DNA of 37,759 nt from NCBI GenBank assembly GCA_026646335.1, contig JAPKFY010000055.1, positions 1 through 37,759 of the forward strand, in the 5' to 3' direction. Numbering within the stretch: position 1 is the stretch's first letter; the number at the start of each line of letters is the position of its first letter. Of the stretch, positions 1 to 37,759 are shown in pieces. A model generated the notes under the pieces. It had not been told where the DNA came from, ran no database searches, and worked only from the letters and a program-made list of their open reading frames with translations. The position numbers were made by a program, and so were the translations under genes. Source of the stretch: Aequorivita sp. GTDB lineage: Bacteria; Bacteroidota; Bacteroidia; Flavobacteriales; Flavobacteriaceae.

Positions 1-202
1 TAATATTGCGACCATACATCCGTAAGAGCTCGACTCCCTCAAAAAAATCCCAGAAAATCTCACTTAGTTTAGTTTCTTTGTTGCCGCCTACCGTTTCCGG
101 CAAGCAGCTACGCTGTCAATTTCAATATCTCAATGAACTTATGTTTCTATTTTTGCTCGCTTTCAAATCGTGTTTTGTAGTCACTCATTGTTTTAGCGGG
201 TG
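1..202 (-). other. probable transcribed leader running left, likely pre-rRNA leader
   Basis: No convincing protein gene lies here. Reading the minus strand, the stretch follows two strong promoters and contains a boxA-like element GTTCATTGA at 138-130, followed by ATATTGAAATTGACAGC. I recall similar strings from leaders upstream of flavobacterial 16S rRNA genes. A 13-codon minus-strand reading frame (ATG at 188, stop at 147, MSDYKTRFESEQK) sits right after the second promoter but may be chance. The downstream gene lies beyond the left edge, so the rRNA assignment is an inference from promoter strength and boxA resemblance only. Confidence 0.4.
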
Positions 203-232
203 CAAATGTACAACTCTTTTTCAATCCTGCAA
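203..232 (-). promoter_or_regulatory. leftward promoter P2, Bacteroidota sigma-A type
   Basis: On the minus strand TTG (232-230), an exact 19-base spacer and TACATTTG (210-203) match the Bacteroidota consensus TTG-N19-TAnnTTTG. The -7 box is followed by CACCCGC, as in the tRNA-Lys promoter of this window (17100-17113). It is a near copy of P1 112 bases upstream, with a shared spacer core GGATTGAAAAA. Confidence 0.75.
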
Positions 233-316
233 TACTTTTTGTAAAATATTTCAAAAATTTTAAAGAACGCTGTTTTGCTTTGCTGAACAGTTTGTAGTTG
301 TTCTTTTAAGCGGGTG

Positions 317-347
317 CAAATATAGATTGCTTTTTCAATCCCACAAA
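317..347 (-). promoter_or_regulatory. leftward promoter P1, Bacteroidota sigma-A type
   Basis: On the minus strand TTTG (347-344), a 19-base spacer and TATATTTG (324-317) give a perfect consensus promoter followed by CACCCGC. Together with P2 it makes a tandem promoter pair, an arrangement known for ribosomal RNA operons. From 348 to 587 I see only AT-rich sequence with no gene. Confidence 0.75.
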
Positions 348-587
348 CTTAATTGATGTTTATTTTGCAATATTTTTCAAGGCATTGACTAAGCATTTGA
401 AAAGCCATAACTTAGCTTAAAAAATAAATCTGCGCCTTCTTATACCTTAATATATATACTATTTTAAAAAGCAAAAGCGAAACCTCTTCAAAACGACAAT
501 GAATATCTTACCCCGTAAATCCATGAAGATTCAAAAATCAATTCACCTTAGTTAATTAAAAGAAAAAGGAATACCTTAAATTCCATA

Positions 588-618
588 TTGCAAACTGCAG
601 AAACTAATAGTATCTTTG
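588..618 (+). promoter_or_regulatory. thrS operon promoter
   Basis: TTG (588-590), a 20-base spacer and TATCTTTG (611-618) match the Bacteroidota promoter consensus. The TTG at 616 that could be read as a thrS start is part of the -7 box, so translation must begin downstream at ATG 640. The expected transcript start near 624 leaves a short 5' leader. Confidence 0.75.
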
Positions 619-639
619 CACCCTAAAATTTTTCAGTAT

Positions 640-2586
640 ATGATAGCCATTACCCTACCAGATGGAAGTGTAAAGCATTTTGATGCAGGCGTTACGCCAA
701 TGGACGTAGCCATAAGTATTAGCGAAGGATTTGCGCGAAACGTTATTTCGGCATCCTTTAATGATGTAACTATTGAATCAACCACTCCATTAATGGAAGA
801 CGGAAGCTTAGTTTTATATACTTGGAACAACGACGAAGGAAAAAGAGCTTTCTGGCATTCTTCTGCGCATATACTTGCACAGGCTTTGGAACAATTATAT
901 CCAGGAATAAAATTGACTATTGGTCCTGCTATTGAAAATGGATTTTATTACGATGTGGATTTTGGCGACAAAACCATTGCGGAAAAAGACTTAAAGGAGA
1001 TTGAAGATAGAATGCTGGAGATTGCCCGTGGAAAACATGAATTTTCGCTGCGTGAATCTTCAAAGACGGATGCTTTGGACTATTATAAGAAGCAAGGCAA
1101 TGAATATAAAGTTGAATTGATCGAAAACCTTGAGGACGGAACCATCACGTTCTGCGATCATGATACGTTTACAGATCTTTGCCGTGGCGGACATATTCCG
1201 AACACGGGAATTGTGAAGGCTATTAAATTAATGAGCATTGCCGGAGCCTATTGGAGAGGTGATGAGAAGAACAAACAGCTTACCCGTATCTATGGAATCA
1301 GTTTCCCAAAACAAAAAGACTTAACTGAATATCTGGAATTGCTGGAACAAGCCAAACAACGCGATCACCGAAAATTAGGAAAGGAGCTCGAGCTTTTCAC
1401 CTTTTCACAGAAAGTTGGCCAAGGACTTCCGCTTTGGCTGCCCAAAGGTGCTGCACTTCGCGAGAGACTTGAGAATTTTTTGAAAAAAGCCCAGAAAAAG
1501 GCCGGATACGAAATGGTGATTACCCCACATATTGGCCAAAAGGAACTTTACGTTACATCTGGTCATTATGAAAAATATGGCGCTGATAGTTTTCAACCAA
1601 TACTTACGCCGAGCGAAGGTGAAGTGTTTCTTTTGAAGCCGATGAACTGCCCGCACCACTGTGAAATATACAACAGCAGACCTTGGTCTTACAAAGATTT
1701 ACCGAAGCGTTTTGCTGAATTTGGCACTGTTTACCGTTACGAACAAAGTGGCGAGCTGCACGGCTTGACCCGTGTTCGCGGTTTTACGCAAGATGATGCA
1801 CATATTTTCTGTACGCCAGAGCAGCTTGATGAGGAGTTCAAGAAAGTAATAGATTTGGTTTTGTATGTTTTTGGATCTTTAGGATTTGACAATTTTACAA
1901 CGCAGGTTTCGCTAAGAGACCCCAATAAGCCAGAGAAATACATTGGAAGCCTAGATTTATGGAAAAAAGCAGAACAAGCTATAATAAGTGCCGTAAAAGA
2001 TAAAGGGCTTGACTATGTAATAGAAGAAGGCGAGGCCGCATTCTATGGCCCTAAACTTGACTTTATGGTCAAAGACGCCTTGGGAAGAAGCTGGCAACTA
2101 GGGACTATACAGGTTGACTATACGCTTCCAGAGCGCTTCGAACTAGAGTATAAAGGCAGTGATAACGAGATGCACCGCCCTGTTATGATTCACAGGGCGC
2201 CCTTTGGAAGCATGGAACGTTTTGTGGCAATCCTGTTGGAACACACCGGCGGAAACTTTCCGCTTTGGTTGATGCCTGAACAGGTGAGTATATTGTCATT
2301 AAGTGAAAAATATGAAAAATACTCCCAAAAAGTTTTAAATTTGCTTGAAAATGACGAAATTCGCGCCCTTGTTGACAATAGGAACGAGACAATTGGCAAG
2401 AAAATAAGGGAGGCCGAAATGAACAAAATCCCGTATATGTTGATTGTTGGGGAGCAGGAAGAGAAAGATGGAACGGTTTCTGTGCGTAAACACGGGGAAG
2501 GCGATTTGGGCACAATGACGCCAAAAGCCTTTTCAGAATTGATTCAACAAGCAGTAAAAGAAGAATTAAAAGAATTTAACGTTTAA
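640..2586 (+). CDS. thrS: threonine--tRNA ligase
   Basis: Class II aminoacyl-tRNA synthetase that charges tRNA-Thr in the cytoplasm. From ATG 640 it is 648 aa, the usual bacterial length. An N-terminal TGS domain (about 1-60, starting MIAITLPDG) is followed by the editing domain with HSSAH, then the catalytic core with [10 protein letters not shown] (zinc-ligand Cys), motif 2 [17 protein letters not shown] and motif 3 [10 protein letters not shown], and a C-terminal anticodon-binding domain. An in-frame TTG at 616 lies inside the promoter -7 box and is not the start. The gene leads the thrS-infC-rpmI-rplT operon; the infC start follows the stop by about 15 bases. Confidence 0.97.
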
Positions 2587-2601
2587 CTAAATATTTTAGC
2601 C

Positions 2602-3156
2602 ATAGCAATACGAAGAAAAAGAAGTAGAGGCCCTGCAAGGGTAATTAAGGAAGATCAACACAGAATCAATGGAAAGATTCGTGCTGAAGAAGTACGCCTT
2701 GTAGGAGACAATGTTGAAATAGGAGTTTATCCTTTAAAAAAAGCGCGTGAAATTGCCGAAGAGCAAGAACTCGATCTCGTGGAAATTTCACCAAATGCAG
2801 TCCCTCCCGTTTGTAAAGTAATAGACTATAAAAAGTTTGTTTACGAACAGAAAAAACGTGAGAAAGTCCTAAAGGCAAAAGCAACCAAGGTTACCATTAA
2901 GGAAATCAGGTTTGGGCCAAATACAGACGACCACGATTACGATTTTAAAAAGAAACACGGCGAAAAGTTTTTGCAGGAAGGTTCAAAATTGAAAGCTTAT
3001 GTTTTCTTTAAAGGACGTTCCATCATTTACAAAGACCAAGGTGAAATTTTGCTTTTGCGTCTTGCCCGAGATCTTGAGGAGTTCGGAAAAGTGGAGCAAA
3101 TGCCAAAACTGGAAGGCAAGCGAATGATTATGTTCATTGCCCCCAAGAAAAAGTAA
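2602..3156 (+). CDS. infC: translation initiation factor IF-3, non-AUG start
   Basis: IF-3 binds the 30S subunit and proofreads initiator tRNA and start codons. The first in-frame ATG (2779) would remove the whole N-terminal domain and linker, but the frame is open back to the thrS stop and encodes the conserved N-domain: [19 protein letters not shown], then HRINGKIRA and [18 protein letters not shown]. No ATG, GTG or TTG is available there, so the start must be a rare codon: most likely ATA at 2602 (184 aa), with ATT at 2593 and ATA at 2608 as alternatives. Rare infC start codons are known in other bacteria (AUU in E. coli), where they let IF-3 repress its own translation. The C-domain ([17 protein letters not shown]) is complete. 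Confidence 0.93.
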
Positions 3157-3232
3157 TCAGTACGCTGTGTACAGCAATCAGTATTGATTCGAATAAAAAA
3201 GAAATAATATCCAGAATGTTGGATTCATTATA

Positions 3233-3297
3233 ACACTCCTTTGCTAAAGCTAGGGAGTGTATAAAAAGAAACCCTCCTTCGCTAAAGCTACGGAGGG
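3233..3297. repeat. two related REP-like palindromes in the infC-rpmI spacer
   Basis: Two imperfect copies of the same element lie in tandem. Copy 1 (3233-3260) has arms ACACTCC and GGAGTGT around TTTGCTAAAGCTAG. Copy 2 (3272-3297) has arms CCCTCC and GGAGGG around TTCGCTAAAGCTAC. Both share the core CGCTAAAGCTA-like loop. They are transcribed within the operon and could fold as two RNA hairpins. Dispersed elements of this sort are frequent between flavobacterial genes; no function is evident. Confidence 0.7.
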
Positions 3298-3332
3298 CGA
3301 AAGAAGCGAAGTAATAATTAATATTAGGAAAC

Positions 3333-3530
3333 ATGCCGAAACAAAAAACAAAATCCAGTGCCAAAAAGCGTTTTAAGCTTACAGGTACGGGTAAAATCAA
3401 AAGAAAGCATGCGTTTAAAAGCCACATCTTAACAAAGAAAAGCAAAAAACGCAAACTTGCATTGACCCATGATGGGTTGGTGGACAAGGCCGACGAAAGC
3501 AATGTTAAGCAAATGCTTCGATTGAAGTAA
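3333..3530 (+). CDS. rpmI: 50S ribosomal protein L35
   Basis: A 65-aa basic protein of the large ribosomal subunit, with the family signature [20 protein letters not shown] at the N-terminus and a Lys/Arg-rich body ([19 protein letters not shown]). Its length matches the family. It sits between infC and rplT, the canonical order, so it is probably co-transcribed from the thrS promoter. The spacer from infC is unusually long (about 176 bases) and holds two REP-like palindromes. Confidence 0.97.
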
Positions 3531-3586
3531 GAACGCTTAACCGGTTAAAAAAAATCATTTAAACCCTGGAGTAGCGCAATAAAAGA

Positions 3587-3619
3587 ATTCAGAATTCAGA
3601 ATTCATAATTCAGAATTGA
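3587..3619. repeat. AATTCAGA-type simple repeat
   Basis: The rpmI-rplT spacer contains GAATTCAGAATTCAGAATTC followed by ATAATTCAGAATTG, about four degenerate copies of an 8-base AT-rich unit. A similar run, TGAATTATGAATTATGAAT, lies at 12417-12435. These low-complexity tracts look like replication-slippage products and are not linked to any gene function. Confidence 0.6.
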
Positions 3620-3650
3620 AGAATCGCCTGCTACAAAAAAAAACAAAATT

Positions 3651-3995
3651 ATGCCAAGATCAGTAAATTCAGTTGCGAAGAGAGCCCGCAGAAAAAAGGT
3701 TCTTAAACAAGCCAAAGGTTTCTTTGGAAGACGTAAAAACGTATGGACAGTTGCTAAAAACGCTGTGGACAAAGCAATGCTTTATTCATACCGTGACCGT
3801 CGTACCAAAAAGAGAAATTTCAGAGCTCTTTGGATTACCCGTATCAACGCGGGTGCAAGACAGCATGGAATGTCTTATTCACAATTTATGGGTAGCATGA
3901 AAAACAGTGGAATCGAACTTAACCGTAAGGTTTTGGCAGATTTGGCAATGAACCACCCAGAGGCTTTTGCCGCTATAGTAAACAAAGTAAAATAA
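3651..3995 (+). CDS. rplT: 50S ribosomal protein L20
   Basis: L20 binds 23S rRNA early in large-subunit assembly and in several bacteria represses the rpmI-rplT message. The 114-aa protein begins [20 protein letters not shown] and carries the conserved [21 protein letters not shown] and [20 protein letters not shown] blocks. Length and order agree with the family. It is the last gene of the operon; a strong terminator follows 30 bases after the stop. Confidence 0.97.
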
Positions 3996-4024
3996 GACAT
4001 TTATAAACTATATTATTTCGCCTA

Positions 4025-4052
4025 AAAACCGCTTCAGCAATGAGGCGGTTTT
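4025..4052 (+). terminator. intrinsic terminator of the thrS-rplT operon
   Basis: A 12-bp stem (4025-4036 with 4041-4052; core AACCGCTTCA / TGAGGCGGTT, one G-T pair) closes a GCAA tetraloop and runs into a T tract (4049-4057). It lies immediately after rplT. Confidence 0.9.
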
Positions 4053-4107
4053 TTTTTGTGAAAACTTCAACTAAAGAAGTTTCAGTATCTTCGTTAAAAA
4101 TAGACGA

Positions 4108-5055
4108 ATGCTTCGTTCCGTATTTCTACTTTTCACAATGCTTTTTGTTTCGGAAGGTTTTCTTTTCGCACAAAAAGGAACAGGAAAACTATACAGGATT
4201 GACAGATATGAATCCATCTATCTTCCCTTGGGAAAGATTTCCTTTGCCGATACACTAATCGAATATAAAGTTGGATCGCCCCCGCCTATTCAAAAATATA
4301 GGGATAGCGTGCAATGTCTTCACGAACCAAACTACAAGAATTACCAAACCCCAAATTTTCTTTCGTTGGGTTGTGGTGGAAGTTTAACCGTAGAATTTAC
4401 AGACAATGGTTTTATGAACCTGCCGGGCGATGACCTCTATCTTTTTGAAGTCGGGCCCTCCAAAGAACCGGCTAAAGTAGAAATTTCACAGAATGGCATT
4501 GATTGGATTTATGCCGGTAAAATAGCTGGAGGAAAGTCATCTTTAGATTTAACCAAAGAAGGAATTGACGACGAAACTGTATTCTATTTTCTTAGAATAA
4601 CCGACTTAAAAGACCTCTGCAAAAGTAAAAGTGCAGGAGCAGATATCGATGCCATTGGAGCCATCAATAGTGTTATAAAACTCACTATAAACGCTGACGT
4701 TTTGTTTGATGTAGCCAAATATGAATTAAAAGAAAATGCCAAACAAGGTCTTGACTCTTTGTGGAAAACTATCCAGAAAGTAAATAAAGCTACAATTTTA
4801 GTAGAAGGTCATACAGATAGTGAAGGTGATGAAGCTTCAAATATGACACTTTCGGAAAACCGATGTATTTCAGTAAAGGATAGATTGATTGAAATTTTTG
4901 GCGAAAACCCTCTATACGAATTTGAAATAAAACCTTACGGTGAAAGCAAACCGCGTGTTCCAAACGATACTGAAGATAACAAACAACGAAACAGGAGGGT
5001 TGAAATTACCGTTTTACCGCCAAAGGATTATTACGAAAGCCTATCCAGGGATTAG
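4108..5055 (+). CDS. exported OmpA-family peptidoglycan-binding protein
   Basis: A 315-aa protein with a signal peptide (MLRSVFLLFTMLFVSEGFLFAQ, cleavage probably after the Gln-containing AQ near 22). The middle region (about 30-190) is of unknown fold. The C-terminal OmpA domain (about 195-300) shows VLFDVAKYELKENAK, LVEGHTDSEGDEASN, LSENRCISVKDRL, PYGESKPRVPNDTEDN and QRNRRVEITV, including the Asp and Arg positions that grip diaminopimelate in peptidoglycan. It probably tethers the outer membrane or a periplasmic complex to the wall. An upstream TATCTTCG (4086-4093) is a possible weak -7 box. It is a single gene between a terminator and a convergent gene. The specific role is unknown. Confidence 0.85.
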   Translation: MLRSVFLLFTMLFVSEGFLFAQKGTGKLYRIDRYESIYLPLGKISFADTLIEYKVGSPPPIQKYRDSVQCLHEPNYKNYQTPNFLSLGCGGSLTVEFTDNGFMNLPGDDLYLFEVGPSKEPAKVEISQNGIDWIYAGKIAGGKSSLDLTKEGIDDETVFYFLRITDLKDLCKSKSAGADIDAIGAINSVIKLTINADVLFDVAKYELKENAKQGLDSLWKTIQKVNKATILVEGHTDSEGDEASNMTLSENRCISVKDRLIEIFGENPLYEFEIKPYGESKPRVPNDTEDNKQRNRRVEITVLPPKDYYESLSRD

Positions 5056-5075
5056 GGATTAGGGATTAGAGATTA
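5048..5075. repeat. GGGATTA heptamer tandem repeat over a stop codon
   Basis: Four tandem 7-base units (three GGGATTA and one GAGATTA) begin inside the last codons of the OmpA-family gene, so the stop TAG at 5053 is supplied by the repeat itself. A lone related copy, CAGGGATTA, ends crtYcd at 22083-22091. It is probably a slippage-prone or REP-associated tract. Confidence 0.65.
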
Positions 5076-5091
5076 GGTATGAGCCGGGGAA

Positions 5092-5123
5092 TTTGGCCCT
5101 TCTACTGCGCTCAGGGTGCCAAA
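5092..5123. repeat. REP-like hairpin between convergent genes
   Basis: TTTGGC plus CCT (5092-5100) pair with AGG and GCCAAA (5113-5123) around TCTACTGCGCTC. The CTGCGCTCAGGG core resembles dispersed palindromic elements common in Bacteroidota intergenic DNA; a related fragment, ACTTCGGCTTCGCTCAGT, is found at 6495-6512 after dnaB. It may also help terminate transcription from both sides. Confidence 0.45.
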
Positions 5124-5155
5124 ATTGGTATTTATATTTGGGGAATTTGAAAAAA

Positions 5156-6415
5156 TTAAGTCTTCTGCTTCTTCTTCTTTGCCGCAGGAAAAAGCACATT
5201 ATTCAAAATAAGCCTATAGCCCGGTGAATTTGGGTGTAGCGCCAATTCGGTCTTGGCATCCCCTACTCTATGCTGATAATCTTCCGGGTCGTGGCCGCCG
5301 TAGAAAGTAAAGAAGCCTTTTCCTTTTATTCCGTGAATATAACGGGCTTCCCCGTTACTTTTGTTTTCGCCCATCACCAAAACATTGCTCTTAATTAAAT
5401 CAGGATCAAAAGAAGTTGTCTGCCCCATAAATCCTTTTACCAAAGCGGTGTGGTTTTGACAAAGCATCGTAGGGATTGGGTCCCATTTTGCCGAATAATC
5501 CATTAAGGTGAAGTAGTCGCTTTCCTTTGAAATCCGCCGTTTTTCCGTCATATCAATACTTGAAAACTCATAAACCATCGGGCTTCGTTCCAAAATATAA
5601 TCTTTAAAAGCGAAGGTTTTGTTGTAATCTATTTTACTTTGATATCCAGGTTCACTTGGGTCGCCGTCAAACATCGGCTCACAAATATCAACGCCTTCGG
5701 CAGAAAGGGCAATGTCAAAACTATCAGTCGCGCTGCACATAGCAAACATAAACCCGCCTCCAATTACATAATCCCGGATCTTTTTGGCAACGTCCAATTT
5801 CTCTTCAGAAACTTTATTGTAACCCAATTTTGCAGCAAGTGCTTCAGCTTTATTCTTTTCTTCAATATACCACGGTGTGGAACGATAGGCACGATAGAAT
5901 TTTCCGTATTGTCCAGTAAAATCTTCGTGGTGTAAATGCAACCAATCGTAAAGAATCAATTGGTCCCCCAAAACCTCTTCGTCATAAATTACGGTATATG
6001 GAATTTCAGCATAGGTCAAAACCATTGTCACGGCATCGTCCCACGGAAGGTTTCCTTTTGGGGAATAGACTGCAATTTTAGGGGCTTTTTCTAAAACCAC
6101 TGCGTCCATGTTCTTGGATGGACTACTAATGTCTGTAAGGATTTGTTCGGTTTTGCTATCGGAAATCACTTCAAAGGAAACCCCGCGAATCTGACATTCC
6201 TTTTGTATTTCGGGAGAATCGGGCATTAAAAAGGAACCGCCGCGATAATTGAGCAACCATTTTACTTTTTGTTGTTTTTCCAAAACCCAATAGGTAATTC
6301 CGTAAGCTTTTAAATGTTCCTTTTGGCTTTCGGCATCCATTGGGATGAGGATGTAGGAAGCTGAAGCTTTTATGGAAAAAAGAAGTAAAAATATGATAAG
6401 AATAAAACGTGCCAT
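5156..6415 (-). CDS. secreted ThuA/class I glutamine amidotransferase-like protein
   Basis: A 419-aa protein with a signal peptide (RFILIIFLLLFSIKASAS, cut near residue 20). I recall similar flavobacterial proteins carrying the database name asparagine synthetase B, but no N-terminal catalytic Cys2 or AsnB ATP-binding motif is visible. Instead, a Gly-rich turn followed by Cys (VIGGGFMFAMCSATD, Cys227) looks like the nucleophile elbow of the glutamine-amidotransferase-like fold, and GKGFFTFYGGHDPEDYQ (365-381) resembles the GHD-P motif of ThuA-like proteins. The N-terminal part contains the very conserved-looking YGITYWVLEKQQKVKWLLNY. The exported location argues against amino-acid synthesis. 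Substrate unknown; it stands alone, convergent with the OmpA-family gene. The C-terminus is Lys-rich. Confidence 0.6.
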   Translation of the reverse strand: MARFILIIFLLLFSIKASASYILIPMDAESQKEHLKAYGITYWVLEKQQKVKWLLNYRGGSFLMPDSPEIQKECQIRGVSFEVISDSKTEQILTDISSPSKNMDAVVLEKAPKIAVYSPKGNLPWDDAVTMVLTYAEIPYTVIYDEEVLGDQLILYDWLHLHHEDFTGQYGKFYRAYRSTPWYIEEKNKAEALAAKLGYNKVSEEKLDVAKKIRDYVIGGGFMFAMCSATDSFDIALSAEGVDICEPMFDGDPSEPGYQSKIDYNKTFAFKDYILERSPMVYEFSSIDMTEKRRISKESDYFTLMDYSAKWDPIPTMLCQNHTALVKGFMGQTTSFDPDLIKSNVLVMGENKSNGEARYIHGIKGKGFFTFYGGHDPEDYQHRVGDAKTELALHPNSPGYRLILNNVLFPAAKKKKQKT

Positions 6416-6537
6416 CTTGCGAAGATAACGACAATTTTTAAGTCATGTTTTAGATATGAAAAATTATAATCAGCAATAAAGTCCTTTTGACTGTACTTCG
6501 GCTTCGCTCAGTAGAACCGCTGAAAGTGTCATTTCAA

Positions 6538-8091
6538 TTAAAACGGCACATCATTATCCTCTTCAATAGAGAAATCATTGTTCATGGAACTTCCGAAAGC
6601 TTCATTTGGCGACGGCAAATTCTTCGTTTTAAAAGTATCGTCATTTGCGGCATCGTTCATTCGGGAATGGATTTCTATTGGGGTATCAAAATTATCGAGA
6701 CTTTCAAACTTACCAAGATGACCGATAAATTTCAAGCGAATTTCATCCAAACCACCGTTACGGTGTTTCGCTACAATAAATTCTGCTTGTCCTGCTGTTG
6801 GTGTGTGTTCCTCATCATCCCATTCGTCAATTTTGTAGTATTCCGGACGATAGATAAAGGAAACAATATCGGCATCCTGCTCAATGGCTCCAGATTCACG
6901 AAGATCGGAGAGCAAAGGGCGTTTGCTGCCCCCACGGGTTTCAACAGCACGGGAAAGTTGTGAAAGTGCAATTACGGGTATATTCAGCTCTTTTGCCAAA
7001 GCTTTTAAGTTTCGCGAAATAGTTGAAATTTCCTGTTCGCGGTTCCCTCCCTTTTGGTTTCCACCGGCGGTCATCAATTGCAAATAATCAACAATTATAA
7101 GTTTGATGCCGTGTTGTGATGAAAGTCGTCGTGCCTTTGCACGAAGATCAAAAATTGATAATGAAGGACTATCATCTATAAAAAGAGGTGCCTTTTCAAG
7201 ACCTTTCACTTTTACATTCAACTGTTCCCATTCGTGTTTCTCAAGGTTCCCGGTTCGCAGTTTTTCTGAGCTTAAATGTGTTTCAGAAGAAATCAATCGC
7301 GTTATCAATTGCACGGAAGACATCTCCAAAGAGAAAAATGCAACGGGAATATTGTGTTCTACGGCAATATTCCGCGCCATGGAAAGCGTCAAGGCCGTTT
7401 TACCCATACCTGGACGGGCCGCAATAATAATCAAATCACTTGGTTGCCAGCCCGAAGTAAGCTTATCAACCTTTGCAAAACCGGAAGGAACTCCGGAAAG
7501 CCCTTCTTTATTGGCTATTTCCTCAATTCTCTTCTTTGCCTGGATTACAAGATTCTGTGCAGTTTCGGAAGAACGCTTTATGTTTCCCTGTGTTACTTCA
7601 TATAATTTCGCTTCGGCATTGTCCAAAAGGTCAAAAACATCGGTGCTTTCATTATAGGAATCCTCGATTATTTCGTTTGAAATTTTTATCAAACTCCTTT
7701 GAATATATTTCTGAAGAATGATGCGCGCGTGGAACTCGATATGTGCCGAAGAGGACACTTTTTGGGTCAATTGAATCAAATAAAACTCACCTCCCACAAG
7801 CTCCAATTTTCCCTGTTGCTTGAGTTTCGTGGAAACGGTTAATAAGTCCACTGGTTGGCTGTCTTCAAACAGATTATGTATGGCCTCAAAAATGTATTGA
7901 TGTGCCTGTTTGTAAAAAACCTCAGAATGTAGTATATCTATTACCTCATCAACCCCTTTTTTGTCAATCATCAAAGCTCCTAGCACAACTTCTTCTAAAT
8001 CAAGTGCTTGAGGGGGTATTTTTCCCTTTTCAAGTGATATAACTTGAGCAGAGCGAGGTGAAAAACTGGTATGAGGTTTAATTTTTTCCAT
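6538..8091 (-). CDS. dnaB: replicative DNA helicase DnaB
   Basis: Hexameric 5'-3' helicase of the replication fork. The 517-aa protein has the N-terminal primase-interacting domain (about 25-130), a linker helix, and a RecA-like C-domain with Walker A ARPGMGKT (225-232), the FFSLEMS block, Walker B LIIVDYLQL (331-339), LSQLSRAVETR and DLRESGAIEQDAD. It is longer than E. coli DnaB because of a C-terminal tail after about 465 that is acidic, poorly structured and ends IEEDNDVPF, very like the SSB acidic tip. A possible TACATTCG -7 box lies at 8103-8096, very close to the start, implying a short or absent leader. Confidence 0.97.
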   Translation of the reverse strand: MEKIKPHTSFSPRSAQVISLEKGKIPPQALDLEEVVLGALMIDKKGVDEVIDILHSEVFYKQAHQYIFEAIHNLFEDSQPVDLLTVSTKLKQQGKLELVGGEFYLIQLTQKVSSSAHIEFHARIILQKYIQRSLIKISNEIIEDSYNESTDVFDLLDNAEAKLYEVTQGNIKRSSETAQNLVIQAKKRIEEIANKEGLSGVPSGFAKVDKLTSGWQPSDLIIIAARPGMGKTALTLSMARNIAVEHNIPVAFFSLEMSSVQLITRLISSETHLSSEKLRTGNLEKHEWEQLNVKVKGLEKAPLFIDDSPSLSIFDLRAKARRLSSQHGIKLIIVDYLQLMTAGGNQKGGNREQEISTISRNLKALAKELNIPVIALSQLSRAVETRGGSKRPLLSDLRESGAIEQDADIVSFIYRPEYYKIDEWDDEEHTPTAGQAEFIVAKHRNGGLDEIRLKFIGHLGKFESLDNFDTPIEIHSRMNDAANDDTFKTKNLPSPNEAFGSSMNNDFSIEEDNDVPF

Positions 8092-8208
8092 TATGCGAAT
8101 GTAAATAAAATGTTAAGAGGAAGGAATGACTTTCATCAGTACGATATTAACCATTCATCAACAATTGAACTGTTGAAAACTCTAAAATATTGTTAATAAC
8201 CCAATAAA

Positions 8209-8234
8209 AAATCCGAGGTGGGAACCTCGGATTT
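8209..8234 (-). terminator. intrinsic terminator after accA
   Basis: An 11-bp stem (AAATCCGAGGT 8209-8219 with ACCTCGGATTT 8224-8234) closes GGGA. On the minus strand it is followed by a T tract (complement of the A run 8206-8211), 25 bases after the accA stop, separating it from dnaB. Confidence 0.88.
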
Positions 8235-8259
8235 ACGTAATGTAAAGCTATAGTACAAT

Positions 8260-9213
8260 CTAACTTTTGAACTCGCCCATTTCCAAATATTTTTCCATCC
8301 TTTTTTTCACTAATTCGGTTGGGGATAACATTTTTAATACTTTATATTGTTTTTCAATTACACTTGCAACTGTTCTAAAAGTTTTCTCTCGGTCGCTATG
8401 TGCACCACCTAAAGGTTCCTTTACAATTTCATCAATAAGTTTTAGATTTTTCATATCGATTGCGGTCAATTTTAGCGCTTCGGCCGCTTGTTCCTTAAAT
8501 TCCCAGCTTCGCCATAATATAGAAGAACAGCTTTCTGGGGAGATTACCGAGTACCAAGTGTTTTCAAGCATCAATACTTTATCGCCAACACCAATTCCCA
8601 AAGCACCGCCACTAGCGCCTTCTCCAATTATTATAACGATAATCGGCACTTTTAAACGAGTCATTTCCAAAATATTTCGGGCAATGGCTTCTCCTTGTCC
8701 GCGCTCTTCAGCTTCCAAACCTGGGAATGCACCTGGAGTATCTACAAAACACACTACGGGTACGTTAAACTTTTCAGCAGATTTCATCAATCGCAATGCT
8801 TTCCTGTAGCCCTCGGGGTTTGCCATTCCAAAATTTCTAAATTGACGCGTTTTTGTGTTGTAACCTTTCTGTTGGCCAACAAACATAAAACTTTGATCGC
8901 CAATTTTTCCGAGGCCACCAACCATTGCTTTATCATCTTTATAACCTCGGTCCCCGTGAAGTTCCAAAAAGGAATCCCCACAAATAGCATTGACGTAGTC
9001 CATTGTATAGGGACGATCCGGGTGACGGGAAAGCTGCACGCGCTGCCAAGGTGTAAGATTTTTGTAAATTTCTTTTTTGGCGTCGTTCAGTTTTTTTTCA
9101 ATCTGTTTACATGTGTTGGATACATCCACATCGCTTTCTTGGCCAATAAGACAGGCTTTTTCGTATTGCTCCTGCAATTCTTTTATAGGGAGTTCAAAAT
9201 CAAGATATTCCAT
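8260..9213 (-). CDS. accA: acetyl-CoA carboxylase carboxyltransferase subunit alpha
   Basis: Moves the carboxyl group from biotin-BCCP to acetyl-CoA with AccD, the first step of fatty acid synthesis. ATG at 9213 ([14 protein letters not shown]) gives 317 aa, the normal family length; an upstream in-frame start at 9249 would overlap the promoter and adds residues the family lacks. The N-terminal helical region is followed by crotonase-fold motifs: [50 protein letters not shown] and the oxyanion-hole Gly pairs in [15 protein letters not shown]. Monocistronic with its own promoter and terminator. Confidence 0.96.
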
Positions 9214-9246
9214 AATTAGTTCCTTCGTTTTATAAAGGTTGGTGTA

Positions 9247-9279
9247 CAAAGATAAAATTTTGTTTTAGGTGTTGGACAA
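9247..9279 (-). promoter_or_regulatory. accA promoter
   Basis: On the minus strand TATCTTTG (9254-9247) is a perfect Bacteroidota -7 box about 34 bases upstream of the accA ATG. A TTG lies at 9279-9277 with a 22-base spacer, slightly longer than ideal. The element overlaps the end of the upstream transporter gene. Confidence 0.65.
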
Positions 9280-10167
9280 TCTTCTCCGTTTTCTTTCTTG
9301 TGTAATTTTAATGATCCCGTTGGCCACTACTGTAAGTAAAATGATTACGGCGCCGTAGTAAAATTGGGAACTCATGTTTTCAGAATCGCCCAAAACAATG
9401 AGTGCCAAAATAATACCGTACACCGGCTCCATATTAATGGTAAGCATCACGGTGTATGGGCTTATCCATTTCATCACGTGTATCGACGCTATAAAGGCAT
9501 ACGCTGTGCAGGCCGAAGCAAGTATTATTAAATAAATCCAATCGTGGGCAGAAACGGTAAAAAATTCGACATCAAATTTTCCCGAGATTGCCAAATATAT
9601 TGTGATCCCCAAAACTCCAAACATCAATTCGTAGAAGGAAATAGCCGAAGCCTTATGCTTTAGTATAAATTTCCCATTGATTACTGAAAAGAGCGCACTT
9701 AAAAAAGCCGAGCAGAGTGCCAAAATGATTCCAAGAGTATAGGAAGCTTCCACGTCAAAAATAATATACAGCCCAACTATTACTATCAATCCGAATAAAA
9801 CTTCATAAAGAATTATCTTTCTTCCGTAAAGAAGCGGTTCTAAAAGTGATGCAAAAAAAGCACCCGTGGAAAGCACTGCTAGCGTTACTGAAACATTTGA
9901 AGCCTTTATTGCGCCAAAAAAAGTGAGCCAATGCAGCGCGATAATAATTCCTGCCAAGGCAAAGCCGCCTAAGGTTTTCATTGAAAACTTCAATTTTTCC
10001 TTTTTGAATTTCAGAAAAACAAAAATAATAAGGGTTGCCAAAAACATCCTATACCAAACAAGTGGAATTGCTTCCAAAGAAATCAAAGCACCCAGAACGG
10101 CGGTGAATCCCCAAATGAAAACTATAAAATGCAGATGTAGATAATTGAGGAGTTTATCGTTTCGCAT
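9265..10167 (-). CDS. EamA/DMT-family transporter
   Basis: A 300-aa inner-membrane protein with about ten hydrophobic segments arranged as two EamA halves (about 10-140 and 150-285), each starting a new run of five helices; the WGFTAVLG and SVTLAVLSTGAFFASLLEPL stretches are typical of the drug/metabolite transporter superfamily. A positively charged tail (QERKRRRLSN) ends it in the cytoplasm. Substrate cannot be read from sequence. It overlaps the end of lptG by 14 bases and is the last gene of tgt-lptG-eamA. Confidence 0.88.
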   Translation of the reverse strand: MRNDKLLNYLHLHFIVFIWGFTAVLGALISLEAIPLVWYRMFLATLIIFVFLKFKKEKLKFSMKTLGGFALAGIIIALHWLTFFGAIKASNVSVTLAVLSTGAFFASLLEPLLYGRKIILYEVLFGLIVIVGLYIIFDVEASYTLGIILALCSAFLSALFSVINGKFILKHKASAISFYELMFGVLGITIYLAISGKFDVEFFTVSAHDWIYLIILASACTAYAFIASIHVMKWISPYTVMLTINMEPVYGIILALIVLGDSENMSSQFYYGAVIILLTVVANGIIKITQERKRRRLSNT

Positions 10168-11233
10168 TTCTTAAAAGATAGATTGCCAATAAACCGAACA
10201 CAAAATTAGGAAACCAAGTTGCTATAAAGGGAGAAAAGGAACTCTGTTCTGCCATGGTCCCGAAAATTTTATCGAAAAAGATAAAAACCATTCCTATGCT
10301 TATGCCAATGGCAAGGTTAACACCCATTCCGCCACGCCTTTTTACAGATGAAACCGCTACGGCAATAATGGTTAGAATATAGGCCGAAACAGGCAAACTC
10401 CAACGTTTGTAACGAACCACCTCGTACCGATTGATGTATGATGAACCACGTGCCTTTTCCTTTTTTATAAACTCGTTAAGCTCTGTAAAATTGAGCGTTT
10501 CCGCAATGTAGGTTACTGGGGTCAAATCTTCCATAGAAAAAGCAAAAACAGTATCCAGTTTGTTCTTGGTTTCCAGAATATCTCCCATTTCACCTATTTT
10601 TCGTTTGCTATAACTGAACAGCGTATAAGTGCTGTCCTTGTCATTATATTTTATTTGTGCCGCGCTAATTTTATAGGTCATTTTGTTGCCGTCAAAATGT
10701 TCCAAAGTGAAGTTGCTTCCTATCTTTTCTTTCACATTAAAATAGCTCACATAGATATAATCGTTGTCATTTATCTGTGTGTACACATTGCTTTGGTCCC
10801 TATCCTGTTTTCCCTTCTTTAGATAATCATAAGAAAACTCATTAAAACCCTTACTGGCTTTTGGCGCCAAATACATACTGAAAACCAATGCTGCAATACA
10901 AACAAGAGTCGCACCAATAAGATATGGTCGCAAAAAACGATAATATGAAACCCCACTACTTAAAAAAGCTATTACCTCGGTATTATTGGCCAATTTTGAA
11001 GTGAACCAAATAACCGAAAGAAAAAGAAACAACGGAAAAAGTAAGTTTGCGAAATAGATTGTGAAATTATAGAGATAGATCATTACCTCTGTAAAAGGCA
11101 CTTCATTGTCTAGAATTTTATCGATTTTTTCGGCGAGGTGAACGGTAATTCCAATTGGTATGAACAGTAACAACAGGAGCGAAAAAGTGCCCAAATATTT
11201 TTTAAGTATGTATCTGTCCAGTATGCTGAGCAT
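10154..11233 (-). CDS. lptG: LptF/LptG-family LPS export permease
   Basis: Inner-membrane permease of the Lpt machine that extracts lipopolysaccharide and passes it across the periplasm. The 359-aa protein has the family layout: three N-terminal helices (ILDRYILKKYLGTFSLLLLL, a second near 55-80, a third near 100-125), a periplasmic beta-jellyroll domain (about 135-265), then three C-terminal helices ending FVFGLLAIYLLRNAKR. It could be LptF rather than LptG; the N-terminal LDRYILKKYL favours the YjgP/YjgQ family without deciding. It starts 2 bases after tgt, so the two are translated as one unit. Confidence 0.9.
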   Translation of the reverse strand: MLSILDRYILKKYLGTFSLLLLLFIPIGITVHLAEKIDKILDNEVPFTEVMIYLYNFTIYFANLLFPLFLFLSVIWFTSKLANNTEVIAFLSSGVSYYRFLRPYLIGATLVCIAALVFSMYLAPKASKGFNEFSYDYLKKGKQDRDQSNVYTQINDNDYIYVSYFNVKEKIGSNFTLEHFDGNKMTYKISAAQIKYNDKDSTYTLFSYSKRKIGEMGDILETKNKLDTVFAFSMEDLTPVTYIAETLNFTELNEFIKKEKARGSSYINRYEVVRYKRWSLPVSAYILTIIAVAVSSVKRRGGMGVNLAIGISIGMVFIFFDKIFGTMAEQSSFSPFIATWFPNFVFGLLAIYLLRNAKR

Positions 11234-11235
11234 CG

Positions 11236-12366
11236 TTACAATCTTTGATCTAGTTTTTTGACCATGCTATTTTTCCATTGCGCAAAATCACCCGCTAAGA
11301 TATGTTTTCTCGCCTCGCGAACCAACCATAAGTAAAAACCAAGGTTGTGGATGGTGGCAATCTGCCTTCCCAGCATTTCATTAACGGTAAACAAATGCCG
11401 AAGATAGGCCTTGTTATAGTCTGTATCTACCCAAGTAATACCCATTGGATCAATTACGGAAAGATCTGCTTCCCATTTTTTGTTTTTGATATTGATAATG
11501 CCTTCGGAAGTGAAAAGCATTCCATTCCGCCCATTTCTCGTTGGCATAACACAGTCGAACATATCAATTCCAAGTGCAATATTTTCCAAAATATTCACTG
11601 GTGTCCCCACCCCCATTAAATAGCGCGGTTTTTCCTTCGGAAGAATATCTGTTACTATTGCTGTCATTTCGTACATTTCATCAGCTGGTTCGCCAACAGA
11701 AAGTCCGCCAATGGCATTGCCTTCCGCGCCAACCGAAGCAATATATTCAGCAGATTGCTTTCTTAAATCTTTATAGGTACTTCCTTGCACGATAGGGAAA
11801 AAGCTTTGGCCGTAATCATACTTTAAAGGCGTTTTCTCCAAATGTTTTATGCAGCGGTCCAGCCAGCGATGCGTCATGTGCATCGAGCGTTTTGCATAGT
11901 TATATTCGCAAGGATAAGGCGCACATTCATCAAAAGCCATAATGATATCGGCGCCAATGATGCGTTGTATTTCCATCACATTTTCAGGGGTGAAAACATG
12001 GTAACTTCCATCAATATGGCTTTTAAATTTTACCCCTTCCTCTTTGATCTTCCTGTTTGCAGAAAGCGAATACACTTGGTAGCCACCGCTATCAGTCAAA
12101 ATATTGCGGTCCCAATTCATAAATTTATGAAGGCCGCCTGCTTTTTCAAGAACTGGCATTTGCGGCCTCAAGTATAAATGATAAGTATTCCCAAGAATGA
12201 CGTCTGGATTAATGTCTTCTTTCAACTCCCGCTGATGTACTCCTTTTACGGTGCCAACGGTGCCAACGGGCATAAAAATTGGAGTTTCAATCACTCCATG
12301 GTCTGTGGTTATGGTGCCAGCGCGGGCGCTGCTTTGTAAATCTGTGGCTTCTAATTTAAAGTGCAT
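11236..12366 (-). CDS. tgt: queuine/preQ1 tRNA-guanine transglycosylase
   Basis: Exchanges guanine 34 of GUN-anticodon tRNAs for preQ1 on the way to queuosine. The 376-aa protein has PVGTVGTVKG, the catalytic-Asp motif LTDSGGYQVYSL, the substrate-loop GGLSVGE, and nucleophile motif MFDCVMPTRNGRNG. The C-terminal zinc site is altered: the usual Cys-x-Cys-x2-Cys before AYLRHL is replaced by GITWVDT, while the partner His in TIHNLGFY remains. First gene of tgt-lptG-eamA. Confidence 0.95.
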   Translation of the reverse strand: MHFKLEATDLQSSARAGTITTDHGVIETPIFMPVGTVGTVKGVHQRELKEDINPDVILGNTYHLYLRPQMPVLEKAGGLHKFMNWDRNILTDSGGYQVYSLSANRKIKEEGVKFKSHIDGSYHVFTPENVMEIQRIIGADIIMAFDECAPYPCEYNYAKRSMHMTHRWLDRCIKHLEKTPLKYDYGQSFFPIVQGSTYKDLRKQSAEYIASVGAEGNAIGGLSVGEPADEMYEMTAIVTDILPKEKPRYLMGVGTPVNILENIALGIDMFDCVMPTRNGRNGMLFTSEGIINIKNKKWEADLSVIDPMGITWVDTDYNKAYLRHLFTVNEMLGRQIATIHNLGFYLWLVREARKHILAGDFAQWKNSMVKKLDQRL

Positions 12367-12388
12367 TCAGCAATTTTTATTGAGGGGG

Positions 12389-12396
12389 CAAAGATA
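12389..12396 (-). promoter_or_regulatory. tgt operon -7 box
   Basis: TATCTTTG on the minus strand, 23 bases before the tgt ATG, matches the TAnnTTTG consensus and is followed by CCCCC. No clear TTG -33 box is seen upstream, where an AT-rich TGAATTA repeat lies (12417-12435). Confidence 0.55.
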
Positions 12397-12534
12397 ATTT
12401 TATTAATCCAGAATTGTGAATTATGAATTATGAATATTGCTTCAAGTTACCGAAACCTTCTATAATATGCATTGAGAATTGAAAGGCATGTTAACAAAAC
12501 CTTCAAATCGTTAATAAAAGCCCGCGCTTCAACT

Positions 12535-12564
12535 TTGAAGGGCTAGCTGAATGCTTTACTTTTG
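12535..12564 (+). promoter_or_regulatory. transketolase promoter
   Basis: TTG (12535-12537), a 19-base spacer and TACTTTTG (12557-12564) match the Bacteroidota consensus exactly; the ATG follows 22 bases later. Confidence 0.8.
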
Positions 12565-12586
12565 ACACTGAAAATTAAAACACATT

Positions 12587-13432
12587 ATGGCAGATTACAA
12601 AGCACTTGAGGATTTGGTAGTTCAAGTCCGAAGGGATATTTTAAGACAGGTACACAAAGTTAATTCTGGGCATCCCGGAGGTTCATTGGGTTGTACTGAA
12701 TTTTTTGTTGCGCTCTACAATGAATTGATGGAACGCAATGAAAAATTCACAATGGATGGAATTGGCGAAGATCTCTTCTTTCTTTCAAACGGACATATTT
12801 CACCTGTTTTCTACAGCGTTTTGGCAAGAGCTGGATATTTTCCCGTGGAAGAATTGAACACCTTCCGCCTTTTAAATTCGCGCTTGCAGGGCCACCCAAC
12901 AACGCACGAAGGTTTGCCGGGAGTTCGAATTGCTTCGGGGTCCTTGGGTCAGGGTATTTCAGTTTCAATTGGAGCTGCGCTCGCCAAAAAGCTCAACAAA
13001 GACAAACATATTGTCTATACACTTTGTGGCGACGGGGAATTGCAGGAAGGCCAAAACTGGGAAGCAATTATGTATGCCGCCGGAAACAATGTGGACAATC
13101 TGATTGTAACTGTAGATTTAAACGGACAGCAGATTGATGGCGCTACAAAGAATGTACTTCCGTTAGGAAATGTAAAAGCAAAGTTTGAAGCTTTTGGTTG
13201 GAATGTGATGGATATTGAAAAAGGAAACGATCTGAAGGCTATTATAGCTGGAATGAAAAAGGCGAAGGAAAAAACTGGAAATGGCAAACCAGTTTGTGTT
13301 TTGTTGCATACCGTAATGGGCAATGGCGTTGATTTTATGATGCACACCCACGATTGGCACGGAAAAGCTCCAAATGACCAACAGTTAGAAACGGCACTTT
13401 CACAAAACCCTGTAACCTTGGGTGATTATTAA
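12587..13432 (+). CDS. transketolase N-terminal subunit (TPP-binding)
   Basis: First half of a two-subunit transketolase that moves two-carbon units between sugar phosphates in the non-oxidative pentose phosphate pathway. The 281-aa chain holds the thiamine-diphosphate domain: HPGGSLGCTEFFVALY near the N-terminus, the TPP/metal motif GDGELQEGQNWEA (about residues 148-160), LNGQQIDG, and HTHDWHGKAPND near the end. The partner gene starts 17 bases after the stop (3 bases if its upstream TTG were used). A split enzyme is a normal arrangement in many bacteria, not a frameshift. Confidence 0.95.
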   Translation: MADYKALEDLVVQVRRDILRQVHKVNSGHPGGSLGCTEFFVALYNELMERNEKFTMDGIGEDLFFLSNGHISPVFYSVLARAGYFPVEELNTFRLLNSRLQGHPTTHEGLPGVRIASGSLGQGISVSIGAALAKKLNKDKHIVYTLCGDGELQEGQNWEAIMYAAGNNVDNLIVTVDLNGQQIDGATKNVLPLGNVKAKFEAFGWNVMDIEKGNDLKAIIAGMKKAKEKTGNGKPVCVLLHTVMGNGVDFMMHTHDWHGKAPNDQQLETALSQNPVTLGDY

Positions 13433-13449
13433 AATTGAAAACATTTCAG

Positions 13450-14403
13450 ATGAAAAAATACACAGATACAGGAAAAAAAGATACACGTTCAGGTTTTGGT
13501 GACGGATTGACGGAACTTGGAAAGAAAAATAAAGATGTTGTGGCGCTTTGCGCAGATCTTACCGGTTCGTTAAAGATGGACGAATTTAAGGAAAACCATC
13601 CGGAGCGTTTCTTTCAAATAGGAATTGCCGAAGCTAATATGATAGGCATTGCTGCGGGAATGACCATTGGCGGAAAAATTCCTTTTACAGGAACTTTTGC
13701 AAATTTTTCCACAGGAAGGGTTTACGATCAAATCCGTCAAAGCGTTGCCTATAGCGGAAAAAATGTAAAAATATGTGCGTCACATGCTGGTATTACTTTA
13801 GGAGAAGATGGCGCCACACACCAAATTTTGGAAGACATTGGGTTAATGAAGATGCTTCCAGGAATGACCGTGATCAATACTTGTGACTACAACCAGACCA
13901 AAGCAGCGACCATTGCCATTGCAGATTACGAAGGCCCCGTCTATCTTCGTTTTGGGAGGCCGAAAGTTGCAAACTTCACCCCAGCAGACCAAAATTTCCA
14001 AATAGGAAAAGCAGTTCAATTGCAGGAAGGAACTGACGTTACTATAATTGCCACAGGTCATTTGGTTTGGGAAGCTTTGCAAGCTGCAGAAACTTTAAAT
14101 GAAAACGGAATTACCTCAGACGTTATAAACATACACACCATAAAACCTCTGGACGATGAAGCAATTCTGAAAAGCGTTAAAAAGACTGGCTGTGTTGTAA
14201 CAGCTGAAGAACATAATTTCCTTGGTGGTCTAGGCGAAAGTGTGGCGCGTGTATTATCTACGCATCATCCTGCTCCACAAGAATTCATTGCCACACAAGA
14301 CACTTTTGGTGAGTCTGGAACTCCAGAACAACTGATGGATAAATACGGCTTGAACGCTTCCGCAATTGTAAATGCGGTTAAAAAAGTTATTGCCCGAAAG
14401 TAG
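13450..14403 (+). CDS. transketolase C-terminal subunit
   Basis: Second half of the split transketolase, with the pyrimidine-binding domain (SGFGDGLTELGKKN, CADLTGS, FQIGIAEANMIGIAAGM, FANFSTGRVYDQIRQSVAY, SHAGITLGEDGATHQ) and the C-terminal transketolase domain (IHTIKPLDDEAILK, EEHNFLGGLGESVA, DTFGESGTPEQLMDKYGL). The Glu of GIAEAN is the family's cofactor-activating acid. I choose ATG at 13450 (317 aa, MKKYTDTGKKDTRSGFG) over an in-frame TTG at 13435. A terminator follows. Confidence 0.95.
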   Translation: MKKYTDTGKKDTRSGFGDGLTELGKKNKDVVALCADLTGSLKMDEFKENHPERFFQIGIAEANMIGIAAGMTIGGKIPFTGTFANFSTGRVYDQIRQSVAYSGKNVKICASHAGITLGEDGATHQILEDIGLMKMLPGMTVINTCDYNQTKAATIAIADYEGPVYLRFGRPKVANFTPADQNFQIGKAVQLQEGTDVTIIATGHLVWEALQAAETLNENGITSDVINIHTIKPLDDEAILKSVKKTGCVVTAEEHNFLGGLGESVARVLSTHHPAPQEFIATQDTFGESGTPEQLMDKYGLNASAIVNAVKKVIARK

Positions 14404-14424
14404 TATTCAATATTTCTAGAAACA

Positions 14425-14458
14425 AAAAAGCCCCACTTTTAACCGAGTGGGGCTTTTT
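14425..14458 (+). terminator. intrinsic terminator of the transketolase operon
   Basis: AAAAAGCCCCACT (14425-14437) pairs with AGTGGGGCTTTTT (14446-14458). The A and T runs on both sides mean it can stop transcription from either strand, fitting its place between two convergent genes. Confidence 0.9.
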
Positions 14459-14484
14459 TAACATGCTAAAATTTGAATTTTACT

Positions 14485-15414
14485 TTAAATTGTAGGATCT
14501 AAATAGTCTGGAATACCGTTTCCATTTCTATCTGGAAAAGTAACTACTCCGTTTATAATTTCAATTTCATATTCTGTAAGTCTTCCATCGCCGTCGTCAT
14601 CGGTATCCAAATAATTTGAAACGCCGTCTGCGTCAGTATCATCATCATAAAGATAGCCATTGCCATTAAGGTCTTCCAAATATGAATCTATTCCATCACC
14701 ATCATGATCTAGTACTTCAAAAGCAAACAGCTCAAATGAAAATATTACTTGATCGTATTCATTGAGTCCGCCGGTAGGAGGTGGATATTGAAAATAGGCC
14801 AATCCAGAGGGTATGAATACCGCCCCAATACCATAATTCATAAAAGAGAGTGTACCGTCAGGATTAACAATGGGCTCTCCTTCCGCTCCTTTAAATTCAA
14901 TAATTGCTTGTTGCAACCCTCGAATTATTCCTGAAGTAGGAGGATTTTCAACAAGTTCAAATTTTACTGGTATCACAGAACTATCAAACAAATCGAGATT
15001 CATCAACCTTCCATCATAAGTGTTGGTGGTTCTATCGCAAAAATGAGGATGTTCGTCTCCGCCTCCTTCGCGAACCTTCAGGTAGTATAATTTATAAACA
15101 ACGGTATTGTCCACCAAATCTTTTACCTCCTTAAATGTCACCTGTTCCATTAATGGAATTTTCAAGGCGTTGTCGCCTGCAATGGTATCAAATTTCAGTT
15201 TAAAGTTTTCAGGATCGGCTTGAAATTCTTCGTAGTTATAAAAATGGGTTTCCAAAAATGCTTCAATCTCTGCCTGAGCACGTATTGCCTCTTCACCCCT
15301 ATCTCTAGGCGGAGTAACTTCCACTGAAGAACCGTCATCCTTTTTACAAGAAACGGTTACGGCAAGCACTACGATTAAAATGGCAACTCCGAATTTTATT
15401 TTTTTCATCATCAA
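14485..15414 (-). CDS. FKBP-like lipoprotein with calcium-binding repeats
   Basis: A 309-aa lipoprotein: hydrophobic signal then Cys23 in VTVSC, followed by KKDD, the kind of Lys-acidic motif known in Capnocytophaga to send lipoproteins to the cell surface. The middle (about 95-225) resembles an FKBP-type peptidyl-prolyl isomerase: SSVIPVKFEL, GIIRGLQQAIIEFKG, VFIPSGLAYFQYPPP and DQVIFSFELFAFEV follow the order of FKBP motifs. The C-terminal 75 residues are thrombospondin-type-3-like calcium motifs: DHDGDGIDSYLEDL, DADGVSNYLDTDDDGDG and DRNGNGIPDYLD. Whether it isomerises prolines is unknown; several FKBP active-site aromatics are hard to place. Convergent with the transketolase genes. Confidence 0.75.
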   Translation of the reverse strand: MMMKKIKFGVAILIVVLAVTVSCKKDDGSSVEVTPPRDRGEEAIRAQAEIEAFLETHFYNYEEFQADPENFKLKFDTIAGDNALKIPLMEQVTFKEVKDLVDNTVVYKLYYLKVREGGGDEHPHFCDRTTNTYDGRLMNLDLFDSSVIPVKFELVENPPTSGIIRGLQQAIIEFKGAEGEPIVNPDGTLSFMNYGIGAVFIPSGLAYFQYPPPTGGLNEYDQVIFSFELFAFEVLDHDGDGIDSYLEDLNGNGYLYDDDTDADGVSNYLDTDDDGDGRLTEYEIEIINGVVTFPDRNGNGIPDYLDPTI

Positions 15415-15487
15415 TTTTTTGTGGGCGCAAGATACAATTTTCCGCTATTTTTGCATACCACATTAACGTTGTTTTTAGGATAATTAT

Positions 15488-15874
15488 ATGAGGATAGATA
15501 AATATTTATGGTGCGTTCGGTATCTAAAAACCAGAAATATAGCAACCCAAGCCTGCAAAAAAGGTTCGGTGCGCGTAAATGGCGATATCGCAAAACCTTC
15601 GCGTGATGTGTATCCGGGCGATGTTATAACGCTTCGGAAAGAACAAATAAACTATCAACTTGAAGTTCTCGATTTACCCGAAAGCCGTGTTGGGGCAAAG
15701 CTTGTGGATATTTATAGAAAGGACACCACTCCAAAAGAGGCCTTTGAAACCAATGAAATGCTCCAATACGCCAAAACCTATTACCGGAAAAAAGGTGTGG
15801 GCAGACCCACTAAAAAAGACCGAAGGGATTTGGATGATTTTGCGGAATCTCCGGAAAAAGAAAATGAAGCGTAA
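15488..15874 (+). CDS. S4-domain RNA-binding protein, Hsp15-like
   Basis: A 128-aa basic protein with an S4 domain over residues 1-60 (MRIDKYLWCVRYLKTRNIAT, CKKGSVRVNGDIAKPSRDV, GDVITL), as in Hsp15/HslR, which rescues stalled 50S subunits carrying peptidyl-tRNA. The tail (GVGRPTKKDRRDLDDF) is charged, matching family members. A -7-like TATTTTTG lies at 15446-15453. It is followed at 29 bases by the phosphoribosyltransferase gene and probably co-transcribed. Exact substrate not shown. Confidence 0.88.
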   Translation: MRIDKYLWCVRYLKTRNIATQACKKGSVRVNGDIAKPSRDVYPGDVITLRKEQINYQLEVLDLPESRVGAKLVDIYRKDTTPKEAFETNEMLQYAKTYYRKKGVGRPTKKDRRDLDDFAESPEKENEA

Positions 15875-15903
15875 TGACTATATTTGAAAAAAAATTGTAG
15901 CAA

Positions 15904-16407
15904 ATGCAGGAAATAAACACCATTATTCTCAATAAAAAACAGATTGCCCACAAAATAAAAAGGATTGCCTATCAAATCTATGAAGCCAACGTGGGCGAAA
16001 AAGAAGTTGTGATTGCTGGTATTATGGCCAATGGCTTTCTGCTCGCAAAAAAGATAAAGGTGGATTTGGAAAAAATTTCACCCATAAAAGTATTGCTATG
16101 CGAAGTGGTTATTGATAAAAAAAATCCAACTAACGAAATAAAAACCTCCCTGAAACAGGAAGAATACAGAAACAAATCGTTACTGTTGGTAGATGATGTA
16201 CTGCACTCCGGAACCACGTTGATTTACGGTGTTAAACATTTTTTGGAAGTGCCGCTAAAGCAATTTAAAACTGCAGTGCTTGTGGACAGAAATCACAAAA
16301 AATATCCCGTGAAAGCAGATTTCAAAGGAATTTCGCTTTCAACCTCATTGAATGAAAATGTTTCGGTGTTTTTTGAAAAAAACAACGACAGGGCGATTTT
16401 AGAATAA
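15904..16407 (+). CDS. PyrR-like phosphoribosyltransferase
   Basis: A 167-aa type I phosphoribosyltransferase. The PRPP-binding motif LLLVDDVLHSGTTLIYG (about 98-114) is intact and AVLVDRNHKKYPVKADFKG closely follows the PyrR pattern of VLVDRGHRELPIRADYVG. PyrR proteins are uracil phosphoribosyltransferases and in some bacteria attenuators of the pyr operon. No pyr gene or attenuator is nearby, so an enzymatic or unknown role is likelier. Its last 9 bases overlap the end of convergent aroK. Confidence 0.85.
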   Translation: MQEINTIILNKKQIAHKIKRIAYQIYEANVGEKEVVIAGIMANGFLLAKKIKVDLEKISPIKVLLCEVVIDKKNPTNEIKTSLKQEEYRNKSLLLVDDVLHSGTTLIYGVKHFLEVPLKQFKTAVLVDRNHKKYPVKADFKGISLSTSLNENVSVFFEKNNDRAILE

Positions 16408-16920
16408 TTTCAAGATTATTTTTTCCACGGTATCATTAACGCACTCTTCATCATTTTTAATAATCAACTCCGCTTGATTGTAAAAATAGGCTCTTTCAAA
16501 AAGATGTTTTCTGATGAATTCATTGAGTTCTACTTCCGTTTTGAGATGTGCCACTAATGGTCTATTTTCTTTTTGTGAAAACAATCTGGTTGTTAAAACA
16601 TCTAGTGGGGTTTTTAAATATATTGATAGTACGTCCTCCAGTCCAAGTATAAAATCCATGGAGTCTCCATAACAGGGCGTCCCGCCGCCAGTTGCCAAAA
16701 CAAAACCATCGGGCCTTGTAAGAATGCTTTGTAAAACTTCACTTTCAACTTTTCTGAAATAGATCTCTCCTTTTTCAGAAAAAATATTGGGAATTGGAAT
16801 GCCTTCTTGCTTCTCAATTTCATCATCCATGTCCTTAAAGGGAATTCCCAAAACTCCAGCGAGTTTTTTACCTACTGAAGATTTTCCACTTCCCATATAT
16901 CCCAATAAGACTATTTTCAT
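16399..16920 (-). CDS. aroK: shikimate kinase
   Basis: Phosphorylates shikimate at O3 in aromatic amino acid synthesis. The 173-aa P-loop protein starts MKIVLLGYMGSGKSSVGKKL (Walker A GSGKS near 11-16), with the shikimate-binding DMDDEIEKQEG and FRKVESEVL, GGGTPC (substrate Gly loop) and lid Arg in RPLVAHL. ATG at 16920 is preferred over an in-frame TTG at 16929. No other aro genes are close. Tail-to-tail overlap with the phosphoribosyltransferase gene leaves no room for a separate terminator. Confidence 0.94.
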   Translation of the reverse strand: MKIVLLGYMGSGKSSVGKKLAGVLGIPFKDMDDEIEKQEGIPIPNIFSEKGEIYFRKVESEVLQSILTRPDGFVLATGGGTPCYGDSMDFILGLEDVLSIYLKTPLDVLTTRLFSQKENRPLVAHLKTEVELNEFIRKHLFERAYFYNQAELIIKNDEECVNDTVEKIILKLF

Positions 16921-17076
16921 ATAGATCAAAGTACAGATTTTTAATTTGAAGAAACAAACTGCTTGTATTTTTTAAGGATTTTACACGTCAAATCTAATTT
17001 TAAATTAAAAAATTCATTTGTGAACCCCTGTTTTTCAACTGTTTTGAATTTTTATCAAATTTAATTGATTTTCGTT

Positions 17077-17107
17077 TTGAAAAATAAATTTAATGATAGT
17101 ATATTTG
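17077..17107 (+). promoter_or_regulatory. tRNA promoter
   Basis: TTG (17077-17079), a 20-base spacer and TATATTTG (17100-17107) followed by CACCCGC, the same downstream sequence as the two leftward promoters near the window start. Confidence 0.8.
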
Positions 17108-17125
17108 CACCCGCATTCAAAGGAA

Positions 17126-17198
17126 GACCTGGTAGCTCAGTTGGTAGAGCACCTCCCTTTTAAGGAGGTGGTCCTGGGTTCGAGCCCCAGCCAGGTCA
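17126..17198 (+). tRNA. tRNA-Lys (TTT)
   Basis: All four arms can be drawn: acceptor GACCTGG/CCAGGTC, D-arm GCTC...GAGC, anticodon stem CCTCC/GGAGG with loop CTTTTAA (anticodon TTT), T-arm CTGGG-TTCGAGC-CCCAG, discriminator A. The 3' CCA is not encoded. Confidence 0.97.
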
Positions 17199-17199
17199 C

Positions 17200-17230
17200 A
17201 AAAAAGTTAAACTTCGCGTTTAACTTTTTT
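17200..17230 (+). terminator. terminator-like hairpin between two tRNA genes
   Basis: A 13-bp stem (AAAAAAGTTAAAC 17200-17212 with GTTTAACTTTTTT 17218-17230) closes TTCGC. It is an AT-rich intrinsic-terminator shape that sits just after tRNA-Lys and before tRNA-Leu, so it may attenuate read-through into the second tRNA or be a processing signal. Confidence 0.7.
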
Positions 17231-17244
17231 TGTTTAAAGCATTC

Positions 17245-17327
17245 ACCCGGGTGCTGGAATTGGTAGACAGGCATGGTTGAGGGCCATGTGTCCTTAGGAC
17301 GTGTGGGTTCAAGTCCCATTCCGGGTA
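17245..17327 (+). tRNA. tRNA-Leu (GAG)
   Basis: Class II tRNA: acceptor ACCCGGG/TCCGGGT, anticodon stem CATGG/CCATG with loop TTGAGGG (anticodon GAG), a long variable arm (GTCCTTAGGAC), T-arm GTGGG-TTCAAGT-CCCAT and discriminator A. CCA is not encoded. Confidence 0.96.
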
Positions 17328-17468
17328 CTTTTTTAAAATGTAGATTTTCTTTATCTGCACAGCAATCCTAAGTTAGTAGCTTTTCATCTGTTTAGAGTTT
17401 TTAATCTTTTTCTAAACATACTCACTTCTTTTTAGTACTTTCACTTAATAAATTTAAACTATTCTGCA

Positions 17469-18368
17469 GTGGTCAAAACACAATTTGGCATTAAGGATCT
17501 CGAAAATCTTTCAAACGTTAAAGCCCATACCATCAGGATTTGGGAAAAACGATACAATCTTCTTGAACCAGACCGTACTGATACAAACATCAGAAGGTAC
17601 GACCTCGAAAACCTTAAAAAATTATTGAATATTGCCTACCTCTACAATGCTGGGCATAAAATTTCAAAAATTGCAAGCTTAAATGCAACACAAATTCAAG
17701 CGCTGATCAAAGAAAGTATAAGCGGGCTCAATTCCGAGTATATGCTCAATGTTTTTAAATCGGCAATGCTTGAGTTTGACGATGAGCTTTTTGATACTAC
17801 TCTGGAAAAAATTCTGGAAAAAAAATCGTTTAGAGAAGTTTTTGCGGAAATATTTGTGCCCTTACTCAATGAAACAGGCATCCTATGGCATTCTGGAACT
17901 ATCGATCCGGCTCATGAACATTTCATATCCGAAAAGATAAAACATACCATAATTGGACATTCAGCTAAAGTGAAAAAAAACACTTCTGAAAATGCACAAT
18001 TATTTACACTCTATCTTCCCTATCAAGAAATTCACGAAATCGGTTTGCTTTATGCTAATTATGAGCTTCTTTCGGCTGGTTTTAAAACAATATTCTTAGG
18101 CGCAAATATTCCTATGGAAAGCTTGAAACACTTACTCAAAACCAAAACAAAAGTTATTTTTGTAACTTATTTCACAGTGCTTCCAGAAAACGACAACCTT
18201 GAAAAATACCTTCATGATTTTCATAATGAGGTGTGTGCCAATGGTCCAAGTGAACTTTGGGTATTGGGTAGCAAAGCTGCCAAGAATATCAAAAACACAA
18301 AAAGCGCAAAGCTTTTCAGAGACCTCAAACAATTTACGAACCACATCGAAAATCTTTCAATTATTTGA
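17469..18368 (+). CDS. CarH/LitR-like B12-binding MerR transcriptional regulator
   Basis: A 299-aa three-domain protein. A MerR helix-turn-helix (about 6-75: FGIKDLENLSNVKAHTIRIW, EKRYNLLEPDRTDTNIRRYD) is followed by a helical cobalamin-capping domain and a Rossmann-fold B12-binding domain. The CarH signature W-H-x8-E-H is present (Trp140, His141, Glu150, His151), and ExHxxG (187-192) supplies the lower axial His189. In Thermus CarH these residues bind adenosylcobalamin in the dark and form the bis-His photoproduct. By analogy it represses the downstream carotenoid genes in darkness; that is inference. The start is GTG at 17469, since no ATG fits before the upstream stop at 17433. It sits directly upstream of crtI, same strand. 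Confidence 0.88.
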   Translation: MVKTQFGIKDLENLSNVKAHTIRIWEKRYNLLEPDRTDTNIRRYDLENLKKLLNIAYLYNAGHKISKIASLNATQIQALIKESISGLNSEYMLNVFKSAMLEFDDELFDTTLEKILEKKSFREVFAEIFVPLLNETGILWHSGTIDPAHEHFISEKIKHTIIGHSAKVKKNTSENAQLFTLYLPYQEIHEIGLLYANYELLSAGFKTIFLGANIPMESLKHLLKTKTKVIFVTYFTVLPENDNLEKYLHDFHNEVCANGPSELWVLGSKAAKNIKNTKSAKLFRDLKQFTNHIENLSII

Positions 18369-18410
18369 TTTCCGTTGTCTTGAAAGTAAATCTTTAACAC
18401 CTAATAGCTC

Positions 18411-18487
18411 TTTAAACTATTAAATATTAGCCAAAAAAACATACAGATATCATTTTTGTTTAAATATTTTGTATTTTTGTTAAACAA
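18411..18487 (+). promoter_or_regulatory. crtI promoter/operator region with inverted repeats
   Basis: An 8-bp inverted repeat TTGTTTAA (18456-18463) / TTAAACAA (18480-18487), separated by 16 bases, brackets a candidate -7 box TATTTTTG (18472-18479). Upstream, TTTAAACTATT (18411-18421) is repeated exactly in the carH leader at 17453-17463, and CTAATA (18401-18406) pairs with TATTAG (18425-18430). The recurring TTTAAAC-type half-site next to both the regulator and crtI makes this a plausible operator for the CarH-like protein. No binding data support it. Confidence 0.5.
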
Positions 18488-18488
18488 T

Positions 18489-20030
18489 ATGAAAAAAATT
18501 GCAGTTATTGGTTCTGGTTTTTCGTCCCTCGCCGCTTCGTGTTATCTAGCGCAATCGGGAAATGCCGTTACCATTTACGAAAAAAATCAAAGCATTGGTG
18601 GACGAGCTCGTCAATTTAAAAAAGATGGCTTTACATTTGATATGGGCCCAACGTGGTATTGGATGCCCGGCATTGGTGGACGAGCTCGTCAATTTAAAAA
18701 AGATGGCTTTACATTTGATATGGGCCCAACGTGGTATTGGATGCCCGATGTTTTTGAACGGTTTTTTACAGATTTTGGAAAAGTTCCCACTGACTTTTAT
18801 GAACTGGAAAAATTAAATCCTGCTTACCGTGTATATTTTGGGATTGACGATTATATATCAATTGAAGATACGCTTGAAAAAATAAGCGCTGCCTTTGAAA
18901 AAGAAGAACCTGGAAGTTCAATAAAACTGCGGAAATTTATGGCCCAAGCTTTGGACAATTATAATATTGCCATTAAAGATTTGGTTTATAGGCCAGGCAT
19001 TTCGCCTTTGGAACTGGTTACCGTTACAACTATTAGCAAAATAAGCCAATTTTTCAGTACCATCAGTAAAGAGGTGCGCAGCGAATTTAAAAACCCTAAG
19101 CTTATTTCAATTTTGGAATTTCCTGTTTTGTTTTTGGGTGCAAAACCATCCAAAACACCTGCCTTTTACAGTTTTATGAACTACGCAGATTTTGGACTAG
19201 GAACATTTCACCCAAAAAAAGGTATGTATTCCGTAATTGAAGGAATGAAAACTCTTGCCGAAGAACTTGGCGTGAACATACTGACCAATCAAAACGTTGA
19301 AAAAATCAGTGTTGAAAAAGGAAAGGCGTCCGCAATTATTGTGGATGGTGAAAAAATAAATGCCGATGTAATTCTGAGTGGCGCAGATTATCACCACACA
19401 GAAACACTTTTGGATGTAAAATTTAGACAGTATTCTGAAAATTATTGGCAAAAGAAAACTTTTGCTCCTTCTGCCCTACTTTTTTATGTTGCATTTGACA
19501 AAAAAATTCAAAACGTTGATCACCACACGCTGTTTTTTGATGTGGATTTTGAAAAACATTCCCAAGAAATATACGATGCCCCACAATGGCCAGACGAACC
19601 TCTTTTTTATGCCAGCTTTCCTTCAAAAACAGATACAAATGTTTCGCCTGAAGGTAAAGAAACAGGGATCTTCTTAATTCCATTGGCTCCCGGACTGGAC
19701 GATATTCCTGAAATACGTGAAGAATATTTTGGGAAAATAATGGATCGGTTTGAAAAAACCACCAATCAAGAGGTTAAAAAATACGTTATATTTAAAGAAT
19801 CCTTTTGCATCAATGATTTCATTTCCGATTATAATAGTTATAAAGGAAACGCTTACGGACTGGCAAACACGCTGCTACAAACGGCATTTTTAAGGCCAAA
19901 ACTGAAAAGTGGGAAAGTAAAAAATCTATTCTATACGGGACAGTTAACCGTTCCCGGTCCAGGAGTACCCCCAGCACTGATTTCTGGAAAATTAGTGGCG
20001 GGTTTAATTGAAAAAGAACAACGAAATTGA
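18489..20030 (+). CDS. crtI: phytoene desaturase with internal 26-residue duplication
   Basis: FAD-dependent CrtI-type desaturase converting phytoene to lycopene. ATG at 18489 (MKKIAVIGSGFSSLAASCYL) begins at the dinucleotide-binding beta-alpha-beta; the further upstream ATG/TTG codons lie in the promoter. The protein is 513 aa; removing one copy of an exact 26-residue tandem repeat (GIGGRARQFKK...WYWMP, two copies in residues 35-86) gives 487 aa, the usual size. The repeated segment contains the second FAD-contacting motif GGRAR and the GFTFDMGPTWYWMP block. The C-terminal motif LFYTGQLTVPGPGVPPALIS, with the last FAD contacts, is intact. The reading frame stays open, so the gene is altered, not frameshifted. 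The stop overlaps the crtB start by 3 bases. Confidence 0.95.
   Translation: MKKIAVIGSGFSSLAASCYLAQSGNAVTIYEKNQSIGGRARQFKKDGFTFDMGPTWYWMPGIGGRARQFKKDGFTFDMGPTWYWMPDVFERFFTDFGKVPTDFYELEKLNPAYRVYFGIDDYISIEDTLEKISAAFEKEEPGSSIKLRKFMAQALDNYNIAIKDLVYRPGISPLELVTVTTISKISQFFSTISKEVRSEFKNPKLISILEFPVLFLGAKPSKTPAFYSFMNYADFGLGTFHPKKGMYSVIEGMKTLAEELGVNILTNQNVEKISVEKGKASAIIVDGEKINADVILSGADYHHTETLLDVKFRQYSENYWQKKTFAPSALLFYVAFDKKIQNVDHHTLFFDVDFEKHSQEIYDAPQWPDEPLFYASFPSKTDTNVSPEGKETGIFLIPLAPGLDDIPEIREEYFGKIMDRFEKTTNQEVKKYVIFKESFCINDFISDYNSYKGNAYGLANTLLQTAFLRPKLKSGKVKNLFYTGQLTVPGPGVPPALISGKLVAGLIEKEQRN
18592..18747 (+). repeat. exact 78-bp tandem duplication inside crtI
   Basis: Copy 1 (18592-18669) and copy 2 (18670-18747) are identical at every base. 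The unit begins GCATTGGTGGACGAGCTCG and ends TATTGGATGCCCG. Its length, 3 x 26, keeps the frame. Identity implies a very recent event or an assembly artefact. Confidence 0.97.
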
Positions 20031-20869
20031 AAGAACTTTTTGACATAGTATCCGAATCTTGCAGCAAAAAGGTTACTGAAACTTACAGTACTTCCTTTTC
20101 ATTGGCCACGCGTATGTTGGGACCTTCCATTAGGCAGGATGTTTACAATATTTATGGCTTCGTGCGTTTTGCAGACGAGATTGTGGATTCTTTTCACGAT
20201 TATGAAAAGGAAATTCTTTTCAAACGTTTTGAAAATACTATGGAGGAAGCGCTACAAGACCGCATAAGCCTCAACCCTATTTTGAACTCATTTCAAAACA
20301 CAGTTTATAAATATAATATTGACAAGGAATTGATCGATTCCTTTATGGACAGCATGCGGTTGGATCTTACAAAAAGCACCTATTCCACTGCGGAAGAATT
20401 CAATAAGTATATTTACGGCTCTGCAGATGTTGTGGGGTTGATGTGTTTAAAAGTTTTCGTGAAAGGTGATGTTGAAAAATATAACTCCCTTAAAGAATCT
20501 GCGATGAATCTGGGTTCCGCTTTTCAAAAACTGAATTTTTTGCGCGATTTGAAAGAAGACCATGAAACCCTTAGCCGAACATATTTTCCAAACACAAATT
20601 TAAATTCGCTGGACGAAATTTCAAAACAAAAGATAATTGAAGAAATAACCGATAACTTCAACAAAGGTTATCAAGGAATCCTGCTTTTGCCACACGAAGC
20701 AAAACTTGGGGTTTTTATTGCATACAGGTACTACAAACGGCTCTTGAAAAAGCTTCAACAAACTCCTGCTGTAGAAATAAAAAACGCACGGATCCGAGTG
20801 CCAAATATTGAAAAAATAGGTCTTTTGACGCGGAGCTACGTGAAATATCAATTAAATTTGGTAAAATGA
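20027..20869 (+). CDS. crtB: phytoene synthase
   Basis: Joins two geranylgeranyl diphosphates head to head to give phytoene. The 280-aa squalene/phytoene synthase fold shows both Asp-rich motifs: FADEIVD (Asp50, Asp54) and NFLRDLKEDHE (Asp174, Asp178), plus YSTSFSLATRML and RTYFPN. The start is TTG at 20027, overlapping the crtI stop as TTGA, so translation is probably coupled; the N-terminus MKELFDIVSESCSKKVTETY fits family members, which supports this weak start. Third gene of the carotenoid locus. Confidence 0.95.
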   Translation: MKELFDIVSESCSKKVTETYSTSFSLATRMLGPSIRQDVYNIYGFVRFADEIVDSFHDYEKEILFKRFENTMEEALQDRISLNPILNSFQNTVYKYNIDKELIDSFMDSMRLDLTKSTYSTAEEFNKYIYGSADVVGLMCLKVFVKGDVEKYNSLKESAMNLGSAFQKLNFLRDLKEDHETLSRTYFPNTNLNSLDEISKQKIIEEITDNFNKGYQGILLLPHEAKLGVFIAYRYYKRLLKKLQQTPAVEIKNARIRVPNIEKIGLLTRSYVKYQLNLVK

Positions 20870-20934
20870 GAATAAGTTCAAGGTTTAAAATTCCCGAATC
20901 AACGTCTCAACAAATCCCGAATTAACGAATAAGA

Positions 20935-21384
20935 ATGACAACAGTGCTTTGGATATTGATTTTCATAACCACTTTCTTCATTATGGAATTTATGGCGTGG
21001 TTTACCCATAAATACGTTATGCACGGTTTTCTGTGGAAACTCCACAAAGACCATCACCTTAAAGACCACGGCAGTTGGTGGGAACGAAACGATTACTTTT
21101 TTCTTTTTTATGCGTTGGTGAGCATTAGTTGTTTTGTGGGTTGGAGCTATTTTGGCTTTTGGGCCGGACTGCCCATCGGCTTGGGGATTTTCGCTTACGG
21201 ACTGGCCTATTTTTTTGTGCATGACATTTTTATCCATCAGCGTTTCAAAATGTTCAGAAATGCCAATAATTGGTATGCACGGGGAATCAGAAGAGCGCAT
21301 AAAATTCACCATAAACACTTGGGGAAAGAAAAAGGCGAATGTTTCGGGATGCTTTTTCCACCTTTTAAATATTTCAAAAAATAG
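20935..21384 (+). CDS. crtZ: beta-carotene 3-hydroxylase
   Basis: Di-iron membrane hydroxylase that adds 3- and 3'-hydroxyls to beta-carotene to give zeaxanthin. The 149-aa protein has about four hydrophobic helices and all histidine clusters: HKYVMH (25-30), HKDHH (37-41), HDIFIHQR (96-103) and HKIHHKH (122-128). Length is typical of bacterial CrtZ. The 65-base spacer after crtB carries a small imperfect direct repeat (TCCCGAATCAACG / TCCCGAATTAACG). The crtYcd ATG follows 3 bases after its stop. Confidence 0.95.
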   Translation: MTTVLWILIFITTFFIMEFMAWFTHKYVMHGFLWKLHKDHHLKDHGSWWERNDYFFLFYALVSISCFVGWSYFGFWAGLPIGLGIFAYGLAYFFVHDIFIHQRFKMFRNANNWYARGIRRAHKIHHKHLGKEKGECFGMLFPPFKYFKK

Positions 21385-21387
21385 GCT

Positions 21388-22092
21388 ATGTGGCATCTGT
21401 ATCTTTTGTTGGACATAGCTTCGTTCAGCATTCCATTTCTTTTCAGCTTTCATCCAAAACTGAAGTTTTATAAGCTGTGGAAATATTTCTTCCCTGCCAC
21501 ATTTATAATGATGGCTTTTTTTGTTTCATGGGACATCATATTCACGCAGCAAGGTTTCTGGGGCTTTAACGAGAAATATCTTTCAGGAATAAAACTGACA
21601 AACCTTCCTTTGGAAGAATGGCTCTTCTTTATCTGCATTCCATATGCCTGTCTTTTCACGATTTATGCTTTTAGAAATTTGCTCCCCAAGTTTTCTTTTT
21701 CAAACGAAACTACCGCTGTTGTTTATTTTTCACTGCAAACAATATTAATCGCCACCTTGCTTTATTTTTACGATCGGTGGTACACGGCAATCAATTTTGG
21801 TTATGCAATTGTGCTAATGGCTTTAGTTTTTAATTATAAACGTGAAGCACTAAACGTTTTCTTCCCTGTTTTTTTAATTCTTTTGATTCCCTTTTTTATC
21901 GTGAACGGATTTCTCACAGGCAGCTGGATACACGAACAAGTGGTTTGGTACAACGATTCTGAAAACCTCGGAATCAGAATAGGAACTGTACCTGTTGAAG
22001 ACAGTATTTATGCGTTAAGTATGCTTCTTACTGTTTATGTTTTAATGGAAAAATTCAAAGAAAAATATCCTTCAAAAAGCACCAGGGATTAA
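21388..22092 (+). CDS. crtYcd: lycopene cyclase, fused heterodimer type
   Basis: Membrane lycopene cyclase making beta-carotene. The 234-aa protein has about seven transmembrane helices and two tandem cyclase repeats, each with the family P-x-E-E/D motif: NLPLEEWLFFICIPYACLF near residue 72 and GTVPVEDSIYALSMLL near 205. This is the CrtYc+CrtYd fusion type found in Bacteroidota, unrelated to FAD-dependent CrtY or CrtL. It ends the apparent crtI-crtB-crtZ-crtYcd operon. It completes a route to zeaxanthin; no ketolase or glycosyltransferase is present here. Confidence 0.92.
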   Translation: MWHLYLLLDIASFSIPFLFSFHPKLKFYKLWKYFFPATFIMMAFFVSWDIIFTQQGFWGFNEKYLSGIKLTNLPLEEWLFFICIPYACLFTIYAFRNLLPKFSFSNETTAVVYFSLQTILIATLLYFYDRWYTAINFGYAIVLMALVFNYKREALNVFFPVFLILLIPFFIVNGFLTGSWIHEQVVWYNDSENLGIRIGTVPVEDSIYALSMLLTVYVLMEKFKEKYPSKSTRD

Positions 22093-22141
22093 TATAGGTT
22101 TGCGAAAAAAATCGGCAAATTAACGGTATTAAAATTTCATA

Positions 22142-22155
22142 TACAATAGATTGTA
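22142..22155. promoter_or_regulatory. perfect short palindrome upstream of the SET-domain gene
   Basis: TACAATAGATTGTA has 6-bp arms (TACAAT/ATTGTA) around AG, 58 bases before the ATG. Its size and symmetry suit a dimeric repressor. No matching promoter boxes at good spacing were found, so it is only a candidate operator. Confidence 0.4.
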
Positions 22156-22212
22156 CAATGCAAATCAATTGAGATTTTACATTACATTTAAACCAAAAAA
22201 TTACGTTTATTT

Positions 22213-22797
22213 ATGATACATCCTAAAACAGAACTAAAGTTTATCAGCAATGAAATTGGATATGGTGTTGTTGCTACTGAATTTATCCCCGCTGGCACTA
22301 TAACGTGGGCCTTAGATGATCTGGACCGTGAGTTTACTCCATCCAAACTAAAGAAAATGAATCCTTTATACCAAAATATCTTAGACACATACTGCTACAG
22401 AAACAATAAAGGAAACTATGTGCTTTGCTGGGATTATGGCAGATATGTAAACCACAGTTTTAAAAGCAATTGTATATCCACTGCCTATGATTTTGAAATT
22501 GCGATCCGCGATATCCAGCCCGGTGAAGAGCTGACCGACGACTATGGCTATTTAAATGTCTCCGAACCTTTTACAGGAATAGATGAAGGGACCCGCCGTA
22601 AAACGGTGTATCCAGATGATCTTTTAAATCATCACCAAACTTGGGACAAACAACTCATCAAAAATTTCCCGAATATCATCAAAGTAGAACAACCTTTAAA
22701 ATCTTTGATAACTCCAAAGTTGTGGAATGATATCGCTTCCATTGCGGAAGGAAAAAAAGAAATGAAGTCTATTAAGGAAAATTATTTTCCGGGTTAA
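22213..22797 (+). CDS. SET-domain protein (putative protein lysine methyltransferase)
   Basis: A 194-aa cytoplasmic protein with a SET fold. N-terminal GYGVVATEFIPAGTITW (16-32) is the opening SET motif; RYVNHSFKSNC (78-87) matches the AdoMet/pseudoknot NHS-x-x-x-N motif, and FEIAIRDIQPGEELTDDYGY (94-113) matches the ELTxDY-Y catalytic motif with the final Tyr. No pre- or post-SET cysteine cluster is present. SET proteins methylate lysines in eukaryotes; in bacteria substrates are mostly unknown. It lies 120 bases after crtYcd on the same strand, with its own spacer, so a link to carotenoids is not shown. Confidence 0.85.
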   Translation: MIHPKTELKFISNEIGYGVVATEFIPAGTITWALDDLDREFTPSKLKKMNPLYQNILDTYCYRNNKGNYVLCWDYGRYVNHSFKSNCISTAYDFEIAIRDIQPGEELTDDYGYLNVSEPFTGIDEGTRRKTVYPDDLLNHHQTWDKQLIKNFPNIIKVEQPLKSLITPKLWNDIASIAEGKKEMKSIKENYFPG

Positions 22798-22808
22798 TTT
22801 TCATCAGA

Positions 22809-23372
22809 TTATTTAGTAAGAAGTTGATCGAGCAACTCTCGCATTTTTTTGCTGTTCCAGTCGGCCGCACCTTCTTCATCAATAACTATCTCCCCAGTTT
22901 TAGAAATAACATAAGTGGTTGGCAGTGCGTTGGATTCCAGTTGTTTCGGTGCTGCATAAGTTTGAAGAAAGATAGGCAGGGAATACCCGTTTTTTGTCAT
23001 AAAGCTCACGATCTTTTCAGGATTTTCCGAAGTGACAAAATAGAAATCTACTTTATCGCCATACGCATCATATAATTTTTGGAATGAAGGCATTTCTGCA
23101 ACGCAGGGTGGGCACCAGGTAGCCCAAAAATTCACTATTGCAACCTTTTCTTTTGATTGCGAAAAGTTTATCTCTCCAGAATTCAATTGTTGCAAATTCC
23201 AGTTATAATCCTGTAAAGTTTCACGTTTAGTTTCAGCAGTTTCTGATGGCGAAAAAGAAATCAACCTTTGTACAAAAACCTGAATTGGCATTCGCGTTTG
23301 CGGAAAAATAAGCAAAGCCAAAAATGCAAAAAATAAAATGTTGCTCCAGTGCTTCTTAAGAAAGGGAATCAT
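22809..23372 (-). CDS. TlpA-like membrane-anchored thiol-disulfide reductase
   Basis: A 187-aa protein with an N-terminal membrane anchor (about 10-24, ILFFAFLALLIF) and a periplasmic thioredoxin fold: ATWCPPCVAEMPSF with the CPPC active site (87-90) and the cis-Pro loop NALPTTYVIS. TlpA/ResA-type proteins reduce disulfides in apo-cytochromes or other exported proteins. No cytochrome maturation genes are near. Convergent with the SET-domain gene (11-base gap), and separated from upstream aconitase by a terminator. Confidence 0.9.
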   Translation of the reverse strand: MIPFLKKHWSNILFFAFLALLIFPQTRMPIQVFVQRLISFSPSETAETKRETLQDYNWNLQQLNSGEINFSQSKEKVAIVNFWATWCPPCVAEMPSFQKLYDAYGDKVDFYFVTSENPEKIVSFMTKNGYSLPIFLQTYAAPKQLESNALPTTYVISKTGEIVIDEEGAADWNSKKMRELLDQLLTK

Positions 23373-23390
23373 AAGCCAAATTGTATAAAA

Positions 23391-23423
23391 AAACCTAACA
23401 GGTTTTTGTAACCTGTTAGGTTT
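23391..23423 (-). terminator. intrinsic terminator after aconitase
   Basis: A 14-bp perfect stem (AAACCTAACAGGTT 23391-23404 with AACCTGTTAGGTTT 23410-23423) closes TTTGT. On the minus strand it runs into a T tract (complement of the A run 23387-23393), 19 bases after the aconitase stop. Confidence 0.88.
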
Positions 23424-23442
23424 ATGTATTTACAAAGTATTT

Positions 23443-25707
23443 TTAACCGTTCTGCTTTTTTATCAAATTCAAAGCTGAACCTTCGCGATACCAATTTATT
23501 TGTGCATCGTTATAAGTATGGTTCACTTTGATGGTGTTTTTGCTGCCATCTTTATGGACAATCTCAAGAGTCAACGGTTTGTTTTCGGAAAAATCTGCAA
23601 TATCCACAAAGTTGAAAGTATCGTCTTCTTGAATCAAATCGTAATCTGCTTCATTAGCAAACGTCAATCCTAACATTCCTTGTTTCTTCAAATTCGTTTC
23701 GTGGATTCGTGCAAATGATTTCACCAAAACCGCAGCAACTCCCAAAAATCTTGGTTGCATAGCCGCGTGTTCACGGGAGGAACCTTCCCCGTAGTTATGG
23801 TCGCCCACAACAATGGTTTTTATTCCTTTGGCTTTGTATTCGCGTTGCACATTTGGCACGCCGCCATATTCGCCAGTGAACTGATTTTTTACAAAATTTG
23901 TCTTTTTGTTGAAAGCATTTACGGCACCAATCAACGTATTGTTAGCGATATTGTCTAAATGTCCGCGGTAACGCAACCAAGGCCCGGCCATAGATATATG
24001 GTCTGTAGTACATTTTCCGAAAGCTTTAATCAATAATTTTACACCTTGTAATTCAGAATCCTTAATAGGAACAAATGGCTCCAATAATTGAAGGCGCTCA
24101 CTATCTTTAGCAACTTTTACTTCTACAGAGCTTCCGTCTTCTTTTGGCGCTAAATAACCATTGTCGTCCACTTCAAAACCTTTTGGTGGAAGTTCTAGAC
24201 CTACAGGTTCTTCGAGTTTCACTTCTTGCCCGTCTTCATTTATTAATGTATCGTTCATCGGGTCAAAATCCAAACGGCCCGAAATTGCAATTGCGGCAAC
24301 CATTTCCGGCGAGCCAACAAAAGCGTGAGTGTTTGGGTTTCCATCGGCACGTTTCGAAAAGTTCCTGTTGAAAGAATGTACTATAGTATTCTTTTCATCA
24401 CCTTTTCTATCACTTCGGTCCCATTGCCCAATGCAGGGTCCACAAGCATTTGTGAAAATTGTTGCGCCAAGGTTTTCAAAAACGTCTAAAAGTCCATCGC
24501 GTTCGGCTGTAAAGCGAATTTGTTCTGAACCTGGATTTATTCCGAAATCGCTTTTCGCCTTTAAATTTTTATCTATTGCTTGCTGCGCAATTGAAGCCGC
24601 ACGTGATAAATCTTCATAGGAAGAGTTGGTACAGCTGCCAATTAACCCCCAATCAACTTTTAGGGGCCAATCATTTTTCCTTGCTTTTTCACCCAATTCA
24701 CCTACCGGAGTTGCCAAATCTGGAGTGAAAGGACCATTTAAATGTGGTCGTAGCGTTGTTAGATCTATTTCAATTACTTGGTCGAAATATTTTTCTGGAT
24801 TTGCGTAAACTTCGTCATCTCCTGTTAAATACGGTCTAATTTTATTTGCTTCATCTGCGATATCTGAACGGTCAGTAGCACGAAGGAAACGCTCCATAGC
24901 ATCGTCATAACCAAAGGTTGAAGTGGTTGCTCCAATTTCAGCACCCATATTACAGATAGTTCCTTTTCCAGTACAGGAAAGATTTTTTGCGCCTGGGCCA
25001 AAATATTCAACAATAGCCCCAGTTCCCCCTTTTACGGTAAGAATTCCGGCTACTTTCAAAATAACATCTTTTGAAGCGGTCCAGCCATTCAGCTGGCCAG
25101 TCAATTTAACCCCAATGAGCTTTGGGAATTTCAATTCCCAAGCCATTCCAGCCATTACGTCAACGGCATCTGCACCGCCAACACCAATAGCAACCATTCC
25201 CAAACCACCAGCGTTTACTGTGTGGCTATCGGTTCCGATCATCATACCGCCAGGGAAAGCATAATTCTCTAAAACTACTTGGTGAATAATTCCTGCTCCG
25301 GGTCTCCAAAACCCGATTCCGTATTTGTTTGAAACAGATTCAAGGAAGTTAAAAACCTCATTGCTTGTTTCATTGGCGCGCTTCAAATCTGGAACAGCGC
25401 CTTGTTTGGCTTGAATTAAGTGATCGCAATGCACAGTAGTTGGCACTGCCACAGTTTTCTTTCCGGCTTGCATAAATTGCAAGAGCGCCATTTGTGCAGT
25501 TGCGTCTTGGCATGCAATTCTATCAGGGGCAAAATCCACATAATCTTTACCACGTTGGAAAGCTTTGTTGGGGTTGCCGTCCCAAAGGTGGGAGTATAAT
25601 ATTTTTTCAGAAAGAGTAAGTGGTTTTCCCGTGATTTCACGTGCTTTGTCCACACGTTCTGCCATCTGGGCATAAACCTTTTTAATCATATCAATATCAA
25701 AAGCCAT
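23443..25707 (-). CDS. acn: aconitate hydratase, mitochondrial-type
   Basis: 4Fe-4S enzyme of the TCA cycle isomerising citrate to isocitrate through cis-aconitate. The 754-aa length and N-terminus ([20 protein letters not shown]) fit the mitochondrial-type aconitases, not the longer AcnA or the AcnB fold. Cluster ligands are GSCTNSS (Cys359) and [10 protein letters not shown] (Cys422, Cys425). Substrate-binding motifs are intact: [23 protein letters not shown], and the swivelling-domain [19 protein letters not shown]. Monocistronic, with a 213-base AT-rich leader that contains a 23-bp palindrome. Confidence 0.96.
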
Positions 25708-25820
25708 AGTTGTATTTTTTGTTGATGCGAAATTACAAAAAAAATAGAATAATTAAAAAATATTTAATAGAATTGCTTATTTAGTAAATATAATTCATTA
25801 AATATTAAATATTATTGAAT

Positions 25821-25843
25821 ATAATTATCGATTCGATAATTAT
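25821..25843. promoter_or_regulatory. 23-bp palindrome upstream of aconitase
   Basis: ATAATTATCGA (25821-25831) and TCGATAATTAT (25833-25843) are perfect inverted repeats around one T. It lies 114 bases upstream of the acn ATG and 77 bases after the moxR stop. It has no T tract and little GC, so it is a poor terminator; a dimeric regulator site is the likelier reading. Confidence 0.5.
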
Positions 25844-25920
25844 AGATGGGTAATTTTAAGAATTTCAAAATATTACAATTCCAAAAATCTGCGAAATTTG
25901 AAAAGAATAACAAAGATTGC

Positions 25921-26874
25921 TTAATATAGGCTTTTAATTATCTCTTCTATGCTCAATCCTTCGGCTTCTGCTTTGTAGTTTTTAATCAATCGGTGCCTAA
26001 GAATACCGATTGCTGCTTTTTGAACATCTTCAATATCCGGAGAGAATTTACCGTGAAGTGCAGCGTGCGATTTTGCAGCCAAAATTAAATTCTGTGAGGC
26101 TCGGGGTCCAGCGCCCCAATCGATATAGTTTTTTACAGTTTCTGTAGCTGTAGAACTATTTGGACGTGTTTTTCCAACCAAAGTAACGGCGTATTCCACA
26201 ACGTTATCTGCAACAGGGATTCTTCGGATCAATTGTTGAAAATCTATGATCTCCTGCGCTGTAAAAAGTGGATTTACTTTTTGGGTTTCGCCTGAGGTTG
26301 TTTGTTTAACCACTTCTACTTCTTCAGAAAAGGAAGGGTAATCAAGATTGATGGCAAACATGAACCGATCCAATTGCGCTTCGGGCAATGGATATGTTCC
26401 CTCTTGCTCAATCGGGTTTTGGGTTGCAAGCACAAAATAAGGCAAATCTAATTTATAGTGATGTCCGGCAATGGTTACTGCCCGTTCCTGCATTGCTTCC
26501 AAAAGTGCCGCTTGGGTTTTTGGGGGAGTTCTGTTAATCTCATCCGCAAGAATAATATTGGCGAAAATTGGACCTTTTATAAATTTGAATTCCCGGTCCT
26601 TATCCAAAATTTCAGAGCCTAAAATATCGCTGGGCATCAAATCTGGCGTAAACTGGATTCTTTTGAATTGAAGACCTAAAGCTTCCGCAACAGTATTAAC
26701 CAAAAGGGTTTTCGCAAGTCCTGGAACGCCAATCAGCAATGCATGACCGCCTGAAAAGATGGCGAGCAACACTTGCTCAACCACTTCATCCTGACCTACT
26801 ATTACTTTTTTTATTTCCTGCCTAAGGGCGTTGTATTTTGAAACCAGTTGCGTTACCGCTGCTACGTCTGACAT
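25921..26874 (-). CDS. MoxR-family AAA+ ATPase
   Basis: A 317-aa AAA_3 ATPase thought to act as a chaperone for enzyme or envelope complexes. Walker A GVPGLAKT (49-56), Walker B IILADEINR (107-115), sensor 1 ATQNP (150-154) and the LDRF arginine motif (168-171) are present, with the C-terminal lid ending EEIIKSLY. MoxR genes are often followed by DUF58 and von Willebrand A genes; here the next gene is convergently placed aconitase territory, so those partners are missing. It begins 13 bases after the SurA-like gene and is probably last in that operon, suggesting a role linked to envelope protein quality control. Confidence 0.93.
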   Translation of the reverse strand: MSDVAAVTQLVSKYNALRQEIKKVIVGQDEVVEQVLLAIFSGGHALLIGVPGLAKTLLVNTVAEALGLQFKRIQFTPDLMPSDILGSEILDKDREFKFIKGPIFANIILADEINRTPPKTQAALLEAMQERAVTIAGHHYKLDLPYFVLATQNPIEQEGTYPLPEAQLDRFMFAINLDYPSFSEEVEVVKQTTSGETQKVNPLFTAQEIIDFQQLIRRIPVADNVVEYAVTLVGKTRPNSSTATETVKNYIDWGAGPRASQNLILAAKSHAALHGKFSPDIEDVQKAAIGILRHRLIKNYKAEAEGLSIEEIIKSLY

Positions 26875-26887
26875 ATTTTTTTCGCTA

Positions 26888-28324
26888 TTATTTTTTCATC
26901 CAATTACCAGCAAAATCACAATCTTGGTAGTCTTGGTTGATGCTAATATACGTATCTTTTATTTTCTCGTTCTGCCACTTGTTGATTACCTTGATCTGCT
27001 TTTCGCGAAGTGCCAACTGTTTAATTCGTTCGTAATCCTTAGAGTAATCGGCTTTGTGTTCGGGGTATTTTTTGGTAACGGTAAGTATTTTCAAACTGCT
27101 CTTTCCGGTTCGGTCGCGATCTGTAAAAACTTTTGAGACTTCGCCTTCTTTTAAGTTATAGACTTGTGCACTAAGGGTTGGGTCCATTTTTGTAAGGTCG
27201 AATTTAGTGTCAAAAGAAATTGGGTTTAACAGCTGGCCTCCATTGTTTCGGGTTTCTTTGTCATCAGAATTCTTTCTGGCAGCTTCCGCAAATGTGATTT
27301 CCGCTGAATCAATCTCTGCTTTTATATCTTCTATTTTTTTCTGTGCCGCATCTATTGATTTTTGCGAAACTTCGGGGAACATCAAAATGTGTCTTACGTC
27401 AACTTCCTGTCCGCGGATTTTTTCAACGTATAAAATATGATACCCAAATTCAGTCTCAAAGGGTTCGCTTATTTCCCCTTCCAACATTGAAAATGCTTGA
27501 TCCTTGAATTCCTTTGCCCATGGTGAATCTCTTTTAACGCCCGTATAAAGTCCTCCTTTTGATGCCGAGCCGGGATCCTTGGAATACAGAACCGCCTTCG
27601 TGGAAAAACTGGCGCCGTTGTCAATTATATCTGCACGCATTGCATTTAGTTTCGCTACAACTTCATCTTTTGCTTGCTGGGTTATTTCGGGATCGACGAC
27701 GATTTGTGCAATTTCTATTTCGGCTCCAAAAACAGGACGCTCATCTTCGGGAATAGAGAAGAAAAATGTTCTTACCTCTTCTGGAGTTACCTCTAATTTT
27801 TCAACTACTTTTTGCTGCATCATGCTTGCCAACTTTATGTTTTTGTTAGCTTCAAAAAGTTCTCTCCTCAATTCCGCAATATTGTCTTTCCTATAATAGG
27901 CAGCAACTTTTTCCTCGCTGCCAAGTTCACTTATCATATATTGCATCTGTTGGTCTATCATACCATTGATTTCGGCATCTGCAACCAACAAACTGTCTTG
28001 TTTAGCCTGATGTGCATAGAGTTTGTCTTCCATCAATTTACCCATCAATTGGCAACGGGTTATATCTTCTATTGATATTCCTTGTGATTGCATTTCAACA
28101 TAGGCTTTGTCTATATCACTGTCCAAAATAACGTACTCGCCCACTACAGCGCTAACACCTTCGGCTTTATACCGCTTGAAAGGTTTCAGCGTATCGCGTT
28201 GCATTAACTGTTGAACCACTAGGGAGTCATTGCTTTTCACAACGCCAGTGCTGTCTGGTTCCAATACAATCTGTGCTTGGAGCACGGCAGTGGAAAACAA
28301 CAACACCAATAAAAACTTATTCAT
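26888..28324 (-). CDS. SurA-like parvulin peptidyl-prolyl isomerase
   Basis: A 478-aa periplasmic foldase. ATG at 28324 gives a proper signal peptide (MNKFLLVLLFSTAVLQA); the further upstream start at 28360 would add a charged extension. A SurA-N-like helical region (about 50-165, AVVGEYVILDSDIDKAYVEM) is followed by two parvulin domains: about 170-275 (IEIAQIVVDPEI, GSASKGGLYTGV, FETEFGYHILYVEKI) and about 280-390 (DVRHILMFPEVS, NNGGQLLNP). It likely helps fold outer-membrane proteins. It overlaps the preceding lipoprotein gene by 8 bases. Confidence 0.92.
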   Translation of the reverse strand: MNKFLLVLLFSTAVLQAQIVLEPDSTGVVKSNDSLVVQQLMQRDTLKPFKRYKAEGVSAVVGEYVILDSDIDKAYVEMQSQGISIEDITRCQLMGKLMEDKLYAHQAKQDSLLVADAEINGMIDQQMQYMISELGSEEKVAAYYRKDNIAELRRELFEANKNIKLASMMQQKVVEKLEVTPEEVRTFFFSIPEDERPVFGAEIEIAQIVVDPEITQQAKDEVVAKLNAMRADIIDNGASFSTKAVLYSKDPGSASKGGLYTGVKRDSPWAKEFKDQAFSMLEGEISEPFETEFGYHILYVEKIRGQEVDVRHILMFPEVSQKSIDAAQKKIEDIKAEIDSAEITFAEAARKNSDDKETRNNGGQLLNPISFDTKFDLTKMDPTLSAQVYNLKEGEVSKVFTDRDRTGKSSLKILTVTKKYPEHKADYSKDYERIKQLALREKQIKVINKWQNEKIKDTYISINQDYQDCDFAGNWMKK

Positions 28325-29174
28325 TTTTATAGATTTCAAAATTATTTGTTTCAATAGCATCTTTTGTAATATCTGTTTCTAATTTTTTTATGAGTTCAAG
28401 CTTTCTTTTGTTCAAAATGATTTGTCTCAAAGTTGGCTTAATATAGGAAAAGGGTGCTGTATCATTGGGATTGAGCACGTTTTCAATTTTCACCAAATAT
28501 ACTCCTAATGAATCTTGCAATTGTGCAAAATTGGATTTTTTTAACACTTGTTCGTTATTGCCCTTTAACACTGGCAAGGCATGGAGCAAAACTTCTTTTT
28601 TGATCCAAACAGAATCATTGAAATTAGAGGATACAAATTGGTAATCCTGACTGTTTAGCGATTTTCTGTCTTTTTCATTATAACGATTCAGCTTTTCCTT
28701 TAAAGACGGCAGTCCATCAAAATTTAAGGGAAGCTGAACATAACGAAGCTTAACGAGCAAATCTCTTTGCTTGAAGTTTTCTTTATTTTCTTCGTAGTAT
28801 TTCTGGTATTCCTGCTCCGAAATTACGCTATCCAACTGTTTGTCAACAATTACATTTTTATAGGCATCGGTTAGCAGGTCTGTTCTATATTCCTGAACCA
28901 ATTTGTCAAATTGCTCCATCTTTTCTGCCGTAAGATTTATTTTTGCTTGCCCAATAAGCAATTGTTGCGTTGCCCAACGGTTTATGTAATTGTTTACAAT
29001 GATGGCACTATCTTCTGGCGAAGTATTTTCCGAAATCAATTTTGCAATGTCTGCTTTATATAAATAACTATCGTTCACACGGGCAATCGCTTCCTTCTCG
29101 GTTTCCTGTTTAAAATAATCACAGGAAACCAATAAGCAACAGCACAATATTATATAAAGAAATTGCTTTATCAC
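28317..29174 (-). CDS. lipoprotein, SurA-N-like without clear isomerase domain
   Basis: A 285-aa lipoprotein (signal ending LLVSC, Cys18). VNDSYLYKADIAKLISENTS and the YINRWATQQLL helix resemble the N-terminal chaperone region of SurA/PrsA-type proteins, but the parvulin motifs present in its two neighbours are not visible. It may act as a chaperone or a structural partner of the flanking isomerases. It shares 4 bases (ATGA) with the upstream gene and 8 with the downstream one, so the three are translationally coupled. Confidence 0.75.
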   Translation of the reverse strand: MIKQFLYIILCCCLLVSCDYFKQETEKEAIARVNDSYLYKADIAKLISENTSPEDSAIIVNNYINRWATQQLLIGQAKINLTAEKMEQFDKLVQEYRTDLLTDAYKNVIVDKQLDSVISEQEYQKYYEENKENFKQRDLLVKLRYVQLPLNFDGLPSLKEKLNRYNEKDRKSLNSQDYQFVSSNFNDSVWIKKEVLLHALPVLKGNNEQVLKKSNFAQLQDSLGVYLVKIENVLNPNDTAPFSYIKPTLRQIILNKRKLELIKKLETDITKDAIETNNFEIYKNE

Positions 29175-31129
29175 TTCAGTTGTTTCTTAACGTGTTTCAA
29201 TGTTTTCCTGTTAACTTCTACTTTGTATTTTGAATGCAAACTTTCTATCCAAGAAACTTCAAGATCGTTTTGGTAGTTGCTCAACACTTTCCCTTTTACA
29301 TCATCCAACGATTTTGGTCCGGGAGCAATTATTTCTTTAATGTTCACCACAACGAAGGAATCATTGCTTGGGTAAATTTTAGAAACCCCCTTATTGATTT
29401 CAAGATTTTTGGGAAGCTCGCGCTGGTCAATTTCAAAAACTCCAGGAGTGATAAGAACATTTACTTTATTTTCCGAATTCAGTACAGATTTAATTTCCTC
29501 TGCGGTTTTTCCTTCCCCCAACATTTTTTGTGCCTGCTGCGCAAGCAAGTTTGAAGTTGCTGCATAAATATCTGCGTCAACACGCTGTTTCCACTGGTAA
29601 TTTTGTTTGGTTTTATTGTAATACTCTTGAATACCTATAGAATCGTTTTTGCCCTTTTGCCATATGTTTTTGTCCATCACATCAAAAATTAAAAGACCGT
29701 CGCGGTATTCGTTGAGGATGGCGGCGTAGTCTTCATTTTCGTACTCAAGTCTTTCTTTGAAATAATCTTTCAGTTCCTCAGTTTCAAATTCATCATAAAA
29801 ATCTACCAATAACGTTTCCTTCAGTCTGTATGGGCGCGTTGTTCTTTGACGCTCTTCTATATATTTCGCAAAATCTGAATACGTTGATTTTTTTTCGTCA
29901 ATAACGAAAAGCGTTTTATCCTCATCGGCTGATATTGGAGTCATAACCCATTTTCTTTTCAAGATATCATCGCCGAGGTAGGTGTCAAAATAAGGCAAGT
30001 AGCTTTCTTCTTTTTTGAAGCCATATTTTTCCTTAATTTTTTTATTTGTGGCACTGGTAACAACTTTAGAGCGATCACCTTCGTTCACTTTTTTCTCAAG
30101 TTCAGCTTTTTGCTGCTCAAAAGTTTCCATTGGGAATTTTTCATCCAAACGGATAATGTGCCAACCGAAATCAGTTTTTACAGGTTTGCTCAAATCACCA
30201 GGGATTTTAAGAGCGTAAGCCGCATCCTCAAATTCTGGAGCACGAAGGTCACCTTTTGTGAAAGGCTTTAGCTTACCGCCCTGCACGGCTGAATTTTTAT
30301 CGTCGGAAAATTGTTTGGCAAGGCTTTCAAAGTTCTCCCCCTGTTTCAGCATGCTGTAAATTTCATTGATGCGCTCTTCTGGGTTAAAGTTGCGCGCGCC
30401 TTTTTTATCTGAAATCATAATATGCGATACCGAAATTTTTGGCATTCGCGCTCTTTTGCCGTTAACCTTCAAAACATGGTATCCAAAACTGGTGCGTACA
30501 ATACCTGAGATTTCGCCAACTTTAGTGTTATAAGCGGCATTCTCAAACGGATAAACCATATTGAATACTGTGAAATAGCCTAAATCGCCTCCAGATTCTT
30601 TTGCTCCAGGCTCTTCAGAATAGGTTTTCGCGAGCTTAGAAAAATCTTCACCCTTCAATGCTTTTTCTCGAATGGTCCTTATCTTCGAATATGCAGCCAA
30701 GGTGTCCTGGGGCAAAGCCTCATAATCAACACGGATCAAAATATGGGAAGCTTCTATATCTTCTTTGCCACGTTCGTAGGCTTCTTTGGCAAGTTCTTCG
30801 GTAACCTTGTCTTCAAAAAGATAATTTCTTGAAAGTTGGTCTCTGTACTTTGAAAATTCCTTTAAATAATTTTCTTCTTTGTCCAGACCCTGTGCTTGGG
30901 CTTCAACTATTTTAAGTTTATAATCAATAAAAAGTTGCAGATAACCGTCAATGTCTTTTTGCGACTCGTCCTGAACAAGATCCAGGTTTTTTTTGTAAAC
31001 ACGTTCAAATTCGTTTGCATAAACGGGCTTGCCATCTATGGTCATCAACACTTCTTTTTTATTTTGTGAAAAAACGGTTGTGGCGCTCAAGAAGGCCAAA
31101 ATGCATACGGTAAGAAAATTTTTCATCAT
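29171..31129 (-). CDS. periplasmic peptidyl-prolyl isomerase, two parvulin domains
   Basis: A 652-aa exported protein (signal MMKNFLTVCILAFLSATTVF, followed by SQNKK). Two parvulin domains are clear: about 125-220 (ASHILIRVDYEALP, GAKESGGDLGYFTVFNMVYP, TSFGYHVLKVNGKR) and about 230-335 (VSHIMISDKKGARN, QGGKLKPFTKGDLRAP, TDFGWHIIRLDEKF). The C-terminal 300 residues have no motif I recognise. First gene of a four-gene operon ending in moxR. A TATTTTTG -7-like box lies at 31199-31192. Confidence 0.93.
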   Translation of the reverse strand: MMKNFLTVCILAFLSATTVFSQNKKEVLMTIDGKPVYANEFERVYKKNLDLVQDESQKDIDGYLQLFIDYKLKIVEAQAQGLDKEENYLKEFSKYRDQLSRNYLFEDKVTEELAKEAYERGKEDIEASHILIRVDYEALPQDTLAAYSKIRTIREKALKGEDFSKLAKTYSEEPGAKESGGDLGYFTVFNMVYPFENAAYNTKVGEISGIVRTSFGYHVLKVNGKRARMPKISVSHIMISDKKGARNFNPEERINEIYSMLKQGENFESLAKQFSDDKNSAVQGGKLKPFTKGDLRAPEFEDAAYALKIPGDLSKPVKTDFGWHIIRLDEKFPMETFEQQKAELEKKVNEGDRSKVVTSATNKKIKEKYGFKKEESYLPYFDTYLGDDILKRKWVMTPISADEDKTLFVIDEKKSTYSDFAKYIEERQRTTRPYRLKETLLVDFYDEFETEELKDYFKERLEYENEDYAAILNEYRDGLLIFDVMDKNIWQKGKNDSIGIQEYYNKTKQNYQWKQRVDADIYAATSNLLAQQAQKMLGEGKTAEEIKSVLNSENKVNVLITPGVFEIDQRELPKNLEINKGVSKIYPSNDSFVVVNIKEIIAPGPKSLDDVKGKVLSNYQNDLEVSWIESLHSKYKVEVNRKTLKHVKKQLK

Positions 31130-31366
31130 TATTGAATATTTATTTTTAATGAAACGAAGCGCCTATGTTTAAGCTTCGGCGGACAAAGGTGCAAAAATAG
31201 CAAAAAGCTACGGGAACTTGCACCCGAAAAGCAAACGAATTTAATATAAATATAGTGTTTCACGCTTTTTAAAATATTCTTAAAACCCGTAACTTGCAGA
31301 AGCTATTGAAAGAACTTTAAAAAGTTATTCTTAAGATGAAACCCATACCCTCATAACAATATATAA

Positions 31367-31609
31367 ATGATTGAAAGAGTAAAGCTTATTTGGGACTTCC
31401 GAGGCCCGAATGCAAAGCACATAGCTGAGCATCACGCAAAACATCTTGCGGAATTCGCAGAAGCAGAAAAATTAAACAACGCTTTTACGGGCCATGAAGA
31501 AAACACGCCAATGCACCATATTGCTTTTTTTGTGGTTGAAAAAAGCCTGATGAATACCCTAAGGGAAACCTTGAAACCTACCCGTGGGCAAATTTATGAC
31601 GAACCGTGA
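31367..31609 (+). CDS. small conserved protein of unknown function
   Basis: An 80-aa His- and Glu-rich protein without signal peptide: MIERVKLIWDFRGPNAKHIA, then HHAKHLAEF and MHHIAFFVVEK. I do not recognise a domain. Ten His residues make metal binding conceivable, but nothing proves it. Its stop overlaps the GTG start of the DinB gene (GTGA), so the two are translated together, which supports it being real. Confidence 0.75.
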   Translation: MIERVKLIWDFRGPNAKHIAEHHAKHLAEFAEAEKLNNAFTGHEENTPMHHIAFFVVEKSLMNTLRETLKPTRGQIYDEP

Positions 31610-32049
31610 AAGCATTTTTTCAAGATACTTTAGAATACACACACCGTTGCAATCAGCAGCTTATTGAGGTATTGGACAAAAATCCTGAAACGTATGCAGA
31701 TAAAATAAGCCTTTTGGCAAGCCATACCCTAAACGCGCACCATGTGTGGAACCACCGTATTTTTGGTGTTGTTCCAGCACTTTCGGTTTGGCAACAGTTG
31801 GATATTGACAATTTGCAATTAATAAACAGCGAAAATTTTGAGCACAGCAAAGAGATTCTTCATAAAAAAGAATTGACCGAACCTATAAACTACACCAACA
31901 GCAAGGGGCAAAATTTCAACAATTCTATTAGTGAAATATTTTTTCACATCATAAATCACAGCACCTATCATCGCGGACAACTAATGAACCTTTTGAAAAT
32001 CAAAGGCGTGGAACCTATTGTTACGGATTATATTTTTTACAAACGCTGA
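31606..32049 (+). CDS. DinB-family metal-binding protein
   Basis: A 147-aa four-helix-bundle protein. The three metal-binding histidines of the DinB/YfiT family fit HTLNAHHVWNHRIFG (near 40-50) and HIINHSTYHRGQLMNLLKIKG (near 115-130). Related proteins include thiol-dependent transferases; the substrate here is unknown. The start is GTG at 31606, overlapping the previous stop; no ATG is available before the conserved first helix. Pairs with the small upstream protein. Confidence 0.85.
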   Translation: MKAFFQDTLEYTHRCNQQLIEVLDKNPETYADKISLLASHTLNAHHVWNHRIFGVVPALSVWQQLDIDNLQLINSENFEHSKEILHKKELTEPINYTNSKGQNFNNSISEIFFHIINHSTYHRGQLMNLLKIKGVEPIVTDYIFYKR

Positions 32050-32119
32050 AAGCAACTGACTGCTTATTTGCAATATTTATAGTAATATTGCGCTCTGAAT
32101 ATTTAAAAAAACAAACAAA

Positions 32120-32626
32120 ATGAAAATTCTAAAAATTGCAGTTTTCTTTATCGGTCTTTCAACCTTCGCCCAAGGAAAAGTGGGTGCTGTTGACGTAGAG
32201 TTCATTCTTTCCAAAATGCCCGAACTCACCACGGTTCAAACTGAATTGGAAACCTACGGTAAACAACTGGACATAGACCTCAACAAAAAAGTGGACGAAT
32301 ACAAAAAACTTGTAGAAGAATACAAACAAGGAGAGGCAGCCTTTACCGAAGAGCAGAAAAAAGAAAAGCAGGCCGCACTGATAAATTTGGACAAAGACAT
32401 TCAAAAATTCCAACAGAACGGTTCCAAACTGATGGACATTAAGCAAACGGAAGCGCTTAAACCACTTTACAAAAAAATAGGCGAAGCCTTGGACAAAGTA
32501 GCAAAAGCACAGAACTTCACACAAGTGATGCAGACCACTCAGGATCTGGTTTATTTAGACCCAGCATATGATCTTACAGTTCCAATTCTACTGGAACTCG
32601 GCATCACCATAACTGCTGAAGAATAG
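32120..32626 (+). CDS. OmpH/Skp-family periplasmic chaperone
   Basis: A 168-aa protein with a short signal peptide (MKILKIAVFFIGLSTFAQ) and the Skp pattern: VGAVDVEFILSKMPE, a long charged coiled coil (about 40-125, LDIDLNKKVDEYKKLVEEY), and a C-terminal VYLDPAYDLT. Skp holds unfolded outer-membrane proteins in the periplasm. Here it is monocistronic with its own terminator, not next to bamA, lpxD or a second ompH. This fits the envelope-folding theme of the preceding operon. Confidence 0.9.
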   Translation: MKILKIAVFFIGLSTFAQGKVGAVDVEFILSKMPELTTVQTELETYGKQLDIDLNKKVDEYKKLVEEYKQGEAAFTEEQKKEKQAALINLDKDIQKFQQNGSKLMDIKQTEALKPLYKKIGEALDKVAKAQNFTQVMQTTQDLVYLDPAYDLTVPILLELGITITAEE

Positions 32627-32660
32627 AGAAAACAACCCAACTTTTCTTTTGAAAAATATA

Positions 32661-32686
32661 AAACGTGGAGCTATTGCTTCACGTTT
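32661..32686 (+). terminator. intrinsic terminator after the OmpH/Skp gene
   Basis: AAACGTGGAGC (32661-32671) pairs with GCTTCACGTTT (32676-32686) around TATT (one G-T pair), followed by a T run to 32692. Confidence 0.85.
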
Positions 32687-32779
32687 TTTTTTACAATACT
32701 TTTTGGATATAGTTATATTTGAAGAACTTCAGAATTGTTTAAAATAGGAACTCACTAATAAAAGAAATCAAAATAATTG

Positions 32780-33196
32780 ATGTCTGAAAAAATCATTGAA
32801 CATATTCTCCAAAATCCTTCTGGCACTAAAACTGAAAATATTATTTTTAATGATCAGAATTATGAAGTTAGCTATAATTGGAAAAGCCGAATTAGTATAA
32901 AAATCGAACCTGCCCAGCATTTATTTCAAAATATAGATGTTTGTGAAATTCGAAAAGCACCCTTAGCTAGTCTTATCACACGCTATCCAAATTATAATTT
33001 AAGAGGTGAACGAACCGAGCTTACCGAAAAATTGCTTTACAATAAATACACTCCCGCCCTGCTCAGTTTTCCAGTTTCCAAATTAAGCTGTGAAAACGGT
33101 AAAATATCCTTCACGGCGACACTGAGAAAAAAACATATTATACAATTGGAAAAAATAATCAACTACTTTGAAGCATTGCTGGTTACTTTAAAATAA
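32780..33196 (+). CDS. protein of unknown function
   Basis: A 138-aa protein from ATG 32780 (an in-frame TTG precedes it by one codon). No signal peptide or membrane segment. MSEKIIEHILQNPSGTKTEN, then YEVSYNWKSRISIKIEPAQH and LISFP-like blocks suggest a mixed alpha/beta soluble domain. I recognise no family. It stands alone between two terminators. Confidence 0.6.
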   Translation: MSEKIIEHILQNPSGTKTENIIFNDQNYEVSYNWKSRISIKIEPAQHLFQNIDVCEIRKAPLASLITRYPNYNLRGERTELTEKLLYNKYTPALLSFPVSKLSCENGKISFTATLRKKHIIQLEKIINYFEALLVTLK

Positions 33197-33221
33197 TATC
33201 CCGCAGAGCTATTAAAAGAAA

Positions 33222-33247
33222 AAGCGTCAGGAAAACTCCCAACGCTT
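33222..33247 (-). terminator. intrinsic terminator after guaB
   Basis: On the minus strand AAGCGTTGGGA pairs with TCCTGACGCTT around GTTT (11 bp, two G-T pairs; plus coordinates 33222-33232 and 33237-33247), followed by a T tract from the A run 33215-33223. It is 48 bases after the guaB stop. Confidence 0.8.
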
Positions 33248-33295
33248 AAGTTTTAATTTAAAAGCAACTAAATACTATTACTGAATATTTTCCAA

Positions 33296-34768
33296 TTACC
33301 TGCTATAATTCGGTGATTCACTGGTAATGGTAACATCATGCGGATGGCTCTCATTGATGCCCGAAGCGGTAATTTTAATAAACCGCCCGGTTTCTTTTAA
33401 AGTCTCAATATCCTTGGAACCACAATAACCCATTCCGGCACGAAGTCCACCGATAAACTGGGTCATACTTTCAACCAATTCGCCTTTGAAGGGCACGCGG
33501 CCCACAATTCCTTCAGGAACCAGTTTTTTAATATCATCTTCCACATCTTGAAAATAGCGGTCTTTGGAACCTTGTTTCATTGCCTCTACTGAGCCCATTC
33601 CTCTATACGACTTGTATTTTCTTCCTTCGTAAATAATGGTTTCGCCCGGAGATTCCTTCGTTCCAGCTAATAGGGACCCAAGCATCACACAATCAGCTCC
33701 AGCAGCGATCGCCTTAGGAATATCACCTGTGTAACGAATTCCACCATCTGCAATCACGGGAACACCGCTGCCTTTTAAAGCAGCAGCAACTTCAAGCACT
33801 GCTGAAAACTGTGGAAAACCAACTCCCGCAACCACTCTTGTAGTACAAATTGAGCCGGGTCCAATTCCAACTTTCACCGCATCGGCACCAGCTTCGACTA
33901 AATATTTTGCGGCTTCGGCTGTGGCAATGTTTCCAACTATCACATCCAAATCCGGAAATCTCTGTTTCACCTTTTTCAAAACTTCAACCACTCCTTTGGT
34001 GTGACCGTGGGCGGTGTCAATAATCACAGCGTCAATCTGCGCATTTACCAAAGCCTCGGCTCTTTCCAAGGCATCAGCGGTAACGCCAAGCGCTGCCGCA
34101 ACGCGAAGTCTTCCGTATTGGTCTTTATTGGCAATGGGTTTTTGTGTAAGTTTTGTAATATCCCTAAAAGTGATAAGACCAAGAAGTTTTCCATTTTCGT
34201 TTACCACGGGAAGTTTCTCAATTTTATTTTTTTGAAGGATTATCTCGGCTTCCTTTAAAGAAGTACCCTGTGCCACGGTAACTAAATTTTCGGAAGTCAT
34301 TATTTCAAGTAGCGGACGTTTCAAATCTTTTTCAAAACGAAGATCGCGGTTGGTAACAATTCCTATTAATTTTCCGGCACCATCGGTAATTGGAATCCCG
34401 CCAATGCTGTATTCCCGCATGGTTTTTTGGGCATCGCCCACAGTGTTTTCTTTATGAAGCGTAATTGGGTCGATGATCATCCCGCTTTCGGCACGTTTCA
34501 CTTTCCGCACCTCAGCAGCCTGCTGCTCTATACTCATGTTTTTGTGAAGCACACCAATGCCGCCTTCGCGAGCCATGGCAATAGCCATAGCGCTTTCCGT
34601 AACGGTATCCATTGCTGCGGAAACAATAGGTAGGTTTAATGTAATATTTCGCGAAAATTTGGTGGCGATGGAGACTTCGCGGGGTAAAACTTCAGAATAG
34701 GCGGGCACTAAAAGTACGTCGTCATAAGTAAGCCCTTCTCCTAGAATTTTGTTGTCGTGTGCAGTCAT
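33296..34768 (-). CDS. guaB: inosine-5'-monophosphate dehydrogenase
   Basis: Oxidises IMP to XMP, the committed step to guanine nucleotides. The 490-aa TIM-barrel enzyme starts near [18 protein letters not shown]. Two CBS domains interrupt the barrel (about 97-210: [40 protein letters not shown]). The catalytic Cys308 lies in [15 protein letters not shown]; the phosphate site [18 protein letters not shown] and the mobile flap RGMGSVEAM are present. Monocistronic with its own terminator. Confidence 0.97.
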
Positions 34769-34822
34769 TGCAATTAAATTAACTTCCGAAGCTTGCGAAA
34801 GTGGTTATGGATTAATTGCGTG

Positions 34823-34830
34823 CAAATGTA
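34823..34830 (-). promoter_or_regulatory. guaB -7 box
   Basis: TACATTTG on the minus strand, followed by CACGC, about 55 bases upstream of the guaB ATG, matches the TAnnTTTG consensus. No TTG -33 box is seen at the right distance. Confidence 0.55.
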
Positions 34831-34845
34831 CAGTAAATTATGTAA

Positions 34846-35289
34846 TTAATTCAGGTTTCTTTTTGTAAATCCGTAAGGAATATAAAGCGGTCCTTCATCA
34901 TAAAAACTTATATACAATAAGATGGGTTCTTTTAAGCCTTCGAAGGTAACCTCGTAAACGTCTACTAAAGCACTACCCATCATGCCATTTTCACTTTCGT
35001 ATGGACAGCAACTTCCACGACGGTGAAAAGTTAGCTCTTCACCATTGGGGCCCGCCAAAGATGCTATATACCTGCGTTGGTTCTGAACACTTTTTTCACC
35101 CACCTTAACTGGAAACTCCCCAGAAAGAGCATATTTTTTATTGGGAGCCATTTTTATAATATCCAAAAATGGTTCATGAGTAGTTGAAGTTTCAGTAGGA
35201 TTTGTAGAAGAACTTATAATTGCCGGTTGTTTGGCTCCACAAGAGACTAAAAATGTTGCAAGAATAAAAGTTAGAATAAAGTGTTTCAT
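34846..35289 (-). CDS. conserved lipoprotein of unknown function
   Basis: A 147-aa lipoprotein (signal MKHFILTFILATFLVSC, Cys17). The mature part has a conserved-looking block FHRRGSCCPYESENG with a vicinal Cys pair (Cys94-Cys95), then ALVDVYEVTFEGLKEPILLY. I recall flavobacterial relatives carrying a sugar-acid aldolase name in databases, but an exported 130-residue protein with no barrel motifs cannot be that enzyme. The CC pair could bind metal or be redox-active. Function unknown. Confidence 0.7.
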   Translation of the reverse strand: MKHFILTFILATFLVSCGAKQPAIISSSTNPTETSTTHEPFLDIIKMAPNKKYALSGEFPVKVGEKSVQNQRRYIASLAGPNGEELTFHRRGSCCPYESENGMMGSALVDVYEVTFEGLKEPILLYISFYDEGPLYIPYGFTKRNLN

Positions 35290-35391
35290 CGAAAAGGTTT
35301 TTCCGAAAATACAATTATTTCTAAAATGGAAAAAATAAATTTATATCCTGGAATTTTTACCTGTAACGTCACATACCAAGTGCGTGACCGG

Positions 35392-35895
35392 CTAGGGAAT
35401 ATATCTCTTTTCCGAAGCAACCAATTGCAAAAGTACCGCTCCAGCCGCTATCACATAGACTACAGTCATCAAGGTGCCTGAAATCATGACAATCCATCTC
35501 ATCCACAACACACCTTTCCACATAAAATAAATTCCGCCGAAGGTCAAAAGGATAGAAACAAAAGGTTCAATCATTAAAAAAGCTTTCAATTTTGCAGGAA
35601 GTGAAGTGATAGCCACCAAGCCGCCCAGCAAAAAGAAAATAAACGAAATGGAAAGAATGTGGGTGTGCAAAATGGTAAGCATCTCGCGCTCCCCTTTTTT
35701 GAATTTCATTATTGTAGCATCCTCAACTTCCTCATTGCCAAGATAATTTTCTTCCAAACCGTTAAGCGAAACTGATTCTGTTTGGCGAACAAAGTTGATC
35801 CCTGTGAAATACCCCACGCTCAAAACAATAACAAAAGCTGCAATAAATTGTTTTGCGTAACCCGGAAGGTTATGGATGCGGCCGTCTAGTTGCAT
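35392..35895 (-). CDS. small multi-pass membrane protein linked to FMN-binding protein
   Basis: A 167-aa protein from ATG 35895 (MQLDGRIHNLPGYAKQFIAA). Four hydrophobic segments: near 15-35, 75-97, 105-125 and 130-155, with an extracytoplasmic loop (about 36-72, acidic). ILHTHIL at the start of helix 2 places two His where a heme or metal could sit, though this is speculation. No family recognised. It begins 1 base after the FMN-binding gene, so the two are coupled. Confidence 0.7.
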   Translation of the reverse strand: MQLDGRIHNLPGYAKQFIAAFVIVLSVGYFTGINFVRQTESVSLNGLEENYLGNEEVEDATIMKFKKGEREMLTILHTHILSISFIFFLLGGLVAITSLPAKLKAFLMIEPFVSILLTFGGIYFMWKGVLWMRWIVMISGTLMTVVYVIAAGAVLLQLVASEKRYIP

Positions 35896-35896
35896 T

Positions 35897-36424
35897 TTAT
35901 AGTATATTTGATTTTTGTAGGATTGCAATGCTTTTCAATAAGGCGTTCATTTCTGTGGTCATGGACCTTACCGAAATGGTAGCCCCACTGATAGGGATGA
36001 TATTCTGATTGTAAACTAGCTCTTTGGATACGGGAGATTTGCCTTCAAATTGTTGCAGCCATCGTTTACTTCCTATTTCCCCACCATATTCTTCACGGTA
36101 CACCAGCACCTTGCTTTTTGCAATGACAAGATCCCTGTCAAACAAAACCAAATAATCAAACGTAGCGGTTTTGCTGGGTGCGTTCCCAATATAACCATAC
36201 CCAAGGAATTTAGCTCCCGAGCTAATTCTAAAAAGGTTGTCCTTTCCGAATTCCGAAAGGGTCTTGGCATTCAAATCTTTCGGGACTGAAATAATTTCTT
36301 TCGAAAAGTTTTCAGTCCCGTAGAATTTTGCTATTTCTTTATCTGCTTTCTTTACTACGCTTACCTGATCAGCAAAAGCTACCAAGAACAGCGAAACAAA
36401 AAAAAGGAAGAAGGTAATTTTCAT
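35897..36424 (-). CDS. exported FMN-binding domain protein
   Basis: A 175-aa protein with a signal peptide (MKITFFLFFVSLFLVAFA) from ATG 36424. The C-terminal FMN-binding domain (about 75-165) holds ISGATISVRSMT (145-156), the flavinylation motif in which Thr149 would receive FMN from ApbE by a phosphoester bond, as in RnfG/NqrC. The acidic residue usually found six or seven positions earlier is not there. FDYLVLFDRDLVIAKSKVLVYREEYGGEIG matches the family beta-sheet. It lies between the porin gene (54-base gap) and the small membrane protein, suggesting one redox unit. Confidence 0.85.
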   Translation of the reverse strand: MKITFFLFFVSLFLVAFADQVSVVKKADKEIAKFYGTENFSKEIISVPKDLNAKTLSEFGKDNLFRISSGAKFLGYGYIGNAPSKTATFDYLVLFDRDLVIAKSKVLVYREEYGGEIGSKRWLQQFEGKSPVSKELVYNQNIIPISGATISVRSMTTEMNALLKSIAILQKSNIL

Positions 36425-36478
36425 AAAGCAAAGATATTTAAATGAAAGCAAAAGATCCCTGCATTCGCAGGGATTTTG

Positions 36479-37654
36479 TTAGAACCAAACGCCAATTCCA
36501 AAGTTTAGTTGGTTCGAAACCTCAGCCCCTTCCAAGGCATTGTCCCTAATTTGATAATCACCTTTCACAACTACCCCATTTGTGATATGATAAGATAAGC
36601 CTGCGGTAATATCTTGACGGTTAAAGGCGTCATTGCGCACCAAACCACCTTCCGTGTCAGCATGTGTGTCGTATTGTTCATAACGGGCAAAAGCAAAAAG
36701 TTTTTGCTTGGCGGTAAGAGGCAGTAAGTTATATGCCCCTTCTACATAATACCCCATCAGGGCACTGCCCAAATCCTTTCCGGTAAGGGTATTGTATTTG
36801 TCCGTATCGGTAAGGGAAGCATAAACAAACTCGCCGCGCGCGGTAAATTTACGGAAAGCGTAACGAACGTCGAAACCAACCATGGAGATGCCTATATTTG
36901 CGCCATCCAAATCTTCTACATCGTCCTCAGCCTGTGTTTTTCCAAAATATCCAGCTACCCCGAAACGCAAGCCTGGGATTCCATAATAATCAAGTTTCGC
37001 TGAAAAGGTTGGGCTGTCAACTGTGGACTCAATCCCTTTTTGACGCCCTCCTCGCAAACCGTCCTTGCCCTTTAAGTATCCTTTTATCCCGCCCTCTTCG
37101 TCTAGCGCAGTAGATTTGAAACCATTAAAAATATAGGCTTGGTAACCCAAAGATATTTCTGGAAAACGTCCAGTTACCCCTACTCCCAGTTCGCGCCAAG
37201 TTGTTGGTATTATATCGTGGTCAACAGCTGGCCGACTGGTGCCGTTAAATGTGGTGGGTTCGTGGTATTCGTTGATGATACCCATTGGAACCAACATAAG
37301 CCCTCCTCGTAGGTTAATGTTATTGCCTACTGCATAGTTTACAAAGGCTTGCTCTACGTATATTTCTTCCACATGTTCCACTTCAATTTCAGAAACAAAC
37401 TGTACTTTTTCGTCAAACTTATAGCCCACAAGAAGCACCAATCTGTGCACGTCAAGAGTGCCATTATCGCCCTCTGGCTGGTTATAGACCATTTCGCCAT
37501 AACCACCAATGGTTACAGCTTTTCCAAAATTACCTGAAAGAATGCGTTGAGCACTATTTTCTTGCAAATGAGGGTTTGATGGAATTGAATCTGGAGCAGT
37601 TTGCGAAAAAGAAATCGCGCTTACAGATAAAGCAATTGAATAAATAAGTTTGAA
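36479..37654 (-). CDS. outer-membrane porin, 5' end lost at contig junction
   Basis: At least 391 aa in frame. An upstream stretch (FKLIYSIALSVSAISFSQ) is a signal peptide whose first codons are lost where flavobacterial sequence stops (about 37656), so the TTG at 37567 is not the real start. The mature part is a beta-barrel: KAVTIGGYGEMVYN, LRGGLMLVPMGIINEYHEPT, FRKFTARGEFVYA and C-terminal LNFGIGVWF, ending in Phe as outer-membrane proteins do. It resembles phosphate-selective porin O/P-like or other Bacteroidota channel proteins. Substrate unknown. It begins the porin-FMN-membrane-protein group. Confidence 0.82.
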   Translation of the reverse strand, partial: FKLIYSIALSVSAISFSQTAPDSIPSNPHLQENSAQRILSGNFGKAVTIGGYGEMVYNQPEGDNGTLDVHRLVLLVGYKFDEKVQFVSEIEVEHVEEIYVEQAFVNYAVGNNINLRGGLMLVPMGIINEYHEPTTFNGTSRPAVDHDIIPTTWRELGVGVTGRFPEISLGYQAYIFNGFKSTALDEEGGIKGYLKGKDGLRGGRQKGIESTVDSPTFSAKLDYYGIPGLRFGVAGYFGKTQAEDDVEDLDGANIGISMVGFDVRYAFRKFTARGEFVYASLTDTDKYNTLTGKDLGSALMGYYVEGAYNLLPLTAKQKLFAFARYEQYDTHADTEGGLVRNDAFNRQDITAGLSYHITNGVVVKGDYQIRDNALEGAEVSNQLNFGIGVWF

Positions 37655-37759
37655 ATGGCTGGCTCGCGCGAAGCGCTGACCCCGTTCGGCCAGGCCATCT
37701 ACCTGAGCCCGCTCAAGTGGGTCGTCCTGCTTGCCCCGATCGGCCTCGTCTTCTTCCTG
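37655..37759 (+). CDS. partial Bax-inhibitor-1-like membrane protein, foreign sequence
   Basis: The last ~103 bases are GC-rich and use G/C-ending codons, unlike everything else here. The plus-strand frame has no stop and reads LTPFGQAIYLSPLKWVVLLA then PIGLVFFL, which resembles the first membrane segments of Bax-inhibitor-1/YccA proteins of Alphaproteobacteria. The ATG at 37655 may just be the junction and the CDS is probably truncated at both ends. It overlaps no natural flavobacterial context and is likely a chimeric contig end. A genuine transfer cannot be excluded from this window alone. Confidence 0.5.
   Translation, partial: MAGSREALTPFGQAIYLSPLKWVVLLAPIGLVFFL

Follow-up and report, generated by a model that had tools for sequence, protein, structure and literature searches.

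Two identical copies of a 78-bp segment stand side by side in the crtI gene of Aequorivita sp. The question raised by this locus is whether the doubling belongs to the organism or to its assembly. The window, meaning the whole stretch of DNA that was analysed, is the entire contig C115 (37,759 bp) of a 3.05 Mb genome in 163 contigs. The two copies are base-identical and in frame. Tandem Repeats Finder gave a period of 78, 2.0 copies and 100% matches. The array length is exactly 156 bp and the microhomology at its ends is 0. A perfect tandem repeat of this length lies far outside what chance would be expected to produce. An exact in-frame tandem duplication in crtI had been described in the first-pass annotation and this was confirmed, both copies being identical and the ORF intact. 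The annotation had also placed the GGRAR block, which we take to be an FAD contact of CrtI, within the doubled segment, and GGRARQFKKDGFTFDMGPTWYWMP was located there.

The crtI ORF starts with ATG at 18489, stops at 20028-20030 and encodes 513 aa; removal of one copy leaves 487 aa. By family profile it is a CrtI-type phytoene desaturase. It passed the cut-offs of NCBIfam NF058655 CrtID (760 bits against 640, in two stretches of which the better covers residues 62-504) and TIGR02734 (406 bits against 238.1). Identity to the seven nearest relatives in the alignment was 82-88%. The closest named relatives were mostly Aequorivita. No second crtI copy was found in the genome at E 0.001, the sole other match, on C65, being an oxidoreductase-like stretch with 24% identity. 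The surrounding features are listed below. The 149-aa ORF had no Pfam or NCBIfam match at E 0.001 and is presumably crtZ, a name taken from the usual position of that gene in the cluster. The upstream regulator scored 73 bits on the CarH profile, far short of the cut-off of 400.

Features of the window (contig C115) and exact tandem duplications on other contigs of the same genome
Feature	Position	Strand	Remarks
CarH-like regulator, MerR-type and B12-binding cap domain	17469-18368		GTG start; directly upstream of crtI
crtI-type phytoene desaturase ORF	18489..20030	+	513 aa deposited, 487 aa single-copy; NF058655, TIGR02734
First 78-bp copy	18592..18669	+	would be the end of the left contig at a seam
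Second 78-bp copy	18670..18747	+	would be the start of the right contig at a seam; same 78 genomic bases
Proposed false join of contigs of 18,669 and 19,090 bp	18669..18670	.	length slot
crtB-type phytoene synthase ORF	20027..20869	+	open throughout; PF00494 SQS_PSY, E 3.5e-43
149-aa ORF in carotene hydroxylase (crtZ) position	20935..21384	+	context
CarR-type lycopene cyclase ORF	21388..22092	+	open throughout; PF18916, TIGR03462
Exact 43-bp tandem duplication	L145 (C33) 7889-7975		transglutaminase-type gene split
Exact 53-bp tandem duplication	L150 (C38) 7229-7334		ABC-2 permease gene split
Exact 84-bp tandem duplication	L172 (C163) 13773-13942		between ORFs

CrtI was compared with its relatives in single-copy and two-copy form. 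The single-copy form scored better by 15-18 bits, and the two-copy form cost 26 extra gap positions, in 80/80 relative loci and 27/27 congeneric genomes. These loci are the best 80 of 574 confirmed and may overlap in species with the 27 congeners, one of which (G005) has a homologue only 46% identical. The comparison with related crtI genes, named as a check in the first-pass annotation, gave one copy in 107/107 relatives examined (80 loci and 27 congeneric genomes) and two copies in 0/107. The same annotation held that removal of one copy restores the family length, and the 487-aa form does fit the relatives better. Among the genomes compared the second copy is present in this assembly alone. 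The duplication as a lineage trait was ruled out, as 0/107 relatives carry it.

The structure of the 513-aa protein was predicted with AlphaFold2. The mean pLDDT was 74.6 and the pTM 0.77, with residues 38-66 below 50. The single-copy relative L005, modelled with its sequence unchanged and with nearly the same alignment, had a pLDDT of 81.4 and a pTM of 0.85, and its block means within residues 31-60 were 79, 87 and 66. Both models were poor in a C-terminal stretch. A model of the 513-aa protein had been put forward as a check at the outset, and it was weak at residues 38-66, where that of L005 was better. According to these predictions two copies would probably disturb the FAD domain; the models are silent on whether the copies exist.

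A disturbed FAD domain is one ground for reading the repeat as a phase-variable switch, in which a copy is gained or lost by slippage or recombination and the desaturase, and with it the carotenoid pigment, is toggled. Loss of one copy from a 78-bp direct repeat is possible in principle. Tandem-repeat copy number is reportedly phase-variable in another bacterium, going by the title of PMC12817950. Among the literature matches listed, none was recognised on crtI copy number, on this genome or on tandem duplication in crtI. Against a switch, copy number was invariant among the relatives examined and there is no microhomology from which the duplication could be re-formed from the single-copy state. 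Evidence from the rest of the genome also bears on it.

The genome was scanned for similar units. Four exact two-copy tandem units of at least 30 bp (43, 53, 78 and 84 bp) were found in the 1,152,255 bases examined, which comprise 81 sequences, some of them partial, from 76 of 163 contigs, or 38% of the genome (1.15 of 3.05 Mb). Exact repeats with units below 30 bp, and units that are themselves short repeats (e.g. L134, L147), were dropped from this genome and the controls alike, as was a low-complexity array in C35 from the duplication count. In the window, the 7-bp units AGAATTC and AGGGATT form short arrays at 3584-3617 and 5047-5077. Microhomology was 0 bp for the 78-bp unit, 1 bp for the 43-bp unit, 0 bp for the 53-bp unit and 2 bp for the 84-bp unit. 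Slippage between short direct repeats usually leaves some microhomology. An origin by slippage is unlikely, values of 0, 0, 1 and 2 bp being about what chance would give by our estimate.

Two of the sister duplications break genes. The 43- and 53-bp units each cut the host gene into two overlapping reading frames. Long matches were present in 5 of the 27 congeners for the 43-bp locus and in 7 for the 53-bp locus, and all of these were short of exactly 43 and 53 bp, respectively. Both halves of the transglutaminase-type gene, and likewise of the ABC-2 permease gene, lay in one open frame in 5/5 relatives examined for each. The duplications in C33 and C38 are likely further seams of the assembly. 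The duplicating process looks like one that ignores the reading frame, in which case a unit length divisible by three, such as 78, has a one-in-three chance. Frame-blind sisters speak against the pigment switch, which we regard as scarcely credible. The first-pass annotation had suggested that slippage might switch cells between a pigmented and an unpigmented state; this is not supported, in view of 0/107 relatives, the lack of microhomology, the frame-breaking sisters and the over-long contigs described below.

A 114-bp duplication of 99.1% identity is also present at L180 (C80) 7140-7367, in a spacer beside what appears by eye to be a tRNA gene. It was considered as a fifth case and excluded from the count, as it has mismatches and lies between ORFs.

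Control DNA was scanned in the same way. Exact two-copy units numbered 0 in 1,200,000 bases of five congeners plus 847,584 bases in the loci of 109 relatives, sets which partly overlap (L111 and L112 cover genes of L092 and L084, and some congener stretches may cover genus loci). Three control loci (L233, L238 and L040) had exact arrays with roughly three or more copies, which were kept separate from the two-copy class. If rates were equal, all four duplications would land in the bases of this genome with a probability of about 0.017 by our arithmetic, the controls overlapping as stated. Taken alone, the excess over control DNA is modest evidence. Approximate tandem repeats (at least 75%), which occurred in this genome and the controls, were left out of the comparison. 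Imperfect tandem duplications in the congeners reached 97.7% identity.

The contigs were then considered by number and length. Contigs become shorter as their numbers run from C73 to C163 and then from C1 onward, a starting point and wrap that were chosen after the lengths had been seen. This order is kept by 89/116 contigs of known length and broken by 27/116, all of which are too long. The over-long contigs fit joining or extension after the contigs had been ranked. C33, C38, C115 and C163, which carry the four duplications, are all within the 27. Duplications were found in 4/20 over-long contigs examined against 0/56 others (Fisher P 0.004). The window was picked for its duplication; when it is left out the counts are still 3/19 over-long against 0/56 others. 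When weighted by bases examined, the chance that all four lie in over-long contigs is 0.03 as against 0.004. No counted exact duplication of at least 30 bp was found in the other 16 over-long contigs examined (12 of them partly). The first-pass annotation had warned of a possible assembly error, and the placing of all four exact duplications in over-long contigs is in keeping with it.

If a duplication marks a seam, a cut there is expected to release a piece as long as the rank of the contig requires. The left piece of C33 (7,931 bp) is inside its slot of 7,849-7,975, and the left piece of C38 (7,281 bp) is inside its slot of 7,174-7,503. The right piece of C115 (19,090 bp) is 5 bp under the slot of 19,095-19,760 set by C116 and C114, so that some trimming of the tip must be assumed; with both copies counted the piece is 19,168 bp and inside the slot. 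The pieces of C163 (13,856 and 5,789 bp) are outside the slot of 11,174-11,322 and are not fitted by a two-piece join. Strictly, then, 2/4 fit their slots; a tolerance of 5 bp adds the window and makes 3/4. When the cuts were placed at random in 200,000 simulations, this tolerance gave 3/4 or more fits in a fraction of 1.3e-4. Tip trimming in C115 and a contig of three pieces in C163 are possible accounts of the misfits. A three-piece join of C163 predicts a seam near L172:2535-2683, and was not upheld, as no exact unit of at least 9 bp was found besides the 84-bp one. When the slots of 17 over-long contigs (C163 included) were searched for exact duplications of at least 9 bp, C124 had two and C130 had one, three in all. 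This compares with about one expected on our rough estimate and is not significant.

Overlaps between contig tips were also present in this assembly. Among 169 contig ends four pairs had exact tip-to-tip overlaps of at least 14 bp, with lengths of 140, 140, 38 and 29 bp. Merging the 29-bp pair gave 173/173 open codons, while abutting gave at most 157/183, so that the two contigs appear to adjoin in the genome, with a short stretch in common at their tips. In the 38-bp pair the longest frame was 131 whether merged or abutted. One 140-bp pair gave 154 when merged against 133 when abutted and the other says little. Overlapping tips placed end to end give exact tandem units of the kind seen in crtI. 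The two 140-bp overlaps suggest a k-mer size near 140, in which case real repeats of 43-84 bp should not break contigs. Overlaps of this length would fit IDBA-UD run with a largest k of 140, should that have been the assembler. Positions 1-146 of the window are 99% identical to C60:1-146, a common contig tip that is probably a repeat boundary.

The duplication in crtI is very probably an assembly artefact at a contig seam, the natural gene being an ordinary crtI. On this view, short-read assembly would have ended with two adjacent contigs sharing 78 bp at their tips, an overlap shorter than the k-mer. When contigs were later joined or scaffolded, the two would have been set end to end with the overlap kept, and the same 78 bases would have been written twice. 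The natural gene would be a single-copy crtI of 487 aa and no switch would exist. We infer the join step from the duplication, its absence in relatives, its sisters, the over-long contigs and the tip overlaps. A seam of constant length set by one k-mer size was ruled out by units of 43, 53, 78 and 84 bp. After the N-terminal nucleotide-binding motif, the deposited CrtI has two GGRAR-type blocks and each relative counted has one (109 matches, some being one gene twice). As a seam would explain the two blocks, they do not change the assignment of the gene to crtI. The identity of the copies had been held to imply a recent event; it is better read as the product of an unmerged overlap.

A real in-frame duplication of 78 bp, very recent and fixed or common in the population without any role in switching, would also give copies that are exact and in frame. 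Short tandem duplications arise in bacteria, and the 99.1% identical 114-bp duplication here and those of up to 97.7% in congeners indicate that tandem duplication as such occurs in the genus. Outside the repeat crtI is open, as are the crt ORFs downstream. A real duplication would probably harm CrtI and later be lost. It would require at least four independent exact events in 38% of the genome, two of them gene-breaking and all in over-long contigs, and with k near 140 a real repeat would leave a seam at this place unexplained. This origin is considered very unlikely. Exact duplications with no microhomology should also result if, in place of a contig join, a read was chimeric, the library introduced an artefact or a minority variant was picked in error. 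As the placement in over-long contigs and the length fits would then go unexplained, a source of this kind is held to be extremely unlikely.

The seam reading has consequences for the use of such assemblies. Errors of this kind make perfect repeats that resemble recent evolution or a genetic switch, and caution is needed. At least two more genes of this assembly seem to have been split by such an error. Seams can be flagged where no reads are at hand by comparing contig rank with length and by looking for tip overlaps and frame-blind sister duplications. A real and reversible duplication would have been an unexpected way of switching carotenoid pigments in a marine flavobacterium.

The gene of the window is the same gene as the Flavobacteriaceae CrtI/CrtID (NF058655), and its deposited version differs only by the 26 doubled residues. 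An excerpt of PMC7111523 describes scaffolding despite overlap of the flanks as an error in IDBA-UD and CLC assemblies which leaves duplicate sequence, and states that the overlaps in IDBA-UD equal n, the largest k-mer. The likeness to the present case is that pieces would have been joined despite an overlap and that overlaps of length n occur, here 140 twice. In the error as described in that excerpt Ns lie between the copies, whereas in crtI one copy follows directly on the other, and the bases examined in this genome contained no N. Homotype false duplications in genome assemblies are put down, in an excerpt of PMC9516828, mainly to read errors that leave under-collapsed sequence. These would be alike in that copies made by assembly are mistaken for biology, and differ in that they concern vertebrate assemblies and are attributed there mainly to read errors.
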